Shown piece after piece: positions 1-64,000 of a DNA stretch of 64,000 bases; positions within the stretch are counted from its first letter, which is position 1; every line of letters starts with the position of its first letter. The notes beneath the pieces were generated by a model that saw only the letters and a program-made list of their open reading frames with translations, made no database searches and was not told where the DNA came from. A program made the translations under genes and the position numbers. The stretch comes from Gracilibacillus oryzae (GTDB lineage: Bacteria; Bacillota; Bacilli; Bacillales; Amphibacillaceae), in assembly GCF_009498735.1 (NCBI RefSeq), contig NZ_ML762431.1, positions 54,462 through 118,461 of the forward strand. Reading direction: 5' to 3'.

Positions 1-300
1 TTAACGGGAAATCTAGCGCCTGCTTCCTTTCGTTTTCCGCTTTATTTCACTTTTAACGGGAAATCTAGCGCCTGCTTGCTCTCGTTTTCCGCTTTATCTC
101 ACTGTTAACGGGAAATCTAGCGCCTGCTTCCTTTCGTTTTCCGCTTTATTTCACTTTTAACGGGAAATCTAGCGCCTGCTTCCTTTCGTTTTCCGCTTTA
201 TCTCACTGTTCACGGGAAATCTAGCGCCTACTTCCTTTCGTTTTCCGCTTTATTTCACTGTTAACGGGAAATCTGCTCTCTGTTTCATTGAGTTTCCATT
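1..300. repeat. 52-bp tandem repeat array (array 1)
   Basis: Six head-to-tail units begin at 1, 53, 105, 157, 209 and 261, an exact 52-bp period; the last is truncated near 275 and the array may extend left of the window. Each unit starts TTAACGGGAAATCTAGCGCC and carries CGGGAAA and TTTTCCG arms about 21 nt apart, so each could fold as a small hairpin with one G-T pair. There are no unique spacers, and no frame is kept open by the repeat. The period matches the unrelated-sequence arrays at 15030 and 44863. Confidence 0.9.
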
Positions 301-398
301 TAAAGTTGAAACTCAGCAAAATATTGTTTAAAATCCCAGCTGGAAATATGGTGATCTATAACTTGAGTAAAAAACACCCTTAAGTTTTATTTTCCCCT

Positions 399-428
399 TG
401 CGCCCTCCGTTACGTCATATGCTAATCT
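399..428 (+). promoter_or_regulatory. Candidate MerR-type promoter
   Basis: TTGCGC (399-404) and TAATCT (423-428) are separated by 18 bp. The spacer contains CCTCCGTTACGTCA, reminiscent of MerR-family autoregulated promoters. The match to consensus is modest; support comes mainly from its position 30 bp before the MerR gene. Confidence 0.35.
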
Positions 429-457
429 AACATTATGATGATGCGGGGATGAATAAT

Positions 458-1252
458 ATGGAAAATAAGGAACCTAAATTTACGATTGGTGAATTTGGAA
501 AACGGGCAAAAATATCGGTTAGAACATTACGTTTTTATGAGGAATTAGGTTTATTGGTACCAGAACAGCAAAATAGTGCAGGCCACAGATTGTATGGATT
601 AGCTGAATTAATGAAACTCCAGAAGATTCAGGCATTAAAATTTATAGGTTATTCGCTACAGGAAATAAAAAATATCATGGAGAATGAGAATGAGACAAAT
701 GCTCTTTCTCAATTGGAAAAGTATTTACCATTACAACACAAGCTTCTGTTAGAAAAACGCAATGAATTGAACCGCGCCATTGAAGCAATAGAGCGAGTAC
801 AATATATTATGAAAGATGGAAAGCCGATTACATGGACAGTTCTAAGTTCTCTCCTGTTTCAGATTGAACACGAAGAAGATCAGATAGAGTGGGTCAAAGA
901 ATATTTTTCGGATGATATCGCCAATCAATTTTTCGCCCTTCCCAAAGAGCAGAGACAACAAATGGATGTGGAAATGTTAGAATGGCTGGCAAAGGTAAAA
1001 GATTTGATGAATAGAGGGGTTTCTCCTCAATCACCCGAAGCTTTTCATCTGATCATTGAAGTGACTGAAATGGCAACTAAGCATATTGATAATAAAGAAG
1101 AACTAGCAGAACAGCTTGAAAAAGCACAAGAATTACTAGATCCAGATATGGCTGACTTTAAGTTTCCTACTTTCCTGACAGTGGAAGAAGAAGCATATTT
1201 ACTGGAAATAGGAGAAGCGATGGAAGCATTATATGGGGAAGATGAAGAATGA
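458..1252 (+). CDS. MerR family regulator with TipAS-like effector domain
   Basis: A transcription factor of the MerR family. An N-terminal winged helix-turn-helix (about residues 8-75, with the typical RTLRFYEELGLL segment) is followed by a coiled-coil dimerisation helix rich in K/E/R and an acidic helical C-terminal half resembling the TipAS/antibiotic-recognition domain. The start at 458 is preferred over the in-frame ATG at 449 because GCGGGG (443-448) then sits 9 nt upstream. It stands alone between repeat array 1 and a convergent operon, so no target gene is evident. MerR membership is secure; the TipAS assignment is by resemblance, and the ligand is unknown. Confidence 0.8.
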   Translation: MENKEPKFTIGEFGKRAKISVRTLRFYEELGLLVPEQQNSAGHRLYGLAELMKLQKIQALKFIGYSLQEIKNIMENENETNALSQLEKYLPLQHKLLLEKRNELNRAIEAIERVQYIMKDGKPITWTVLSSLLFQIEHEEDQIEWVKEYFSDDIANQFFALPKEQRQQMDVEMLEWLAKVKDLMNRGVSPQSPEAFHLIIEVTEMATKHIDNKEELAEQLEKAQELLDPDMADFKFPTFLTVEEEAYLLEIGEAMEALYGEDEE

Positions 1253-1497
1253 TAGAAATGCCTTTCGAGGTGCTTGTATATGACAGATTTGTTGACCAGT
1301 AAAAACCGAAGAAATAACCCGCACCTCTGTATGCAGGTATACATCAATTCTATCAGCAATATAGGCAAAGCTCTCTTTTATGCCACTTTCCTTACATTGT
1401 GAGAGCTTTACCTGTATAATCCTGTAAGTAACAATAGATGGATGATCTAAGCAAATAAAAAATCCTGGATTTAACATCATCTTATGCAGAATAAGCC

Positions 1498-2391
1498 TTA
1501 ATCCCTCTCATTCAGTCTAGTTGATGAAACACTTTCAAAATATTTCAATAATGCACTATGGTCCTTCTTGGCTTCCCCGCTGTTTATCAGTTCTTGAATA
1601 AATTCAGTTACCATTGTAGTTAATGGCATTTCCATATCTAATGATTTGGCAGTTTCCAATACATTGTCTAAATCTTTTTTGTGTAATTCAAGGGTAAATC
1701 CTGGTTTGAAATTTTCTTCTATCATGAGCGGGAATTTACTATTCAAAGCGTTGCTCCCCGCAAGTCCTGTATGGATTGCCTCATATATGCTTTGCGGGTT
1801 AACTTCACTTTTGGCTCCTAGTAGAAAGGCTTCTGAAATCACTGCTATATTCACGGCAACGATTGACTGGTTTACTAGTTTTGCTACATTTCCGCTACCA
1901 ACATCCCCTACTAGTTTTACATTGCTTCCCATTGCAGACAAGAGATCAAAGTATTCGGTGAAATCTCCCTGTTCAGCTCCGACCATTATAGCTAATGTCC
2001 CATCAATCGCTCCTTGTTCTCCACCACTGACTGGGGCATCCATCATGCGGATACCATCTTTGTTGAGAGCAACAGCTATTTCCTTTGTTATGACGGGAGA
2101 AATGGAACTCATGTCGATTAATATTTTTCCGTGTGATAAACCATGTATTGCCCCATTGTCTCCAAAAAGCACTTCCTGAACATCAGGACCGTTCGGCAAC
2201 ATTGTAATAACTACATCCGCTTTTTCGGCGACTTCCTTTGGTGAAGCAGCGGCTTCTGCTCCCTCCTTGGCCAATTCCTGAACAGATGCCTGACTTCTGT
2301 TATAGACAACCAGATCGTAATTATTTTTTATAACATTTCTTGCCATTGGTTTCCCCATAATGCCAAGTCCAATAAAACCAATCCTTTTCAT
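1498..2391 (-). CDS. 2-hydroxy-3-oxopropionate reductase / 3-hydroxyisobutyrate dehydrogenase family (GarR-like)
   Basis: A cytosolic NAD(P)-dependent beta-hydroxyacid dehydrogenase. The N-terminal Rossmann fold begins with GFIGLGIMGKPMARN; the substrate loop DAPVSGGEQGA and the catalytic-lysine segment GNVAKLVNQ are both present. The length of about 297 residues is normal for the family. GAGGAG lies 7-8 nt before the ATG at 2391; an in-frame ATG at 2406 overlaps that site and is unlikely. The gene is the last of a minus-strand carbohydrate operon, 38 nt after a permease gene, which suggests it reduces an aldehyde-acid from sugar-acid breakdown. GarR/GlxR versus MmsB specificity cannot be told from sequence alone. 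Confidence 0.85.
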   Translation of the reverse strand: MKRIGFIGLGIMGKPMARNVIKNNYDLVVYNRSQASVQELAKEGAEAAASPKEVAEKADVVITMLPNGPDVQEVLFGDNGAIHGLSHGKILIDMSSISPVITKEIAVALNKDGIRMMDAPVSGGEQGAIDGTLAIMVGAEQGDFTEYFDLLSAMGSNVKLVGDVGSGNVAKLVNQSIVAVNIAVISEAFLLGAKSEVNPQSIYEAIHTGLAGSNALNSKFPLMIEENFKPGFTLELHKKDLDNVLETAKSLDMEMPLTTMVTEFIQELINSGEAKKDHSALLKYFESVSSTRLNERD

Positions 2392-2429
2392 TTCATCACT
2401 CCTCATCCATTTATTTGCGAGATATCTGG

Positions 2430-3314
2430 CTACCCTTTCACAGAACCTAACATCACGCCTTTAGCAAAATGCTTCTGTAAAAACGGGTAAACAACTAATA
2501 TAGGTAACATGGACAAAATAATCGAAGCCATTCGAATTGTCTCAGATGGAGGCTGAGTAGAGTCACCGGAAACAGCCCCCCTTGATGCAGCTCCAATCGT
2601 TTCAGAATCAATAACCAGTGACTTTACCAAAACCTGCAATGTCCATTTTTCTGAATCCGTTAGATATACGAGAGCCTGGAAATATTGATTCCAATGGCCT
2701 ACAGCGAAGAACAGAGTAAAAGCGGCAATAACAGGCATACTTAGCGGTAATATTATTTTCAAGAAAACCCCTAATTCATTGCATCCGTCCATAATTGCTG
2801 CTTCTTCCAGCTCATCAGGTAAATTATCGATAAAACTTTTTACTACTATTAAACTCCATGCATTTGTTAAATTAGGAAGGATCAAGGCCCATAAAGAATT
2901 AAGCAGTCCCAATTCTTTTACAAGCAAATAATTGGGTACAATTCCAGCACTAAAAACGAGTGTAAAGATGACACATCCCATGATAAATTTCATACCAGGC
3001 ACTTTTCTTTTTGTTAAAGCGTATGCCATCGTTAATGTAAATGCCAGATTTAAAATAGTCCCTACTACTGTTATAAAAGTTGTACTTGTTAATGCATTCA
3101 TAAAGCTTGCAGTAGACAATATATATTCATAGGATGCTAAAGACCAATTTTCAGGAAAAAGGTATAGCTTTAAAGGGATATAGGAATCTGGATCAGTAAA
3201 AGAAACACTGAGTACATATATAAATGGAAATAAACTAATCACAGCGATTACCACAAGTAATGAGTAATTGATCCAATCACTAACTGATAATCTCTTTTTA
3301 TAGACAAAGCTCAA
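2430..3314 (-). CDS. Carbohydrate ABC transporter permease, LplC/YtcP-like (CUT1)
   Basis: An inner permease subunit of a CUT1 sugar importer. It has six predicted membrane segments (first around residues 15-35) and the EAA-type cytoplasmic loop near residues 170-190 (EEAAIMDGCNELGVFLKIILP) that docks the ATPase. The 294-residue length and the closing segment FAKGVMLGSVKG fit the LplC/YtcP branch. The start is TTG at 3314, with AAGGAGG 8 nt upstream. It is 23 nt after the partner permease. No ATPase gene is in the operon; such systems usually share an MsmX-type ATPase encoded elsewhere. Confidence 0.88.
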   Translation of the reverse strand: MSFVYKKRLSVSDWINYSLLVVIAVISLFPFIYVLSVSFTDPDSYIPLKLYLFPENWSLASYEYILSTASFMNALTSTTFITVVGTILNLAFTLTMAYALTKRKVPGMKFIMGCVIFTLVFSAGIVPNYLLVKELGLLNSLWALILPNLTNAWSLIVVKSFIDNLPDELEEAAIMDGCNELGVFLKIILPLSMPVIAAFTLFFAVGHWNQYFQALVYLTDSEKWTLQVLVKSLVIDSETIGAASRGAVSGDSTQPPSETIRMASIILSMLPILVVYPFLQKHFAKGVMLGSVKG

Positions 3315-3337
3315 TCTTGTAACCTCCTTAACATCAT

Positions 3338-4291
3338 TTAATATAATCCTTCATAACCGAACCTTTTCACTATTCGATTCGCAGCTACAACCAAAATCAA
3401 ACCTACAATTCCTTTAAACATCCCAACGGTGACACCAACACTGATTTGACCACGCAATATACCCTGTGTATAGGCATAAGTGTCAAATACTTCAGCCACA
3501 TCGCGAACGACTGGGCTGTACATAAGCAGGACCTGTTCAAATCCTACATCCATCATGCTGCCAAGACGAAGAATTAATAGAATGATAATGGTCGGTCTTA
3601 TCGCAGGAAGAGTTATATGCCAGATCTGTCTCAATCTGTTTGCACCATCTATTACAGCCGCTTCATACCTTTGAGGATCTACTCCCGCAATTGCTGCAAG
3701 AAAAATAATTGTACCCCAGCCTGCATCCTTCCAGATACTTTGAAGTGTTAATAAAATCCAGAAAAGTTTTGGTTCTGACATTAGAGCTATTTGATCCATC
3801 CCTAATTGGTTCAATAACTTATTCAATACTCCGACATCTGCTGATAACATAAAATACGTCATACTTACTACAACAACCCATGAGAGAAAATGCGGCAAAT
3901 ATACAATCGACTGGTTTACTCGTTTAAACACTTCATGTCTAACTTCATTAAGCATTAAGGCAAGGATAATCGGAAGCGGAAAGTAAAATACAAGACTAAA
4001 AATATTTATCAATAAAGTGTTTCTAAACATCATATAAAACTGGTCACTTGAGAATAAATCAGTAAAATTTTTAAAACCAACCCATTCACTACCTAATATT
4101 CCCTGGAAAGGATTGTACTCTTGGAAAGATAAGATTAATCCCCACATCGGAATAAATTTAAAGATAATCAAGAATAAGAAACCTGGTAATACTAAAAGAT
4201 AGATATATCGATATCTTATTAATTTCTTAAACATAGCATTTGATTTAGATGATGATGCTAGCTTTTGTTTTTCAACTCCGACTCTATTCAT
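3338..4291 (-). CDS. Carbohydrate ABC transporter permease, LplB-like (CUT1)
   Basis: The partner of the permease encoded immediately downstream. It has a 20-25 residue basic N-terminal tail and six predicted transmembrane helices, the first at about 29-52. The EAA loop (YEAAVIDGANRLRQIWHITLP) lies near residue 210. Its 317-residue length is typical of LplB/YteP proteins, and the start has AAAGGAG 8 nt upstream. LplB-type importers carry oligosaccharides or complex glycans and often sit beside YesM/YesN regulators, as here. The substrate is not visible in the sequence; the operon's glycoside hydrolase suggests a plant or microbial polysaccharide fragment. Confidence 0.88.
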   Translation of the reverse strand: MNRVGVEKQKLASSSKSNAMFKKLIRYRYIYLLVLPGFLFLIIFKFIPMWGLILSFQEYNPFQGILGSEWVGFKNFTDLFSSDQFYMMFRNTLLINIFSLVFYFPLPIILALMLNEVRHEVFKRVNQSIVYLPHFLSWVVVVSMTYFMLSADVGVLNKLLNQLGMDQIALMSEPKLFWILLTLQSIWKDAGWGTIIFLAAIAGVDPQRYEAAVIDGANRLRQIWHITLPAIRPTIIILLILRLGSMMDVGFEQVLLMYSPVVRDVAEVFDTYAYTQGILRGQISVGVTVGMFKGIVGLILVVAANRIVKRFGYEGLY

Positions 4292-4422
4292 CCAGTTTTC
4301 TCCTTTCTATAGAAAAATTAAATGGATAACCTAAATGATTTTTGACGGCTATCCATTTAATTTATAAGTGCAAATTCGTTTCAACTAATGGTTATTATTC
4401 CTCTAACATAGACGTATTGAGT

Positions 4423-5967
4423 TTATTCTGAATCCAATGAAAGCTCACGTTCTTTATATGGCTCATAGGATGCAGCAAATTCTTCAAATGCTTGTTTAAT
4501 TTCTGGATCATTACGTAACTCTTCTACATATGCTTTGAATTCCTCCATTGATATGTCTCCAACAATGGCTTGTGTTACTTTACTGTCAAATTCGCTCTGA
4601 TAATTAGGCCAAACATTTACCCAAGTAGAGGAATACAACCAATCAAACGGATTCTGTTTTCCTAACTCTTCATACCCTTTTACTTCCTCCTGTTTTGCGA
4701 GATTCTCTTCTTTTGAAACTCCAGGATAATGTACCTCTGCCCACTTCTTATATGCCGGGGTAAATGGTTGCATAGATGTTGTATTAATTTGCTCTGTTCC
4801 TAGATCATTTAATACCTTCATACCATCTTTCACTTCATGGTGCACACCTTCTACTCCGTAATAAGCAAGTTCTGTCATCTCTTCACTGGCTGTCTTTTCA
4901 AAATACTGAAGTATTTTCATTACTTTTTCCTCTGGAACCTTTTTCGATATATAAAATGCTCCACTAGAGCCGGTTGCTAATAGTGCTGTGTGGCCTCCTG
5001 GTCCTTCTAAAGGCGGTAATGTCATTAACTCACCCTCTGGCTGAACCTTTTTGATATCCTCTGTCCAAGGAAAATCTCTGTAAATACTGTATGTGTAACT
5101 TGCCAATCTGCCTGAGCGGAGCATATCCTGTTTTTGGAAACCATTTAACCCTGAGAATTCCTCAGCTATAAGCCCTTCCTCATATAGCCCATTTAACCAT
5201 TCCACCATGTCAGTATATTGAGGTGTCAGGATATCTTTAATCATTCCACCCTCTTCATTATAGGTTGGTGTCGCAGCTCCAAATGCAATCATCAGCGGAC
5301 CATTAACACCCTCTGCTATACCAATTGTTCCTTGTCCGCTTGGATCATTATCAGCAATTACAGATAAAGCCTCTTTATATTCTTCTAACGTTGTTGGTAT
5401 TGGAATATCATATTTTTCAAGCCAATCCTTTCTCATCTTGATCCCCGGCTCAATTAAAGCTCTTGACCTAGGCACACCCCAAATCTGCCCATCCCTTGTG
5501 ACATAATCCCATACACCTGGAGTCAGATTATTTTTTAAATTAGGAAACTCGGAAAAGTCACCAAGAAAAGGAGCTAAATCCCAAAAAGCACCCTGGTCAA
5601 TTGATTGAAGTAACGTTGGCTTTGTGAAATCTATTTGCCAGATAACCTCGGGGATATCTCCTGATGCTAATACAAGATCAAATCGCGTATCATATTCAGC
5701 ATCTGGCACCCATATCATCTCTAATTCAGCCTTTGTTTCTTCCTGCAGTGTGGAAAAGAACTCATTATCCATATCAGGCACTTCAGAAAATAATCCTGCC
5801 ATCATTTCAAACTGTAATGGACCATCCTCTTCACTTTTTTCCGTATTATTGCTATTCTCCTGATTATCATTACTTGTTTCTTCTTCACTTGCACAACCTG
5901 TCAGTATAAAAACGAATAAACTAATAAATAATCCATATAATAAGTTCTTTTTAATTGAAATACTCAA
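4423..5967 (-). CDS. Extracellular solute-binding lipoprotein, LplA/YtcQ-like
   Basis: The binding subunit of the CUT1 importer. A lipoprotein signal peptide ends in FILTGC with the acylated Cys at residue 25, followed by an acidic, Asn/Glu-rich linker and a large two-lobed binding domain (about residues 50-510). The start is TTG at 5967 with AGGAGG 8 nt upstream. The 514-residue length matches the LplA/YtcQ family, which is larger than maltose-binding proteins. It sits between the hydrolase and permease genes of the same operon. Low-affinity oligosaccharide capture at the membrane face is inferred from the family. Confidence 0.88.
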   Translation of the reverse strand: MSISIKKNLLYGLFISLFVFILTGCASEEETSNDNQENSNNTEKSEEDGPLQFEMMAGLFSEVPDMDNEFFSTLQEETKAELEMIWVPDAEYDTRFDLVLASGDIPEVIWQIDFTKPTLLQSIDQGAFWDLAPFLGDFSEFPNLKNNLTPGVWDYVTRDGQIWGVPRSRALIEPGIKMRKDWLEKYDIPIPTTLEEYKEALSVIADNDPSGQGTIGIAEGVNGPLMIAFGAATPTYNEEGGMIKDILTPQYTDMVEWLNGLYEEGLIAEEFSGLNGFQKQDMLRSGRLASYTYSIYRDFPWTEDIKKVQPEGELMTLPPLEGPGGHTALLATGSSGAFYISKKVPEEKVMKILQYFEKTASEEMTELAYYGVEGVHHEVKDGMKVLNDLGTEQINTTSMQPFTPAYKKWAEVHYPGVSKEENLAKQEEVKGYEELGKQNPFDWLYSSTWVNVWPNYQSEFDSKVTQAIVGDISMEEFKAYVEELRNDPEIKQAFEEFAASYEPYKERELSLDSE

Positions 5968-5988
5968 AATGTTCCCCTCCTAAAGGTT

Positions 5989-7980
5989 TCATGTTTTTAG
6001 TATAAGTGCCTCATAACTATCCAATTGATCAAGCTTTATCAGCAGCTGATTATTTTGTTTTTCATAGGAAATTCTACTTTCATTAACTAAACTATTAACA
6101 TGTTTCACTTCTTCGAGGTTTAAGCACAGGTCAATTTCACTCACCGTAATATGCTCATGATACGTAGTTCCATTGAATCCAGAGAGATTTAATAATTGCA
6201 GAATATAATTTTTGTTATCATATTTGTGTAAGAATATCTCTACACTCTCAGGAGCATTTGATTCAATAATGTAACCCCTTCCAATAATTTGGTCCATTAC
6301 ATCCGCTAAGATCCTTTTGTGGTCTTCATATCCATACTGATAGTACAGATAGCCAATATTCCATGGAAGATACACGTTGATGTTGTCGTTTTTCTCATGC
6401 CAACCCATCCCATAATGCCCATTTTTTTGATGGCCACCAACTCGTTCTGGAGGGCCAAACCGAGATGTTTTTATATATGGCAGGAATGACCTGACAGTAT
6501 TATCAAATACTACTGTAGTAAAATTCCCATCGAGAAAAATCCAGTCACGCTGTAAAAAACTTGGAAAGATCTTTTTATCCATTACTTCCAGATAATCTGC
6601 ACGGGTTTTCGATTTTATTCCTTGATAATGACCACCAAAAACCTCATGAAGCATATTCTGGTTTGGGACATCACTTGTGAATGATTGCCCTGTTGCAATG
6701 AGATGAACTCCTTTAATCTGGGCGCTTTGTATCATCTCCCATTCCTTTTCATTCAGACTTTTCATATTAGGAAAGAGGATAAGCTTATATTTTTCCAAAG
6801 GCTGTAATGGATCTGCCAGATTATCCTGTTTTAAAACGTCAAATATAATATGCTCTTCCTTTAACATTTTGTAAATGCCAAGGTATTCCTTTGCTGTACT
6901 ATGTTCATTAGGCTTAATGAGAAGTACATCTGCTACAGAGGTGAAATTCCCAAAATATTGCTGATTTTTCTCATGAAATGCAAATACTTCTTTAACAGCC
7001 TCAAGATTATTTCGATCAGGATAGTCGTCAAATACACCTATAATACAGAAATCCAGCCCTGATCCGCTTGCTATACTCTCGTACAATCTGATTTTCACCT
7101 CATGTTTGGAGACACCAACAAATCGGTAAAAAATATCGACTGCATTAATGACACAGTTGCTTATTAACTTATCTCTCCAAGTATTTTCAATTGACTGGAC
7201 ATTTTCTGAAGCAGAGTACATCCATTTGGGATACGGTCTGTCTACTGCAGTATTTGATTCATTACGGACAATATCCACCTTATGATCAGCATATGTGGAG
7301 ATCGCTATGTTTTTATTTTTCGTTTTCACAAAATCATGAATGCGTTCAAGCATTTCTTTTGTTGTGATACGCTTAAATGTAAGGTAGTCTTGATAAACCT
7401 TGTCTTCTGGATTCTCATCAACTGGCAAGTCATGACCAAACATTGCTTGGAACCTTTCCTGACAGTTGTGACAATGGCAGATTCCAAAATAGTTATTGCT
7501 GTAATCTCTTGTCTGGTAACCAAACATGTTGAAAAATATGCCATCAACAGGATAGTGATCGATAACTTCTTCTATTATTTTTAATGAATATTCTTGCTGG
7601 TAATACCCATTGACACAGGTATGAACCATTTGATTATAATTTACTATTTCAGCATCTTTTGATTGATAAAACCAATCGGGATGTTTCAAATAAATGGTTT
7701 CATGTGCCTTACTGAAATCAAATCTTGCGATAAACTTGATGTCATTTTCGCGGCATTTTCGTACCGCTTCTCGGATCAGATCTTTTTTTAGATATGGTGA
7801 TTGATAATGATACGCTAATTTCGTTGGATAAAAGGCCTCTATTCCCCCAGTATTTAACATAAGGGTGTTTGCCGATAAATCCTTCAGCTGTTGAATTAGA
7901 AGATCCACATCTAAATCTGCATTTACTTCACTGATATTGGTTTGTATAAGTCTCAGTTGATTTTCTGACCACCAATTCAT
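5989..7980 (-). CDS. Glycoside hydrolase-like TIM-barrel protein (GHL6 / beta-galactosidase trimerisation type)
   Basis: A large cytosolic protein with no signal peptide. The first ~340 residues look like a TIM barrel of the hypothetical glycosyl hydrolase 6 type: a strand/helix pattern including IKFIARFDFSKAH, DGIFFNMFGYQ and a CHCHNC cysteine pair near residue 170. A Rossmann-like second domain (about 370-460) resembles the GH42 trimerisation domain, followed by beta-rich C-terminal sequence. GGGAGGTGA lies before the ATG at 7980; upstream in-frame starts lack such a site. As first gene of the operon it probably cleaves the imported oligosaccharide. Catalytic acids and substrate are not assigned. 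Confidence 0.65.
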   Translation of the reverse strand: MNWWSENQLRLIQTNISEVNADLDVDLLIQQLKDLSANTLMLNTGGIEAFYPTKLAYHYQSPYLKKDLIREAVRKCRENDIKFIARFDFSKAHETIYLKHPDWFYQSKDAEIVNYNQMVHTCVNGYYQQEYSLKIIEEVIDHYPVDGIFFNMFGYQTRDYSNNYFGICHCHNCQERFQAMFGHDLPVDENPEDKVYQDYLTFKRITTKEMLERIHDFVKTKNKNIAISTYADHKVDIVRNESNTAVDRPYPKWMYSASENVQSIENTWRDKLISNCVINAVDIFYRFVGVSKHEVKIRLYESIASGSGLDFCIIGVFDDYPDRNNLEAVKEVFAFHEKNQQYFGNFTSVADVLLIKPNEHSTAKEYLGIYKMLKEEHIIFDVLKQDNLADPLQPLEKYKLILFPNMKSLNEKEWEMIQSAQIKGVHLIATGQSFTSDVPNQNMLHEVFGGHYQGIKSKTRADYLEVMDKKIFPSFLQRDWIFLDGNFTTVVFDNTVRSFLPYIKTSRFGPPERVGGHQKNGHYGMGWHEKNDNINVYLPWNIGYLYYQYGYEDHKRILADVMDQIIGRGYIIESNAPESVEIFLHKYDNKNYILQLLNLSGFNGTTYHEHITVSEIDLCLNLEEVKHVNSLVNESRISYEKQNNQLLIKLDQLDSYEALILKT

Positions 7981-8039
7981 GTGACTCACCTCCCAATAAA
8001 TATTAGAAGCTCCGCTTTCCAGCTTCGTTGTACAGGTAT

Positions 8040-8077
8040 AGCATAGCATTTGCCTAGCAACAGTGTAAGCGCTAACT
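8040..8077 (-). promoter_or_regulatory. Sigma-A promoter overlapped by a cre (CcpA) site
   Basis: On the minus strand TTACAC (8068-8063) is 17 bp from TATGCT (8045-8040). AGTTAGCGCTTACA (8077-8064), close to the CcpA consensus TGWAANCGNTNWCA, covers the -35 element. The placement predicts glucose repression of the hydrolase/ABC operon that starts at 7980. Confidence 0.7.
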
Positions 8078-8112
8078 TTTTTATGTTTATTCAGATTTTT
8101 TTGGATATAGGG

Positions 8113-8167
8113 CCAAAAAAGAAGCAGTTTGCACCAGTGCTTCTCAGTGGGAGAAACTGCAAACTGC
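8113..8167 (-). terminator. Rho-independent terminator after the YesMN-type operon
   Basis: The arms GCAGTTTGCA (8124-8133) and TGCAAACTGC (8158-8167) enclose a second short TTCTC/GAGAA stem. On the minus strand a T-rich run (TTCTTTTTTGG) follows, 40 nt beyond the response-regulator stop. Confidence 0.8.
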
Positions 8168-8206
8168 TATACCACCAGAGGTTTAACAGATAATTAAAGT
8201 TACTGC

Positions 8207-9721
8207 TTAAAAGATACTTTTTTGTTGCTTCTTAAACTGCCCAGGTGTTAATCCTGTCATTTTCTTAAATAACTCACTAAAATAACGATGATTTAAATAA
8301 CCGACTTCTTCACTAACTTCTGCTATGCTCTTTCCTTCTTTCAGCTTTAATTTCGCCTTATCAATTCTGATTTTTGTTATATATTTAATATAGGATAATC
8401 CGACTTCCTCTTTAAAAAGAATGCTGAAGTATGAAGGATTCATCTTCACGATTGAAGCTACCTTCTCAAGCGATATATCATTTGAATAGTTTTTATCAAT
8501 ATAGGTACATGCTTTCTGAACAGAAATATGTTTTTGCTTACTCCGTAATTCTTTTAACCAATTAAGCATCTCCTTGAAGTGATACTTTAGCCACTTTTCA
8601 ATCGCTTCTAACGAATGAAAATTTTCTAATTCAACATATGGTACAAAATTTTCTTTTTTCCACCTGTATTCTATACCTGTTTCTTTCATTACCTCTAATC
8701 CTAAAAAAATCAGCTTTAAACACTCTTGTTTCACGACATCTGGTGATACATTATTTTGCTTTATATCTTTTAAATAATCTTCCAAAAGTGCATCTATTCT
8801 TTCACTATCAGCAGATCTGATGCTGAATATTATGTTTTGTTCTAAAGTTGTTAACGTATCAGATATTTTATGACTAAAATTTAATTCAGCAAAAGCTGTA
8901 ACTCCGCCTTTTTCCAGGAATTCTCCCATCTTAAAGGCTTCATGCGCTTCTACATATGTTCTTCTGATCTTGAGAGGATTTCTATATGTGGAACCTATTC
9001 CTATTACAGTATTTAAATCGGCTAGAGCTGTTAAGAAATCTGTTAGTTGATCAGAATCTCCATACTGAAGCCAGATAATAACAGATGTCTCTCCGTCATT
9101 TACTAGGAAAATCTCCATATCCAGAATACTTCTAAATGAACGAATAATCTTCTTTACTTCAACAAAACTATTTGATCGAAATACTCCAACAGTGACTGCA
9201 GTAATTTCTGCTGCTTTTATACCTGCCACATCATTCCACTGTTGCTCTGTTAACTTAGTTTGATTTAATAGATCTATCATTTTTTTCTCTGTAATAAGAC
9301 TTTGGGAGTCCTGCCACTTTTGTTTTAAATCCTTTATTTCATTCTCTGTTTGTATTTTTTTCCATGCCTTGTCGAGACATCCTTCCAGCCTCTCGATGGA
9401 TATCGGTTTTTCCAAGTAGTCAATAACATCCAGTTGTATTGCTTTTTTATAGTAATCTATCTCATCAAATCCGCTCATAATAATGTAATAAGAGGATGAC
9501 TCTATTTCATTTAATTTCTCTAACAAAGCGAAGCCATCCAGACCAGGCATACGTATATCTGTTAGGACGAGGTCAGGCTGTTGCTTCTTTATCAATTCTA
9601 ATGCAGTTATACCATTCGTAGCTGTTCCAACCAGCGTTAACCCCCATCGATTCCAATCTATTAGACTTTGAACGGCATCAAGTACAATAACCTCATCATC
9701 ACAGATAACTACTTTAATCAT
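8207..9721 (-). CDS. AraC-type response regulator, YesN family
   Basis: A DNA-binding response regulator. The receiver domain (about residues 1-120) has the acidic pair near residue 8, the phosphoacceptor Asp in LVLTDIRMPG near residue 55 and the switch Lys in YLEKPIS. A ~250-residue middle region is typical of YesN proteins, and an AraC double helix-turn-helix occupies about residues 400-500. The ATG at 9721 is preferred (AGGAGG 9 nt upstream); it overlaps the end of the kinase gene by 8 nt, a sign of coupled translation. It most likely activates the adjacent carbohydrate operon when the extracellular sugar is sensed. Confidence 0.9.
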   Translation of the reverse strand: MIKVVICDDEVIVLDAVQSLIDWNRWGLTLVGTATNGITALELIKKQQPDLVLTDIRMPGLDGFALLEKLNEIESSSYYIIMSGFDEIDYYKKAIQLDVIDYLEKPISIERLEGCLDKAWKKIQTENEIKDLKQKWQDSQSLITEKKMIDLLNQTKLTEQQWNDVAGIKAAEITAVTVGVFRSNSFVEVKKIIRSFRSILDMEIFLVNDGETSVIIWLQYGDSDQLTDFLTALADLNTVIGIGSTYRNPLKIRRTYVEAHEAFKMGEFLEKGGVTAFAELNFSHKISDTLTTLEQNIIFSIRSADSERIDALLEDYLKDIKQNNVSPDVVKQECLKLIFLGLEVMKETGIEYRWKKENFVPYVELENFHSLEAIEKWLKYHFKEMLNWLKELRSKQKHISVQKACTYIDKNYSNDISLEKVASIVKMNPSYFSILFKEEVGLSYIKYITKIRIDKAKLKLKEGKSIAEVSEEVGYLNHRYFSELFKKMTGLTPGQFKKQQKSIF

Positions 9722-11453
9722 TTTCATTTACCTCCTGAACCAGTGGTATTCTAATCGTTACTGTCGTGCCTTTGCCGAGTTCACTTTCAAAATCCAAGGA
9801 GCTGTTTTTTCCGTATAAAAGTAACAAACGTTCTTTTACATTTTTAATCCCATATCCCTTTTGTATCAGATTGGTATTCTCCATTCCTATTCCATTATCC
9901 TCAATTATAAAAATCATTTGATCATATTCCATATAACCTGTTAATCTAACATAACCTTCTCCCATTTTTGCTTCTAAACCATGATAATAGGCATTTTCCA
10001 CAAAAGGTTGCAGAATTAATTTTAATATCAGCTTATTTTTCATTTCTGGTTGGACATTTTCGATATAGTTCAATCTATTACCATAACGTATGGACTGAAT
10101 GGAACAATAATGTTTAATATGATCTAATTCTTCCTGAACAGTAAGGAATTCTTTGCCTCTATTTAAGCTTAGTTTAAAACTTTCGGATAAAGAAATGGTA
10201 ATGTTTGCAATCTCCTTCATATTATTCTTTATCGCCATCCAGTAAATTGTGGAAAGTGTGTTGTACAAAAAGTGTGGTTTAATTTGGGCTTGTAATGCTC
10301 TTAATTCTGACTCTTTCTCTTTTAATCTTGAATGTAGCAGCTTTTCATTTAAATCAATATTATTTTTGACTAATTTTTGAATTTGTCCTCCAATATTTCC
10401 AACCTCATCATCAGCAAAACTGTTTAATGTATGTTCATACTGGTTGATATTCATAACCATTTTTTTTAGTTTTTTTAACGGATGAAGAATAGTATCAGAC
10501 AGATAAATAGATATAAAGACTGCCATGATGGCCATTATTCCTGCAAAGGTAAAGGTAATGCCTCCAATTTTGTTCGAATCCTTTAATAAATAATCTTGAT
10601 TAACTAAATGGATATAAGACCAGCCTGTGATCGGATTTGTATAACTGCTGCCTAAGAATCCGTTATTCTCTAATGCTTCTAATTGGGAAGTTTCTATATT
10701 ATTTATTACCATGTCAGAGAGTTCCTTGTTTTGCTTGTTGATATAAATTGGAACAGGTGTTGCAGGAACGTTACGATCCACTATCATAAAAGTACTTTCA
10801 CCATAGTTTACGGATATGGCATCAAACATCTCTTTGCTCAAGTTAATAACAAGTACACCCAATGGATCTTTATATAAATTGCTTGGATTTCGCAATAACT
10901 TGACTGAAGAGAAACTATTTTCACTTCCAGTTAAGATATTTTTAGTCAAAAATATTTCTTTTCCCATCGCATGTTTTGCACGCTGGTACCAATCTTTTGT
11001 TTTAATCTCCTGAACATTATTAAAAAAATATGCTCCTTTTCTGGATATACCATAGCAATAGGACTTATCCTCGACATCAAATAGACATACAGAATCGATA
11101 TACTTCGTATTCAGGGTATATTGGGAAAGGATGTCATTTAATATAATTGCCGTTTTATAATAGTCAGTGGAACCACTTTCTACTAGCAAAAGTTCGTTTC
11201 TAATTTCTTCATTTGATAAGATTAGTCTATGTAAATTTATCACACTCTCATATGTAAGCTCAGACATTTCACTGGAAGTTCTTAAGAGATCCTGATAACT
11301 TTGAACATGATTATTCACGATTGTTTCTTTCGATATATGGTAGGAAACAGCACCTAATAAGAACATAGAAGGAATAGATAACAAGATTAGAGCAACCCAA
11401 AAGCGGGTTCTTAACTTTTTAATTCTCGGTTTCCTAATAAATTTCTTACGCAT
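9714..11453 (-). CDS. Sensor histidine kinase, YesM family
   Basis: A membrane-bound sensor for the response regulator encoded downstream. One membrane helix follows the basic N-terminus, then an extracellular sensor of about 250 residues, a second helix, a HAMP-like linker, and a His-kinase domain with the phospho-His in QIKPHFLYNTL. The HATPase has an N box (LQPFVENAYYHG) and G box (DNGIGM). The ATG at 11453 follows AGGGGGG; an earlier start at 11507 has no ribosome site. The length of about 579 residues is normal. It probably detects sugars outside the cell; the ligand is unknown. Confidence 0.9.
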   Translation of the reverse strand: MRKKFIRKPRIKKLRTRFWVALILLSIPSMFLLGAVSYHISKETIVNNHVQSYQDLLRTSSEMSELTYESVINLHRLILSNEEIRNELLLVESGSTDYYKTAIILNDILSQYTLNTKYIDSVCLFDVEDKSYCYGISRKGAYFFNNVQEIKTKDWYQRAKHAMGKEIFLTKNILTGSENSFSSVKLLRNPSNLYKDPLGVLVINLSKEMFDAISVNYGESTFMIVDRNVPATPVPIYINKQNKELSDMVINNIETSQLEALENNGFLGSSYTNPITGWSYIHLVNQDYLLKDSNKIGGITFTFAGIMAIMAVFISIYLSDTILHPLKKLKKMVMNINQYEHTLNSFADDEVGNIGGQIQKLVKNNIDLNEKLLHSRLKEKESELRALQAQIKPHFLYNTLSTIYWMAIKNNMKEIANITISLSESFKLSLNRGKEFLTVQEELDHIKHYCSIQSIRYGNRLNYIENVQPEMKNKLILKLILQPFVENAYYHGLEAKMGEGYVRLTGYMEYDQMIFIIEDNGIGMENTNLIQKGYGIKNVKERLLLLYGKNSSLDFESELGKGTTVTIRIPLVQEVNEND

Positions 11454-11492
11454 ATAACCCAACCCCCCTGCACTGATTATTTCATTGCTAAC

Positions 11493-11526
11493 TTTATTAT
11501 TAATCAAATCATAGCAAACGCTTACA
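11493..11526 (-). promoter_or_regulatory. Promoter with cre-like site before the sensor kinase gene
   Basis: TGTAAGCGTTTGCT (11526-11513 on the minus strand) matches the CcpA site at 12 of 14 positions. It lies between a possible TTAAAC and a TATGAT -10 element. This suggests that the regulators, like their target operon, are under carbon catabolite repression. Confidence 0.5.
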
Positions 11527-11602
11527 TTTGTTTAATACAATATACTATTATATTTATAAGTCAATGGATAATTGCTCTTTTTCTTATTGATTATTTGAAA
11601 AC

Positions 11603-11636
11603 AGGAAAAAACGCTCCTACAAATCGTAGCAGCGTT
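11603..11636 (-). terminator. Terminator of the YhaPQ-like operon
   Basis: AACGCTCCTAC (11610-11620) pairs with GTAGCAGCGTT (11626-11636). On the minus strand a run of six T follows. It lies 15 nt after the permease stop at 11652. Confidence 0.85.
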
Positions 11637-11651
11637 CATACTTTCTATCAA

Positions 11652-12887
11652 CTAAGCCCGAATCCACTTCCAAATCTCCTGTGGCGTAGCATTTTTTCCA
11701 TACATCAAAATACCTGTCTTAAAAATCTTACCGGCAAGTTTCATAAAGATCCAGATGCTTATTACTAAAATAACAAGTGAAATGATGATTTCAACCCACG
11801 GCCAAGTGTCCAGCATGGAAAGTCTTAACAGTAATACTCCTGGTGCGGTAAAAGGAACATAGGATCCAATTTGTGCAGTTAGACCGCTTGGATCACTCAC
11901 TACTGGGCCAATAAAGAGAAATGGCAGGAAGGGCAGCATCATGACAAGTCCCTGGAAGTTGCCTGCTGATGACATATCCGCCATCGTAGCTCCAACACCG
12001 ACAAAAAGGGCTGCGTACAGAAAATATCCCAATACAGCTATGGCAATATATAAGAGAAGCTCAGGAACCAGCAGATATTCGAATAAAGGAATATCCAAAT
12101 TCCAAAGGGCGAACGGAATGCCAAATGCTAAAAACACAACAAGCTGCACCATTCCGAGTCCAAAGTAACCAATAATTTTTCCTTGCATCAATTCCCCCGG
12201 TGTTAGAGATGATAACATAATTTCAGCAACTTTATCTTTCTTCTCCTGGGAAGCACTTTGGAAAATATACATCCCTGAGAACACAATCGACAACAGGATA
12301 ATTCCGCCAAATGCCCCAGGTACAATCCGTTTCAAAGTATCTTCATTCGAAAAAGTTCCTTCCTGCTCTCCTTCGCCAGCAGATTCACTGACAGCTGCTT
12401 CTTCGAAAATTAATCCTTGTGAAATAGCGGCAGTTTCTTCCTCTGTCAGACCTAATTGCTGAAGTTGTAATGTTTTTAGAGGAGTGGTTAATGCTTGCAA
12501 TTGATTCATAAAATACGAATTCACATCATCGCTCGTATAAACAGGAAAGACGCCACTTTCCAGAGCAGAATCATCAAGCATGACATAAGCTGTATTCTCC
12601 ATCCCCTCTATTTCTTCTGACATCACCGCTGCACTTTTATCCGTTGCTTCCAAGGCTATATTCAAGTCTAAAACTTCAGCAGTTTCATTAAGTGTATCCA
12701 GAACACCAAGCTGGTCATTGACAAGGACACGAGTTACTGCTTCTTCCCCTTCTGAACCTCCGAAAAGACTACCGATCAGCATAAATCCGATAAATAAAAC
12801 TGGTGTTAAAAATATTCCGATCATGAATGATTTATTTTTCAAGTTTCTTTTCATTTCCCATTTCGCTACCTTTAATGAGTTACGCAT
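11652..12887 (-). CDS. ABC-2 type exporter permease (YhaP/NatB-like)
   Basis: A membrane subunit of an ABC exporter. One transmembrane helix (about residues 22-42) is followed by an extracellular domain of about 130 residues, then five to six helices from about residue 190 to 400, the usual ABC-2 (NatB) arrangement. The 411-residue length fits YhaP/NatB. It overlaps the ATPase gene by 8 nt and is last in a padR operon. NatAB exports Na+ and YhaPQ is uncharacterised as far as I recall, so the substrate is open. Drug, peptide or ion efflux controlled by PadR is a reasonable inference. Confidence 0.85.
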   Translation of the reverse strand: MRNSLKVAKWEMKRNLKNKSFMIGIFLTPVLFIGFMLIGSLFGGSEGEEAVTRVLVNDQLGVLDTLNETAEVLDLNIALEATDKSAAVMSEEIEGMENTAYVMLDDSALESGVFPVYTSDDVNSYFMNQLQALTTPLKTLQLQQLGLTEEETAAISQGLIFEEAAVSESAGEGEQEGTFSNEDTLKRIVPGAFGGIILLSIVFSGMYIFQSASQEKKDKVAEIMLSSLTPGELMQGKIIGYFGLGMVQLVVFLAFGIPFALWNLDIPLFEYLLVPELLLYIAIAVLGYFLYAALFVGVGATMADMSSAGNFQGLVMMLPFLPFLFIGPVVSDPSGLTAQIGSYVPFTAPGVLLLRLSMLDTWPWVEIIISLVILVISIWIFMKLAGKIFKTGILMYGKNATPQEIWKWIRA

Positions 12888-13806
12888 TCGTCTCTGCCCC
12901 CTCTTTTAACATATTTTTATCTGTCGCAATATCAATAAAGATTTCATGCAGGGAGATACGGTCGATCGATAATTCTTTTACATCAATGTGGTCTGGTAAG
13001 TTCTTTAACCATGAAGCAACCTGGATATCTTTTGTTAAATACATGATCGTAGTATCGTCCCTCTGTTCCACCCGCTGCACATCAGGTAAACCTTCCATAT
13101 CTTCCAGTCTATTCTCACCTTTAATGGTACATTTAAAATTCGCATACTCTTGTTTTACATCATCCATCTTGCCGTAAATCACCTTTTGTCCGCGATGAAT
13201 GAGAAACAGACGATCACACATTTCTTCTACCAGATTCATCTGATGAGAGGATAATAGAATGGCAGTCCCATTTGCTGCCAGGTCCCTTATTTCCTGTTTA
13301 AACAACTCCTGGCTGACAGGATCCAGTCCTGAGAAAGGCTCATCCAGAATTAAAAACTCAGGTTCGTGAATGATGCTGGCAATAAACTGTACTTTTTGCC
13401 CCATTCCTTTTGACAACTCATCGATAGTCGTCTTTTCCTTTCCTTCTAATCCGAATTTTTTCAGATAGGCAAGTGCCCGTTCTCTCGCCTTTTTTATTGG
13501 GTAATCCTTTAATTCTGCTAAATAGAGAAGGATATCCATTACTTGCACATTTTGATAAAGTCCTCGTTCTTCAGGTAAATAGCCGATCTTGTTACGGGGA
13601 ATTTGCTTACTCCCCAAGAATGTGACGGTGCCATCATCCGGGTACATAATCCCCATAATGTTACGGATAGTCGTAGATTTCCCAGCCCCATTCGGGCCAA
13701 GGATTGCCATAATCTCACCCTTGTTCACTTCAAAGGATATATCCTTAAGTATCTCTGTATTCTTGAACGATTTCTTTAGATGGCCTACTTTCAAAAAAAC
13801 TTCCAT
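12880..13806 (-). CDS. ABC exporter ATP-binding protein (YhaQ/NatA-like)
   Basis: A cytosolic ATPase driving the permease encoded downstream. Walker A is GPNGAGKST (about 37-45), followed by the Q-loop region GYLPEERGLY, an LSKGMGQKVQF signature, Walker B LILDEPFSGLDP and the switch His in LLSSHQM. The C-terminal ~80 residues form the extension typical of YhaQ/NatA. The start is supported by AGGAGGAATAG before the ATG. It follows the DUF2812 gene by 27 nt in the same operon. All catalytic motifs are intact. Confidence 0.9.
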   Translation of the reverse strand: MEVFLKVGHLKKSFKNTEILKDISFEVNKGEIMAILGPNGAGKSTTIRNIMGIMYPDDGTVTFLGSKQIPRNKIGYLPEERGLYQNVQVMDILLYLAELKDYPIKKARERALAYLKKFGLEGKEKTTIDELSKGMGQKVQFIASIIHEPEFLILDEPFSGLDPVSQELFKQEIRDLAANGTAILLSSHQMNLVEEMCDRLFLIHRGQKVIYGKMDDVKQEYANFKCTIKGENRLEDMEGLPDVQRVEQRDDTTIMYLTKDIQVASWLKNLPDHIDVKELSIDRISLHEIFIDIATDKNMLKEGAETNA

Positions 13807-13833
13807 TTCTATTCCTCCTTATTTGCTCTGTTA

Positions 13834-14550
13834 CTATGCTTTCCATTTATAGTAAAGGGACATAAAGCACCAAATCGCCAGTGGAAGGGCCACTGCGCCA
13901 ATAAGCATACTCGTTAAAATTCCGACGATACTGCCTGAGTCATCCGTAATAAATAAAATAATGGTAAATCCCAAAATAAGAAAAAGGGCTGGTAAACTTT
14001 TCATAAACCTCACTAACCCTATTCTTCCCTCTGCCTTCCATTTATTTTTGTAAATAGTCAGTACAGTCCAAGTAGCTGGTATCGCAATGACGCTGAGAAT
14101 GACAGCAATATAGGTAATGGTTGTTTGTAAAGCACCTGTGCTTATGAATGTGCCAAGACATAGGAGTAAGATTATCGTGACGATTGATATCGTGAACCAT
14201 TTCAGTGAACTTCCTAAATTATCATGTTTTTCCACCACTGTCTCACGATCACTGTAAATCGGCTTTGTACCTGGCAAGGCACGAAATAAGTGAATATTTC
14301 CTTGTGAGGTAACATGTGTCCAACCAGAGGAAGTGAAAAAGTCAAAGTATTCTTCTGCATCCTCCTCGTTTACTGTTCGATAATCGACGCTATAAATATA
14401 ATCAGCACTTTCTCCCTTTTCGAGGGTGTATCCCATGAATTTAAAGTCACGGACGTGCCATCCTTTCAAGGAAAGTTTCCGTAACTTTTCCATATCCTTA
14501 TTTTCTGAAAAAGCTAACCCGCCTGACATCACATACTTTGTCTTACTCAT
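13834..14550 (-). CDS. DUF2812 membrane protein
   Basis: The N-terminal ~110 residues form a soluble DUF2812-type domain (GWHVRDFKFMGYTLEKG and a DYR..EDAEEYFDFF segment). Four predicted transmembrane helices follow from about residue 125. DUF2812 proteins are commonly encoded between a padR gene and other membrane proteins, as here; the start overlaps the padR stop by 4 nt (ATGA), so translation is probably coupled. The function is unknown; a sensory or accessory role for the exporter is only a guess from the gene order. Confidence 0.8.
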   Translation of the reverse strand: MSKTKYVMSGGLAFSENKDMEKLRKLSLKGWHVRDFKFMGYTLEKGESADYIYSVDYRTVNEEDAEEYFDFFTSSGWTHVTSQGNIHLFRALPGTKPIYSDRETVVEKHDNLGSSLKWFTISIVTIILLLCLGTFISTGALQTTITYIAVILSVIAIPATWTVLTIYKNKWKAEGRIGLVRFMKSLPALFLILGFTIILFITDDSGSIVGILTSMLIGAVALPLAIWCFMSLYYKWKA

Positions 14551-14864
14551 TCTTCTGCCTCCCTTAATCCCGTCTCCGCTAGTTGGATCATCAATTTCCG
14601 CAGCTTCACATCTGCCTCCAGTACTTCTTTACCTTTTTCTGTAAGAAGATAGGTTTTTCGTCTTGGCTCAGATCCGTCATAGAGATAAATCCACTCTTGT
14701 TTTAATAACTTCTTAATGATGGTATACATGGAAGCAGGACCTATAGTGATGACGCCATGTGTTCGCTCTTCAACCAGGCTCATGATAGCATATCCGTGTC
14801 TGGGTTTGGTTAGTGCCGCCATAATATTAAACATGGAATCTGTTAATTGCTCCGTTGTTTTCAA
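14547..14864 (-). CDS. PadR family transcriptional regulator
   Basis: A short (105-residue) PadR-type winged-helix repressor: helix-turn-helix at about residues 10-60 with GYAIMSLVEERTHG and the wing around PRRKTYLLTEKGKEVL, then a short dimerisation helix. AGGGGG is upstream of the start. It is first in the operon padR-DUF2812-ATPase-permease and is preceded by three inverted repeats, so autorepression of the exporter operon, relieved by a substrate-like ligand, is the likely mechanism. Confidence 0.88.
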   Translation of the reverse strand: MKTTEQLTDSMFNIMAALTKPRHGYAIMSLVEERTHGVITIGPASMYTIIKKLLKQEWIYLYDGSEPRRKTYLLTEKGKEVLEADVKLRKLMIQLAETGLREAEE

Positions 14865-14891
14865 CCGATCACCCCCTATATCATTTTATGA

Positions 14892-14975
14892 TGTATCACA
14901 AAATGATACATATGATTATTTTTAATATATCACTTTATGATATAGTTGTCCAGAGTTATATCATAAAGTGATATA
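14892..14975 (-). promoter_or_regulatory. Three PadR-type operators
   Basis: Inverted repeats with 7-bp arms and 5-bp centres lie at 14892-14910 (TGTATCA/TGATACA), 14926-14944 (TATATCA/TGATATA) and 14957-14975 (TATATCA/TGATATA). Their centres are 34 and 31 bp apart, about three helical turns. They lie directly upstream of the padR start at 14864 and fit cooperative repressor binding. Confidence 0.7.
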
Positions 14976-15029
14976 TTTAAAGGGAGTTTCGATAAATGTG
15001 AAGGATTTGGTTCTTGGATTTTGCGGCAG

Positions 15030-15690
15030 GACTTGGAGTTTTTTTGTTATGATGCCTTCATAGCATCATAACTTGCGGATGTGCTCGGAGTTTTGACGCT
15101 ATGACTGCTTCATACCTTCATAACTGACTGGAGTACATAAAGTTATGACGCTATGATCGCTTCATACCATCATAACTGACAGGAGCGCATGAAGTTTTGA
15201 CTTTATGATCACTTCATACCATCATAACTGACAGGAGTGCATAAAGTTTTGACGCTATGATCGCTTCCTACCATCATAACTGCCTGGAGCGCTCGGAGTT
15301 TTGACGCTATGATCGCTTCCTACCATCATAACTGCCTGGAGCGCTCGGAGTTTTGACGCTATGACTGCTTCATATCATCATAACTGACTGGAGTACATAA
15401 AGTTATGACGCTATGATCGCTTCATACCATCATAACTGCCTGGAGCGCTGGAAGTTTTGACGCTATGACTGCTTTATATCATCATAACTGCCTGGAGCGC
15501 TGGAAGTTTTGACGCTATGACTGCTTTATATCATCATAACTGCCTGGAGCGCTGGAAGTTTTGACGCTATGACTGCTTCATATCATCATAACTGACGGGA
15601 GTGCATAAAGTTATGACGCTATGATCGCTTCATAGCATCATAACTGACGAGAAGTCATGAAGTTATGCGCTTAAGAACGCTTCATATGAA
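15030..15690. repeat. 52-bp tandem repeat array, about 12 units (array 2)
   Basis: CATAACT recurs at 15066, 15119, 15171 and then every 52 bp to 15639. Each unit reads roughly CATAACTG..TGGAGCGC..AGTTTTGACGCTATGA..GCTTCATACCAT. In several copies CATAACT is paired by AGTTATG 15 nt later, giving a small hairpin. Units differ by a few substitutions, none unique enough to be spacers. The array fills the gap between the padR promoter and the 3' end of the 15697 gene. Nothing else is seen at 14976-15029. Confidence 0.92.
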
Positions 15691-15696
15691 TACACA

Positions 15697-15987
15697 TCAA
15701 AGCTTCACTAAAACTTCCGTCCCATCTGAAGCAGTTACATCCACTAGCACTAAGCCTTTATGTTTTTTTAATTCTTTTATGACTGGTTTGAGTAATTTTT
15801 TGTCTATCGGTGGAAAAGTGAAAGTTATTTTTTTATCTTGGTTGTCTTCCTCTTGCTTTTTTATCTTTTTGTTCATATATTGCTGAAAACGTTTAGACGT
15901 AAGAATAGAAATACCAAGATGCAATGCGGCGTAGGGAATTGGGATAGTGAAGCGAGCATCTTTTGTTTTTATTTTTATTCGCAGCAT
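15697..15987 (-). CDS. Hypothetical protein, third gene of the DUF2089 operon
   Basis: A 96-residue protein not matched to a named family by eye. A basic N-terminal beta-hairpin (IKIKTKDARFTIPIP) is followed by a weakly hydrophobic stretch (PYAALHLGISILTS) and a Lys/Glu-rich C-terminus ending in a beta-like segment. It begins 9 nt after the SHOCT-like gene and has AGGAA 6 nt before the ATG. Gene order with the DUF2089 and SHOCT-like genes suggests a shared regulatory unit, possibly envelope-stress related as with YvlB-type proteins; that is inference. Confidence 0.7.
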   Translation of the reverse strand: MLRIKIKTKDARFTIPIPYAALHLGISILTSKRFQQYMNKKIKKQEEDNQDKKITFTFPPIDKKLLKPVIKELKKHKGLVLVDVTASDGTEVLVKL

Positions 15988-15996
15988 AAGCAGTTC

Positions 15997-16383
15997 CTAT
16001 TCAATGACAATAGAAACTATATCGCCATCTCCTGATTGAATATCAACAATCTGGCCAACCAGCTCGTTATCGATTGCTTCAATAATCAGATTGATGTCAA
16101 TATCCTTTACGTATTTTTGTGATTCAGGGATTGTTGCTAAGATGCTGTTTCCGGCGACTAACAATGTTTTGACAAGTTTTATCGGAAAATTAACCTTCAC
16201 ATTATCATTATCACTTGAGCTAATACGGACTTTCAATGTTTTCTCTGCATATTTAGAAGATTTTTCAACTTGATTGCTTCCTGCTTCTTTTTCCTTTAAT
16301 ACTTCAATAAGTTCTGATGCTTTTTCTGCATCGATTTTTCCTTCTTGTACCATTGTCAAAATTTGCGTAATTTCTTCTTTCAT
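15997..16383 (-). CDS. SHOCT-like domain protein (YvlB N-terminal type)
   Basis: The N-terminal ~32 residues (ITQILTMVQEGKIDAEKASELIEVL) form the short helical SHOCT-like motif found at the start of YvlB-type proteins. A charged linker leads to a ~75-residue domain with alternating beta segments. It has no signal peptide and is probably cytosolic. GGAGG precedes the ATG. It lies 12 nt after the DUF2089 gene, whose own C-terminus (MLSNGEISAEEAIRLLKEE) carries the same kind of motif, suggesting that the two proteins interact or share origin. Confidence 0.75.
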   Translation of the reverse strand: MKEEITQILTMVQEGKIDAEKASELIEVLKEKEAGSNQVEKSSKYAEKTLKVRISSSDNDNVKVNFPIKLVKTLLVAGNSILATIPESQKYVKDIDINLIIEAIDNELVGQIVDIQSGDGDIVSIVIE

Positions 16384-16395
16384 TCTCCATTCCTC

Positions 16396-16761
16396 CTATT
16401 CCTCTTTTAACAGCCTAATTGCTTCTTCTGCAGAAATTTCTCCATTTGACAGCATTGTAACAACCTTTTTCTCGTCCACTTCATTCTTCTTCTTTGGTTC
16501 ATAGCCAAGTGATGTGATAATATCTGTAAGTTTTCCTCGTACTGTCGGATACGAGATTCCAAGCTCTTTTTCTACTTCTTTGATGTTTCCTCGACATACC
16601 AGGAATACTTCAATAAAATGAAGCTGTTCCTTCGACAAGGAGGAAAAAGAAGAAAACTCAAATTCATTTTCGATTGTTGTCTGGCAGTGAGTACATTGCA
16701 GTTTTGTAATTTTTAAAGCATTACTGCAAACAGGGCAATTTGTAATAACTGGATAAGCCAT
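16396..16761 (-). CDS. DUF2089 family regulator-like protein
   Basis: A 121-residue DUF2089 protein. A zinc-ribbon has CxxC pairs at residues 9/12 and 23/26, followed by a helix-turn-helix-like segment (EVEKELGISYPTVRGKLTDII) and a C-terminal SHOCT-like helix pair. AAGGGAGG precedes the ATG. It is the first gene of a three-gene minus-strand operon and may act as its regulator. The family is recognisable; its function is not established to my knowledge. Confidence 0.85.
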   Translation of the reverse strand: MAYPVITNCPVCSNALKITKLQCTHCQTTIENEFEFSSFSSLSKEQLHFIEVFLVCRGNIKEVEKELGISYPTVRGKLTDIITSLGYEPKKKNEVDEKKVVTMLSNGEISAEEAIRLLKEE

Positions 16762-16999
16762 ATTCTAATCCTCCCTTTCATTTATTTAAATTATATGATG
16801 AAATATTAAAAAAGTAAATAAAAAATATTAATATTATTAATTTTAACTTATATATTATTAATTTTATAATTAAACATATTAAATATAGATTTGTTTCAAA
16901 ATGAGAGGAGCCTTTTTTTCTTCTAATAAAAACAAAGAAAGAGGAACTCATCCTCTTCCTTTAAATGAATCATATAACAAAACTAACACGCTTCTCCGA
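16762..16999. other. AT-rich intergenic region with promoter and terminator
   Basis: The segment 16790-16890 is almost pure A/T with repeated TATTATTAATTTT motifs and must hold the promoter of the DUF2089 operon, though no single -35/-10 pair stands out. AGAGGA (16930-16935) and TCCTCT (16941-16946) form a hairpin followed on the minus strand by a T-rich run: a weak terminator for the ABC transporter operon ending at 17000. Confidence 0.45.
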
Positions 17000-18052
17000 T
17001 CAAGAAGCCCTTTCCTTCCGCTGCAGCAACACTGCGGCAATTACGATCATGCCTTTAAATGCTTCACGAAGGAATGGCGGGACACCGAACAGGTTTAATA
17101 AATTATTCATCACACCAATAATTAACATGCCATAAACCGTTCCAAGAATAAATCCCCGCCCGCCTGCCATGCTTGTTCCCCCTACAATCGCTGCAGCAAT
17201 AGCATCCATTTCCATTCCTCTGCCGGCATTGGAAAAATCCATGGAACCGATCCGTGAAACCTGGATAACCGCTGCAATGGCAACAAGAAATCCCATTAAT
17301 CCGTATACTCGCAATTTAATTTTATTGACATTGACACCGGAAAGTCTTGCAGCTCTTTCGTTTGAGCCAACAGCAATGATTTGTCTTCCAAAGGTCATTC
17401 GTTTCGAAACGTAATAAAGGATAGCAGCAATAATGATCCAATAAATAATTGGCATAAGCATATAATCACCAATTTTGAAACTGGCTATCTGCAGGAAATC
17501 CATTGGTACTGTCGTATTCTGCTCTTGCATGAAATGCTGTGTCACACTTCTGAAGATCATCATGGCACCTAATGTAGCAATAAAAGGGGGGACATTCCCT
17601 TTTGTAATCGACACACCAATTAATGCACCTAATATATAGCCAAATAACAACACCAATAGGATAGTAACAATAAATGCTGGAGCACCTGATAATCCCACCA
17701 TACCTAGCAGGCCTCTTGTTCCTGTATCAAGCAGCACCATCGTGAAGGCACCTGTCGCGACAAGAGTAGAACCTACCGCTAAGTCAATTCCTCCTGTCAT
17801 AATAACAAAGGTCATCCCCAATGCGACAATTCCAATTCCGGCATTGTTTCTTAAAATGTTAATCCAATTGTTTGTCCAAGCCTGAAACCATTCACCAAAT
17901 GAATCATAATCAAATCCTAACACCAATGTTTGCAAGATAATCATGATGATAAGTGCAATACCTGTGCTAAAAAGTGGTGCGGTGGTCCACTTATGCTTAA
18001 ACCATTCAAAAAAATTCATCCTGTTCTCGTTACCCGAAACTTTGGTCTCCAT
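17000..18052 (-). CDS. Sugar ABC transporter permease (RbsC-like, CUT2)
   Basis: A membrane subunit of a CUT2 importer. After ~30 cytosolic residues it has about ten hydrophobic segments with the family motifs GIGIVALGMTFVIMTGGIDL, a GG-rich loop (IVGGTSMAGGRGF) and PPFLREAFKGMIVIAAVLLQ at the C-terminus. The 350-residue length is slightly longer than RbsC. AAGGGGGAG precedes the ATG. It is the last gene of the ATPase-permease-binding-protein set. CUT2 systems take up monosaccharides such as ribose, xylose, galactose or AI-2; the substrate is not decided here. Confidence 0.9.
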   Translation of the reverse strand: METKVSGNENRMNFFEWFKHKWTTAPLFSTGIALIIMIILQTLVLGFDYDSFGEWFQAWTNNWINILRNNAGIGIVALGMTFVIMTGGIDLAVGSTLVATGAFTMVLLDTGTRGLLGMVGLSGAPAFIVTILLVLLFGYILGALIGVSITKGNVPPFIATLGAMMIFRSVTQHFMQEQNTTVPMDFLQIASFKIGDYMLMPIIYWIIIAAILYYVSKRMTFGRQIIAVGSNERAARLSGVNVNKIKLRVYGLMGFLVAIAAVIQVSRIGSMDFSNAGRGMEMDAIAAAIVGGTSMAGGRGFILGTVYGMLIIGVMNNLLNLFGVPPFLREAFKGMIVIAAVLLQRKERAS

Positions 18053-18071
18053 ATGGCCTTCTCCCCCTTAC

Positions 18072-19559
18072 TTAAGTCAGTTGTCCACCTGTAGCAAGAT
18101 TCATGATCGTATGCTCATTCATTTTCTCTCCACTGACCTCATCCTGAATCACTCCATGGTACATCACCACTGCACGATCACATACCCGAATAATTTCATG
18201 TGCTTCACTGGAGAGCACCACTACTGCAATATTGTCATCAGCAAGCTTGAGAATAATGTCATAGATATCTTCTTTTGCTCCTACATCCACCCCTTGAGTA
18301 GGATTATCGAGGATAAGCAATTTCGGACTAGTTGCCAGCCATTTGGCCAGCACTACTTTTTGCTGATTTCCGCCAGACAGACTGGTAATCGAATCGGTAA
18401 GTTTCCCCATCTTCAGTCTTAATAAATTACGGTGCTCTTCAAAAGTTTCATGATGTTTCTGTTTATCAATAATTCCTTTTCGGGAAAATTTCGGCCATGT
18501 TGCAATCGAAGCATTTTCGATAATATCCATATCTTTGATAATGGCATTTTCCTTTCTGTTACGCGGAAGGTAGGCAATCCCTGCTTCAATCGCCTGATGG
18601 GTACTATTTATTTTCACTTCTTTTCCATTTAAGTAAATTCTGCCTGCCGAGACATTCGCTGCACCAAAAATGGATTGAAACAGTTCACTTCGCCCGTCAC
18701 CCAGAAGCCCTGTAAAGCCAATGACTTCACCAGCTTTTATGGAAAAATGAATATCGCTGAAGTGAGGATAAGATGAGAGTCCCTCCACCCGCAATATTTC
18801 CTCACCTGCTTCTCTTTCTCTCACCAAAGATTCTGTTCTCACATCATGTCCCACCATATATCGAGCAAGGTCCTCTGTTGTCACATCATTTACTTTCCCA
18901 TCTGCCACCAGGTTCCCATCTCGAAGTACCAGGAACCGATCACAAATATTCATCACCTCATTTAACTTGTGTGAGATGAAAATGATGCCAACATTATGTT
19001 CTCTCATGGCATTCATCATATGAAAGACTCGCTCGATTTCCCTATCTGTTAAGGAAGTGGTAGGTTCATCCATGATGATGATCGCTGCATTTGTCATCAT
19101 TGCTCGGCATATTTCCACAATTTGCTTATAGGATGAATCCAGGTCACGGACCATTGTGTTTGGATCTAAATCAACGTTCATCCTATTAAATATTTCCTTT
19201 GTCTCCTGATACATCTGTTTTAAATCAAGGCTGCCCCATTTGGTTTTCACTTCTCTGCCAATAAACATATTTTCATAGATCGGCAAATCATTGATTAAAT
19301 TTAACTCCTGATGAATAAAAGCGATGCCTGCCTTCTGTGAATCCGCTGGTTTATCAAAGAATACCTTTTCCTCATCTACCACAATCGAGCCTGAATCCAT
19401 TTGGAGGACTCCGCCCAATATATTCATCAGGGTAGATTTTCCTGCACCGTTCTCACCAAGTAATGCACATATTTCGCCACCTTCAAGAGCAAATGAGATG
19501 CTTTTCAACACATCATTACTCCCAAATGATTTCACGATATTTTTCATCTCTAAATTCAC
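18072..19559 (-). CDS. Sugar ABC transporter ATP-binding protein (RbsA-like, CUT2)
   Basis: A double-domain ATPase. The first cassette has Walker A GENGAGKSTL (about 35-44) and Walker B IIIMDEPTTSLT; the second has the degenerate Walker A GLLGDGRSEL, signature LSGGNQQKVVLAKWL and Walker B LLILDNPTQGVD. The Asn-Pro in the second Walker B and the degenerate second Walker A are usual for CUT2 ATPases. The start is GTG at 19559, preceded by GGAAGTG. The length of 495 residues is normal. It is 19 nt upstream of the permease gene. Confidence 0.92.
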   Translation of the reverse strand: MNLEMKNIVKSFGSNDVLKSISFALEGGEICALLGENGAGKSTLMNILGGVLQMDSGSIVVDEEKVFFDKPADSQKAGIAFIHQELNLINDLPIYENMFIGREVKTKWGSLDLKQMYQETKEIFNRMNVDLDPNTMVRDLDSSYKQIVEICRAMMTNAAIIIMDEPTTSLTDREIERVFHMMNAMREHNVGIIFISHKLNEVMNICDRFLVLRDGNLVADGKVNDVTTEDLARYMVGHDVRTESLVREREAGEEILRVEGLSSYPHFSDIHFSIKAGEVIGFTGLLGDGRSELFQSIFGAANVSAGRIYLNGKEVKINSTHQAIEAGIAYLPRNRKENAIIKDMDIIENASIATWPKFSRKGIIDKQKHHETFEEHRNLLRLKMGKLTDSITSLSGGNQQKVVLAKWLATSPKLLILDNPTQGVDVGAKEDIYDIILKLADDNIAVVVLSSEAHEIIRVCDRAVVMYHGVIQDEVSGEKMNEHTIMNLATGGQLT

Positions 19560-19650
19560 GCAATCACTTCCAAACTTTTATTAGAAATGTGTAAAAAGAG
19601 AGAGGCTACAGCTCTGCCATAACCCCTCCTGTCTGAAACCTTGCCAAAGC

Positions 19651-20703
19651 CTAGTATGGTGAATTTTCATCTAGGAACTCTTCATAATTCTCTCGATCTA
19701 CTACAGTTGTTGGAATAATCGTATTCTCTTCGACTTCTTCCCCATTTAAAATTTTCACTGCAACATCAACGGCATCCTTCACCATTGCTGGACTGTATAG
19801 TGCTGACTGAATCCAGATATCCTCATTCTCAGGCATCATTTTAAAATATTCCTGCATGCCCCCACCACCAGTTACTACTTGAATGTCATCTCGTCCAGCT
19901 TCACTGATCGCTTGCAGAACACCGATTGATGTTTCATCATCCATTGAATATACCGCATCAATTTGATCATTTGCAGTTAGAATATCAGCGAAATCTTTCA
20001 ATCCGGCTTCACGTGTAAACTCTGTAGCATACTTTTGTATATTCATATCTGGTGCAATTTCAGCGATTGTCTCTTCAAATCCTTTCAATCGCAACTCAGA
20101 TACAGAGCCTGAAGATGGCACCTCAAGTACGACAACATTTCCTTCTGTACCAATTTTGTCTACAATATAGTTGGCTCCTTGCACACCCATATCTTCGTTA
20201 TCACCAGCCACTCGGTACACACCTTCCGCATCAATGGCAATATCGAAGTTGACAACCTCGATACCAGCATCTAATGCTCGCTGGATCGGAACTTCCATAC
20301 CTTCCCACTGTGGAAATGCCACAATAGCTTCTGCTCCCCAAGTCATCAGGTCATCTAATTGTGCCGTCATTTCTTCTGCACCACTACTTGTATGAATCTG
20401 GTAATCTATCTCATCAGATAATTCTTCAGCCCGGGACTCTGCATGATAGGCAACAGCCGCAACCCAACCATGTGTAACGGCTGGTGCAAGAATACCGACT
20501 TTGTATTTCTCACCTTCTTCACCTTCACTAGTTTCACTGCTTTCACTATCATTCGCTTCTGATTCGCTGTCTGTATTGTCTGTCTGGTTATTTTCTGTTT
20601 CATCACCACTTTCTGTATTACTGTCTGGGGTATCCTCTCCTCCACATGCGCTTAGTACTGTGACCAATACAAATACGAAAAGTAAATATAAAATCTTTTT
20701 CAC
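19651..20703 (-). CDS. Sugar-binding lipoprotein (RbsB-like, periplasmic-binding family)
   Basis: The binding component of the CUT2 importer. The signal peptide has lipobox VLSAC; an unusually long acidic Ser/Glu/Asp/Asn linker (about 45 residues) is followed by a type I periplasmic-binding fold with KVGILAPAVTHGW and the hinge motifs VPSSGSVSELRLKGF and DAVYSMDDETSIGVLQA. The start is GTG at 20703 (GGGAGG 8 nt upstream); the earlier ATG at 20730 overlaps the ribosome site. The acidic linker suits a salt-tolerant organism. The binding protein is first in its operon, and no adjacent regulator is seen. Confidence 0.9.
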   Translation of the reverse strand: MKKILYLLFVFVLVTVLSACGGEDTPDSNTESGDETENNQTDNTDSESEANDSESSETSEGEEGEKYKVGILAPAVTHGWVAAVAYHAESRAEELSDEIDYQIHTSSGAEEMTAQLDDLMTWGAEAIVAFPQWEGMEVPIQRALDAGIEVVNFDIAIDAEGVYRVAGDNEDMGVQGANYIVDKIGTEGNVVVLEVPSSGSVSELRLKGFEETIAEIAPDMNIQKYATEFTREAGLKDFADILTANDQIDAVYSMDDETSIGVLQAISEAGRDDIQVVTGGGGMQEYFKMMPENEDIWIQSALYSPAMVKDAVDVAVKILNGEEVEENTIIPTTVVDRENYEEFLDENSPY

Positions 20704-20959
20704 TTTAAAAACCTCCCTTTTATTTTTCATCTATCTATATAAAAAATGGTAACAACTAACTAGTTGATTATATGTAAGGGATTGCAGAAATATTTTAGGG
20801 AGTTTTCAGGAAAGGATGTGAATATTTCTACGCTCCAAAAGATGGGCTCAGACTATCCTGTAAAAAGCTGATTAAGATGCTAATATTATCCATAAATATT
20901 AACTAGATTAAATGGTAATAAAGTATTATAATAAAATCCTTAAGGGGGACTTACATATC
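20704..20959. promoter_or_regulatory. Divergent promoter region with CAACTA/TAGTTG palindrome
   Basis: Between the divergent binding-protein and WG-repeat lipoprotein genes. CAACTA (20753-20758) and TAGTTG (20761-20766) form a 14-bp inverted repeat close to the sugar operon start that could be an operator. No cre site was found. AAGGGGGA before 20960 is the ribosome site of the plus-strand gene. Confidence 0.3.
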
Positions 20960-22453
20960 ATGAAAAAACGCAAAAAACTAAGCATTATTACCCTTTTAGC
21001 TATTTCATTAGCTGCATGCAGCAACACGAATGATGATGAAGTAGTAAAAGAAGCAGAAGCTGCGGAACAAGCCGAAGCAGTGGAAGCAGGGGGACAAACA
21101 GAGACAGCAGCCAAAGAAGAGACTACTGCTGAAGAAAAGAATGGAAATAAGTTAGGTATTGGTGTTTTAAAAGGTGATCAGCATTGGCAAGATGGGCTGA
21201 CCATTTATGAAATGGTGCCACAAGAATCAGGGCATTATGTTGTTACTGGTTCAAACAGATATGGAGAAATATTCGGTGTATTAGATGAGAATCTGGAATG
21301 GATGATTGAACCAAATTTTGAGATTGCAGATATAACGACATTTGCCGACGGTCTTATCGGTGTTGCGATTTGGGATAGCAGACCTGTAAGAGCAGGAGCA
21401 GATGAAGGCGATAACGAACTGTGGGGCTTTGTCAATGAAGATGGAGAATGGGCTATCGAACCTCAATATCGTGAGGTTGGCGAATTTTCAGAGGGACTGG
21501 CTTATGCCTTGACGATTGAAGAAGATCGTGATGATTTAGCAAATGCGCGCGGAATCATTATTGATAAAAAAGGCAACGAAATAGCCGAGGTTCTTCCATC
21601 AACAGATTACTATAAATATGAAGATATTGAGGATTATGCAGTATACCCGAAATTCTTGAATGGAACAATGGATGTACTTATAGATGAGGATTCAGATCAG
21701 CATCTGATTGTAGATAGTGAAGGCAATCTATTTGACTTCCCTGTTAATGTGACAGATTACTTTGTAAATGGGCATGAAGTTTACCAAGTTATTCAGGAAA
21801 ACGATTGGAAAAGCAACATCTACAAAACGGATGTGAAGGTAAATGATGCGAGCATCACTCCTGTTGAAATAACCGGATTTGATTATAGTTCACTAAAGTT
21901 TCATGACACGGAATTTTTTGCTAGAAATAAATTATTTGAAATTCAAGCTTTCTCTGATGATTATCAAACTCAACTTAGATTGTATAATGTAGAAGGTCAA
22001 AAAGTATTTGAATATACAGCAGGTACACTCTATCAATTAGAATTGAGATTTCAGGGAGAAGATTGGGTAATCTATGAAAACCCTGAAATAAAATTTGATA
22101 ACCCAGACGAGAATGGTTATGATGAAGCAAAAACATTTGTCTATATTGACAGCGAAGGAAACAGCCAGGAATTCATCTTAAAATATAATTGGGAATTAGC
22201 TGAATACAAAGACCGTTACTGGGAAGAAGGAACGGAATACGCTGTTTTAAAAACATTTGATGGTGAAATACTTCTTGGTGAAGAAGAGAAAGTCTTTATG
22301 GATGAAGTTGAACATGGAGATGGGAATCCCATCGTATCGGTAAAATATAGAGCAAACAGTGAATCCACTGATATGCTGCCTGGTTTTGTAAACCTGGAAA
22401 CTGGTGAATTAATTACACTGGAACAATTCACTATTATAGAGATGGAAGAATAA
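20960..22453 (+). CDS. WG-repeat lipoprotein
   Basis: An exported lipoprotein: basic N-terminus, hydrophobic core and lipobox SLAAC, then an alanine/glutamate-rich linker. The mature part has at least two WG-type beta repeats (IFGVLDENLEWMIEP and LWGFVNEDGEWAIEP) followed by ~280 acidic residues of probable beta structure. The ATG at 20960 follows AAGGGGGA; an upstream in-frame start at 20912 has none. It is monocistronic, with its own terminator. WG repeats are usually binding or scaffold modules; the specific role is unknown. Confidence 0.8.
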   Translation: MKKRKKLSIITLLAISLAACSNTNDDEVVKEAEAAEQAEAVEAGGQTETAAKEETTAEEKNGNKLGIGVLKGDQHWQDGLTIYEMVPQESGHYVVTGSNRYGEIFGVLDENLEWMIEPNFEIADITTFADGLIGVAIWDSRPVRAGADEGDNELWGFVNEDGEWAIEPQYREVGEFSEGLAYALTIEEDRDDLANARGIIIDKKGNEIAEVLPSTDYYKYEDIEDYAVYPKFLNGTMDVLIDEDSDQHLIVDSEGNLFDFPVNVTDYFVNGHEVYQVIQENDWKSNIYKTDVKVNDASITPVEITGFDYSSLKFHDTEFFARNKLFEIQAFSDDYQTQLRLYNVEGQKVFEYTAGTLYQLELRFQGEDWVIYENPEIKFDNPDENGYDEAKTFVYIDSEGNSQEFILKYNWELAEYKDRYWEEGTEYAVLKTFDGEILLGEEEKVFMDEVEHGDGNPIVSVKYRANSESTDMLPGFVNLETGELITLEQFTIIEMEE

Positions 22454-22465
22454 TTATTTGTAGAA

Positions 22466-22501
22466 AATAACTCTGCTATATAAATGGTAGAGTTATTTTT
22501 T
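22466..22501 (+). terminator. Terminator of the WG-repeat gene
   Basis: AATAACTCT (22466-22474) and AGAGTTATT (22489-22497) form a perfect 9-bp stem followed by a run of T. It starts 13 nt after the stop codon. Confidence 0.85.
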
Positions 22502-22574
22502 GTGGCTAGTATTGTTGCATTAACTTAATAAGTAGAAGCTTTAAAATATCATCTCTACAAAAACCATTTTCATC

Positions 22575-22616
22575 AAAAAAAGGACAGTCAACTCCCTGAA
22601 CAAGAGCCCACTGTCC
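22575..22616 (-). terminator. Terminator of the OsmC/AbgT operon
   Basis: GGACAGT (22582-22588) pairs with ACTGTCC (22610-22616); the minus strand continues into a T-rich run. It is placed 26 nt downstream of the OsmC-family stop. Confidence 0.7.
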
Positions 22617-22641
22617 GCACACCAATATCAATTCTTTCTTT

Positions 22642-23073
22642 TCACTTGGTCAGATCCCCATCGACTTCTTCCCCATTCAGCACGAGTCTGTAAGAAATAT
22701 TCGCACTTAGTGAATCAGAAACAGAGCAATATTTCTCTTCTCCTAAGCGAATCGCTCGCCATATTTTCTTGCTGTCGATTTCTCCGTCAACCGTGAATGT
22801 CACCACAATATCGGTGAACCCTTTAGGAGCTTCCTCTTTTCTTATGCCGTCTGTCTCAATGTCAATCTTAGAAACCTTGTCTAAATGAGGACGCAGAATC
22901 ATCGTGACATCAATGCCGATGCAGCCGGCCAAAGAGCTTAACAGCATCTCCGTAGGTGTAGCGCCTTTTCCTAAGCCGCCATATGCTTCAGTTGCATCCA
23001 TATTTATTTCGTAACCAGAATCACCTTTTGCGGTAAATGCTCTGCCGCCTGTCCATATTGTTGTTACTTTCAT
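22642..23073 (-). CDS. OsmC family protein (YhfA-like)
   Basis: A 143-residue OsmC/Ohr-superfamily protein. The two family cysteines are at about residue 51 (SSLAGCIGIDV) and 116 (EEKYCSVSDSL), compatible with a thiol peroxidase or a thioesterase-like role. The alpha/beta order is complete. AAGGATGG precedes the ATG at 23073; the ATG at 23082 overlaps it. It begins 15 nt after the AbgT-family gene and is probably co-transcribed. The YhfA branch has no settled substrate. Confidence 0.88.
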   Translation of the reverse strand: MKVTTIWTGGRAFTAKGDSGYEINMDATEAYGGLGKGATPTEMLLSSLAGCIGIDVTMILRPHLDKVSKIDIETDGIRKEEAPKGFTDIVVTFTVDGEIDSKKIWRAIRLGEEKYCSVSDSLSANISYRLVLNGEEVDGDLTK

Positions 23074-23088
23074 AATATCCATCCTTTT

Positions 23089-24630
23089 TTAATAGTTTAA
23101 GCTTGTTCCTGGTCCAACCGGAATACCCAGTAAGTACCAGATCACGAAGAAGAGCGTCCATACCACGAGTATTGCAATGGAATGTGGCAGCATTAACGAC
23201 ACCACAGTCCCGACCCCATTCTTCTTACCATAGCGTTGGGCAAAGGCGACAACTAACGGGAAGAAAGGCATAAGTGGTGAAATGATATTTGTAGATGCAT
23301 CCCCAACCCGATAGGCAACCTGTGTTACTTCAGGCGAAATACCCATTTGCATAAACATCGGTACAAATACCGGTGCCATAATCGCCCACTTCGCTGTATC
23401 TGCCGCGATAAATATATTGATAATTGTTGTAATAATGATTAAGGCTATGAGCAGGAATATCCCATCCAGCTGAATGGCTTCTAGCACGTTGGCACCTTTC
23501 ACTGCAATAATAGTACCTAAGTTCGTGTAATTGAACAGTGCTACAAATTGAGCCGCAAAGAAAATAAGCACAATAAATCCAGCCATTGTTTCCAGTGAAG
23601 AGGTCATTAATCCTGCTACATCTTTATCATTACGAACCGTTTTGGTAATAATACCATACACAATCCCCGGAACAAGGAAGATCAGCATCATTAAAAAGAT
23701 AATACTGCTCATAAAGGGCGAAGAAGTGAGACTGCCATCTTCTCCACGTAATGGTGCATTTTCCGGAATAACTAATAAAGCAATCGCCACAACGGTGACT
23801 AAAATAGAAACATTTGCCCAGCGCAGTCCTTTTTTCTCCAGTGGTGTGACAGTTGTCTTATCCTCATTTCCATCATTTGTTGGTATATATTCACCTAATT
23901 TGGGCTCGACCAGTTTATCCGTAATCAGTGTACCCAGAATCACAATTAAAAAGGTCGAAGCAAACATAAAAAACCAGTTGTCAGTAGGATTGACCACATA
24001 GCCTGCATCCAATATTCTGGCAGCTTCTGTGGAGAGACCAGCCAGGATAGGATCATTCGTTCCAATAATTAAGTTGGCAGAATATCCACCCGACACCCCT
24101 GCAAATGCTGCCGAAAGACCTGCGAGTGGGTGACGTTTAAAACCTAAGAAGATAATAGCTCCGAGCGGCACGAGTACAACATAACCAACAGACGCAGCAA
24201 TATTGGATAATACCCCCATCAAAACAACGATCGGTGTTACCCATTTTTTCGGCGCTTTTGAGACGGTATTTGTCATGATAGCACTGATGTAACCACTCTT
24301 CTCCGCCACACCAACCCCCAGCATCGCGACCAACACAGGACCCAACGCGACGAAGGAAGTGAAATTATTGACGACACTTGAGAAAAGGTGAGCAATTCCT
24401 TCAGAAGTTAGCAGACTGACCGCTTGAACCGTAAGCATCTCCAGTTCATCCGTTTCACTGTTAACTCCCCTGAAAGAAACAGAAACCCCCATCAGGTAAA
24501 GAATATGTGATATAACAATAACAGCTAAAGTAAATAGAACAAATATCGTAACAGGATGAGGTAGCTTATTACCGATTCTCTCTATTTTATCCAGAAGCTC
24601 CACGGTATTAAATTTTCTTTGTTTTTCCAT
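23089..24630 (-). CDS. AbgT family transporter (p-aminobenzoyl-glutamate type)
   Basis: A polytopic inner-membrane transporter of 513 residues with about 11-13 hydrophobic segments. The N-terminus FNTVELLDKIERIGNKLPHPVTIF and later motifs (YSANLIIGTNDPILAGLSTEAA; RVGDASTNIISPLMPFFP) are characteristic of AbgT proteins. The family includes p-aminobenzoyl-glutamate importers and sulfonamide exporters. No peptidase gene of the AbgA/B type is beside it. It leads a two-gene operon with the OsmC-family gene. Confidence 0.9.
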   Translation of the reverse strand: MEKQRKFNTVELLDKIERIGNKLPHPVTIFVLFTLAVIVISHILYLMGVSVSFRGVNSETDELEMLTVQAVSLLTSEGIAHLFSSVVNNFTSFVALGPVLVAMLGVGVAEKSGYISAIMTNTVSKAPKKWVTPIVVLMGVLSNIAASVGYVVLVPLGAIIFLGFKRHPLAGLSAAFAGVSGGYSANLIIGTNDPILAGLSTEAARILDAGYVVNPTDNWFFMFASTFLIVILGTLITDKLVEPKLGEYIPTNDGNEDKTTVTPLEKKGLRWANVSILVTVVAIALLVIPENAPLRGEDGSLTSSPFMSSIIFLMMLIFLVPGIVYGIITKTVRNDKDVAGLMTSSLETMAGFIVLIFFAAQFVALFNYTNLGTIIAVKGANVLEAIQLDGIFLLIALIIITTIINIFIAADTAKWAIMAPVFVPMFMQMGISPEVTQVAYRVGDASTNIISPLMPFFPLVVAFAQRYGKKNGVGTVVSLMLPHSIAILVVWTLFFVIWYLLGIPVGPGTSLNY

Positions 24631-24947
24631 CGTTATCCCCCCTAAGAAGTAAAATTAGTACATTCCCTAGTATACAGATGTGTATTATGAAGTCTAGCAT
24701 GTTGCTCTGTATGGAAGACGTCGCTTGCAGTCGCAGCATTTGTTGAGAAAACCAAAACAATCAAGAGACTATATGGCGGCTTTTGAGACAGAACAAGATA
24801 TATTAGATCTGGAGATAGAAAGAGATATTCTTATTAGGATGTCTGTTTTAGTCCATTTTTTCAGCAAAATAATTTTACAGCATAATTCTTATCGAAAGAG
24901 AAATAATAAGTATGTTCTTACCTTTATTACAGTAGGAGGTTAGACAA
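24631..24947. other. Intergenic region, no gene recognised
   Basis: It contains the divergent starts of the AbgT gene and of the small protein at 24948. A 72-codon open frame (24725-24943) has no ribosome site and no family resemblance and is not called. AGGAGG at 24934-24939 belongs to the small gene. Confidence 0.4.
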
Positions 24948-25079
24948 ATGGGCAAAGCATTTCAACCGAAAGATACAGGAAAATTAACGAATGAAGAATA
25001 TGGCACGAAGAAAGACAGAAGAAAAGAAGAAGCTCTGACTTCTAACGGTACAGAACCAATTACACACTTAAAAAAATAA
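24948..25079 (+). CDS. Small basic protein (43 aa), unrecognised
   Basis: ATG at 24948 has a perfect AGGAGG 8 nt upstream, and the frame ends at 25079, 16 nt before a strong terminator, so expression is well supported. The product starts MGKAFQPKDTGKLTNEEYG, is hydrophilic and Lys/Glu-rich, and has no cysteine or membrane segment. It resembles in style the small spore- or stress-associated proteins of bacilli, but I do not recognise the family. Confidence 0.72.
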   Translation: MGKAFQPKDTGKLTNEEYGTKKDRRKEEALTSNGTEPITHLKK

Positions 25080-25095
25080 TTACTGCTAATTGTTC

Positions 25096-25126
25096 GGCGG
25101 GCACTATTGCGTGCCCGCCTTTTTTG
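25096..25126 (+). terminator. Strong rho-independent terminator
   Basis: GGCGGGCAC and GTGCCCGCC form a perfect 9-bp GC-rich stem with a 6-nt loop, followed by six T. It terminates the small gene at 24948. Confidence 0.93.
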
Positions 25127-25352
25127 CTAAGAATTGATGATAGACTCTTTCCATTTATCATGTTCAGTAAGATCACATTACATATAGAAATGAAGAGCGA
25201 ATGGCCTTCCCTGCCACTCCAAGATTGCCCAGGAAATAACAGACACATTTAGTAAGACGCGACTTACAAATAATGAACACAGGGATAAATGTGAATAAAT
25301 GTCCAATATAAGTGGATATTAACTAATAACATGAAATTTGGAGGATTACGAT

Positions 25353-26366
25353 ATGCGAGAAGAAAAAAATGTAAGGCTGACAGCATCTGAAATTTCAGTC
25401 ATTTGGAGCAGCTATCAAAACAACAGTTTTTCTATATGTATTTTGAAATATTTTTTAGCTAATGTGGAGGATCCTGATATAAAGTCCGTTCTGCAATTCG
25501 CATTAGATGTATCAGTAAAAAATTTAAACCTGAGTAAAGAAATACTACAGAATGACAATCAGCCAATGCCCATTGGTTTTACTGAGGACGATGTGAGCTC
25601 GAACGCACCCCGTTTATTTTCCGATTCGTTTTATTTATATTATCTTAAAAATATGTCCAAAGTCGGGTTATCTGTTTACGGTGTAGCCTTATCAATTGCT
25701 GCACATCACGATGTCCGTCAGAACTTAAGTCAAGCGATACAAACTTCAACAGAGTTGTATAATAAAACAGCTGATATACTATTATCAAAAGGCTTATTTG
25801 TCAGGCCACCTTATGTGACAACACTTAACCATGTGGACTTTATTGACAAAAAGAGTTATTTAGGCGGCATACTAAATATTAACAACAATAATCGTCCATT
25901 GAATGTTGTAGAAATTACTCACATTGAAGCAAATGTAGACACAAACTCTGTAGGGAAAACGGTTATGGCAGGTTTTGCTCAGGTTGCTCAGTCGAAAAAA
26001 GTCAGAAACTATTGTCTCAAAGGGAAGGAAATAGCAACAAAACATACGCAAGTCTTTACTACAATGTTAACAGATGATGACTTGCCCTCCCCAACGCCTT
26101 GGGACTTGGAAATATCTGACTCAACCATCTCACCATTTTCGGATAAATTAATTATGTTCCATACATCATTGATCATTGCCTCAAGTATCTCCAATTACGC
26201 AACGGCCTCAGCTGCCAGTTTAAGAACAGATATTGCCACTTCTTATGTCCGTCTGACAACAGAAGCTGCTCAATTTGCAAAAGACGGAGTCGACATAATG
26301 ATTAAAAATGAATGGTTAGAACAGCCTCCTCAAATCCCAAATCATAAAGGGTTAGCAAAAAGGTGA
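25353..26366 (+). CDS. DUF3231 family protein
   Basis: A 337-residue protein made of two similar all-helical halves of about 165 residues, each resembling a ferritin-like/DUF3231 four-helix unit (for example LTASEISVIWSSYQNN.. in the first and VVEITHIEANVDTNSVGKT.. in the second). It has no signal peptide. The ATG at 25353 follows GGAGG by 8 nt; the TTG at 25338 overlaps that site. DUF3231 proteins are widespread in spore-forming bacilli, and some are thought to be spore-associated. It is monocistronic, ahead of a double hairpin. Confidence 0.82.
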   Translation: MREEKNVRLTASEISVIWSSYQNNSFSICILKYFLANVEDPDIKSVLQFALDVSVKNLNLSKEILQNDNQPMPIGFTEDDVSSNAPRLFSDSFYLYYLKNMSKVGLSVYGVALSIAAHHDVRQNLSQAIQTSTELYNKTADILLSKGLFVRPPYVTTLNHVDFIDKKSYLGGILNINNNNRPLNVVEITHIEANVDTNSVGKTVMAGFAQVAQSKKVRNYCLKGKEIATKHTQVFTTMLTDDDLPSPTPWDLEISDSTISPFSDKLIMFHTSLIIASSISNYATASAASLRTDIATSYVRLTTEAAQFAKDGVDIMIKNEWLEQPPQIPNHKGLAKR

Positions 26367-26419
26367 AAATAAACAGGGATAGGTCTTGTAGACTTATCCT
26401 CAGCATGTGTATCAAATGG

Positions 26420-26450
26420 GAAAAGGGGCACCAGAAAGCAGCCCCTTTTC
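26420..26450. terminator. Bidirectional terminator
   Basis: GAAAAGGGGC (26420-26429) and GCCCCTTTTC (26441-26450) form a 10-bp stem between the convergent DUF3231 and peptidase genes. A weaker GGATAGGTC/GACTTATCC hairpin lies at 26377-26399. Confidence 0.85.
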
Positions 26451-26486
26451 TTCGCATTATTCCCCAGGAAATAACAGACACTTTCC

Positions 26487-27587
26487 TTATTCGATAATTT
26501 GCAGCTCTTTCGGGAATTTCGTCAGTGTTTCACAACCATCTTTTGTAACAAGGACATCATCTTCAATTCGAACTCCGCCGATCCCAGAAATATAGATCCC
26601 CGGCTCGATCGTATAGACCATTCCTTCTTTTAAGAGACCATCGTTTAAGTGACTCATCGATGGAAACTCGTGTACATTAATTCCCAATCCATGGCCAAGT
26701 CGATGTGGAAAATAATCGCCATAGCCTGCTTCAGTAATAATATTTCTTGCGGTTTTATCCAGATCCCCAATACGAGTACCTGGCTTACTTGCATCAACGG
26801 CAGCTAGTTCTGCTTTTAATACCGTTTCATAGATGTCTCTCTGTTTGTCCGTTACTGATTTATAAGCAACCGTTCTTGTGATGTCTGAGCAGTATCCATC
26901 AACAACAACACCTAAATCAAATAACACCAAATCTCCTGGCTTCAACTCGCGATTTCCAGGATTGCCATGCGGGTCACTGCTCTTCTCCCCGAACAACACC
27001 ATCGTAGAAAAAGACATATCGCGCACACCTTTTTTCTTGAGTTCATACTCAATCGTGGCCAATACCTCCATCTCCGTGATACCTTCCTGCAAGGCCTCTA
27101 CACCTACTTGCACACCATAATCGGCCATTTCGGCAGCCCGCTTCACAATGGCTATTTCGCTATCATCTTTCACAACACGCATTTCATTTAGTTGATCTTC
27201 TGCAGCTACCACCTCAGCATTTGCAAAAAGGTCAAGAAAAGCGGTGGCACGCTTAAATGTAAGCACCTCATCTTCAAAAGACACCTTTTTCGCTCTGGAC
27301 AGATTTCTTGCTTCTATCACTTCTTCTATATTGTCCCATGGGTTTTCATGGTCTGAGTATCTAATGATTTCGTATTGCCAGCCTGCTTTCTTTAATTGCC
27401 CCTCTTCCATTGCAGGTAATATAAAGACAGGTTCAGACTGCTTAAATACAAGCACCCCCATCAACCGTTCATGCGGGTCTGTATAGAAATTGGAATAATA
27501 ATAGACATTTTCTGTTGAGTTAATAAACAGAACGTCAATATCTTCCTTTTTCAACCAATTTGTTACTGTTTCTAATCGTTTATTCAT
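26487..27587 (-). CDS. M24 family Xaa-Pro aminopeptidase / dipeptidase
   Basis: A metallopeptidase that removes N-terminal residues before proline. A creatinase-like N-terminal domain (residues 1-125) precedes the pita-bread domain with all five metal ligands: Asp in LFDLGVVVDGYCSDITRT, His in HRLGHGLGINVHE, Glu in TIEPGIYI and Glu in GVRIEDDVLV. The length of 366 residues is normal for the YqhT/PepQ-type enzymes of bacilli. AGGAG lies 10 nt before the ATG. It is a single gene. Dipeptidase versus aminopeptidase preference is not visible. Confidence 0.9.
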   Translation of the reverse strand: MNKRLETVTNWLKKEDIDVLFINSTENVYYYSNFYTDPHERLMGVLVFKQSEPVFILPAMEEGQLKKAGWQYEIIRYSDHENPWDNIEEVIEARNLSRAKKVSFEDEVLTFKRATAFLDLFANAEVVAAEDQLNEMRVVKDDSEIAIVKRAAEMADYGVQVGVEALQEGITEMEVLATIEYELKKKGVRDMSFSTMVLFGEKSSDPHGNPGNRELKPGDLVLFDLGVVVDGYCSDITRTVAYKSVTDKQRDIYETVLKAELAAVDASKPGTRIGDLDKTARNIITEAGYGDYFPHRLGHGLGINVHEFPSMSHLNDGLLKEGMVYTIEPGIYISGIGGVRIEDDVLVTKDGCETLTKFPKELQIIE

Positions 27588-27781
27588 TTTTTGAAAACTC
27601 CTAACTAATCATTCCGTTAATCTTAAACGGATTATTCAATTTAAATGCTATCGTATCGCAGTCAGCTTGTCTAACTTATTGTTTCCAGATATGCATTTTC
27701 TCTTTTGATGCACCTAATAGTATATGGAAGAAAGGTTTCAATGATACAATACAGTTAACTAAATGAAAAGGAGAATTGAAA

Positions 27782-28174
27782 ATGAAATCTATTACAAAAA
27801 AACGGACGAAAGCCTTTCTTATTGACCTGGCCATTTCAACTGCAGTTACTTTTAGTGTGGAATATTTCTTACGGAAAAAGGTGAAAAATGAAGCTGTTCA
27901 TAATGTGGTAACGCCAACTGTCGTCATGTGGGCACTTGAATATACTCAACTAAGAAAGAGTGGACAAACCATTGGCTACAAGAAAATGGGCCTGGCACTT
28001 ACCGATAAAGATAATAGAGTATTGTCACCCAATCAAATTGTGAAACGTATGGCATACAGGGATACCGTGAGCACGTTTGATTATATGAAAAACGCGAAGA
28101 CATTTGAAAAGCAAGACGGAGCTGTATTTCCTCATGACCGTTATGCTGGAACGGTTGTCAGAGAGGTGGAATGA
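27782..28174 (+). CDS. RDD-like small membrane protein
   Basis: A protein of about 130 residues with the RDD-type N-terminus (KRTKAFLIDLAISTAVTFSVEYFL), a second hydrophobic stretch near 45-60, and a conserved QTIGYKKMGLAL segment before a soluble C-terminal tail. The ATG at 27782 follows AAAAGGAG by 8 nt; TTG at 27776 is less likely. RDD proteins are small and often transport-related; some halophile members act in Na+/H+ exchange, but this is not inferable here. Confidence 0.72.
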   Translation: MKSITKKRTKAFLIDLAISTAVTFSVEYFLRKKVKNEAVHNVVTPTVVMWALEYTQLRKSGQTIGYKKMGLALTDKDNRVLSPNQIVKRMAYRDTVSTFDYMKNAKTFEKQDGAVFPHDRYAGTVVREVE

Positions 28175-28217
28175 CTACTAAAGCGCCCCCATCCTCCCTT
28201 TAACAGAAAATAAACCA

Positions 28218-28246
28218 TTGATAATGATTTTCATTCACTGTAGAAT
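28218..28246 (+). promoter_or_regulatory. Sigma-A promoter overlapped by a Fur box
   Basis: TTGATA (28218-28223) and TAGAAT (28241-28246) are 17 bp apart. GATAATGATTTTCATTCAC (28220-28238) matches the classical 19-bp Fur box at 15 positions and covers the -35 and spacer, the right place for iron-dependent repression. Confidence 0.65.
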
Positions 28247-28284
28247 AGTTATAGCTAAATGCGATAACGAAAGCGGGGAGTATG

Positions 28285-28884
28285 ATGGAGCGTATCAATT
28301 TCTCAACCGATGCTGTGACAACAGAAGAAGAGCTTCGGGAAATAGTAGGAACACCACACGAATATGTTATCAAGAAAAATGTCTCAGTCATCGATGAGCA
28401 TTGCAAGAGATTTATTGAAATGTCACCATTGTTTTTTCTTTCGTCGTCAAATGCGGAGGGACAATGCGATGTCTCGCCAAAAGGGGACTTTCCATCGGGG
28501 GTTAAGGTATTGAACAACAAGCAGTTGGTGATTCCAGATCGGCCAGGAAATAAACGGGTAGACTCGATCATTAATATGTTATCCAACCCGCATATAGGGC
28601 TATTGTTCCTTATTCCAGGGCTTGGTGAGGTGCTCCGCATTAATGGTCGTGCCACCATAATAAAAAATCCGGATATTTTAAGCAGCATGACATTTAAAGG
28701 AAAGCCACCATTACTTGGAATTGGCGTGGATGTCGAAGAGTGCTTTATCCACTGCCCTCGCGCTCTGAAACAATCTAAAGCATGGGACACGGACTCATGG
28801 CCAGACAAAGCAGATCTGCCTTCCAGTTTGGAAATATTTCATGCAGCATTACAGCACAATGGAGTGGAATTGGTGAAGAAATAG
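28285..28884 (+). CDS. PPOX-class FMN-dependent flavoprotein (MSMEG_1061 type)
   Basis: A split-barrel flavoprotein of the pyridoxamine 5'-phosphate oxidase superfamily: FIEMSPLFFLSSSNAEGQCDVSPKGDFPSG forms the first strands and FMN-binding region, LVIPDRPGNKRVDSIINMLSNP the next, and EVLRINGRATI and CFIHCPRALKQSKAW the C-terminal part. The length of about 199 residues is typical. GGGGAG is just upstream of the ATG pair at 28282/28285. The Fur-like site in the promoter suggests expression under iron limitation. The substrate is unknown. Confidence 0.85.
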   Translation: MERINFSTDAVTTEEELREIVGTPHEYVIKKNVSVIDEHCKRFIEMSPLFFLSSSNAEGQCDVSPKGDFPSGVKVLNNKQLVIPDRPGNKRVDSIINMLSNPHIGLLFLIPGLGEVLRINGRATIIKNPDILSSMTFKGKPPLLGIGVDVEECFIHCPRALKQSKAWDTDSWPDKADLPSSLEIFHAALQHNGVELVKK

Positions 28885-28894
28885 AGGCAAAAAA

Positions 28895-28921
28895 AGCGGG
28901 CTTTATTCTGTTTAGCCCGCT
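28895..28921 (-). terminator. Terminator between PPOX and arr genes
   Basis: AGCGGGCT (28895-28902) pairs with AGCCCGCT (28914-28921). The minus strand continues into seven T, so it mainly ends the arr transcript but could act on both convergent genes. Confidence 0.85.
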
Positions 28922-28953
28922 CCACCTGCTATTTGTATGGAATCTTTTAAATT

Positions 28954-29370
28954 TCAATCAAATATTACAGCTTTGCCTTCTTTACGCAGTTTTTGCAGAG
29001 ATGTAAGCATATGATTTATTTGTTCATCGGAATGTCTTTCCCACGAACCTAATTCAGCTACTATTTTCAAAGGTGATTTAGACCGATAAGAACGGGTTGG
29101 ATTCCCCGGAAATCTTTTGTCAGTTACATTAGGATCATCTTCAAAATCACCTAATGGTTCGACAACGTATATTCTTTCTTTTGAGTCAGATGCTGCTAAT
29201 TCGGCGCCCCATTTAGCCGCGTCTAATGCAGCCGTGAAGTATATATGATTCGATTTTTTGTCTTGATAATTTGATAAGTGCTGCGGTTTTAAAAGATCGC
29301 CAATTTTCAGCTCTGCTTTCGTACCATGAAAGAATGGACCATTATCTATTACCTTTTTCGTGCCATCCAT
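28954..29370 (-). CDS. arr: NAD(+)-rifampin ADP-ribosyltransferase (Arr)
   Basis: A small cytosolic enzyme that transfers ADP-ribose from NAD+ to the C23 hydroxyl of rifamycins, inactivating them. The Arr pattern is clear: PFFHGTKAELKIGDLL with the NAD-contacting His, IYFTAALDAAKWGAELA with the tyrosine region, and DDPNVTDKRFPGNPTRSYRS carrying the acidic residue, ending in the usual SWERHSDEQI segment. The length of about 138 residues is normal. GAGGTG is 7 nt before the ATG at 29370. It stands as an isolated gene, and chromosomal arr genes are common in bacilli. Rifampin resistance is predicted, not shown. Confidence 0.92.
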   Translation of the reverse strand: MDGTKKVIDNGPFFHGTKAELKIGDLLKPQHLSNYQDKKSNHIYFTAALDAAKWGAELAASDSKERIYVVEPLGDFEDDPNVTDKRFPGNPTRSYRSKSPLKIVAELGSWERHSDEQINHMLTSLQKLRKEGKAVIFD

Positions 29371-29559
29371 ACTCATACACCTCATTTTTTGGATTTGTCT
29401 ATCTAATTATAGGGCAGGAATTTTTTAAGATGTAGTCTATAATTTAATTTCCATAAGGTGTATAATGGAAGTAGAGAGAACGATAATTATCTATATTTAA
29501 GCCCCTTATCACGATCCCTAAACTTCTCGCCTCCCAATGATGCTTCACTTATCTTCCCT

Positions 29560-30141
29560 TCACCGCAATCCATTCATAAACATCTGGGAAATTTGCGCTC
29601 CATATTCTATCAAATGATCACTGTTCAATGTTTTACTCCTTAACCCCTCTGTAAAAATATGCATATACATCTTTAAAACTTCATCAGAATATGCCGGATT
29701 GATTTTTCCCTCTGTGCGTCCTTTTTGGAACAGTCTTAACATTAATTGATCCGTTATCTCCTGGATATTCTGATCCATAAACGATGTGTCACTTTGAAAC
29801 TGCTGCATTACATTTTGCAGAAAAACAGCTGACATACTATCAATGTTTTGCATTTTGTATTGCGTAAGTTCAATATACGTTTGTTCAAATGATAATTCAC
29901 TTTCAATTAAACGATCATAATCTTCCATGATGGAGGTAAGGTAATTCCGAATGGTAGTATTCACCAGATTCTCTTTTGAATGGTAATAATTAAACAACGT
30001 TACTTTACTTGCCCCGGCATCTTTTGCAATTTCCTCCATCGTGATCTGGGCAATTTCCTTTTGATTCAGCAGCTTAAATGCAGCTTCTTCAATACTTTTC
30101 ATTTTTGCCTCACGTCTTAACTCAAACCCGCTTTTCTTCAT
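29560..30141 (-). CDS. TetR family transcriptional regulator
   Basis: A 193-residue repressor with an N-terminal TetR helix-turn-helix (about 12-58: AFKLLNQKEIAQITMEEIAKDAGASKVTLFNYYHSKENL) and an all-helical ligand-binding C-terminus. It is divergent from the ABC exporter genes at 30310, so it very probably controls them. A direct repeat TATATTATGAACT (around 30184 and 30250) in the shared 168-bp promoter region may be part of the operator. The ligand is unknown. Confidence 0.88.
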   Translation of the reverse strand: MKKSGFELRREAKMKSIEEAAFKLLNQKEIAQITMEEIAKDAGASKVTLFNYYHSKENLVNTTIRNYLTSIMEDYDRLIESELSFEQTYIELTQYKMQNIDSMSAVFLQNVMQQFQSDTSFMDQNIQEITDQLMLRLFQKGRTEGKINPAYSDEVLKMYMHIFTEGLRSKTLNSDHLIEYGAQISQMFMNGLR

Positions 30142-30309
30142 CTTGTCACCACATTTTTGTTTTATTCATATCTTTATTTTACTTTATATTATGAACTTAT
30201 TCAAACTTTTTAGTTAAAAATTAATTGAAATTCTCCCTGATAGGGTGTATATTATGAACTATAAATTGATTTTAAGTAAATAATTTTCTTTGAACGGGAG
30301 ATGAACGGA

Positions 30310-31185
30310 ATGATTATTGCAGAAATAAATGGTTTGCAAAAAAATTATAAATCTACTCCTGCCTTAAAAAATGTCACGATGGATGTAAAGAAAGGCGAGG
30401 TGCTGGGATTTATCGGACCAAATGGTGCAGGAAAATCAACGACCATCCGAATTTTGCTCGGCATCATCAAATCCAGTGGCGGAACTGCCAAAATTTTCGG
30501 AAAAGATGTCTGGAAGGATTCGATCAAGATTCATAAGCAACTTGCCTATGTTCCGGGTGATGTGAACCTTTGGCCGAACTTATCAGGCGGAGAGATTATT
30601 GATGTATTTATGCGCCTTCAGGGAACGAAAAATGCAGCACGACGGGATGAGTTAATTCACAAATTTCAATTGGATCCTAAGAAAAAAGCACGGACCTATT
30701 CAAAAGGAAACCGACAAAAAGTTGCGCTGATAGCAGCACTTGCCAGTAATGCCGAATTGTTTATTTTTGATGAGCCAACAAGTGGTCTTGATCCCCTGAT
30801 GGAAGCCGTTTTTCAAGAGGAAGTAGAAAAATTGAAAAATCAGGGCAAGTCGATTCTTCTCTCCAGCCATATCTTAAGTGAGGTCGAACGCTTATGTGAC
30901 CGTGTGGCAATTATTCGCCAAGGAGAAGTCATTGAAACAGGATCACTAGAGGAATTAAGGCATTTGACTCGTTATCAATACAGGATTACAACAAGAAATG
31001 AACCTGTCGGCTTAAAAGAAGTGAGCGGTGTGCATGAACTGGAGATCAATGGAAATGAGGCTGTATTCCAGGCTGACAGCGATCAGATTGAAGCGATTCT
31101 TGAAGCCATTATGCCATACCATGTGATCAAGCTGGAGAGTGTGCCGCCGACGCTTGAATCCCTGTTTATGCGTCATTATGAATGA
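30310..31185 (+). CDS. ABC exporter ATP-binding protein
   Basis: An ABC-2 type exporter ATPase with Walker A GPNGAGKST, the loop YVPGDVNLWPNLSGGE, signature YSKGNRQKVALIAAL, Walker B LFIFDEPTSGLDP and switch LLSSHILSE; the C-terminal extension runs ~80 residues. CGGGAG is 9 nt before the ATG at 30310. Its partner permease, whose start overlaps or directly follows this stop, is deleted internally, so the ATPase may have lost its function unless it serves another permease. Regulation by the divergent TetR gene is likely. Confidence 0.88.
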   Translation: MIIAEINGLQKNYKSTPALKNVTMDVKKGEVLGFIGPNGAGKSTTIRILLGIIKSSGGTAKIFGKDVWKDSIKIHKQLAYVPGDVNLWPNLSGGEIIDVFMRLQGTKNAARRDELIHKFQLDPKKKARTYSKGNRQKVALIAALASNAELFIFDEPTSGLDPLMEAVFQEEVEKLKNQGKSILLSSHILSEVERLCDRVAIIRQGEVIETGSLEELRHLTRYQYRITTRNEPVGLKEVSGVHELEINGNEAVFQADSDQIEAILEAIMPYHVIKLESVPPTLESLFMRHYE

Positions 31186-31199
31186 AAGTAGGTGAAAAA

Positions 31200-31942
31200 A
31201 TGAACAATCTGTTTAATCAAACTGGGACGCTCTTTCTTTATATAGTACGCAAAGACTGGTTAAAACTGCTGATTTGGGCGGTTGCTTTAAGTCTTTTCGC
31301 AGGTGGCTTTGCCAAAGCCCTGGATGAATTGTATGGAAAAGACCCTGCTGGATTGATGGCGATGTATGAAACGATGAAAAATCCTGCCATGATTGCCATG
31401 ATCGGTCCGACAGAAGCTACTGCTGAAACATACTGATGAAACTGATAAACGAAGAAAAGAAAGGCCGCTTGGATCAACTATATGCAACTAAATTAAGCCG
31501 GGCAAAATTCTACTGGTACCATGTCTTACTGGCTTCCTTATTAGGAGTTCTCGGACAATTCGCTGCCATATTTGGACTTTATTCAGCGCAGCTAAGTGTG
31601 ATGGAAACACCGTTCAGTCTGTGGGAAATAACGAGGGCGGGAATAGTATGGCTGCCCGCAGTTTTATTCTTTATTGGAATCCTCTCTGTACTGATTGGCT
31701 GGTTGCCACGCTTAACGGTAATTATTTGGGGGTATCTGGTATTCGCCTTCTTTGTCAGTTATTTCGGGCAAATGATGACAATACCCGAATTCGTCGTTAA
31801 TCTGAATGTGTTTAGTTATATTCCGAAAGTTCCAACTGAGGAATGGAACTGGGGAAGCCTGATCGTCATCCTATTAATGGCTCTGTTTATGTTCTTTATT
31901 GGTTTTATCGGGTATAAAAAGCGTGATTTGGTTACTGAATAA
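31200..31942 (+). pseudogene. ABC exporter permease with internal deletion and frameshift
   Basis: Two open frames form one damaged gene. The first (about 31200-31436) gives the N-terminal membrane helix and the MKNPAMIAMIGP motif that opens the first half of large (~530-residue) exporter permeases of this class. The second (31436-31942, a different frame) resumes in the middle of the second half (KGRLDQLYATKLSRAKFYW...) and runs to the normal C-terminus (GYKKRDLVTE). About 270 residues are missing at the junction. An AGGTG site precedes the first ATG. Function is very unlikely. Confidence 0.8.
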
Positions 31943-32033
31943 TAGGCCATCCCTTGTAAAAAGCACTTCCTCTCCTATGAATGCAACTGAAAAAGTATGA
32001 CGTATCTATAAGAAAAAAAATGACGTAATCCAA

Positions 32034-32076
32034 GAGAAGGAATTTCCTCAAACAGGTGGAAACTCCTTCTTTTTTG
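32034..32076 (+). terminator. Terminator of the damaged ABC exporter operon
   Basis: AGAAGGAATTTCC and GGAAACTCCTTCT form a stem of about 12 bp followed by six T. A diverged copy of this hairpin occurs at 34946-34998. Confidence 0.8.
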
Positions 32077-32142
32077 CCTAATCGGTTGAAAATTAATACA
32101 AATGTAAGACAAATTGAGAAAGAAATTGTTCTTAAAACAAAG

Positions 32143-32440
32143 ATTATCTACAAATCTCCGGCTTTAGTGAGCAGATTTGTCGGTAAAAAGAAGATTAACA
32201 ACAAATCTCCGGCTTTAGTGGGCAGATTTGTCGATAAAACGAAGATATACAACAAATCTCTGGCTTCTGTGGGCAGATTTGTCGATAAAACGGAGATATA
32301 CAACAAATCTCCGGCTTTAGTGAGCAGATTTGTCGGTAAAAAGAAGATTAACAACAAATCTCCGGCTTTAGTGAGCAGATTTGTCGATAAAACGGAGATT
32401 AACAACAAATCTCCGGCTTTAGGAAGAAGATTTGTTGTTA
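32143..32440. repeat. 51-bp hairpin tandem repeat, six units (array 3)
   Basis: CAAATCT recurs at 32151, 32202, 32253, 32304, 32355 and 32406, a 51-bp period. Each unit holds ACAAATCT and AGATTTGT arms 15 nt apart (ccggctttagtgagc loop), so the array is a string of hairpins. Because 51 is a multiple of three, long frames with a 17-residue periodicity stay open on both strands; they are artefacts. A single degenerate unit is found in the paralogous position at 35055-35095. Confidence 0.9.
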
Positions 32441-32506
32441 AAAGTCAAACAGCTATTCCACAAATTATAATCCCGAACAGTAATTCGCGAGGGCATTTCA
32501 GTGCCC

Positions 32507-32780
32507 TCACTTCGAACCGATAAACTTCTTTCTGAACTGTGACGGTGATTGTCCTGTAAATTTTCTAAATTGTCTCGTAAAATATGGAGTTTGTCCAAAG
32601 CCTACTTCTTCCGCTATTGTGGCTATTTTCCATGATGTTTGAATTAACAGCATTTTCGCCTGCTCAATTCGATATTTCATCAGGTATTCAATTGGCGTAC
32701 TTCCAAATGCTTTTTGCATACTTTTCGCAATATAATTGGGATGAAAATGAAAGGTTTCCTGCAGCAATTCATCTGTTATC
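32507..32780 (-). pseudogene. 3' fragment of an araC-type regulator gene
   Basis: An 86-codon stretch whose product is identical over about 84 residues to the C-terminal helix-turn-helix domain of the intact AraC protein at 35124-36026; the DNA is nearly identical to 35124-35390. Homology stops abruptly near 32775 where the upstream part of the gene should be. No ribosome site precedes the internal ATG. Read as the stranded 3' end of a second araC copy; see the 5' remnant at 36883. Confidence 0.88.
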
Positions 32781-32988
32781 CCCCACTTACTGTCATTATA
32801 TTCCTCGAAACTTGAAGTGAGGTATTACAGACGGTTAGCGCTGTGATAAACTTTCATTGGGAAAAATAATAAAAAGCTAGGTGTTATTAAAGACATGAAA
32901 ATTATTTGAGGTAAAGATTCCACCAACTGTGAAACAAATCAAATTGTAGTCCGTAAGTCAGACTTACTATATTACAAACAATGAAATA

Positions 32989-33021
32989 GTGCAGTAAGAC
33001 CATTCACAGAACTTACTGCAC
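32989..33021 (-). terminator. Terminator-like hairpin after the lipoprotein gene
   Basis: GTGCAGTAAG (32989-32998) and CTTACTGCAC (33012-33021) form a perfect 10-bp stem 9 nt beyond the stop at 33030. The following T-run is weak. A short GTAAGT/ACTTAC palindrome lies at 32953-32967; otherwise 32781-32988 shows nothing. Confidence 0.6.
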
Positions 33022-33029
33022 AGGATTTA

Positions 33030-33473
33030 TTAGAATTCATTATCGTTAAACTCTATTATCCTTGACTCCCAGTTATTACTTTTCCAAATTCTCTCTGTTT
33101 CTTCTAAAGAAGGATGATTGACCGAAACATTATTTACTAGTTTTTTATCCCCATTAGATAAATTTAATTCAATTATAATTCTATAATCTGGGATATATGA
33201 TAAGTATTCTCTACCATCACTTGTAACATAGATATCAACCTTGTTATATGAATCTCTGTAGCCACTTTCTACTTCTTGGTAAATTTCCCTTAATTGATCC
33301 TCTTTAAGATCTTTACTAAGTTGTAGAGCCTGTTTGAAATCACCCTTTACAACTGTTGATTCAACAAATTGTAAAATAACATCATTTTCAGTTACATTGT
33401 TATTACTTGAACAACTACATGATATTACCATTACAAATATAATTAACAAAAATTTTTTTTTAGAACCCTTCAA
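33030..33473 (-). CDS. Hypothetical lipoprotein
   Basis: A protein of about 147 residues with a lysine-rich start, a hydrophobic core and a cysteine cluster (VISCSCSSNN) where lipid attachment probably occurs. The mature domain is charged, with alternating strands (KVDIYVTSDGREYLSYIP). The best start is TTG at 33473, with AGTGAAGGG 8 nt upstream; it overlaps the end of the upstream gene by 14 nt, so translation is likely coupled. No family is recognised. The pair with the secreted SurA-like protein suggests a cell-surface role. Confidence 0.7.
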   Translation of the reverse strand: MKGSKKKFLLIIFVMVISCSCSSNNNVTENDVILQFVESTVVKGDFKQALQLSKDLKEDQLREIYQEVESGYRDSYNKVDIYVTSDGREYLSYIPDYRIIIELNLSNGDKKLVNNVSVNHPSLEETERIWKSNNWESRIIEFNDNEF

Positions 33474-34572
33474 CAGTAGCACCCTTCACTAAATTATCCT
33501 TATATGTCTTCCATTTTTTTGATATTTTTTTGTAGTCACTGTTATCTGTATTATTTTCAAAAAAGTTTTGTTTTAACTTACCGATTGTAAGTATTTCTTG
33601 ATACTTAGTAATCTGTAAGTCTTCATATTCTTGATCAGTTAAATTTAAACTTTTTTGATAGTTATATTGGAGCTTATTAGTGAATTTTACATTTTCATTA
33701 TTTAATTTGGCTTCTTCTTGATCTACTTTTTGCTTATACTTTTTAGCTTCTTCTACACTTACACTTAAATCTTTTTCCTTAGCTATATTAAGTAAAACTT
33801 TTCTCTCAATAAATGCATTCTTTATCTCTTCATCAGTGTACGGTTCTTCACCCCTAAGACTTTTAAATAGATCTTTGTAAGCTTTAAATTTCTTATACTC
33901 TGATATATTAAACTTTTGATTATTTATTTTTAATTCATGCTTCGATCTGGTTACTTTATTATCTTTTGAAGTATTAATTTCTTCTGTGAATTTTTCGAAA
34001 GAGGGATTTATTCTTGAAAAATAATCAGTGTAATCCAATGCATTCTTACTCTCATCTTTAATACCTAAAGATGATGTATTATAGGGAAGTGAATTTATTG
34101 TTACAGTTATTGCATCAAAGCCAGGAATAAAGTCATTACTTTGAAAAAAAGCATCTCCTGTTGCATTATAAACATACTTGACATTATACATTAAAGTACC
34201 AGATCTGCCATCTGCATTGCTACAACCTGGTGAAACATATTCCATAGAATCAGTGAGGGCATATGAACTTGTTCCATCTACTGAAGAGTATGCAATTTCA
34301 TTAACTCCAAAATTAGTTGAGTAAGGAAGCATACAAGCGTCTTGTAACCAACCGCTCATTCTGTGGTTAGTAGCATAACCATCATCCAGAGTTATAGTCA
34401 TCCCTAGACTTAACCCCAGGTAAAAATTTATTCCATCACTACTAGTTTGGATAGAGACCTTATAGTTGTCATTGTTCACATATTGAACATCTGCCTCAGA
34501 TTTTACAACTCCAAAGAAACTGAATGCGATTACAAACATTAATGTTGCAAACAAAACTTTAAAGCAATTGAT
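33460..34572 (-). CDS. Secreted protein with SurA/trigger-factor-like C-terminal helical domain
   Basis: An exported protein of about 370 residues. A signal peptide (NCFKVLFATLMFVIAFSFFG..) precedes an N-terminal beta-rich region (about 30-190) and a C-terminal ~170-residue helical region resembling the SurA N-domain (EEIKNAFIERKVLLNIAKEK), without a rotamase domain. AAGGAG sits exactly 9 nt before codon ATC (34572-34570), which would give a perfect signal peptide; ATGs upstream (34614, 34635) have no ribosome site and precede extra hydrophilic residues. So either a rare ATC start or a mutated ATG is present. No family name is given. Confidence 0.6.
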   Translation of the reverse strand: MNCFKVLFATLMFVIAFSFFGVVKSEADVQYVNNDNYKVSIQTSSDGINFYLGLSLGMTITLDDGYATNHRMSGWLQDACMLPYSTNFGVNEIAYSSVDGTSSYALTDSMEYVSPGCSNADGRSGTLMYNVKYVYNATGDAFFQSNDFIPGFDAITVTINSLPYNTSSLGIKDESKNALDYTDYFSRINPSFEKFTEEINTSKDNKVTRSKHELKINNQKFNISEYKKFKAYKDLFKSLRGEEPYTDEEIKNAFIERKVLLNIAKEKDLSVSVEEAKKYKQKVDQEEAKLNNENVKFTNKLQYNYQKSLNLTDQEYEDLQITKYQEILTIGKLKQNFFENNTDNSDYKKISKKWKTYKDNLVKGATVEGF

Positions 34573-34729
34573 AAAGAAACACTCCTTCGAAATATTATTG
34601 TAATAATTATACATATATACCATATCATATAACAATTCACATTAAAAGATTCATTTGAAAACTTCCTAAAATTTGCTTATTTCGATATATATCAATAATC
34701 TGGAAACTATAAATTTATACGTACCAGCC

Positions 34730-34850
34730 GTCTTCACATGCAGGCATCCGAATATCCGGAAAGGAGAGGATAGGTACGTTGTCCCACTTATATAGAGGTA
34801 AACTAGGACATTAACGTTGTCTCGCTGTCCTTCCTTCAATATATATACCG
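34730..34850. repeat. REP-like palindromic segments
   Basis: ACGTTGTCCC (34776-34785) and ACGTTGTCTC (34814-34823) lie in a stretch with GGACATTAACG..GCTGTCC complementarity. The same ACGTTGTCTC core is in the clearer element at 36066-36112. These resemble the GGGACAG..CTGTCCC palindromes spread by RAYT (IS200-like) transposases; no transposase gene is in the window. Confidence 0.4.
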
Positions 34851-34919
34851 TTCCTTGTTAGGAGATAGTTCAGTTACCTCGTACTTTAAATTTGACTATT
34901 GGAAAATTATTACTAATCT

Positions 34920-35115
34920 ACAAGAAGAAAAATGATGGAATTTAAAAGATGGAAATCCCTCAAATGGGTGAAAACTCCTTCCTTTTTCTCCATTCTTTTG
35001 AAGGTTCCTACAAATGTAAGACAAATTGAGAAATAGATTTTTCTTAAAAAAATTAACAACAAATCTCATGCTGCGGGGATGAAGCTTTGTCGATAATAAT
35101 GATAATCAGCTGTTT
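34920..35115. repeat. Diverged duplicate of the 32008-32500 flank
   Basis: Sequence from about 34920 aligns with 32008 onward: a terminator-like hairpin, then the shared string CAAATGTAAGACAAATTGAG, one degenerate hairpin-repeat unit (AACAAATCTC..AGCTTTGTCGATAA), then the common run TTTCAGTGCCCTCACTTCG into the araC 3' end. The copy at 32 kb has six repeat units here instead of one. The direct repeats bracket the 32781-34919 block. Confidence 0.75.
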
Positions 35116-35123
35116 CAGTGCCC

Positions 35124-36026
35124 TCACTTCGAACCGATAAACTTCTTCCTGAACTGTGACGGTGATTGTCCTGTAAATTTTCTAAATTGTCTCGTAAAAT
35201 ATGGAGTTTGTCCAAAGCCTACTTCTTCCGCTATTGTGGCTATTTTCCATGATGTTTGAATTAACAGCATTTTCGCCTGCTCAATTCGATATTTCATCAG
35301 GTATTCAATTGGCGTACTTCCAAATGCTTTTTGCATACTTTTCGCAATATAATTGGGATGAAAATGAAAGGTTTCCTGCAGTAATTTATTCGTAATGGGC
35401 TGGTGATAGTTTTGTTTCAAATAACTAACAACACTTTCCGCAAGCTCGACACTCCTTGATTCCTGAGAGTGAATATGATACTGGTATAATTCCTTTAAAA
35501 TCTCTTCGAACAAGGTTTGCTGTTTCCATCGGTCAAAAGCTAACGATTTATCTTTCCCTTCCACTAATTGCTCCAGTTTACTGTAGATACTTTCCGGATA
35601 TTTTAAGAGTAAATATTTCGGCAAATAAATATAATAATCATTTTTCTTAAACATGATCTCTTCATCTTCTTCCTCTGTCTTTCCGGAAAAAGAGCTTTGC
35701 AATTGCAAGTTTTCCCTTCCTTCTATCTCTTGCCACTTCCCTGTTGTACGAAAATGCAGCCAGTAAAAACTTGTGTCTTCATTGCATGGTTCCACTGCAT
35801 AGTGATATAAATCCGGGCGTAATAATAATGATTGCCCTGCTTGTACACACCATTGATGGGCACCTTCTCCCAGAAACAATTCTCCCTTTTTTACAACAAG
35901 TAAATCAAAGACACCAATTGATTTTCTGCTATTATGGCTGACACCTGCCGGAAAATACGCTTGATCACAATACATAAAATAAGGTGTTGGCGGACATAGA
36001 AATTGCAAGGTTAAGTCTGGATTCAT
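35124..36026 (-). CDS. AraC family transcriptional regulator
   Basis: A 300-residue regulator with an N-terminal AraC-type cupin sugar-sensing domain (about 1-150, PAGVSHNSRKSIGVFDLLVVKKGELFLGEG) and a C-terminal double helix-turn-helix (about 200-300). AGGGG lies before the ATG at 36026. It is located upstream of, and transcribed away from, the GH127 gene at 37097 with a toxin-antitoxin pair between; it probably activates that gene in response to arabinose-containing sugar. Fragments of a close paralogue flank it at 32507 and 36883. Confidence 0.88.
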   Translation of the reverse strand: MNPDLTLQFLCPPTPYFMYCDQAYFPAGVSHNSRKSIGVFDLLVVKKGELFLGEGAHQWCVQAGQSLLLRPDLYHYAVEPCNEDTSFYWLHFRTTGKWQEIEGRENLQLQSSFSGKTEEEDEEIMFKKNDYYIYLPKYLLLKYPESIYSKLEQLVEGKDKSLAFDRWKQQTLFEEILKELYQYHIHSQESRSVELAESVVSYLKQNYHQPITNKLLQETFHFHPNYIAKSMQKAFGSTPIEYLMKYRIEQAKMLLIQTSWKIATIAEEVGFGQTPYFTRQFRKFTGQSPSQFRKKFIGSK

Positions 36027-36065
36027 TATTCCCCTCCAAATAAAATATGAGTGTGAGATAGGAAA

Positions 36066-36112
36066 TGAGGGGACAGTTACGTTGTCTCAGGCAAAGTAAG
36101 CCTGTCCCTCTG
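36066..36112. repeat. REP-like palindrome
   Basis: GGGGACAG (36069-36076) pairs with CTGTCCC (36102-36108); the loop contains ACGTTGTCTC (36079-36088). It is of the RAYT/REP style and lies between the araC start and the 3' end of the hepT remnant. Confidence 0.5.
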
Positions 36113-36134
36113 CCCTGCTTTCCAAAGGCTTATT

Positions 36135-36463
36135 TCATAGAAGTTGTTTGACCTGTTGTTTTAACAGAGGTATTTTATTTTGGACAACATCCCACACGAT
36201 ACGATAGTTAATTGAGAAGTATCCATGAATCATCATATCCCTCATACCAGCCATTTTTCTCCATTCAATATGAGGGTTCTCTTTTCGTGTTTGAACTGGA
36301 ATATTTTTTGCTGCCTCTCCAATGACTAATATGTTCTTAATTACAGCATCAGAGACTAGATCATTATCAATAAAATCGTCATAAGTGAAACCTTCAGTAA
36401 ATGTTTCATTCGTGTTGCAGCAGTATAAATATCCTCTAAAAAGACTTTAGGCTCCCTCTGCAT
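36135..36463 (-). pseudogene. hepT: HepT-like HEPN toxin, frameshifted
   Basis: Reading from ATG at 36463 gives the typical HepT start MQREPKVFLEDIYTAATR, then the frame is lost near 36409. Shifting by one base restores ETFTEGFTYDDFIDNDLV and the rest of HepT, including the active-site motif RDMMIHGYF (Rx4HxY), to a stop at 36135. A single missing base at ACACGAATGAAAC explains it. The gene overlaps mntA by 17 nt, the usual order. HepT is an RNase toxin silenced by MntA through AMPylation of the motif Tyr; here the toxin is probably dead. Confidence 0.85.
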
Positions 36464-36752
36464 ACTTTGCACTCCTTATTATACTAGGCTTTAGTGCAGG
36501 CTTAATATCATCGATAATTACTAAATCAACTGGTTTTTCGAATAGATCTTCAAGATTAAACTTTAAATCCATATAGTTATCAAATGTCATGGCTGTATCT
36601 TCAAATTCTACCAGCAAATCAATATCACTGGATTCAATTTGCTCTTCGCGAGAATATGATCCAAACAAAGCGATAGTCTTTATTCCGTATTTTTCTTTCC
36701 ACATCTTTAAATTTTCAGAAAGCACATCAAGGATTTCCTGTTGTGATAACAT
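36447..36752 (-). CDS. mntA: MntA-like nucleotidyltransferase antitoxin
   Basis: A 101-residue minimal nucleotidyltransferase. The catalytic signature GS-x10-DxD is intact: Gly31-Ser32 in LFGSYSREEQ and Asp43/Asp45 in SSDIDLLVEF, with a third acidic residue later in PVDLVIIDD. GGCGGTG precedes the ATG at 36752; an upstream ATG overlaps it. It is paired with the hepT gene, whose product it would AMPylate and neutralise. A TATAAT box at 36796-36801 on the minus strand is its likely -10 element. With hepT frameshifted the antitoxin may now be an orphan. Confidence 0.88.
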   Translation of the reverse strand: MLSQQEILDVLSENLKMWKEKYGIKTIALFGSYSREEQIESSDIDLLVEFEDTAMTFDNYMDLKFNLEDLFEKPVDLVIIDDIKPALKPSIIRSAKYAEGA

Positions 36753-36882
36753 GATTATCACCGCCATTTTTTAGTATTAGATTTATTCTATTATACCACT
36801 TACTAACTGTTCGTTAATCAAAAAACACAACACTCTTATTATGCATGATTATTAGCAGTTATTCATTTTTCGTATCATCGGT

Positions 36883-36942
36883 ACTGCAAAGAGAAATCTG
36901 GATTCATTACTCCCCTCCGAAAAAAATATGAGTGTGAGATAG
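36883..36942 (-). pseudogene. 5' remnant of a second araC gene
   Basis: A 60-bp stretch about 86% identical to 36002-36061, the promoter-proximal end of the intact araC gene. It keeps the GGAGGGGA ribosome site and a start reading MNPDFSLQ (intact copy MNPDLTLQ), then hits a stop after two more codons. With the 3' fragment at 32507 it brackets about 4.1 kb that appears inserted in place of the middle of this gene. Confidence 0.75.
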
Positions 36943-37012
36943 TGCAAAATTTATGTTGAGATTCTATCTTTCATTTGATTATTCCATACGATAAACTTAT
37001 CTACAAGCAAAC

Positions 37013-37026
37013 AGAAAGCACTTACA
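37013..37026 (+). promoter_or_regulatory. Candidate cre site before the GH127 gene
   Basis: AGAAAGCACTTACA differs from a strong cre (TGAAAGCGCTTACA) at two positions. It lies about 70 bp before the ATG, a suitable place for catabolite repression. No clear -35/-10 pair is seen. Confidence 0.4.
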
Positions 37027-37096
37027 AATAAAGAGTCATTTCCTGTTGCAATCGGTAATAGTGCAACACAAATCAGAATGAAAGGTGAGATTGTTG

Positions 37097-39034
37097 ATGA
37101 AAAATACTGTCAACGAGCACATAGAATTAAATCAGGTAAAAGTGAAAGATGGGTTCTGGGATAAACGTACACGATTGATTACTGACAAAGTGATTCCCTA
37201 TCAATGGGACGCCCTTAACGACAATATTCCAGATGTGCCGCCAAGTCACTCGGTAGAAAACTTTCGCATTGCAGCTGGTATCACTACAGGTGAATTTAAA
37301 GGGATGCCTTTCCAGGACAGTGATGCAGCAAAATGGATTGAAGCCGCCAGTTACAGCTTAATCAATGAACCAAATGCTGAATTGGAGCAATTAATTGATG
37401 AGTTAGTTGACTTAATTGCATACGCACAGAAGGATGACGGGTATTTAAACACATACTTCACTGTGGCAAAACCTGATCAGAAATGGCAGGATATTTCTCA
37501 TGGTCATGAGCTGTATTGTGCCGGTCACATGATCGAAGCAGCAGTCGCTTATTATCAGGCAACAAGCAAAGACAAACTGCTTCAAGTCGTATGCAAATTT
37601 GCTGATCTCATTGACAACCTGATCGGACCAGAAGAAGGAAAAATGAAAATCTATCCAGGACACCCGGAAATTGAGCTTGCATTAGTTCGACTCTACGAAG
37701 TAACAAAAGAAACAAGATATTTGAAGCTTGCCGAATTTTTTGTAAAAGAAAGAGGCCACCATTCGAAATTTATGAGTCAGGAAAAATCATTTGCGCTTGG
37801 CCGAAAGGATAAATGGTTTCAGCTTGATTATCACCAGGCACATCTGCCAATGGAAGAGCAAACAACTGCAGAAGGACATTCTGTACGAGCGATGTATTTG
37901 TATTGTGCCATGGCTGACCTTGCTTTAGAGACAGGAGATGCCAAGTTGCTGGAGCAGTCAAAGACACTTTGGGATAATGCAGTGAACAAGCGAATGTACA
38001 TTACTGGCGCCTTAGGTTCACAAGGACATGGCGAGCGTTTTACCATCGATTATGATTTACCAAATGATGTTGCATATGCGGAAACTTGTGCCTCGATTGG
38101 ATTGGTGTTCTGGGCTCATCGTATGGCGAAGCTTGAAGTAAACAGAGAATATGCGGACGCCATGGAACGTGCGCTTTACAATGGTGTGATCAGCGGGATG
38201 TCATTGGACGGGGAAAAGTACTTTTATGTTAATCCCTTGGAGGTATTTCCAAAACAAGCAAATTACCGCCATGATCATGCCCATGTAGAAACCGAACGTG
38301 TCGGCTGGTTTGGCTGTGCATGCTGCCCGCCAAATATCGCAAGGCTGACAACATCGATTGGCCAGTACATTTACACACAGAATCATAATGCTATTTTTAC
38401 CCACTTATATATTGGCAATGAATCATCGTTCAACGTAAACGGAAAAGAAGTAAATATCACACAGCAAAGGAATTATCCTTATAATGGCGATATTTCAATT
38501 ACCGTTAATCCAGCAGAAGAAGTAGCATTTGACTTTTATGTAAGGATTCCAGGCTGGTGTGACAGCTATACATTAAAGGTAGATGGAGAAAAAATTGCAG
38601 CGGACGAAAACATGGTGAATGGATATGTAAAAATAGTGAAAACATGGGATAAAGCATGCAAAATCGAACTAAACTTGGAAATGCCTGTGAAGAAAATGCG
38701 ATCCCATCCTAAGGTAAAAGAAAATGCAGGAAAAATCGCCTTACAACGCGGACCAGTGGTGTATTGTCTGGAAGAGATTGATAATGGCGAAGACTTGATG
38801 AACATCACGATTCCAAAGCAAGCCGAATTTAACGTTATCGACCAGCCTGATTTGTTGGATGGAATTGTCACCCTTGTTGGAGATGGTTACAGAATTACTG
38901 CTCAACCAACATCGAATCAACTTTATCAGTCTCATGAATTTACAGAGGAACCTGTGCAACTGACAGCTGTTCCATACAGCCATTGGGGCAATCGTAAACC
39001 AGGTGAGATGCTTGTTTGGGTGAGGGAATCCTAA
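37097..39034 (+). CDS. GH127 beta-L-arabinofuranosidase
   Basis: A cytosolic retaining glycosidase of family GH127 (645 residues) removing beta-L-arabinofuranose from arabino-oligosaccharides. An (alpha/alpha)6 barrel covers about residues 1-420 and beta-sandwich domains the rest. The zinc/cysteine active site known for HypBA1 is intact: YAETCAS (Glu and Cys ligands) and GWFGCACCPPN, holding the nucleophilic Cys and two ligands. AGGTGAG lies 7 nt before the ATG at 37097. No signal peptide is present, so the substrate must be imported, possibly by the LplABC-type system at 2430-5967. The araC gene at 35124 is the likely regulator. Confidence 0.9.
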   Translation: MKNTVNEHIELNQVKVKDGFWDKRTRLITDKVIPYQWDALNDNIPDVPPSHSVENFRIAAGITTGEFKGMPFQDSDAAKWIEAASYSLINEPNAELEQLIDELVDLIAYAQKDDGYLNTYFTVAKPDQKWQDISHGHELYCAGHMIEAAVAYYQATSKDKLLQVVCKFADLIDNLIGPEEGKMKIYPGHPEIELALVRLYEVTKETRYLKLAEFFVKERGHHSKFMSQEKSFALGRKDKWFQLDYHQAHLPMEEQTTAEGHSVRAMYLYCAMADLALETGDAKLLEQSKTLWDNAVNKRMYITGALGSQGHGERFTIDYDLPNDVAYAETCASIGLVFWAHRMAKLEVNREYADAMERALYNGVISGMSLDGEKYFYVNPLEVFPKQANYRHDHAHVETERVGWFGCACCPPNIARLTTSIGQYIYTQNHNAIFTHLYIGNESSFNVNGKEVNITQQRNYPYNGDISITVNPAEEVAFDFYVRIPGWCDSYTLKVDGEKIAADENMVNGYVKIVKTWDKACKIELNLEMPVKKMRSHPKVKENAGKIALQRGPVVYCLEEIDNGEDLMNITIPKQAEFNVIDQPDLLDGIVTLVGDGYRITAQPTSNQLYQSHEFTEEPVQLTAVPYSHWGNRKPGEMLVWVRES

Positions 39035-39091
39035 TGGGAAATCGGGTACTCCTCGGAAAAAAGCTAGAGAAATATTGATAGTAACAGGCAA

Positions 39092-39126
39092 AAAGCAGAC
39101 CAAACTTTTATTGTTTGATCTGCTTT
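39092..39126. terminator. Bidirectional terminator between GH127 and ileS
   Basis: AAAGCAGACCAAAC (39092-39105) and GTTTGATCTGCTTT (39113-39126) form a 14-bp stem with one G-T/A-C irregularity, serving the convergent GH127 and isoleucyl-tRNA synthetase genes. Confidence 0.8.
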
Positions 39127-39132
39127 CATTTC

Positions 39133-42100
39133 TTATGGCTTAATATAAATGTTGATATCGTTGCCTTCTACCTTAAAAGCTCTCATATCTGGTTTATTTT
39201 CAAAACAAATCGAATTTATAATCAGATTTTTTTGGACTATTTCGTCAAATTTTATTAATACTGCTTCTAGCCAGGCATCAGGCTGAACATAGAGATCTAT
39301 TCGCAAATCAACAGGAAGATCTAATTCTTTTCGATAGGTCTGAACAGCTCGAACAAATTCTCTTACTACTCCTTCTTCCTTTAATTCTTGTGTCAACTTG
39401 GTATCTAAGAATGTCAGGAAATGACTGCCTTCCAACAATTCAAAACCATCCTTGCCTTTTTTATCAATAATCATGTCATCGATTGTAAGAGTGGCCTTTT
39501 CACCTGATTTTAAAGATAATTGAATAGCTTTTTCTTCAAGAAATTCACCTATTTCTTTATTGTCTAATTTTTCTATTATATTCTTCACTTCACCAACAGA
39601 TTTGCCTAACTTAGGCCCAACTACGGCAAAATTCAATTTAAGTGCAACCTCGAGTATCTCAGGGGAATTTTCCTTGAAAACAACTTCCTTAACATTCATT
39701 TCATCCATTATAATATCAGCGTATTTTTCTAATGAAGATAGACTGATTTCTTCTGTCGGAACAACGATTAATTGTGCTAATGGTTGTTTGGTCTTGATTG
39801 CCGCCGTATTTCTAAGTGATCTTGTTTGTTCTATTATCTGTAATACTCTGTCCATATCTTTTTCCAATTGTTCATCAATAAGCGTTTCATCAGATTGAGG
39901 ATAATCAGATAAATGAACACTGTCTTTCACTAAGTTTGTGAAAATATCTTCTGTGACAAAAGGTGTATAAGGTGCCATGAGCTGTGACAGCTTCTTTAAA
40001 ATCTCATACAAGGTGCTGAATGCTGACCGTTTATCATCCGTCATGCCACTGCTCCAAAAGCGCTGCCTCGAACGTCTTACATACCAATTACTGAGTTCAT
40101 CGATAAATGTGGAAAGGAATCTTGCCCCTTTTGTAATATCATAGTCATCTAAACTCTGGGTAACTTCCCTTATCACAGTATGAAGGCGAGAAAGAATCCA
40201 TTTATCCAGAGTAGTCGGAGTCCCGCCCAAGTCACTGTTTGGATTAAATTGGTCAATTTCTGCATACATAGAGTAAAATGAATATACGTTTATAAGTGTA
40301 TCTATCACTTTAGATTTTGCTTGACTGACCGTTTTTTTAGAAAAGCGTTTATTATTCCACGGGGAACTGTCAGCTAACAAAGCCCACCTGAGGGAATCTG
40401 CACCAAACTCATTGATTAGCTCAGTTGGGTTCAACGCATTTCCCTTACTCTTTGACATCTTTTGCCCATTTTCGTCTAAGATATGCCCTAGAGAAAGGAC
40501 ACGCTTATAAGGTGACTGTCCTGTAAACAACGTCGAAACGGCTAATAAGCTGTAGAACCAGCCTCTTGTTTGATCCACCCCTTCAATTACTACATCAGCA
40601 GGGAACTGTTTCTCAAAAGTCTCGTTATTTTCAAATGGGTAATGATATTGAGCAAAAGGCATCGAACCACTATCAAACCATACATCAATAACCTCACTCG
40701 TTCTTTCCATTTTCCCGCCGCAAGCACAATTAAATTGAACTTTATCTACATATGGTTTATGCAAATCTATATCTTCTGGTATCTCTTCAACCGACAGTTC
40801 TCTTAATTCTCTGATTGAATTTGGAGCCTTTTCTTCGCCACATTCATTACAGCCCCATACATTTAGCGGGGTTCCCCAATATCTATTTCTGCCTATATTC
40901 CAGTCAACCATGTTATCCAAAAAGTTGCCAAACCTTCCATCTCTCATATGATTTGGGAACCATTGAACCCCTTGATTGTTTTGTTGCATTTCTTCCTTTA
41001 CAGCAGTAGTTTTAATGAACCACCCCTCCATTGCATAATAGAGCAAGGGACTGTCACATCTCCAGCAGTGTGGGTAGCTATGTTCATATTTTTGTTTATC
41101 AAATAAAAGGTTTTGTTTTGATAGCATTTTTATTATTTCTACGTCACAGTCTTTGACAAACTGCCCTGCAAGTGGTGTGATATAGTCCTTATAGCGACCT
41201 TTCGTATCCACCACATTAACAAAATCAAAATCGTTATCTTGGACAGCTTTGTAATCATCTTCCCCATGAGCAGGTGCTAAATGTACAATTCCTGTTCCAC
41301 TAGTTTCTGTGACAAAATCTGCTCCGAGAACTTTATGACCATTGGAAACCGTGACATAATGGAAAGGTGGTTCATAGGACTGACCAATTAAATCTTTCCC
41401 TTTTAACACCTCTACTGTTTCATAATTTCCTTTCATCACGTTGGAAACCAATTATTCAGCAAGGATGAATATTTCTGTGTCTTGTTTTACTCTTACATAT
41501 TTCATGTCAGGATTTACCGCAAGGGCTACATTCGCTGGCAGAGTCCATGGTGTCGTAGTCCATCCTAAGAAGTATTCATTTTTCGTTCCTTTAAGTCTGA
41601 ATTTAGCTGTAGCGGATAAATCTGTTACATCCTTGTATCCCTGTGCAACCTCATGGGAGCTTAGAGAAGTCTCACAATGCGGACAATAAGGGACAACTCG
41701 ATGACCTTTATATAAATAGCCTTTTTCATGAATGATTGACAGTATATTCCAGACAGATTCAATATAATCGTTAGTTAAAGTGATATAGGGATCTTCCATG
41801 TCAACCCAATAACCAAGTGCTTCGGTGAATTGTTTCCACTCATTTTCATATGCAAAAACACTTTCCTTACATTTTTGAATGAAATTTTCAATTCCGTATT
41901 CTTCGATTTGATCTTTCCCACGTATCTTTAATTGTTTCTCTACTTCCAATTCCACAGGTAAACCATGCGTATCCCAACCTGCTTTTCTTAAAACCTGATA
42001 ACCTGACATTGTTTTATACCTTGCAACAAAGTCCTTGATGGTTCTGCCAAGAGCATGGCCTGCATGTGGTAACCCATTAGCTGTTGGCGGTCCTTCATAA

Positions 42101-42207
42101 AAAACAAACGTCTCTTTCCCTTCCCGGTTAGCTATCGAACGTTGAAAAATTGCTTCTTTCTCCCACTTATTACGAACTCTTTGTTCCCTTTCCACATTGG
42201 ACTCCAT
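39133..42207 (-). pseudogene. ileS: Type II isoleucyl-tRNA synthetase gene with in-frame stop codon
   Basis: About 1,024 codons in one frame, interrupted by a single TAA at 41454-41452. The first 251 codons carry the HxGH box ([14 protein letters not shown]) and the rest carry the editing domain, the KMSKS box ([11 protein letters not shown]), the anticodon-binding region and C-terminal domain, all well conserved. The sequence is of the eukaryote-like, mupirocin-insensitive type II (IleS2). At the break ILAE is followed by TAA and then LVSNVM; no ribosome site precedes the second part. GAGGTG lies 9 nt before the ATG at 42207. Either a recent nonsense mutation in a spare synthetase, a suppressed stop, or a sequence error. 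Confidence 0.88.
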
Positions 42208-42231
42208 CAAGATTATCACCTCATTTTAATA

Positions 42232-42270
42232 AATAAAAAAAACCCGACTCTACATACGCAGAATCGAGTT
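42232..42270 (-). terminator. Second hairpin terminator in the ileS leader
   Basis: AACCCGACTCT (42241-42251) pairs with AGAATCGAGTT (42260-42270); the minus strand then has eight T. It lies between the T-box terminator and the ileS ribosome site, so transcription must pass two terminators. Confidence 0.75.
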
Positions 42271-42302
42271 TATATATAAATATATAATCTTCTTAAAAAA
42301 AT

Positions 42303-42512
42303 AAAAAAAACCATAGTAGTGGTTTTTCAAATTAATTACACTACGTACTATCATACGTGTCCTTGTTATCGGTAGAATGCCGTCAAAGTTTAATCTTTCT
42401 TTCAACTTTGCTTCTCGGAGAGGATTTTCATTATGGTCTTAACGTTGACTTCCAGCAAATCGCCAACTCTCTGTAGATAAGATAATCATAACTACTCTTT
42501 CTCGTCATGGAA
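42303..42512 (-). ncRNA. T-box leader (isoleucine type) of ileS
   Basis: The minus strand shows T-box stem I hallmarks: GAGAAAGAGTAGTT, then CAGAGAGTTGGCGATTTGC and the matching GCTGGAAGTCAAC. A probable specifier ATC (Ile) lies in GAAAATCCTCTCCGAG. The 3' end has a terminator stem GTAGTG (42344-42339)/CACTAC (42321-42316) and a T-run. The usual TGGTACCGCG T-box sequence is replaced by TAGTACGTAGTGTAATT, so pairing with the tRNA acceptor NCCA end would be weakened. Uncharged tRNA-Ile sensing is the expected role. Confidence 0.72.
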
Positions 42513-42532
42513 TTATTTATTTAATTATCACT

Positions 42533-42561
42533 ATATTAGCCAAAAGAAAATAAAAAGTCAA
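42533..42561 (-). promoter_or_regulatory. Sigma-A promoter of the T-box/ileS transcript
   Basis: On the minus strand TTGACT (42561-42556) and TAATAT (42538-42533) are separated by 17 bp, just upstream of the T-box leader. Confidence 0.75.
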
Positions 42562-42695
42562 CAGCCAAATCAGCTTATGGGCGAATCTTGCGGTGGGAAG
42601 ATAAGTGAGTTTTTGCTGTTAAGCTTCTCCAACTGTGCTGTATCTTTTAGTGAAATAGTGCTTGATGGTTTCGATTAGGATAATTTGTCTAACAA

Positions 42696-42736
42696 AAAAG
42701 TCTAATCCTGCCTTATTAGCGAGAGATTAGACTTTT
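42696..42736 (-). terminator. Terminator of the 42784 membrane-protein gene
   Basis: AAAAGTCTAATC (42696-42707) and GATTAGACTTTT (42725-42736) form a perfect 12-bp stem; the minus strand continues T-rich. Between this and the ileS promoter (42562-42695) nothing is seen. Confidence 0.85.
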
Positions 42737-42783
42737 CATATGATTCCGGACTTCTTCAAATGCGAGAAATGGACACCTATCTG

Positions 42784-43869
42784 TTATCCCTTCACTCTCA
42801 TACGACTCCATTGATAACTGGATAGTATCCCTCTCATACTTAATATTAATTCAATGATAATAAGCAAGAGGATAACCCAAACACCTATATGAATGACAAG
42901 TGATTGAGTCTGCGATAACCAGCCTGTCCCTGTATAACTTTTAAAAGTAAAGGCATAAAACATCCCAAATGTAAAAATACGACTCCACTGTGTCACGTCA
43001 TAAACAAAGATCCCCTTCTGAATCCCATATCGTTTAATACGCTTAAAGAGTCTGTTTATCTCTATCACTTCCACAACAAGAAAGGCAGTTGCTGAGACCA
43101 CCCAAACTACCGTTATGACTGAATCATGAACAGCATGCGAAAAAATGCAGGCTAGACCAGTAATGGATACTGCTCCATGTAATATACAGTTCGTATTTTT
43201 CCAATCAGCTTCAATGTTAAAGTTCTCAAAATTACTTGAATACCGGTTTATAATGAACATCAAGCATACAAGGTATAATATTATTCCCATTAATATTAAG
43301 AAGACATTGATATAATAGACCATTTCCATATTAAAAACAGTATTCAACAATAGTACAAGAGATTGTGTGCTTACAGTAGTCAATAAAAGGATGCCATGAA
43401 CGTCTTTTGTCAATTTCAGCCTGTATATGTCTCTCAGGGCAATTATACTTATGGTGATGTAGGTCATCCATAAAAGAATGTTGAGAACGGTCAAGTACTT
43501 CACGAATAAGATCCATCCAGGAAAATTATTACATATTAAAATACTGCAAATCGAAGTGCCGGCAATCCATGTTCCAATGCCAAAGCGATTAATCGGATTT
43601 TCATAGTGGATGTTTCTAAATTGTTTGTTTCTGAGTGCCAGAACCAAAGAAAACAAAAAAGACAACCACAACGATATATTAAGGATGCTTAAAAGTTTGC
43701 CATAAAAACTTATATCTTCTGAACCGAAGTAATTCGTAAGAACCCCCTGTGTGATGATTCCGATTGCCATTACGGCAGCCATGGTAGATGTTTTGATATA
43801 AATTTTCCTCCATGTAAAGATCGTAATCAGAAGGAAACACATGATCATCATCGACAACAAATAGAGCAA
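42784..43869 (-). CDS. Polytopic membrane protein, unassigned (possibly TDT/SLAC1-like)
   Basis: A protein of about 361 residues that is almost entirely membrane-embedded, with ten hydrophobic segments and short basic loops (for example KRIKRYGIQKG near 280). The GIGTWIAGTSI segment and ten-helix layout recall the tellurite-resistance/dicarboxylate (TDT, SLAC1) family, but no decisive motif is seen. The start is uncertain: TTG at 43869 follows AGGTGA; GTG at 43878 is the alternative. It is monocistronic with a strong terminator. Confidence 0.6.
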   Translation of the reverse strand: MLYLLSMMIMCFLLITIFTWRKIYIKTSTMAAVMAIGIITQGVLTNYFGSEDISFYGKLLSILNISLWLSFLFSLVLALRNKQFRNIHYENPINRFGIGTWIAGTSICSILICNNFPGWILFVKYLTVLNILLWMTYITISIIALRDIYRLKLTKDVHGILLLTTVSTQSLVLLLNTVFNMEMVYYINVFLILMGIILYLVCLMFIINRYSSNFENFNIEADWKNTNCILHGAVSITGLACIFSHAVHDSVITVVWVVSATAFLVVEVIEINRLFKRIKRYGIQKGIFVYDVTQWSRIFTFGMFYAFTFKSYTGTGWLSQTQSLVIHIGVWVILLLIIIELILSMRGILSSYQWSRMRVKG

Positions 43870-44031
43870 GCTTATCACCTGTGTTTAACTTATTTGGTAG
43901 AAATTCATTTTACCATCAGGAATAATTTCTACAAAATAATAAGTCTTTCACTGAAAGTGGTACATACCTTATGACGAAAAGCTAACATTTCTCATAGTTT
44001 TTTTCATACAATTATTTTAGAGGTGATGACA

Positions 44032-44472
44032 GTGACAAGAGTAAAACATACCAGCAAAGACATTGATTTAATAGCGAGAATGATACATGCAGAGGCTGTC
44101 GGTGAGGGACGACTCGGGATGCTTATGGTTGGGAATGTCATTGTAAATCGAGCAGTAGCTGATTGTTTAGATTTTAAGGATGTAAGAACCATACGTGAAG
44201 TGATTTTTCAGGTTCAAGGTGGAAATTACTCTTTTGAAGCAGTACAAAAAGGTAGTTTATTTTATAAACCAGCAAGAGACCTGGAGAGAAACTTGGCACG
44301 AGAATTAGTAAAGTATTGGAGACAACATCCTTCCAAGTATGCTCTATGGTATTTTAACCCCTATGGTGAATGTCCACCTACATGGTACGATCAACCATTT
44401 GCAGGGCAATATAAACAGCATTGCTATTATGAACCACAGGCTAATACATGTGCAAGTGCTTATAGATTTTAA
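44032..44472 (+). CDS. cwlJ: Spore cortex-lytic cell wall hydrolase (CwlJ-like)
   Basis: A SleB/CwlJ-family hydrolase of about 146 residues that degrades the muramic-lactam cortex during germination. The family core LIARMIHAEAVGEGRLGMLMVGNVIVNR includes the catalytic Glu, and the end (WYDQPFAGQYKQHCYYEP) matches CwlJ. There is no signal peptide, as expected for CwlJ, which is placed in the spore coat from the mother cell. GTG at 44032 with AGAGGTG 6 nt upstream aligns with the CwlJ N-terminus; GTG/ATG at 44023/44026 overlap the ribosome site. This gene marks the host as a spore former. Confidence 0.9.
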   Translation: MTRVKHTSKDIDLIARMIHAEAVGEGRLGMLMVGNVIVNRAVADCLDFKDVRTIREVIFQVQGGNYSFEAVQKGSLFYKPARDLERNLARELVKYWRQHPSKYALWYFNPYGECPPTWYDQPFAGQYKQHCYYEPQANTCASAYRF

Positions 44473-44553
44473 CAATCTGCCCATAGCTGAATATTTTTGA
44501 GTTTTAACAACAAATCTCTTACTTCTTTGCCATACATTTGTTAACTTTCAAAG

Positions 44554-44600
44554 AATAGAGAAGGGAGCTCCTACCAATTAGTGGAGATCCCCTCTTTATA
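44554..44600 (+). terminator. Terminator-like hairpin after cwlJ
   Basis: An imperfect stem AGAAGGGAGCTCCTAC/GTGGAGATCCCCTCTTT with a 6-nt loop. It ends in CTTTATAAT, so the T-run is weak. A half-unit of the ACAAATC hairpin repeat lies just before it at 44508. Confidence 0.5.
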
Positions 44601-44655
44601 ATATCAGCATTACTCTTCTTTTATCAGTCGTCTCAGCTTGTCCCCCTGTCCCAAT

Positions 44656-44835
44656 CTAAACAGGTACTTTTACGACCTCATCAATGCAGCTAAAAATAAA
44701 ATCTGGCTTTATATCTAATTTCATTATATCTTCTTGTTTTGATATACCTGTTAAAACTAGTCCTGTCTTCATTCCACAATTTATGCCAAGCTGCACGTCC
44801 GTTTCGAGCCGGGTCTCCAATCACTAAACAACTGG
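44656..44835 (-). pseudogene. C-terminal remnant of a NagD-like HAD-IIA phosphatase
   Basis: Reading the minus strand from about 44835 gives LVIGD, one extra base, then RLETDVQLGINCGMKTGLVL and a further TGISKQEDI..., ending at a stop at 44656. This is the motif III/IV region of NagD/AraL-type sugar phosphatases. The rest of the gene is absent. The +1 insertion and missing N-terminal ~200 codons mark it as a decayed remnant. CCCTGTCCC nearby (44643-44652) may be REP-derived. Confidence 0.75.
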
Positions 44836-44862
44836 CTGAGCTTACTTCCTGAGCCCCTCTGG

Positions 44863-45145
44863 TGGAGATTTGTCGATTAAATGTGTTTTATCAACAAATC
44901 CACGGCTCTGCGGTTGAAGATTTGTCGATTAAATGAGTTTTATCAACAAATCCTGGGCTCTGCAGTTGAAGATTTGTCGATTAAATGAGTTTTATCAACA
45001 AATCCATGGCTCTGCAGTTGAAGATTTGTCGATTAAATGAGTTTTATCAACAAATCCATGGCTCTGCGGTTGAAGATTTGTCGATTAAATGAGTTTTATC
45101 AACAAATCCTGGGCTCGACTGAGGAGATTTGTTGATAAAAAGCTT
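44863..45145. repeat. 52-bp hairpin tandem repeat, five units (array 4)
   Basis: GATTTGTCGATT recurs at 44867, 44919, 44971, 45023 and 45075, a 52-bp period, with a sixth partial arm near 45125. Each unit has GATTTGT and ACAAATC arms. The core (GATTTGTCGAT..CAACAAATC..GGCT) is the same family as array 3 at 32143 although the linkers differ. No coding content. Confidence 0.92.
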
Positions 45146-45453
45146 CCGCCAAGTCGGTACCAGCATAGCGGGCTTGGAAATTAGTTGATGTACCTGCTGT
45201 TGAACACCATTAACACTTCCAGAAGAAAATTCCAATTCCCATACATCCAGTAAAAGGGATTTACGCTATCCCAACACAGGGAGCTCAGTCATTTGAATGC
45301 GGCTGGCTTTTTTATCATACCATTATATATTGATTGTCATATATATATTGCATATTTAATTTATATATGATATCTTATAGATACAGAGTTGTCACATATA
45401 TATTACATATATAATATATATGCGACATGATGTAGAGTGGAGGGGGTTAATTA
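45146..45453. promoter_or_regulatory. Leader of the XRE operon with a 38-bp palindrome
   Basis: TGTCACATATATATTA (45390-45405) and TAATATATATGCGACA (45412-45427) match at 15 of 16 positions around a 6-bp centre. A partial upstream copy begins with TTGTCATATATATATTGC (45338-45355). This is a likely operator for the adjacent repressor. At 45146-45330 no gene is seen. Confidence 0.6.
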
Positions 45454-45666
45454 TTGAATGATTTAGTTATAAGAAATCGAGTTAAGTTAGTAAGAATTGA
45501 ACAAGATAAACATACACAAGGTGAATTAGCTAAACTAGTCGGTGTAACTAGACAGACGATGAACTTAATTGAAGCTAATAAATATAATCCTACAATTAAA
45601 GTTTGTTTATTAATTTCTAAGCACCTAGAAGTATCTTTAGATCATTTATTCTGGATGGAGGAGTAA
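45454..45666 (+). CDS. XRE family regulator (YozG/YvaO-like, 70 aa)
   Basis: A single-domain Cro/CI-type helix-turn-helix protein: residues 5-60 hold the five helices, with recognition region QGELAKLVGVTRQTMNLIEANKYNPT. The start is TTG at 45454 with GGAGGGGG 7 nt upstream. It is followed after 3 nt by a membrane-protein gene and then another, a common Bacillales set in which a small XRE repressor controls DUF2178/DUF3784-type membrane proteins. It probably binds the 38-bp palindrome upstream. Confidence 0.87.
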   Translation: MNDLVIRNRVKLVRIEQDKHTQGELAKLVGVTRQTMNLIEANKYNPTIKVCLLISKHLEVSLDHLFWMEE

Positions 45667-45669
45667 TTT

Positions 45670-46032
45670 ATGTTAAAACTACTATATTATTTGCCTGCAT
45701 TGTTAACGCTTGCAGTTATTATTGTGGTTGATGAAAGCTGGTTGAAAGTACTCTTATTAATTGTATTATCAGCTACCGTTATTGTTTCAAAATATAAACG
45801 AAGGCAATTATCTTCAAATGAAATTGAATATGATGAAAGAGTAAATACTAATATTCAAAAGTATTCTTTTGGCTTTATGGTCATTATGAATGCGTTACTA
45901 ATCTGTTATTTCATACTAGTTTCAAAATTTGGAATGAATGAGTGGCTAACAAATGATCTCCTATTGGTTTATTTATCTACAACTCTAATTATTCCAATTT
46001 ATATTATTCCTAGCATAGCTAAGAAATTTTAA
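45670..46032 (+). CDS. DUF2178-like membrane protein
   Basis: A 120-residue protein with two N-terminal hydrophobic helices, a conserved cytosolic loop (SSNEIEYDERVNTNIQKYSF) and two C-terminal helices. The EYDER-type loop is characteristic of the DUF2178 family encoded next to small XRE regulators. GGAGGAG lies before the ATG. It abuts the next gene at 46032. Function unknown. Confidence 0.75.
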   Translation: MLKLLYYLPALLTLAVIIVVDESWLKVLLLIVLSATVIVSKYKRRQLSSNEIEYDERVNTNIQKYSFGFMVIMNALLICYFILVSKFGMNEWLTNDLLLVYLSTTLIIPIYIIPSIAKKF

Positions 46033-46046
46033 TGGAGGTATCCAAA

Positions 46047-46328
46047 ATGAATACTGATTTATTAATTATAGGTGGACTACTATTACTAATGGGATTTTTG
46101 GTAGGAGTTAAAAAGCAAACTTGGTTATTATCTGGTTTCAATGAAAAACGAGTTTCCAACAAAGACAGATTGGCTAAATTAGTTGGCGGATTTGTAGGGA
46201 TAATGGGCGTAATCTTTATTATTGCAGGTGTTTTCTCATTTCAATCTGTCATGATCTTAGTTGCCATATTATTTTTAGGATTATTTGGATTAATCATCTA
46301 TTCAAATGTTAAATTAGTAGATCAATGA
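46047..46328 (+). CDS. DUF3784-like membrane protein
   Basis: A protein of about 93 residues with three hydrophobic helices; the loop after the first (LVGVKKQTWLLSGFNEKRVSNKDRLAK) is the recognisable DUF3784 feature. The ATG at 46047 follows GGAGG by 8 nt; the ATG at 46032 overlaps that site. It is the last gene of the XRE operon, followed by a terminator. Function unknown. Confidence 0.75.
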   Translation: MNTDLLIIGGLLLLMGFLVGVKKQTWLLSGFNEKRVSNKDRLAKLVGGFVGIMGVIFIIAGVFSFQSVMILVAILFLGLFGLIIYSNVKLVDQ

Positions 46329-46330
46329 AC

Positions 46331-46368
46331 AAAAAAACTCCATGGACAGTAGTTCGGGAGTTTTTTTG
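46331..46368 (+). terminator. Terminator of the XRE operon
   Basis: AAAAAAACTCC and GGAGTTTTTTT flank an 18-nt loop 3 nt after the last stop codon. The stem is A/T-rich but ends in a seven-T run. Confidence 0.8.
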
Positions 46369-46538
46369 TTGCATGAAGATGTTCGGTTATACTACTCTAT
46401 ATTCTTCTCTATCTAGCTTGTACTGAATTATGCTCGCTTTAGATGATCATTTCTAGTCAACGGTAGTAATAATGCGCTGCAAATGATTGATGTTTCTCGT
46501 TTTTCTTCTTCAATATATCGCTGTTACTTAAATATAAT

Positions 46539-47114
46539 TTAAGCCTGACTTGTTTTAATTTTATCAAAGTCCTGCTTTAACAAAGAGTACATATATAAAT
46601 CATCAAATTTGCCACATGTAAACTCATAATTCCTCAATAAGCCTTCTCTTAAAAATCCCAACTTTTCTACCAACTTTTGTGAAGATAGATTAAGTGGCTC
46701 TATCAATGCTTCAATACGCTGGAAATTCATATGTTGATATCCGTAACTTATTATCGCTTCAACTGCCTCGGCAGCTATCCCTTTTCCCCAATGCTCCCTA
46801 GTCAATTCAAAGCCAATTTCTGCACGGAAATGCTGTGAAGTAATATTATGAAAACCGCAACTTCCAATTACAATTTCCTGCTCTTTTAAAGTAATTCCCC
46901 ACCTGATACCAGTGCTGTTAACCTGTATGGATTGATACCATGCGATCTCATCTAAGGCGTCGTCTATTGATTTAAAAGGTTCCAATCCATAGTACTTCAT
47001 TACTTCTTCATCAGAGAGATAATTCAAAATACTGTTCGCATCCTCTTTTGTAACTTTTCTTAATACTAACCTTTTAGTCTCCAGGACAGGGAATGTGTCT
47101 ATGTCTTGGTTCAT
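46539..47114 (-). CDS. GNAT acetyltransferase, RimJ/RimL type
   Basis: A 191-residue acetyl-CoA-dependent N-acetyltransferase. Family features are ETKRLVLRKVTKEDANSILNYLSDEEV at the start, IGSCGFHNI, the acetyl-CoA loop LTREHWGKGIAAEAVEAIISYGY and the C-terminal LVEKLGFLREGLLRNYEF. AGGAGAG precedes the ATG. It is a single gene. Acceptor could be a ribosomal protein, another protein N-terminus or a small molecule; not distinguishable. Confidence 0.9.
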   Translation of the reverse strand: MNQDIDTFPVLETKRLVLRKVTKEDANSILNYLSDEEVMKYYGLEPFKSIDDALDEIAWYQSIQVNSTGIRWGITLKEQEIVIGSCGFHNITSQHFRAEIGFELTREHWGKGIAAEAVEAIISYGYQHMNFQRIEALIEPLNLSSQKLVEKLGFLREGLLRNYEFTCGKFDDLYMYSLLKQDFDKIKTSQA

Positions 47115-47197
47115 CGTGATCTCTCCTATATTTTATTTGATGGCTAGATTTATCTATTTAAGCTCTCCTATAGTATATCTCTTCAAAGATGTATTTA

Positions 47198-47300
47198 AAT
47201 AGTATGTATCTTATTATTTTCAATTTCCATAATTGCTTCATAAAAGTCTGTCATAGAGCTAATAGCATAATCAGCATTTTTACAATATTTGATAGATTAT
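47198..47300 (-). pseudogene. Possible C-terminal remnant of a HAD-family phosphatase
   Basis: The minus strand reads CKNADYAISSMTDFYEAIME and on to a stop near 47198. This looks like the final segment of a HAD hydrolase. No start or upstream domain is found within the 100 bp available. Confidence 0.35.
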
Positions 47301-47321
47301 ATTCATTAGTAAAGCTAACAA

Positions 47322-47687
47322 TTAAACTAAACTTAATTTTTCAATTGCCTGCTTTTCATCTGTAAGGAAAAATATATCTTTCCCTTTATTGCTCTCATAG
47401 ATAAAGTCCTTCAAACTTTTACTTGAATAAACAGAAAAGTCCCCTACTATGGCAACTTTCACATGATAGTTGATAAACTTTTGTAATATTTCCCCTGCAA
47501 GTTTTGTACTTAAATGAAAAAAGTCCTCACAAATTGCTGATTTATTCAAGATTATACGGTGACAGCCAGTTTCATACGCTACTGTCGCAATAAAATCGAG
47601 TGCCGACTGAACATCTTTTATTACTATCTCACTAGTGCTTATTACAGCAATTTCAATATTATTCTGTCTAACGGTATTTATCTTCAT
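47322..47687 (-). CDS. DUF4180 domain protein
   Basis: A 121-residue cytosolic protein matching the DUF4180 pattern: alternating strands and helices with SALDFIATVAYETGCHRIILNKSAICEDFFHLSTKLAGEILQKF and a C-terminal KVAIVGDFS..SLKDFIYESNKGKDIFF. The fold resembles STAS or NTPase-like small alpha/beta proteins, but no catalytic residue can be named. GGAGG lies before the ATG. Single gene. Confidence 0.82.
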   Translation of the reverse strand: MKINTVRQNNIEIAVISTSEIVIKDVQSALDFIATVAYETGCHRIILNKSAICEDFFHLSTKLAGEILQKFINYHVKVAIVGDFSVYSSKSLKDFIYESNKGKDIFFLTDEKQAIEKLSLV

Positions 47688-47831
47688 AATAGTCCTCCAC
47701 TTCTGTAAATATAATTGTTACATCATAATTAATTACAGATCTTTGTTATAATTTGTGATATATATTTCAGTTGTGACTCACTTTTATGGGATTTAAAAGA
47801 CCTGATTTCGGCAAGAAAGGCAACCGTTAGC

Positions 47832-48407
47832 TTAATAAAAACACTCTCGTATTCTTGGAACTAGCTCTTTGTAGTTAATAAAAAAGTCTCTTATTGGAAT
47901 GACTGCAAGATATGAAGAGACGGGGGTATCAGCCAATACACATTCATCATATATTAAACTAATATGTAATCTCTTCTGTGGTGTTTCTCCCCTTTGCATT
48001 AACCAGTTCGACAAATCGACATATAATGTATGACCTGTTTCATCAATAGACCTTTCCATTGAAAATCGACCTGCAAAACTTCCCCACCAAACCCTGAAGG
48101 CTTTGTAGACTTCATTAAAGCTCTTTAAATTATCCGGACTATTTTCAAACAGTTTGAGATAAAATAAATCTTTATCTTCATAAAATATTTTCATATCGTT
48201 ATTACTGCTAAATATCTTTTGTGAAACTTCATTCCACAGTTCCCTATACTTTATTTCAAAGCCTTCTTTAAACACCACTTTTGTTGATAAATAAGGAAAT
48301 CTTGGTTCATCTTTCTTTCGAATTTGATTAAGATACATATTTTGTATATAAATCAAAAAGTTTAAAGTAAATGATGTATCTGTCTCCATCTCAAAAGAAT
48401 TTTCCAT
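47832..48407 (-). CDS. Hypothetical protein (191 aa)
   Basis: A cytosolic protein with no signal or membrane segment, rich in aromatic residues and mixed alpha/beta in pattern. AAGGAGGG sits 6-7 nt before the ATG, so translation is well supported. Visible segments such as KAFRVWWGSFAGRFSMERS and LHISLIYDECVLADTPVSSY do not match a family I can name. It lies alone, 144 nt upstream of the DUF4180 gene on the same strand. Confidence 0.72.
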   Translation of the reverse strand: MENSFEMETDTSFTLNFLIYIQNMYLNQIRKKDEPRFPYLSTKVVFKEGFEIKYRELWNEVSQKIFSSNNDMKIFYEDKDLFYLKLFENSPDNLKSFNEVYKAFRVWWGSFAGRFSMERSIDETGHTLYVDLSNWLMQRGETPQKRLHISLIYDECVLADTPVSSYLAVIPIRDFFINYKELVPRIRECFY

Positions 48408-48619
48408 ATCTATCCCTCCTTGTTAAGGCATAATTCCAGTCACTAAACTGCCATGTTTAATCGAACAAAATTCAACATGTCCCATATCATCATACTAAAA
48501 TCATAACAGAAGATAATGAATTGTGGCTCATTTTTTCACAGTTTTGGCAACCTTTGCTACACAGTATTTAGTCAATAATGAAAAAGAGACAGCCACTTTA
48601 GTGCAGCCATTCCATTCAA

Positions 48620-49396
48620 TTACCTGTATAAACAATTTTTATAATTTACTAAGACTATGACTCCAGCAACTATTAAATATAGTATAGAGGTAACGGTCAG
48701 AACGTTTAGTACATCTCCTGCTTGAATAGCCATAGAATAATTGAATAGTTGATGGATCAGAATAGGAATGATAAGATTTCGGTTCAAGTTATAAAATGCG
48801 GTTATGATGATTGATACGGCAACAATGGCAAACAGAAAACAGATAATATATTGCACCAATTGTAATCCTGAATATCCTGACATAAGCCATAACGGCGTAT
48901 GCCAAAAACCCCATACCAATCCAACGATAATGGCCGACTTTAGCGGATTATATTCTTTTTGCAATTCATTTAATACAAAGCCTCGCCAGCCTAGCTCTTC
49001 TCCGAGCGGTCCTAAGATTAAATTGTAACCAAATACAATAAGCAAAGAAGTCCAGGAAACTGTTAATTGTTCATGTATAGGCACATTCCATAATTTATTT
49101 ATAATGAAAAGACTCCCGATCAAAATAAAAAATTGAATGAGAACGATACACGAAATCGTTGATATTCTGATTCTTTCACTAAATTGCCTTTTAATAAAAT
49201 TCCATAGACCTTCCTTTGGGTAAATTTTTCGGAACATGGTTATGAAAACAAAGGCAGACGTCCATGATGACAGCACGATGAGTATCTCTGCTACAGGCTG
49301 AGACTTTAATAGAAACATCGTCAGACCTATGACAAGAAGAAAAACAAAAAACATAACATACGTCCATAAAATATACTTTTTTACCATAACATTCAA
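48620..49396 (-). CDS. CPBP family intramembrane metalloprotease
   Basis: A membrane protein of about 258 residues with seven to eight helices. The CPBP (Abi) motifs are present: GPLGEELGWRGFVL with the EExxxR glutamate pair, FWHTPLW with the first His region, and ILIHQLFNY with the third-motif His. The start TTG at 49396 has AGGAGG 8 nt upstream; GTG at 49405 overlaps it. Such proteases process CaaX-type or regulatory membrane substrates; in bacteria some give bacteriocin self-immunity. A MerR regulator gene lies 107 nt upstream on the same strand. Confidence 0.88.
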   Translation of the reverse strand: MNVMVKKYILWTYVMFFVFLLVIGLTMFLLKSQPVAEILIVLSSWTSAFVFITMFRKIYPKEGLWNFIKRQFSERIRISTISCIVLIQFFILIGSLFIINKLWNVPIHEQLTVSWTSLLIVFGYNLILGPLGEELGWRGFVLNELQKEYNPLKSAIIVGLVWGFWHTPLWLMSGYSGLQLVQYIICFLFAIVAVSIIITAFYNLNRNLIIPILIHQLFNYSMAIQAGDVLNVLTVTSILYLIVAGVIVLVNYKNCLYR

Positions 49397-49432
49397 ACCA
49401 GTCACCCTCCTAAATATAAAGAAACCAATGGA

Positions 49433-49467
49433 ACAGTTTGGAATTGTTCCATTGGTTATAAAGGTAA
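49433..49467. terminator. 12-bp inverted repeat between the MerR and CPBP genes
   Basis: AACCAATGGAAC (49433-49444) and GTTCCATTGGTT (49456-49467) form a perfect stem with an 11-nt loop. It may terminate the MerR transcript; without a strong T-run an operator for the CPBP gene is also possible. Confidence 0.5.
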
Positions 49468-49502
49468 ACTATGGTGTTACCCCCAGGTCAATAAATAATC
49501 TC

Positions 49503-50306
49503 TTATTCAACTGGAATATAAATTTCTAAGAAGGCTCTTTCTTTTTTATCTAGATATGTAATAAGACGAGTATTAACAAAAGCAACCCCTTTTGGTTTAT
49601 GTCCTTGTGTTTTTCCCCATTCTAAAGTAGATGCAAAAACGGTTTCTTTTATATCATTGTTTCCGTTTCGATACCTGCCATCCTCAACAATGGTATATAT
49701 GCATTTGGAATATGATAAATAACTTCCGCTTTTTTCATTGTCGATCGTTTCATGCTTCTCAACAATATACATTTTTGAATTTATTAGCCCGTTTTCATCA
49801 AAGGTAAACTTTTTCATGATTTTGCTAAGAATATCGTCCTTTACCATATCCATATTTTCCAGGATGGCTGGATACTCGAGGAAGGAATAAAAATCGGAGA
49901 ACTCTCCCATTACTTCATAGACTGGGAGTTCCTTGATGGTGTACTGGTTTAAGTGCTCTTTTAAATCCTTGCAAAAAGCTTTCGTTTCTTTTATTTTTTG
50001 AAGCATGTATTGTTTATTTCGAATGGTTTCTTCTAATTGTTCGGCTTTATTTTCTAATAAGGTTTCCAGTTCTTCCATTGCTCTTCCTTCTTGTAATTTT
50101 CTAACCTCTTTTATCGACAGGTTTCTCTTCTTATAAAAATCAGCAACCAATAATGTATAGATATCAAAATTGTCATATTTGCGATAATTATTCCATTCAT
50201 CTTGGTCTGGTTTTACAATGCCTTGTTCTTCGTAATACCGCAGTGCATCTCTTGATACTCCTAGAATTTCTAATAATTGGCTTGTTTTATATGTATTCCT
50301 TTCCAA
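49503..50306 (-). CDS. MerR family regulator with GyrI-like effector domain
   Basis: A 267-residue transcription factor: MerR winged helix-turn-helix (about 5-75, SQLLEILGVSRDALRYYEEQGIV), a long coiled coil (about 80-125, ENKAEQLEETIRNKQYMLQKI) and a C-terminal ~140-residue GyrI/BmrR-like domain with EVMGEFSDFYSF and AFLEIYIPVE ends. The start is TTG at 50306, with AGGAGG 10 nt upstream. It is on the same strand as the CPBP protease gene and may control it. Ligand unknown, likely a hydrophobic cation or drug by family analogy. Confidence 0.85.
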   Translation of the reverse strand: MERNTYKTSQLLEILGVSRDALRYYEEQGIVKPDQDEWNNYRKYDNFDIYTLLVADFYKKRNLSIKEVRKLQEGRAMEELETLLENKAEQLEETIRNKQYMLQKIKETKAFCKDLKEHLNQYTIKELPVYEVMGEFSDFYSFLEYPAILENMDMVKDDILSKIMKKFTFDENGLINSKMYIVEKHETIDNEKSGSYLSYSKCIYTIVEDGRYRNGNNDIKETVFASTLEWGKTQGHKPKGVAFVNTRLITYLDKKERAFLEIYIPVE

Positions 50307-50439
50307 ATTCTATTAACCTCCTGAAAGTTTGCTATTAATGGTTTTAAACTTGGCTATAATTATGAATCTATTTAAGTAAATCCAATATTCAATAGATTGT
50401 ATATCTCACTGATAATTAACCGGAGCTTTTTGTATATCA

Positions 50440-50544
50440 CTATGAATGATCAATAATTGATTTTTTTGCAGATTTACACCAGCTTGTACAGCAAGCTCTT
50501 TTTAATTGTGCTTCACTTATAAATTCATACATTCCTTTCATCAT
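50440..50544 (-). CDS. Possible 34-aa cysteine-containing peptide
   Basis: A short frame with a good GAGGAG 7 nt before tandem ATGs at 50544/50541. The product MMKGMYEFISEAQLKRACC continues with TSWCKSAKK and ends after six more residues. The three close cysteines (CCxxxC) and basic tail could bind a metal. Its codons overlap a plus-strand hairpin CAGCTTG/CAAGCT with T-run (50475-50504). No family recognised. The rest of 50307-50946 shows no convincing gene. Confidence 0.4.
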   Translation of the reverse strand: MMKGMYEFISEAQLKRACCTSWCKSAKKSIIDHS

Positions 50545-50946
50545 TTACTATCTCCTCAGTAATGCCTTGGTATAATTTTACTACAGAACCCTGGCCTGCT
50601 TAAACCCCCTGCATATAAAGTTAATTGAAGCCTTTGATATAGAAGTGAAATTTCTAGACGAATAGCATAATGCAAATTTTTCAATATAATCTTCCTGAAT
50701 ATTTTGAAGTGGAAATCATTTACTCATAATTTCCTATTTAGTATCAGAATCCTTCTTCAGCTAACCTCTCCGTAAGTGAAGCTCTTCACACCCCTTTCTG
50801 AAATTCGGAGTATAGGACTCATTGAAATAACAACTTGTATACGGAGCTCGACCAGTGGAGAGTTCAAATTTTCCAGCAACAAAATTCATATTAAAAGGAA
50901 ATTCCCTCCCTGCTAGTGTATAATAATCTAGAAAGGGGAAGCGTAA

Positions 50947-51372
50947 ATGATGAGATTTCTAAGAAATTTTGTAATAGTAATCATTGTTCTGGCGGGTCTC
51001 GGTTATGGTGTTTACCACTTTGGTACCAAATGGGCATCTGATAAACTGGTGGAAGTAATATCCACTGAATTGTCCGATAGCGGAGAAATGGAAATGATCA
51101 AACAAACGATTGAAAGTGATCCAGAGTTACAGGCTTTTATAGCTGATGCTGAATCAGTTGATGAAAGTAAATTACCGTTTACCACCAAAGAAGAAGCTAC
51201 CAGAGTTATCATTAATAAGATAGGGATCTCAGAACTCCAAGACATACAATCCAAAGTTCAGCAAGGACAAATGACGAAGGAAGAACTCATACAACAAGCG
51301 GAAAGTAATTTTACCAAAGAGGAAATTGCTGCAATGAAAGTAATCGCTTATAAAGAACTTTACAATAGATAA
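50947..51372 (+). CDS. Membrane-anchored hypothetical protein (141 aa)
   Basis: A basic start, one transmembrane helix (about 6-25, NFVIVIIVLAGLGYGVYHFG) and an acidic, helical extracytoplasmic domain of ~110 residues ending LYNR. AAGGGG lies 8 nt before the ATG at 50947. It has its own promoter region and terminator. Similar single-helix anchored proteins of unknown function are common in bacilli; I cannot name this one. Confidence 0.75.
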   Translation: MMRFLRNFVIVIIVLAGLGYGVYHFGTKWASDKLVEVISTELSDSGEMEMIKQTIESDPELQAFIADAESVDESKLPFTTKEEATRVIINKIGISELQDIQSKVQQGQMTKEELIQQAESNFTKEEIAAMKVIAYKELYNR

Positions 51373-51377
51373 TAGGA

Positions 51378-51407
51378 AAGACACTTCATATCGAGGTGTC
51401 TTTTTTG
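51378..51407 (+). terminator. Terminator after the 50947 gene
   Basis: AAGACAC (51378-51384) pairs with GTGTCTT (51396-51402), followed by TTTT. It starts 6 nt after the stop codon. Confidence 0.85.
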
Positions 51408-51655
51408 TATTAGTATTGCCTGGAAAGATATATTTTACTTTACCCTCTCCTTCTTTATATTTCTTAACATTCTTTATTTCAACAGATATGACAAAAATCT
51501 GGTCGAAATCCCCTATCTTTTGTCATATAAAATTACATTTAATCGACAAAACAATAATGTATGTAACAGTTTCTCACAGAAAGCAAGACGGCTGCCTATT
51601 AACCCAATACAATAAACTCAGCAAGACTAACTAAATTGATGAAGGGAGCAATGTG

Positions 51656-53281
51656 ATGGAAAGTAAACAAGGTAATCAAATGACAAGAAGAGATTTTATT
51701 AATCAGGCAGGTAAGGTCGGTGGCGTTATCGCCGTATGGGGTGCAATGGAGTCGTTAGGCTTATTAGGTCACTCTTTAGTTGGTGCCAAAGAATTTCAAT
51801 CTCCTAAGAAAAGCGATTTAACGGCAGTGAATAAAAATGGAAAAAAAGTGATTATACTAGGTGCAGGTATTGCTGGAATGGCAGCAGCATACGAGTTAAG
51901 GAAAGCTGGATATGATTGCAAAATACTTGAAGCAAGAGATCGTTCCGGCGGCCGGAATTGGACCGTAAGAAATGGGACAGAAGAAACTGAGCTCAAGGGG
52001 GTTAAGCAGACAGCTCATTTTGATAAAGATGTCTATATGAATGCTGGACCTGCACGTATTCCTCAACATCATGTCACTATGGATTATTGTAAAGAATTAG
52101 GAGTTAAACTTGAAGTTTTTGCTAATTCAAATGATTTTGCCTATTTCTATCAAGAAAATGCGGGACCTCTATCTAATCAAAAAATAAGAAAAGGAACTGT
52201 AAAAGCAGATACACGCGGCTATATATCTGAACTGCTAGCAAAATCCACAGATCAGGCAGCCTTAGATACGCCTCTCTCCAAAGAAGACATGGAAAGGTTA
52301 AAGGCTTTTCTTATAGGTGAAGGAGGCTTATCAGCTGATTTGACTTATAAAGGTTCAAGTCGACGCGGCTATAGTGAATTACCGGGAGGAGGCCATCAAT
52401 CCGGAGTATTAGATAATCCTTATAATCTTATCGATCTGCTTCAGTCAGGGATGATGCACAATATTAGCGGCGAGTATAGCTATAACCAGCAACCACTGAT
52501 GTTCCAGCCGGTTGGAGGGATGGACCAAATTCCTAAAGCACTTGAAAAACAGCTGCCTGGGGTCATCACTTTCGGGGCCGAAGTACAAGAGATAAGGCAA
52601 TCAACTGATGGCGTGCGAATCACATACAAAACTAAAGAGAACAGCAAGCCAAAAGAGATCTCTGGCGATTATTGCATATGTACTATTCCACTCTCTGTGT
52701 TAAAAAATATACCAGCAGATTTTACCTCGCCTATGAAACAGGCTATTAAGAGTATCAATTATGCAGCAACTGGTAAAATCGGTCTCCAGTTCAAGAATCG
52801 ATTCTGGGAACAAGATGATCGCATTCTTGGGGGTATAACTACAACTAACATGGATATTTCACAAATCTGGTATCCTTCTCATGATTACTTAAGTCAAAAA
52901 GGTCTATTAATTGGCTACTATAATTTTGGTCAAAATGCTGTTGATTATGGAAATCTATCTCTTAACCAACGGCAAGCCCAGGCGTTAAGCCAAGGATCAA
53001 AAATACATCCTCAGTATTATCGTGATTTCGAAAAATCTTTCTCTGTTGCATGGCACAAAACTAAATATAGTGAAGGCGGATGGGCTTCCTATTCTGCTTC
53101 TGATCTTAAAAACTATTATCCTATTTTAAATGAACCACAAGGGCGGATCCACCTCGCCGGAGAGCATCTTAGTTATTTAACCGGATGGATGGCTGGTGCA
53201 TTTGAATCAGCAAGAATAGCTGTTAGCAGAATTCATGAAGAAGTATTGAAAGAGAATAAGGTAGCATCCAAGGCAGGTTAA
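51656..53281 (+). CDS. Tat-exported flavin amine / L-amino-acid oxidase
   Basis: A secreted FAD enzyme of about 541 residues. The twin-arginine signal MTRRDFINQAGKVGG precedes a hydrophobic stretch to about residue 45. The FAD-binding beta-alpha-beta fold reads VIILGAGIAGMAAAYELRKAG with ARDRSGGRNW; the C-terminal FAD motif is HLAGEHLSYLTGWMAGAFESAR. The substrate domain resembles L-amino-acid oxidases and YobN. It oxidises an amine to an imine, producing H2O2. AAGGGAG is 7 nt before the ATG at 51656. It is followed by an exported RidA-like protein, then tatA and tatC, so the operon supplies its own exporter. Confidence 0.9.
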   Translation: MESKQGNQMTRRDFINQAGKVGGVIAVWGAMESLGLLGHSLVGAKEFQSPKKSDLTAVNKNGKKVIILGAGIAGMAAAYELRKAGYDCKILEARDRSGGRNWTVRNGTEETELKGVKQTAHFDKDVYMNAGPARIPQHHVTMDYCKELGVKLEVFANSNDFAYFYQENAGPLSNQKIRKGTVKADTRGYISELLAKSTDQAALDTPLSKEDMERLKAFLIGEGGLSADLTYKGSSRRGYSELPGGGHQSGVLDNPYNLIDLLQSGMMHNISGEYSYNQQPLMFQPVGGMDQIPKALEKQLPGVITFGAEVQEIRQSTDGVRITYKTKENSKPKEISGDYCICTIPLSVLKNIPADFTSPMKQAIKSINYAATGKIGLQFKNRFWEQDDRILGGITTTNMDISQIWYPSHDYLSQKGLLIGYYNFGQNAVDYGNLSLNQRQAQALSQGSKIHPQYYRDFEKSFSVAWHKTKYSEGGWASYSASDLKNYYPILNEPQGRIHLAGEHLSYLTGWMAGAFESARIAVSRIHEEVLKENKVASKAG

Positions 53282-53305
53282 AAATTATTAATTGGAGTGA
53301 TATAT

Positions 53306-53854
53306 ATGAAAAAAGCTATTCTACTATTGATTACTGCTGTAGTACTTAGTATTTGCTTATTTGCGGGCTTTTCCACTATGGCGACAAGTGAAAAAGCAGC
53401 AATGAAATCCAATAAAATATCGTTTTTTGGAACCCCAACTTCATCCATATCCAGTTCTGTTAGTATACCTCATCATTACCATCGATTATTATATAGCGGT
53501 ACAGTCCCTCCTCTTTTAAATGAGGATGGAAAAACCACTTATGAAAAGTATGGTAATACGGAAGAACAAGCTGTTGGTATACTTAATAAATTCAAGGAGG
53601 ATCTGGAAGTTAAAGGACTTTCTTTATCTGATATCGTCTACTTACGTGTATATGTTGCCCCAGATCCAAACAAAGGAAATGAACCAGATTATGCGGGATG
53701 GTTTAATGCATATGCCCAGTTCTTTAATACAGAAGAAAACCCTACTAAGACAGCACGTTCCACGGTAGGTGTAGAAAGTTTAGTTAGTCCAGATTTCTTA
53801 ATTGAGATTGAAGCTGAAGTAGCTTATAAAAAGTGGCAATTAAAAGACAATTAA
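53306..53854 (+). CDS. Exported RidA/YjgF-family imine deaminase
   Basis: A protein of about 182 residues: N-terminal signal/anchor helix (AILLLITAVVLSICLFAGF), a ~30-residue Ser-rich linker, then a RidA domain. The domain keeps the family Arg in TARSTVGVESL (equivalent to E. coli RidA Arg105) and Glu in IEIEAEVAY, with LLYSGTVPP and LSDIVYLRVYVA strands. RidA enzymes hydrolyse reactive imines/enamines to carbonyls and ammonia. RidA is normally cytosolic, so the signal is unusual. GGAG is 8 nt before the ATG at 53306. It lies 24 nt after the oxidase gene, whose imine product it may hydrolyse. Confidence 0.85.
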   Translation: MKKAILLLITAVVLSICLFAGFSTMATSEKAAMKSNKISFFGTPTSSISSSVSIPHHYHRLLYSGTVPPLLNEDGKTTYEKYGNTEEQAVGILNKFKEDLEVKGLSLSDIVYLRVYVAPDPNKGNEPDYAGWFNAYAQFFNTEENPTKTARSTVGVESLVSPDFLIEIEAEVAYKKWQLKDN

Positions 53855-53869
53855 TAAAGGAGTGATAGT

Positions 53870-54070
53870 ATGTTGCAAAGTGTTGGCGTTCCTGGGTTAA
53901 TTTTAATTTTGATAATTGCACTAGTCATTTTTGGACCATCCAAATTACCTGCTATTGGCCGGGCATTTGGAAACACTCTATTTGAATTTAAAAATGCTAC
54001 TAAAGAATTGATAGCAGATAGCGGAAATGAGGAGACTAAGGTGAAAAATGAAAAGAAAAGCGAGAGTTGA
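53870..54070 (+). CDS. tatA: Sec-independent protein translocase TatA
   Basis: A 66-residue TatA: short N-terminus, one membrane helix ([16 protein letters not shown]), the hinge [11 protein letters not shown], an amphipathic helix and a charged tail. AAGGAG precedes the ATG. It is 15 nt after the RidA-like gene. TatA oligomers form the passage for folded proteins recognised by TatC. Gene order with a Tat substrate resembles the dedicated TatAd/Cd-PhoD and TatAy/Cy-EfeB units of Bacillus subtilis. Confidence 0.93.
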
Positions 54071-54097
54071 ACGTGTATCAATAAAAGTATGTTAACA

Positions 54098-54131
54098 AAG
54101 TAGATGGGGCAACTCGTCTACTTCTTTTTTT
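54098..54131 (+). terminator. Terminator-like hairpin between tatA and tatC
   Basis: AAGTAGA (54098-54104) pairs with TCTACTT (54117-54123), followed by C and seven T. Lying inside the operon, it may stop part of the transcription so that TatA exceeds TatC. Confidence 0.75.
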
Positions 54132-54148
54132 AATAGGAGGCGTTTACT

Positions 54149-54877
54149 ATGGAGAAAAAAGAATTAAACCTTATCGGACACCTGGAGGAATTGCATAAAC
54201 GAATTATTATCGTATTGTTAGCCTTTGTCGTCTTTTTTATCACTTCATTTATCTTTGTCCAGGATATCTATAACTGGCTCATCAGGGACTTTAACGGTAA
54301 GTTATCTGTTTTAGGACCTAGTGATATTTTATGGGTCTATATGATGATTGCCGGTGTCTTTGCAATAGCTGCTACTATTCCTATAATAGCCTATCAAATT
54401 TGGAAGTTTATCACTCCAGCATTAACAAAAGAAGAAAGCAAGCTGACATTAGGTTTTATCCCTGGTTTATTTATCTTGTTTATCTTTGGAATCAGCTTTG
54501 GCTATTTCGTATTGTTTCCCATTGTATTGGAATTTTTACTCACCATTTCTGCCGGTCAATTTAATACCATGTTTACAGCAGATAAGTACTTTCTATTTAT
54601 GCTGAATTTAAGCTTACCATTGGGATTCCTTTTTGAGATGCCATTGTTAGTTATGTTTTTAACCCGCTTAGGTGTACTTAACCCAGTTAGATTGGCAAAG
54701 GCGAGGAAACTCTCCTATTTCTCACTCGTTATCATATCTGTTTTAATAACCCCTCCTGATTTTATTTCAGATATATTAGTAATTGTTCCTTTACTACTCT
54801 TATATGAGTTAAGCATTCTTATATCCAAGGTCGTTTATAAAAAAAGACTTGCCACGGAAGGAGAGATGCTGGCATAA
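54149..54877 (+). CDS. tatC: Sec-independent protein translocase TatC
   Basis: A 242-residue polytopic receptor for twin-arginine signals with six membrane helices. The family N-terminus is LIGHLEELHKRI; the first external loop has VLGPSDILWVYMM; GFLFEMPLLVMFLTRLG and ITPPDFISDILVIVPLLLLYE complete the pattern. AGGAGG precedes the ATG. It is last in the oxidase operon and is followed by a terminator. It forms a minimal TatAC translocase with the upstream TatA. Confidence 0.94.
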   Translation: MEKKELNLIGHLEELHKRIIIVLLAFVVFFITSFIFVQDIYNWLIRDFNGKLSVLGPSDILWVYMMIAGVFAIAATIPIIAYQIWKFITPALTKEESKLTLGFIPGLFILFIFGISFGYFVLFPIVLEFLLTISAGQFNTMFTADKYFLFMLNLSLPLGFLFEMPLLVMFLTRLGVLNPVRLAKARKLSYFSLVIISVLITPPDFISDILVIVPLLLLYELSILISKVVYKKRLATEGEMLA

Positions 54878-54948
54878 TATATTTACAGATAATGAGCTTT
54901 TAAGAGAGTGTATGTCAACAAAATTACCTATCTATAGATAATTTAAGT

Positions 54949-54976
54949 CCTCCAAAAAGGAGGGCCCTCTTTTTTT
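54949..54976 (+). terminator. Terminator of the oxidase-Tat operon
   Basis: CCTCC and GGAGG form a short GC-rich stem around AAAAA, followed by GCCCTC and seven T. A perfect TTGCACAGT/ACTGTGCAA hairpin of unknown role lies at 55008-55033. Confidence 0.75.
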
Positions 54977-55079
54977 CTTTCCATTATGTTGATTACCATT
55001 GCCGAATTTGCACAGTATCGTTTTACTGTGCAATAAATCAATCTGTGAAGTGCTTGGATTTGCGTCTGAAATTTGCACG

Positions 55080-55115
55080 AAAAAAAAGACGCAATCATTT
55101 ACTGCGATCGCGCCA
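55080..55115 (-). terminator. Terminator of the aldo/keto reductase operon
   Basis: On the minus strand GATCGCA and TGCGTC pair around a 10-nt loop and a run of nine T follows. It is about 100 nt beyond the reductase stop. At 55116-55216 nothing is seen. Confidence 0.65.
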
Positions 55116-55216
55116 ATTGTTTAATAACTTCGAAACATACAGTATTATTTAAGTAGATATTTATATTTAATAATTATAATTTTGATTGTTTTCCATAATA
55201 AATATTTCAGTAACTA

Positions 55217-56083
55217 CTATTTCAACTTTCCGCCAAATACCGGCATTACACTTGCCTCACCGTAATCTTTGATGGTTTCCACATTTTTCAAGAATTCCAT
55301 ATCCTCTTCTGAAATAATGAAATCCATTTCTGCATTATTTTTCATATGTTCCGGATTTGCAGTTTTAGGCAACGGAAGAAGACCAAGCTGTAAATCATAA
55401 CGAATACTTAATTGAGGTACAGAAACTCCGTATTTTTCTGCGATGTTTACAACTTTTTGATTTTTAAACAATTCCCCGTGGGCAATCGGTGAATAAGCTT
55501 CCACAAGAATGCCTTGTTCTTGAGTATATTCAATCAACTCTTTCGTTGTATTACTTATATGAACCAAAATCTGATTTACCATTGGTTTGACTTTACAGCT
55601 ACTCAAAATGTTATCTACATCTTCTTGTTGGAAATTAGACAAACCTATAGCACGAAGTTTTCCTGCTTCGTATGCCTCCTCAAGCGCTCTCCATGCTTCA
55701 CGGTTTCCTTCAAAGAAACGATCTTCTTCACCGAAATCCATCCAGGGTTGTGGACTGTGAATAATCATCATATCAATATAATCAAGTCCCATCGCCTCTA
55801 GTGATTGATCAATAGCTGAAACGGCTTCTTCATATGACTTTACTTCCGCAGCAAGTTTTGTAGTGATAAACAGCTCCTCTCTGTTCACACCACAAGCTCT
55901 AATTCCCTCACCAACACCACTTTCATTAGCATACGCCTGCGCGGTATCTATATGACGATAGCCAATTTTCACAGCATCGACCACTGCCTGCGCGACATCT
56001 GCATTTTCTATCATCCATGTTCCAAGACCTAATTTTGGTATTTCAATTCCGTTTGATAGCGTATAATTTTCTTTTAAAATCAT
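55217..56083 (-). CDS. Aldo/keto reductase
   Basis: An NADPH-dependent carbonyl reductase of about 288 residues. The catalytic tetrad is visible: Asp and Tyr in HIDTAQAYANESGVGEG, Lys in ELFITTKL and His in MMIIHSPQP; the cofactor segment (VPQLSIRYDLQLGLLPLPKTANPEHMKNN) follows. AAAGGAG is 9 nt before the ATG at 56083; an earlier in-frame start at 56125 would overlap the cupin gene. It is third in the order MerR-cupin-AKR, suggesting control by the MerR regulator in response to reactive aldehydes. Physiological substrate unknown. Confidence 0.9.
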   Translation of the reverse strand: MILKENYTLSNGIEIPKLGLGTWMIENADVAQAVVDAVKIGYRHIDTAQAYANESGVGEGIRACGVNREELFITTKLAAEVKSYEEAVSAIDQSLEAMGLDYIDMMIIHSPQPWMDFGEEDRFFEGNREAWRALEEAYEAGKLRAIGLSNFQQEDVDNILSSCKVKPMVNQILVHISNTTKELIEYTQEQGILVEAYSPIAHGELFKNQKVVNIAEKYGVSVPQLSIRYDLQLGLLPLPKTANPEHMKNNAEMDFIISEEDMEFLKNVETIKDYGEASVMPVFGGKLK

Positions 56084-56099
56084 AGATAACATCTCCTTT

Positions 56100-56507
56100 T
56101 TATAATTTATTATAGGTTTCATCATCGACAGGTTCTAACCACTCCGGTGTACCTGCAGTGATTGCAATATGTTCAAACCAGCTGTCTTTTGCAGCACCAT
56201 GCCAGTGTTTTACACCATCATGAGTTACAATAACATCACCCGCTTTCAAGAATTGAGCAGACTTTCCTTCTTCCTGATACCAGCCTTCCCCACCAGTTAC
56301 CAGTAATATTTGATAGCCATCATGATGGATATGCCAGTTATTTCTGCATCCTGGTTCAAAGGTTACATTGCCCACACCAACATTCACAGCTGGATCGGAA
56401 ACCAGACCTTTAAGATAACTTTGTCCAACAAAATATTGTGCAAATGCTTCATTTTTTTCTCCCGCTGGAAAAATAACACCATCTTTTACTTCTTCATGTT
56501 TTACCAT
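56100..56507 (-). CDS. Cupin domain protein
   Basis: A 135-residue single-domain cupin. Motif 1 is WHIHHDGYQILLVTGGEGWY with two metal-binding His and an acidic/Gln position; motif 2 is LKAGDVIVTHDGVKHWHGA. Relatives are often fused to or encoded with carboxymuconolactone-decarboxylase and aldo/keto reductase genes. It ends 16 nt before the reductase start, so both are co-transcribed. GGAG precedes the ATG. Role probably in small-molecule oxidation or detoxification; exact reaction unknown. Confidence 0.87.
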   Translation of the reverse strand: MVKHEEVKDGVIFPAGEKNEAFAQYFVGQSYLKGLVSDPAVNVGVGNVTFEPGCRNNWHIHHDGYQILLVTGGEGWYQEEGKSAQFLKAGDVIVTHDGVKHWHGAAKDSWFEHIAITAGTPEWLEPVDDETYNKL

Positions 56508-56596
56508 TCTAGCTCCTCCAATATAATTTATTTTCTCATTAAATTACTTGCACTGGCGGACTACAATCCTGAGTCAAGCCGTTTATCTATATTTTT

Positions 56597-57016
56597 TCAG
56601 ATATCTTCATCGTTCCTTTTCTTCTGTACAAATGTTTCATATAAGTCTGCCGCTTTGTTTTTCTCTAAATTGCTTTGGTAAAAATCAATTTTTGTATTAA
56701 CTAACTCGAGGTTCTTTTTATAAGTTTCAAGCTTTTCCATTACTTTAGCACGGTGGTTAATAAGAATTTCCAGAAGTTCAGTAATACCAGCTTCACCTAA
56801 TTCCCATGACGTCGTATATCTTTTTAAATCTTCCAAAGACATACCCGTTTCTTTCATATGCAGGATAAATTCTGCCCACAACTTGTGTTCTTCTGTATAA
56901 TATCGAATATTGTTACCACTTCGCTCTGGTACAACCAATCCTTCTTTTTCGTAATATCTCAACGTATGCTCACTAATACCTATCGCTTTAGATAACTCAC
57001 CAATACGGTACTTCAT
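56597..57016 (-). CDS. MerR family regulator (AdhR-like)
   Basis: A 139-residue MerR protein: winged helix-turn-helix RIGELSKAIGISEHTLRYYEKEGLVVPER (about 3-70) and a coiled-coil C-terminus with no extended ligand domain, like AdhR/YraB. There is no cysteine in the C-terminal part. GAGGTGATATACG lies before the ATG. It heads the MerR-cupin-AKR set and its promoter has the family's long 19-bp spacer with a perfect palindrome. Aldehyde or other electrophile response is inferred by analogy. Confidence 0.88.
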   Translation of the reverse strand: MKYRIGELSKAIGISEHTLRYYEKEGLVVPERSGNNIRYYTEEHKLWAEFILHMKETGMSLEDLKRYTTSWELGEAGITELLEILINHRAKVMEKLETYKKNLELVNTKIDFYQSNLEKNKAADLYETFVQKKRNDEDI

Positions 57017-57057
57017 CGTATATCACCTCACTTTAAAGACAATGTATTGATAGATAA

Positions 57058-57088
57058 ATCATATTACTTAGAGTTAACTCTAAGTCAA
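57058..57088 (-). promoter_or_regulatory. MerR-type promoter with perfect 20-bp palindrome
   Basis: On the minus strand TTGACT (57088-57083) and TATGAT (57063-57058) are 19 bp apart. The spacer carries ACTTAGAGTTAACTCTAAGT (57066-57085), a perfect palindrome. This is the classic architecture in which a MerR activator untwists a long spacer. Confidence 0.85.
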
Positions 57089-57183
57089 TACATTATTTAC
57101 TTTTTTTATACTTAAACAAATCGTCATACCTATTTGGCCATTCTGCTGCAACGAAAAGAATTAGATCTCTTATTTATCGATAA

Positions 57184-57233
57184 AAAAGCGACTTTTCAGA
57201 AGTTTTACCAACTAATGAAAAATCGCTTTTATG
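57184..57233. terminator. Hairpin with AAAGCGACTTTTCA stem
   Basis: AAAGCGACTTTTCA and TGAAAAATCGCTTTT are near-perfectly complementary around a loop of about 17 nt and end in a T-run on the plus strand. No intact gene ends here on either strand, so it may be a relic of a lost gene. Confidence 0.6.
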
Positions 57234-57292
57234 TTTTACCATATCAGGTTTAAAGAGTTATCACATTACACTTTAAAAAGGAGAGTGTAATA

Positions 57293-57448
57293 TTAGAATA
57301 GGAAGCAAACAGTCTCTATATCAATGTTTTGCTGATTTTTTATGTAACATCTTGAACGTGGAGAAATCACCGTATTATTCCTCTGAACAAGGGCGCTTTT
57401 AATTTTGTCTTTCTTTAATATTTTTTCAAAATCAGTTAAAGACTTCAT
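57293..57448 (-). pseudogene. 5' remnant of a serine hydrolase-like gene
   Basis: The 51-codon frame begins MKSLTDFEKILKKDKIKSAL and continues VQRNNTVIS, resembling the N-terminus of beta-lactamase-fold serine hydrolases of bacilli; the following residues do not continue the family and the catalytic SxxK is missing. Spacing to a GGGAG is long (about 12 nt). Probably a truncated gene. Confidence 0.35.
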
Positions 57449-57735
57449 TTGCCAGGGCATCTCCCTTATTCATTAATCCAAAATATCTTTTCTTTTTTAA
57501 CTTTCAATCCAATATATGTATAATTTTACCACGGATTCCTGACCTGTTGTTGTATAAAATGATAGCTTCATAATAATAATTACTAGTTATTCTCCGCAGT
57601 TAATAGTGCAGCTGGTTTCAGCAAGGGTTAAAGCGTGAGAGGTTGGAATTAAATAGAGTTTGTTCATCAATTAGGTAGTTCCGGAGAGCAAGATTGAAGT
57701 TTAAACAGGTTTTATTTTTCAATCAGTAAATGGGC

Positions 57736-58242
57736 TAAAATGACTCGTCAACGTGCCAGGATAGTGCAAAAGCAAACAACACATATATTGTATATGAAAA
57801 AAACGGTAAACTCGTAAAAGAATTCCCTAATGGTGATATTGTTCCTCTAAAAAAGATGGTGAATCTTAATACAAAACCACAAACCTATATTTTTCGTGTT
57901 TGCGGGTAATAACGGAGTGGTAAAAGCACATTGCGGAGCCTTATAATTGGTAAGATCGATTTTGATATCAATATTGATCCAGATGCTATATCATTTAAAT
58001 CATTAGAAGGTTAATAAAAGGTAACGTTCATTCCCATTAACGGTATACTCTCTCTATCAGAAAAACAAAGTTATTTCTTAATAACTTTCATAATTAAGCT
58101 GACTATAACTGAAAGAATCGTATGGGATGACGACAATGTACATTTATATTTAAGTTCAAACACTATTGTGACCGTCAAGTAAAATGATACAGTTATTGCT
58201 CAAATAAATGACAATGACACATTTAATTGGAAATTTGATTAA
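57736..58242 (+). pseudogene. Decayed coding remnants, unrecognised
   Basis: An open stretch at 57739-57909 reads ...NTYIVYEKNGKLVKEFPNGD..., ending at TAA without a start or ribosome site. Another at 58111-58242 reads ERIVWDDDNVHLYLSSNTIV, a stop, then NDTVIAQINDNDTFNWKFD. Both look like secreted beta-rich protein fragments. The rest of 57017-58300 holds no gene I can support. Confidence 0.3.
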
Positions 58243-58299
58243 AACCTACCGTGATCTATATGACGAATAATTCATACACGCAGTATTAAAAAATAATAA

Positions 58300-58356
58300 A
58301 AAGAGCCTATACAACAAGTAATGTATAAAAACTTGCATAATTCCAGCTCTTTCTTT
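58300..58356. terminator. Terminator-like hairpin
   Basis: AAAGAGC (58300-58306) and GCTCTTT (58346-58352) enclose TATAC/GTATA and ACAAGT/ACTTG pairs, with a T-rich tail on the plus strand. Its gene is the decayed one upstream. At 58357-58700 only AT-rich sequence is seen. Confidence 0.5.
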
Positions 58357-58708
58357 TATTTCTTTGTTTAAGTAAAGCACCCGTTACTTTAAGTACACTA
58401 ATTCACAATCCAAATTATAATTTTAACATAAATTGCCAATACCTTAGCTATTTATCAGAGGAATTAGCTAAGGTATTAGGGAGTTGTTCTGCTAAATAAT
58501 GAAGTTGGCACAAATTTATGTCATCTTGGTAAAATAAGTGCCAAATAAGGAGCCATTTTTCTTTCTTTTTTGTAGATAAACATTGTTAAACCAACAAAAA
58601 TTAGCAATCCATTTTATATGCTAATTGGATTGCTAAAAGGTTTGTTATTTTATGTTTTGTACTATTAAACTTAACCCGTTAGATGATGGCACGCTACTCT
58701 GCTTATAT

Positions 58709-59416
58709 TTATTCAGTATGAAGTAACAATTGATCTAAATCCATTATTTTAATTTTCTTTTTCGGTAACTGTTTAATCAATCCAAGTTCATCTAGAGTAG
58801 TAAATTTACGGCTGATTGTTTCTGGTGTGGTACCAAGATACGAGGCTAAATCCTTTTTGGACATTGGTAAGATAATCGTTGGACTATTGCCACTTCCCTT
58901 TTCAACATTCTCAGCTAAAAAGGATATAATGCGGGTTTCTACATTTTCAATCGCTACTTGTGTGGTTTGTTTTTCAGAATCCTTCAAACGCATCGTTACT
59001 TCTGACAGTATTTTTAATGAGATCTGCGGATATTCCACCAAATACTTCTGTAAATCCTCTCGTTTAATTAAACAAATGGATGTATTTTGTAGTGCTTCCG
59101 CATAATTCTCATGAATACTTCCAGGTTGGAAAATGGCGACTTCACCTGTAAAATCACCAGGATTTAAAATGCGAACAAGTTGTTCTTTTCCAGAATCCGA
59201 TAAGCGGTAAATCCGAGCCTTACCTGAATTGATAATATATAAGGTATCATCTTCCTCATCTGCACGGAATAACATTTCCCCTTTTTGCAGATGAAGTGTC
59301 TTGGCAGATTCCGCAATCAAATCCATTTGTGAGTCTTCCAGATGGTTGAAAATGGGAACGATACGAATACATTCTGCATGTCCATGTTGGTGATGACAAC
59401 ATTGGTTTTGTTCCAA
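58709..59416 (-). CDS. Crp/Fnr family regulator, probable Fe-S FNR-type
   Basis: A 235-residue regulator. The N-terminus is Cys/His-rich (QCCHHQHGHAECIRIVPIF: Cys6, Cys7, Cys16); a fourth Cys115 in LQNTSICLI aligns with Cys122 of E. coli FNR, so a [4Fe-4S] cluster is plausible. A cyclic-nucleotide-binding fold (about 25-140) and dimer helix precede the helix-turn-helix, whose recognition helix has TPETISRKF, the E..SR set that reads TTGAT in FNR. Two perfect FNR boxes precede neighbouring genes. It ends the copZ-ric-copZ-fnr run behind a partial terminator. Likely an anaerobic or NO-responsive activator. Confidence 0.85.
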   Translation of the reverse strand: MEQNQCCHHQHGHAECIRIVPIFNHLEDSQMDLIAESAKTLHLQKGEMLFRADEEDDTLYIINSGKARIYRLSDSGKEQLVRILNPGDFTGEVAIFQPGSIHENYAEALQNTSICLIKREDLQKYLVEYPQISLKILSEVTMRLKDSEKQTTQVAIENVETRIISFLAENVEKGSGNSPTIILPMSKKDLASYLGTTPETISRKFTTLDELGLIKQLPKKKIKIMDLDQLLLHTE

Positions 59417-59438
59417 AATAACCTCTCCCTTTTATAAA

Positions 59439-59463
59439 AAGCCTAAGAGGGCATCTTAGGCTT
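59439..59463 (-). terminator. Intra-operon terminator before the fnr-like gene
   Basis: AAGCCTAAGA (59439-59448) and TCTTAGGCTT (59454-59463) form a perfect 10-bp stem with TTTTTAT following on the minus strand. Transcription from the upstream chaperone gene would be partly stopped, lowering regulator levels. Confidence 0.75.
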
Positions 59464-59480
59464 CCTTTCTATTCACTCGA

Positions 59481-59714
59481 TTAAGCAGGTTTTACCTTTG
59501 ATTTGACAACAGGATATCCTAAGTCTTCAATTGCCTTTTCGATATCGTTAATAGCGACTGCTTCTGAATCAAAATCTACTTTTACTTTACTAGCATTTAA
59601 CATTACTTTCAAGCTATCTTGATTCACACCGTTTATTCCTTTCACCGCATTTTCAATCTTTTGGAGACAAGATGGGCAAGATAAGGTTTCTAATTGAATC
59701 GTTGCTTTTTGCAT
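59481..59714 (-). CDS. CopZ-like heavy-metal-associated protein (copy 2)
   Basis: A 77-residue HMA-domain metallochaperone with betaalphabetabetaalphabeta pattern and metal motif LSCPSCLQKIE (CxxC at about 13 and 16). It differs from the copy at 60113 by only a handful of residues, so a recent duplication is likely. The typical CopZ Met/Thr-Cys context (MxCxxC) is replaced by LSCPSC, so specificity other than Cu(I) is possible. It lies 65 nt after the Ric-like gene and 64 nt before the fnr-like gene. Confidence 0.88.
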   Translation of the reverse strand: MQKATIQLETLSCPSCLQKIENAVKGINGVNQDSLKVMLNASKVKVDFDSEAVAINDIEKAIEDLGYPVVKSKVKPA

Positions 59715-59779
59715 AAATCATTTCCCCCTTCATTTTTTAACGACCGTAAACCAATTTATTCTTTTGTTTTTGAGTTACT

Positions 59780-60079
59780 TTAAGCCTGATATGCTTTATC
59801 TACTTCTGATAACATCTCGAATGTGCCTGCATACGTTTCACATACATCTCCAGGAATGGTGTAGTTGTCTGTGATTTTTCGTAATTGAGCAAATTCAGCA
59901 TCTAAGTCAGGTTTGTTCGTACCTGCGTCTTTTACTTTTCCACTAATTGTTTCAAACAATTCACGTACTTCAAAGGCTTCTGGGTGATTCTTACCATGGG
60001 CCCGTGTAATTGCAGTGGTGTATAAATCCAGTTTTTCAAAATGGTTGTTTACTACTTCGTTAAATGTTTGTTCAGACAT
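59780..60079 (-). CDS. Ric-like (iron-sulfur repair-associated) small protein
   Basis: A 99-residue helical protein with NNHFEKLDLYTTAITRAHGKNHPEAFEVRELFETI followed by a four-helix pattern ending SEVDKAYQA. It resembles short proteins annotated as iron-sulfur cluster repair di-iron protein Ric; the His/Glu set (HF, AHGKNHPEAFEVRE) could bind iron as in hemerythrin folds. It sits between the two CopZ-like genes in the FNR-box operon, which fits a role under low oxygen or nitrosative stress. Function is inferred from family label and context, not shown. Confidence 0.6.
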   Translation of the reverse strand: MSEQTFNEVVNNHFEKLDLYTTAITRAHGKNHPEAFEVRELFETISGKVKDAGTNKPDLDAEFAQLRKITDNYTIPGDVCETYAGTFEMLSEVDKAYQA

Positions 60080-60112
60080 TATTCGTTCCCTCTTTCTTGT
60101 GATTTTTTGGTC

Positions 60113-60346
60113 TTAGGCAGATTTTACTTTTGATTTGACGACTGGATATCCTAAGTCTTCAATGGCTTTTTCGATATCGTTAATGGTGATCGTTTCTGAA
60201 TCAAAATCTACTTTTACTTTACTGGCATTAAATAATACTTTTAAGCTATCTTGATTAACCCCGTTTAATCCTTTCACCGCATTTTCAATCTTTTGCATAC
60301 AAGATGGACAAGATAATGTTTCTAATTGAATAACTGCTTTTTGCAT
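60113..60346 (-). CDS. CopZ-like heavy-metal-associated protein (copy 1)
   Basis: A 77-residue HMA-domain chaperone with metal motif LSCPSCMQKIE; a near duplicate of the 59481 product. The GGAG ribosome site precedes the ATG at 60346. It is the first gene of the operon transcribed from the FNR-box promoter at 60410-60452, 120 nt downstream of the P1B ATPase stop. The ATPase lacks its own N-terminal metal-binding domain, so these chaperones may deliver its substrate. Metal identity is uncertain. Confidence 0.9.
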   Translation of the reverse strand: MQKAVIQLETLSCPSCMQKIENAVKGLNGVNQDSLKVLFNASKVKVDFDSETITINDIEKAIEDLGYPVVKSKVKSA

Positions 60347-60409
60347 GAATTATTTCTCCTTTCATCTTATCTTTGATTTTTTTGTTTTCCCTCTTCTTCT
60401 TTACAATTT

Positions 60410-60452
60410 AAGTATAGTTCAGGTTCAACGAAATGAAATTGATGCAAATCAA
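60410..60452 (-). promoter_or_regulatory. FNR-dependent promoter of the copZ-ric-copZ-fnr operon
   Basis: A perfect FNR box TTGATttgcATCAA on the minus strand (60452-60439) and a TATACT -10 (60415-60410). The box centre lies about 41.5 bp before the expected start point, the class II activator position. No TTGACA -35 is present, as expected for an activated promoter. Confidence 0.8.
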
Positions 60453-60468
60453 GTTTTAAGAAAAAGTA

Positions 60469-60505
60469 GGGGAGTATTTTGTTCTTCCTACCTGAATACT
60501 TCCCC
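60469..60505 (-). terminator. Terminator of the P1B ATPase gene
   Basis: GGGGAGTATT (60469-60478) and AATACTTCCCC (60495-60505) form a stem with one bulge; the minus strand continues CTACTTTTTC. It separates the ATPase transcript from the next FNR-box promoter. Confidence 0.7.
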
Positions 60506-60538
60506 TTTATCATTCATCAAGACTGGTTTCTATTAAAA

Positions 60539-62392
60539 TTATTCTCTCAAACGGTATCGAAGCAATCTCATACCATTCAAGATGACTACTAAGATACTTG
60601 CTTCGTGAACCAACATCCCGATTGACATATTCATCCATTCACTAAATAGTAGGCTGGCAAGTAAGACTAATACCACACCAACTGCTATGGTAATGTTCTG
60701 TTTCATGTTTCTTGAAGTTGATTTTGTTAAGCCTAATGCGTGTGGTAAACGACTAAAGTCAGAATTCATTAAAACAACATCTGATGTTTCAATTGCAACA
60801 TCTGTTCCACTTCCCATGGCGATTCCGATATCTGCTAAGGCTAGTGAAGGACTATCATTCACTCCGTCACCGACAAAGGCAATGATCCCGCCTTCTGCTT
60901 GCATTTTTTCGATATAAGCAGATTTTCCTTCCGGTAGCATATGACCATGTGCTTCTGTTAACCCAAGTTCTCGAGCAACTAAATCTACGGTTCCTTGGTT
61001 GTCCCCAGAAAGAACGACAAGGTTTTTGACCCCTAGTTTTTTCAGTTTTTGAAGATCTTTTTTAACACCTGGACGGATTTGATCCCGAATACCCATCAGA
61101 ACGTTTAATTCTCCGTCGACCGCAGTTAACACAAGAGAATTCCCATTTTTCTCAAAGCGTTCGACGTCTTTTTTAGCTTTTTCGCTTAATTTCACATTTT
61201 CCTTTTCCATTAAAGCTACGTTACCAACGGCTATACGATGAACACCTATTTTTGCTACAATTCCGCCACCTTTAACGACTTCGGTTTCTTCAACAGTAGA
61301 GAAAGTTGTCTCGCCAATATCCTGTAGGACAGCTTTCGCTAGTGGGTGGTCCGATTCACGCTCCACACTTGCTAAATATCCTAGAACCTCTTCAGTATTT
61401 TTTCCGTAAAATTCTTTTTCGGCAACTTCAGGGTTTCCTACTGTCAATGTTCCTGTTTTATCAAAAACGATAGTATCTAATCTGCTAAAGTCATTGATAA
61501 CTTCACTACCTTTTAGGAGGACACCATTACGTGCACCGTTTCCGATACCGGCAACGTTGGATACAGGTACCCCGATAACTAATGCACCTGGACATCCTAA
61601 AACAAGAATCGTGATAGCTAGTTCAATATCTTTTGAGAAAAACCAAACAATAAAACCAAGGACTAACACAGCTGGTGTATAGTATTTTGAGAATCGGTCA
61701 ATGAAACGTTCTGCTTCTGATTTGGAATCCTGTGCCTCTTCCACTAATTCGATAATTCTACCAAATGTTGTATCTTCTCCAACACGATCAGCTCGAATTT
61801 GGATCGTTCCATTTTCTAAGATAGATCCTGCAAATACTTCAGAATCAACCTTTTTACTTACAGGTAGAGATTCTCCAGTAATACTTGCTTCATTAATGTG
61901 ACCTTCACCAATTAACACTGTTCCATCTACCGGAACTTTTGCACCCGTTTTAACTAATAAAATATCACCTTCGTCTACATCATCGACATCTACTTCTTCA
62001 AATTCTCCGTTTTCCATTTGCTTTAAAGCACTTTCTGGTGCCAGCTCTGTTAATTCTTTAATGGCAGAACGTGTTTTGTTCAAGGTACGTTGCTCCAAGT
62101 AAGAACCAAATAAGAATAAGAAAGTAACGATGGCTGATTCCTCATAATTTTGAATCAATACTGCCCCAATAACTGCAATGGTAACTAAAACATCAATACT
62201 GACAACTTTTACTTTTAATGCCTGATAGGCTTGGATTGCAATTGGTGCTACACCAAGAATGGATGCAATGATGAGCGACCAATTGAAAATGGCCATGTTG
62301 TCTAAGGAAAATCGTCCGAAGAATGCAAGTGCAATCAAAATTGCACTGATCAGTGTAATGGAATTCTTTTTACTTAATATATATCTTTGCAT
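60539..62392 (-). CDS. P1B-type heavy-metal ATPase with CPG motif
   Basis: A metal-translocating P-type ATPase of about 617 residues with no N-terminal metal-binding domain. Paired N-terminal membrane helices are followed by the actuator TGES (INEASITGESLPVSKK), the transmembrane metal motif LGCPGALVIGVPVS, the phosphorylation motif FDKTGTLT, the P1B HP dipeptide in ESDHPLAKAV, and the GDGVND hinge. The usual CPC is replaced by CPG, which alters metal coordination. GGAGGG is 7-8 nt before the ATG at 62392; the earlier start at 62419 overlaps. Preceded by a perfect FNR box; partner chaperones are encoded just downstream. Confidence 0.9.
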   Translation of the reverse strand: MQRYILSKKNSITLISAILIALAFFGRFSLDNMAIFNWSLIIASILGVAPIAIQAYQALKVKVVSIDVLVTIAVIGAVLIQNYEESAIVTFLFLFGSYLEQRTLNKTRSAIKELTELAPESALKQMENGEFEEVDVDDVDEGDILLVKTGAKVPVDGTVLIGEGHINEASITGESLPVSKKVDSEVFAGSILENGTIQIRADRVGEDTTFGRIIELVEEAQDSKSEAERFIDRFSKYYTPAVLVLGFIVWFFSKDIELAITILVLGCPGALVIGVPVSNVAGIGNGARNGVLLKGSEVINDFSRLDTIVFDKTGTLTVGNPEVAEKEFYGKNTEEVLGYLASVERESDHPLAKAVLQDIGETTFSTVEETEVVKGGGIVAKIGVHRIAVGNVALMEKENVKLSEKAKKDVERFEKNGNSLVLTAVDGELNVLMGIRDQIRPGVKKDLQKLKKLGVKNLVVLSGDNQGTVDLVARELGLTEAHGHMLPEGKSAYIEKMQAEGGIIAFVGDGVNDSPSLALADIGIAMGSGTDVAIETSDVVLMNSDFSRLPHALGLTKSTSRNMKQNITIAVGVVLVLLASLLFSEWMNMSIGMLVHEASILVVILNGMRLLRYRLRE

Positions 62393-62442
62393 GTTGATTC
62401 CCTCCAATTTCATTTTCATTTGTATTCCTTGTTGATGACTCT

Positions 62443-62484
62443 AGTATAGGATGTTTCTATGAAATAAAAATTGATTCGAATCAA
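62443..62484 (-). promoter_or_regulatory. FNR-dependent promoter of the P1B ATPase gene
   Basis: TTGATTCGAATCAA (62471-62484), a perfect FNR box, and TATACT (62448-62443 on the minus strand) have the same spacing as in the 60410-60452 promoter, centre near -41.5. Confidence 0.82.
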
Positions 62485-62646
62485 GTTCTATTGTAAAAGT
62501 GAAAAATTATAAAAGAACAGCATAACAAAACCAACTGTTTTACGGAATAACTCTTATATATTATCGAACATACAATCACAAAAATTCATTATATTGTACA
62601 TTCTTTATTCAGCAGGCTTTAGAAAAGCATTATAAACAGCAAACTA

Positions 62647-62676
62647 AAACGCTCGGAAAATATTCTGAGCGTTTTT
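62647..62676. terminator. Bidirectional terminator
   Basis: AAAACGCTC and GAGCGTTTTT form a stem of about 9 bp with a 10-nt loop and T-runs both ways; it ends the 62737 gene on the minus strand. At 62485-62646 nothing else is seen. Confidence 0.8.
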
Positions 62677-62736
62677 ATCTTAATATTTAATTTTTCTTCC
62701 TCAACTAAACTGCCCGATTTGTGAACAAAAGCTATC

Positions 62737-62937
62737 TTATTCTTCGATATTTATTAATTCCGCTTTAACTATTTGATATTTCGTTAATTCAACCGTTTGA
62801 CCATCTTCATTTTCTACAGGAATAAAATCCGTTGTAATACCTGAGTATCTACTGCTAATTGACCCTTCGATTCTTACATTTTTAAACTGCTCTCCAGTTG
62901 ATACTGTAATGTTGTATACGTGTATCTTTTTCGCCAT
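62737..62937 (-). CDS. Hypothetical protein (66 aa)
   Basis: A small soluble protein predicted as mostly beta: KKIHVYNITVSTGEQFKNVRIEGSISSRYSGITTDFIPVENEDG, then a short helix ending NIEE. GGAGAGG lies 5 nt before the ATG and a terminator follows, so it looks expressed. No family is recognised. An isolated gene. Confidence 0.65.
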   Translation of the reverse strand: MAKKIHVYNITVSTGEQFKNVRIEGSISSRYSGITTDFIPVENEDGQTVELTKYQIVKAELINIEE

Positions 62938-63422
62938 AATATCCTCTCCTCGTTTTAAAGTCTTTTGCCCCTTAATCTAATTTAGATTTAGTATCAACTC
63001 CTCCACAATCTGGCCCGTTTGCTGAACAAAGTTCAATATGGACTCTTCCACTAAACTGCCACGTTAGTGCAACAAGTAAAACTCCGTTAACGTGTATAAT
63101 TATTAGTGTATATACACTTTTTCTGAGCATCGCTAATGCAAAAACGAATATTGGTTTAATTATCGTTAAGACCATCATACACGCTTTATCTTAAAAAATG
63201 GAAGTCTAAATTGGAAAAAAGTGTTTCATCTTAACAAACAAAAACTGTGTCAACTCTTTCAAGCGGTCACAACTATAGGATTAAAACTAGAAGTGTAACT
63301 TATAGAAAGAAAAATATGCATTTAAATGAATACTCAATATATATTTCAGCTCTTTTAAATAAGAAAAAGCAATATTGGTTATATGGATGAAATCGACGAA
63401 AAACTGCTTGAATATTATTAAT
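62938..63422. other. Intergenic region with fragments of a dispersed motif
   Basis: No gene is supported. Short pieces related to CTAAACTGCC..GTTTG.TGAACAAAGTTCAA occur at 63007-63040 and 63048-63080 (and 62704-62735, 48441-48472). A 68-codon minus-strand frame at 62972-63178 runs through them, lacks a ribosome site and is not called. Confidence 0.4.
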
Positions 63423-63650
63423 TCAACAGGCTAACAAGGATAAGCTTTTAACAGATTGATTTGTTTCCTCAAATAATTCTCTTACAGCACATTCCCTAGG
63501 TGTTTCTCCTGAATCAATAATACCTCCAGCCAAGTTTCCCTCCAGCTCTTAGTTTTACATTATTAATCCACCTGGACATTATCCAAAAATAGGAATGTAC
63601 ATCTTTGATAGTAAAATCATCAACAAACACGATACTATCTGTAAAAAACT
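63423..63650 (-). pseudogene. Decayed NUDIX hydrolase gene
   Basis: The minus strand (63539-63423) reads GNLAGGIIDSGETPRECAVR, then ELFEETNQS, matching the NUDIX box Gx5Ex7REUxEE except for its last Gly, and stops at 63423. Upstream sequence to about 63650 reads TDSIVFVDDFTIKDVHSYFW in another frame, which could be the N-terminal strands. Frameshift and loss of the ends mark it as a pseudogene. Confidence 0.6.
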
Positions 63651-63698
63651 TGTTTTGTATGGCCTCATCATTCTACTCACCTAATTTAAAAACTAAAA

Positions 63699-64000
63699 TC
63701 AGTTGTCCATTTGAATAACAAATTCAAAGCCTGATGTTTTTTTGAGTGGTATTATGTATTCTTTGAATATTAGTTTTATATTGGAAAGATCGTCAGGTAA
63801 GGCTGGTGAAACTGTGAAAGTAAATGACTGGTGCCCCACTGATCCCCCGCCAAAATTATTTCGACAGTCATATTCAACAGCACCTTCACCTTCCACAGAA
63901 AGATAAAACAAACTAGGTCTTTTCTTCCTTATGTCCATTTCGCCATCAAAATCCTCTTGATCAATTGTAAAATGAACCACACTTGCATTTTCAAATTGAC
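63699..64000 (-). CDS. Hypothetical protein, partial (5' end outside the window)
   Basis: An open frame of at least 100 codons continuing past the right edge; only the C-terminal part is seen. It is beta-rich, acidic, with FTIDQEDFDGEMDIRKKRP, AVEYDCRNNFGGGSVGHQSF and a closing FEFVIQMDN. The internal GTG at 63980 has no ribosome site, so the true start is likely beyond 64000. No family recognised. Confidence 0.6.
   Translation of the reverse strand, partial: QFENASVVHFTIDQEDFDGEMDIRKKRPSLFYLSVEGEGAVEYDCRNNFGGGSVGHQSFTFTVSPALPDDLSNIKLIFKEYIIPLKKTSGFEFVIQMDN

Follow-up and report, generated by a model that had tools for sequence, protein, structure and literature searches.

Four adjacent genes lie on the forward strand of the window, by which we mean the whole 64,000-nucleotide stretch of Gracilibacillus oryzae DNA that was analysed. 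These genes, and the signals in and around them, are as follows:

51372..51408, + strand: terminator-like hairpin of the upstream gene, forming the left border (hairpin scan)
51521..51537, + strand: candidate GlnR/TnrA box 1, an exact match to the published consensus TGTNAN7TNACA
51562..51578, + strand: candidate GlnR/TnrA box 2, also exact, at -94 from the ATG of the oxidase gene
51656..53281, + strand: L-amino acid oxidase (LAAO) open reading frame, with FAD motif and twin-arginine signal; alternative start GTG at 51653
51683..51700, + strand: twin-arginine motif TRRDFI, read from the sequence
53306..53854, + strand: open reading frame of a Rid3-like Rid protein with an N-terminal Sec-type signal peptide
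53306..53383, + strand: signal peptide of the Rid protein, read from the sequence; by eye, the probable cleavage site follows residue 26
53870..54070, + strand: TatA open reading frame, by family match
54098..54123, + strand: hairpin followed by a T run, between tatA and tatC (hairpin scan)
54149..54877, + strand: TatC open reading frame, by family match and trees
54947..54965, + strand: terminator-like hairpin at the right border (hairpin scan)

The sequence-only reading of this region had proposed a self-contained surface route for deamination, and the gene set on which it was built is real: the open reading frames, their Pfam families (Amino_oxidase, 3.2e-57; Ribonuc_L-PSP, the Rid family, 3e-10; TatA_B_E, 7.5e-20; TatC, 5.6e-58) and the intergenic gaps of 24, 15 and 78 nt are all confirmed, and both families of a minimal TatAC translocase, TatA and TatC, are present. 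With NCBIfam, none of the best 25 of 53 matches to the LAAO lies above its family cut-off, and neither of the two matches to the Rid protein does. An Rfam search of the window returned one T-box, which lies away from the four genes.

The first gene encodes a full-length Amino_oxidase domain with the FAD motif and twin-arginine signal that had been claimed for it, and [ST]RRx[FL] is found at the LAAO N-terminus at all 59 loci compared (L080 and L088, which duplicate the genomes of L016 and L014, were left out). Scanned with Pfam TAT_signal, the genome gave two weak matches, the LAAO not among them; because the scan missed this protein, it is uninformative on other Tat substrates of the genome. 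The nearest solved relative is the Rhodococcus opacus LAAO (PDB 2jae; 1e-120, about 480 residues aligned), and R135 and Y423 (542-residue numbering) align with an Arg and a Tyr of 2jae; both are invariant across seven aligned LAAO sequences, the window's among them, and we take them to be the carboxylate-binding Arg and Tyr of LAAOs. The substrate had been given as an amine or an amino acid, and the second half of that claim is the likelier: because the enzyme is LAAO-like, with 2jae as its best match, amino acids are expected and polyamines are not. The window's enzyme is predicted to oxidise L-amino acids with O2, giving H2O2. The LAAOs of related loci are 54-70% identical to it across both gene arrangements; the LAAO tree was drawn from Metabacillus, three alphaproteobacterial sequences and 21 of the 59 loci, a sample that does not bear on whether the module LAAOs form one clade. 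AlphaFold2 models are too weak for use (mean pLDDT 43 for the LAAO and 62 for the Rid protein).

The second gene encodes a RidA-family protein and, as had been read, an N-terminal export signal, which is Sec-type in look and not Tat; since the protein is thus expected to use Sec, the LAAO would be the one product of the set that depends on the Tat pair. A hydrophobic signal stretch is present in 57 of the 59 Rids, and the remaining two have a signal-like start in a longer frame. The claimed conservation of the Rid Arg and Glu residues also holds, R151, E167 and E169 being invariant in 11 of 11 aligned sequences, the window's included, and the catalytic Arg motif is kept in 58 of the 59 Rids, the exception (L094) being a truncated frame. 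The best sequence match is to the Rid3 proteins PFL1385 and PSPTO3006 (PDB 9bkc and 9bka; 1.4e-20, and 1.4e-28 with a profile); the profile gives 103 and 91 bits for these two Rid3 chains and at most 38 bits for the other 14 chains listed, and among the chains listed the protein appears nearer to the Rid3 members than to RidA. In the parts of PMC5619798 drawn on here, PFL_1385 and PSPTO_3006, studied as purified proteins, are active on LAAO-derived imines and iminoarginine and lowered imine-derived semicarbazone in LAAO assays; the Arg is kept as in the window's Rid, and the word 'signal' is absent from the text of that paper. By analogy, this Rid may deaminate imines outside the cell. The idea that the family is rarely found there does not survive comparison within this lineage, where a signal-bearing Rid is the rule, and further examples are seen in three alphaproteobacterial clusters and reportedly in Chlamydomonas.

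Those three clusters, opened from among 21 plasmid records matched, bear on a different reading of the oxidase, namely that it is a respiratory amino-acid dehydrogenase that passes flavin electrons to a membrane chain and not to O2. All three have a cytochrome c gene between the LAAO and Rid genes, as such a reading would favor; however, the set in the window contains no electron-carrier gene and 2jae is an oxidase, and we regard a dehydrogenase here as very unlikely. The Rids of these clusters have Sec-like signals, as judged by eye, but unlike the window's module the clusters are without tat genes. Similarly, the lao-cccA-ridA genes of Gluconacetobacter diazotrophicus, in the portion of PMC5053998 consulted, resemble the module in that a Tat-signal LAAO gene is clustered with a Rid gene, but differ in the cytochrome c gene that separates the two and in having been studied for auxin synthesis.

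Comparison of genomes shows that the linkage is strongly conserved. Among 296 genomes of the Paenibacillus order the LAAO is present in 54, with Rid and tatA downstream of it in every case, and tatC lies alongside at 42 of these loci (divergent at 41, downstream at one). The window's own order of all four genes recurs in four Bacillaceae records, those of two Alkalihalobacterium, B. solitudinis and a Metabacillus plasmid. The co-occurrence and gene-order searches proposed earlier thus bear the arrangement out, and the association is beyond chance. Its distribution nearer to the window is sparse: among 17 Gracilibacillus genomes the LAAO is found only in the window's (one other has a 33% match), and the Rid profile matched only the window's genome in a phylum sample (1 of 398, E <= 1e-10).

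The presence of tatC is less constant. No tatC lies within the fetched stretch at 12 of the 54 Paenibacillus-order loci, and the window's genome encodes a second tatC besides that of the module, and for these reasons the term self-contained was an overstatement. Trees were built with 14 of 47 module TatCs, chosen by hand, with the Metabacillus TatC added for the AU test, and from the second tree one long and one very short row (HK_G000_C2 and HK_G649_1960k) were omitted; a single clade for the 15 module TatCs is rejected (AU p 1.4e-7). Because TatCs from separate lineages adjoin the same LAAO-Rid-tatA set, a substrate-linked Tat translocase is likely, and substrate gene and tat genes have seemingly been joined more than once. 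It could be argued that this is a housekeeping neighbourhood, a general tatAC operon beside an unrelated oxidase with no dedicated function, and the genome's other tatC could indeed serve the LAAO too; the invariant LAAO-Rid-tatA linkage, the adjacency of separate-lineage TatCs to the same set, and the presence of the complete set on a plasmid nonetheless make this explanation extremely improbable. A parallel is offered by the substrate-linked minimal TatAC pairs of B. subtilis, TatAdCd with PhoD and TatAyCy with EfeB/YwbN, whose substrates differ from the module's LAAO (described in part in the Tat survey PMC3827258); a word search of the main text of that survey found no mention of an amine oxidase or amino acid oxidase.

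The regulatory signals suggest what the module may be for. The consensus TGTNAN7TNACA was taken from PMC6191146, PMC9948412 and PMC3412718, as far as these were consulted, and an exact match is found upstream of the LAAO in 51 of 55 Paenibacillales loci, versus 1.2% of first-order random sequences; 45 exact boxes in these loci are located at -105 to -86, and there is none in 82,500 coding bases. Among other loci, Metabacillus has two exact boxes and B. solitudinis one, and neither of the two Alkalihalobacterium loci has any. The 64-kb window contains three exact matches in total, a number within chance expectation, since 26 of 100 shuffles have at least as many; the window's boxes are persuasive only through their position and the boxes of relatives, and not through that count. 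A longer consensus, replaced by the published one for the final counts, is matched with at most one mismatch in 46 of 55 Paenibacillales loci, but four of eight single-locus tests with it were weak (5-15% of random sequences are as good, or 2.5% for CohN). We note that the main text of a P. polymyxa GlnR-binding study names neither the oxidase nor tatC, in a strain that may or may not carry the module. These boxes are a new element, pointing to putative nitrogen control, and their conservation before the LAAO suggests nitrogen scavenging.

We therefore think it probable that this is a nitrogen-controlled module drawing nitrogen from extracellular amino acids. In nitrogen shortage GlnR/TnrA would act at the two boxes, presumably such that the operon is transcribed; the LAAO would fold with FAD in the cytosol and exit through Tat, using the TatA and TatC supplied by the operon; outside, it would turn L-amino acids into imino acids, with release of H2O2; Rid, exported by Sec and acting either on its own or bound to the LAAO, would accelerate hydrolysis of the imino acids to keto acid and ammonium; and the ammonium would be taken up by the cell. 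Such a module would place imine deamination outside the cell and tie it to nitrogen control. Of the surface deamination route first proposed, the conserved linkage and export signals are upheld, and the polyamine option, the self-containment and, for this lineage, the rarity outside the cell are not. Imines also hydrolyse in water, so an enzyme for extracellular imine hydrolysis may not be needed, which counts against our explanation, as do the two Alkalihalobacterium loci that lack an exact box, the 12 loci with no tatC in the fetched stretch, the rarity of the LAAO in the genus and the survival of Rid without this LAAO in Peribacillus. The LAAO might instead be exported chiefly as a weapon, its H2O2 (with keto acids) acting against competitors and Rid limiting self-damage by imines; enzymes of this class are expected to form H2O2 from what is known of the family, and this one bears an export signal. 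The GlnR/TnrA boxes, however, better match scavenging, and there is no peroxide-defence gene among the four (the flanks were read by eye), and a weapon seems unlikely.

A precedent for a scavenging module is seen in Chlamydomonas, where, in the parts of PMC10805672 and PMC5053998 consulted, the periplasmic LAAO LAO1 (M-alpha) and the RidA-like M-beta resemble the module as an extracellular LAAO with a Rid partner. LAO1 yields ammonium under nitrogen starvation (PMC10805672), together with H2O2 and keto acid, in parallel to the role proposed here; the likeness is one of description, in a eukaryote for which those parts describe no accompanying Tat translocase. Extracellular pairing of LAAO and Rid is thus already known from Chlamydomonas and Gluconacetobacter, and what is new is the built-in Tat and the nitrogen boxes; the open-licence papers searched gave no description of the LAAO-Rid-tatA(C) set.

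The Chlamydomonas LAAO/RidA complex, as cited in PMC5053998, also raises the possibility that Rid, like M-beta, binds or holds the extracellular LAAO in a structural role and is not an imine hydrolase. The unbroken LAAO-Rid linkage would fit this, but the near-universal catalytic Arg motif does not, nor does the selection that maintains Rid without this LAAO in Peribacillus, and we find a purely structural role doubtful. Of 13 orphan rid copies in Peribacillus, 11 have an undamaged reading frame and evolve under purifying selection, with dN/dS about 0.18; most adjoin LAAO or tat remnants. Rid therefore has value without the oxidase, and clearing imines for the LAAO is not its sole use. We tentatively suggest, as a possibility somewhat short of even, that the exported Rids form an extracellular branch of the family with a surface job of its own, which in Bacillota accompanies an LAAO that acquired its own Tat on more than one occasion, under nitrogen control, and that Peribacillus kept Rid alone by selection after losing the oxidase, the Tat pair and the boxes. 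These relics are natural material for studying the role of Rid without its oxidase.

A hairpin scan of a 4.5-kb stretch found six hairpins versus 2.8 expected, and sigma-70 promoter matches were no more frequent than chance predicts (16 versus 15.6 expected). The hairpin between tatA and tatC is a possible attenuator that would set TatA above TatC, and Metabacillus, one Alkalihalobacterium and B. solitudinis also have hairpins in this position.

The LAAO, Rid, tatA and tatC genes of the window form a genuine module that is both coherent and conserved; it is most probably an LAAO-Rid system working outside the cell under nitrogen control, with Tat genes tied to its substrate. Open reading frames and Pfam family matches agree with the four tightly spaced genes recognized in the sequence-only reading, the spacings being 24, 15 and 78 nt, and a terminator-like hairpin lies on each side:

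51372-51408, terminator-like hairpin left of the set
51656-53281, + strand, oxidase (LAAO), with an alternative GTG start at 51653
53306-53854, + strand, Rid
53870-54070, + strand, TatA
54149-54877, + strand, TatC
54947-54965, terminator-like hairpin right of the set

Because of these two hairpins the four genes look like a single transcription unit; the 4.5-kb stretch has six hairpin sites, with 2.8 expected. Elsewhere in the window there is a T-box leader (RF00230, 95.6 bits) on the minus strand at 42327-42517.

The closest solved structure to the oxidase is the Rhodococcus opacus L-amino acid oxidase 2jae (E 1e-120, residues 55-534). R135 and Y423, the residues that hold the carboxylate of the amino acid in enzymes of this class, match the 2jae positions in the alignment and are unchanged across seven aligned sequences. 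The nearest proteins to the window Rid are PFL1385 and PSPTO3006, which PMC5619798 assigns to Rid3; both reduce semicarbazone formation in snake LAAO assays, and iminoarginine is also a substrate of both. Clustering of FAD amine oxidase genes with RidA, and sometimes Rid3, genes has been noted earlier (PMC4433059). Oxidase, cytochrome c and Rid genes are adjacent in all three alphaproteobacterial plasmids inspected, out of 21 plasmid records matched, with Rid signals that are Sec-like as judged by eye, and these clusters resemble the lao-cccA-ridA cluster of Gluconacetobacter; the paper on that cluster also refers to a periplasmic complex of LAAO and RidA in Chlamydomonas (PMC5053998). An LAAO-Rid system of this kind is thus already known; in the open-licence literature, including one TatC survey searched by word, we found no published report of Tat genes in the set, of nitrogen boxes, or of Rid genes lacking this LAAO.

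The twin-arginine signal of the oxidase and the signal-bearing Rid, both proposed from the window alone, recur throughout a set of 59 loci (the window, L011-L016, and L081-L133 minus L088). An [ST]RRx[FL] motif is present in 59/59 oxidases, and the N-terminus of 57 of the 59 Rids is strongly hydrophobic (hydropathy averaging at least 1.6 across 11 residues), often with an AxA-like site, by eye, where this stretch ends; the other two have a similar hydrophobic start once a longer frame is read. Since the signal of the window Rid shows no RR motif, Rid is expected to be exported via Sec and the oxidase via Tat.

Among 249 genomes of the window's order, Rid and LAAO searches each recover the same three genomes, those of the window and of two Alkalihalobacterium loci (L011 and L012), and scanning named genomes turned up 11 Rid loci, five of which lack this LAAO. 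The window's four-gene order recurs in Alkalihalobacterium elongatum, A. chitinilyticum and Bacillus solitudinis, while in two Cohnella and in Paenibacillus catalpae tatC is divergent from LAAO-Rid-tatA. In the order of P. catalpae (Paenibacillales here; LAAO cut-off E <= 1e-60) LAAO is present in 54/296 genomes, and the co-occurrence check suggested in the sequence-only reading shows the linkage to be kept, with Rid and tatA downstream of LAAO on the same strand in all 54 loci; tatC is divergent and upstream in 41, downstream in one, and absent from the stretch examined in 12, in one of which (L132) the contig ends shortly past tatA. A complete LAAO-Rid-tatA-tatC operon, its genes named singly in the record, is carried by the 362-kb Metabacillus dongyingensis plasmid pBY2G20. 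Of the 17 genomes in the window's genus, this LAAO occurs only in that of the window, and one further genome has a 33% match. This patchy distribution, together with the plasmid copy, suggests horizontal movement of the set. Close to the pBY2G20 operon are ger genes and a gene annotated as a B1 metallo-beta-lactamase.

According to three papers, the GlnR/TnrA consensus is TGTNAN7TNACA. The 64-kb window has three exact matches (1.69 expected; a number reached in 26 of 100 shuffles), two of them directly before the oxidase, 41 bp apart; the third is at 12201-12217. An exact box lies within 320 bases upstream of LAAO in 51/55 Paenibacillales loci, with 45 sites falling at -105 to -86; first-order random sequences contain one in 1.2% of cases, and 82,500 bases of LAAO coding sequence contain none. 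Two exact boxes precede LAAO in Metabacillus and one in B. solitudinis; neither of the two Alkalihalobacterium loci has one upstream of LAAO. In an earlier count with a longer consensus, the fixed positions are conserved most and two N positions least, the 51 rows comprising 40 distinct 17-mers from relatives that are not independent. Given these predicted boxes, nitrogen scavenging would be the best role for the set, by analogy with LAO1 of Chlamydomonas (PMC10805672).

The window's genome carries a second tatC besides that of the module. Identity to the window TatC is only 35-38% for the TatCs compared from the Paenibacillales arrangement, whereas LAAO identity across both arrangements is 54-70%. 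In a first tree, of 14 module and 25 other TatCs and with its bootstrap not quite settled, a 100/100 split has module TatCs on either side. A single clade for 15 module TatCs is rejected (AU p 1.4e-7) on a quick tree that carries a long-branch warning. At least two changes of module label are forced by well-supported branches, and five are needed by the tree itself. Most simply read, the LAAO-Rid-tatA set gained tatC, or had the tatC beside it replaced, on more than one occasion, although the other tatC genes could conceivably descend from module tatC genes. The tatA-tatC gap contains, at 54098-54133, a hairpin of 11 pairs with T residues after it, and hairpins occupy the equivalent position in Metabacillus, B. 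solitudinis and one of the two Alkalihalobacterium. The second tatA-tatC spacer of the window's genome also folds, so the hairpin may be a stoichiometry device, perhaps a general one, by which TatA is made in excess of TatC.

The main result counter to the simplest form of the extracellular deamination model first proposed comes from Peribacillus, where Rid is kept by selection without this oxidase. Rid is present in 13 of 36 genomes of the genus of P. simplex RUG2-6. Remnants of LAAO, tatA or tatC adjoin it in eight (tblastn, E <= 1e-3); at L070, L073, L075 and L076 the search gives nothing beyond a TatA match of 13-14 residues (E 0.008-0.022). At L069 tblastn finds no remnant, though the DNA there aligns with parts of it. 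Eleven of these orphan Rids are intact, one has an internal stop (L072) and one is frameshifted (L076); genome G678 has a second, broken copy at the opposite contig end, possibly an assembly overlap. Over their mature part the 11 intact Rids have a dN/dS of 0.185 (bootstrap 0.115-0.267); the ratio is 0.171 (0.112-0.264) for the six at L064-L069, which by eye share one upstream-gene junction, and 0.306 (0.119-0.765) for three without LAAO remnant; the signal part is less constrained (median 0.75). On these ratios the intact orphan Rids are under purifying selection, so Rid serves a purpose that outlives this oxidase, perhaps with imines from another source. Five of the orphan-Rid genomes have no full LAAO orthologue, and each has a 34-35% LAAO relative, about 8 kb from Rid in four and on another contig in the fifth; one genome has an additional protein of this type. 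The four relatives near Rid (L054-L057) were read and have no recognisable signal, and the one scanned by Pfam (L054) is an Amino_oxidase. No nitrogen box was found at any of 12 orphan Rids tested. At L007, the one locus whose neighbours were scanned by Pfam, Rid lies beside genes for a GerAC-type protein and sulfite reductase.
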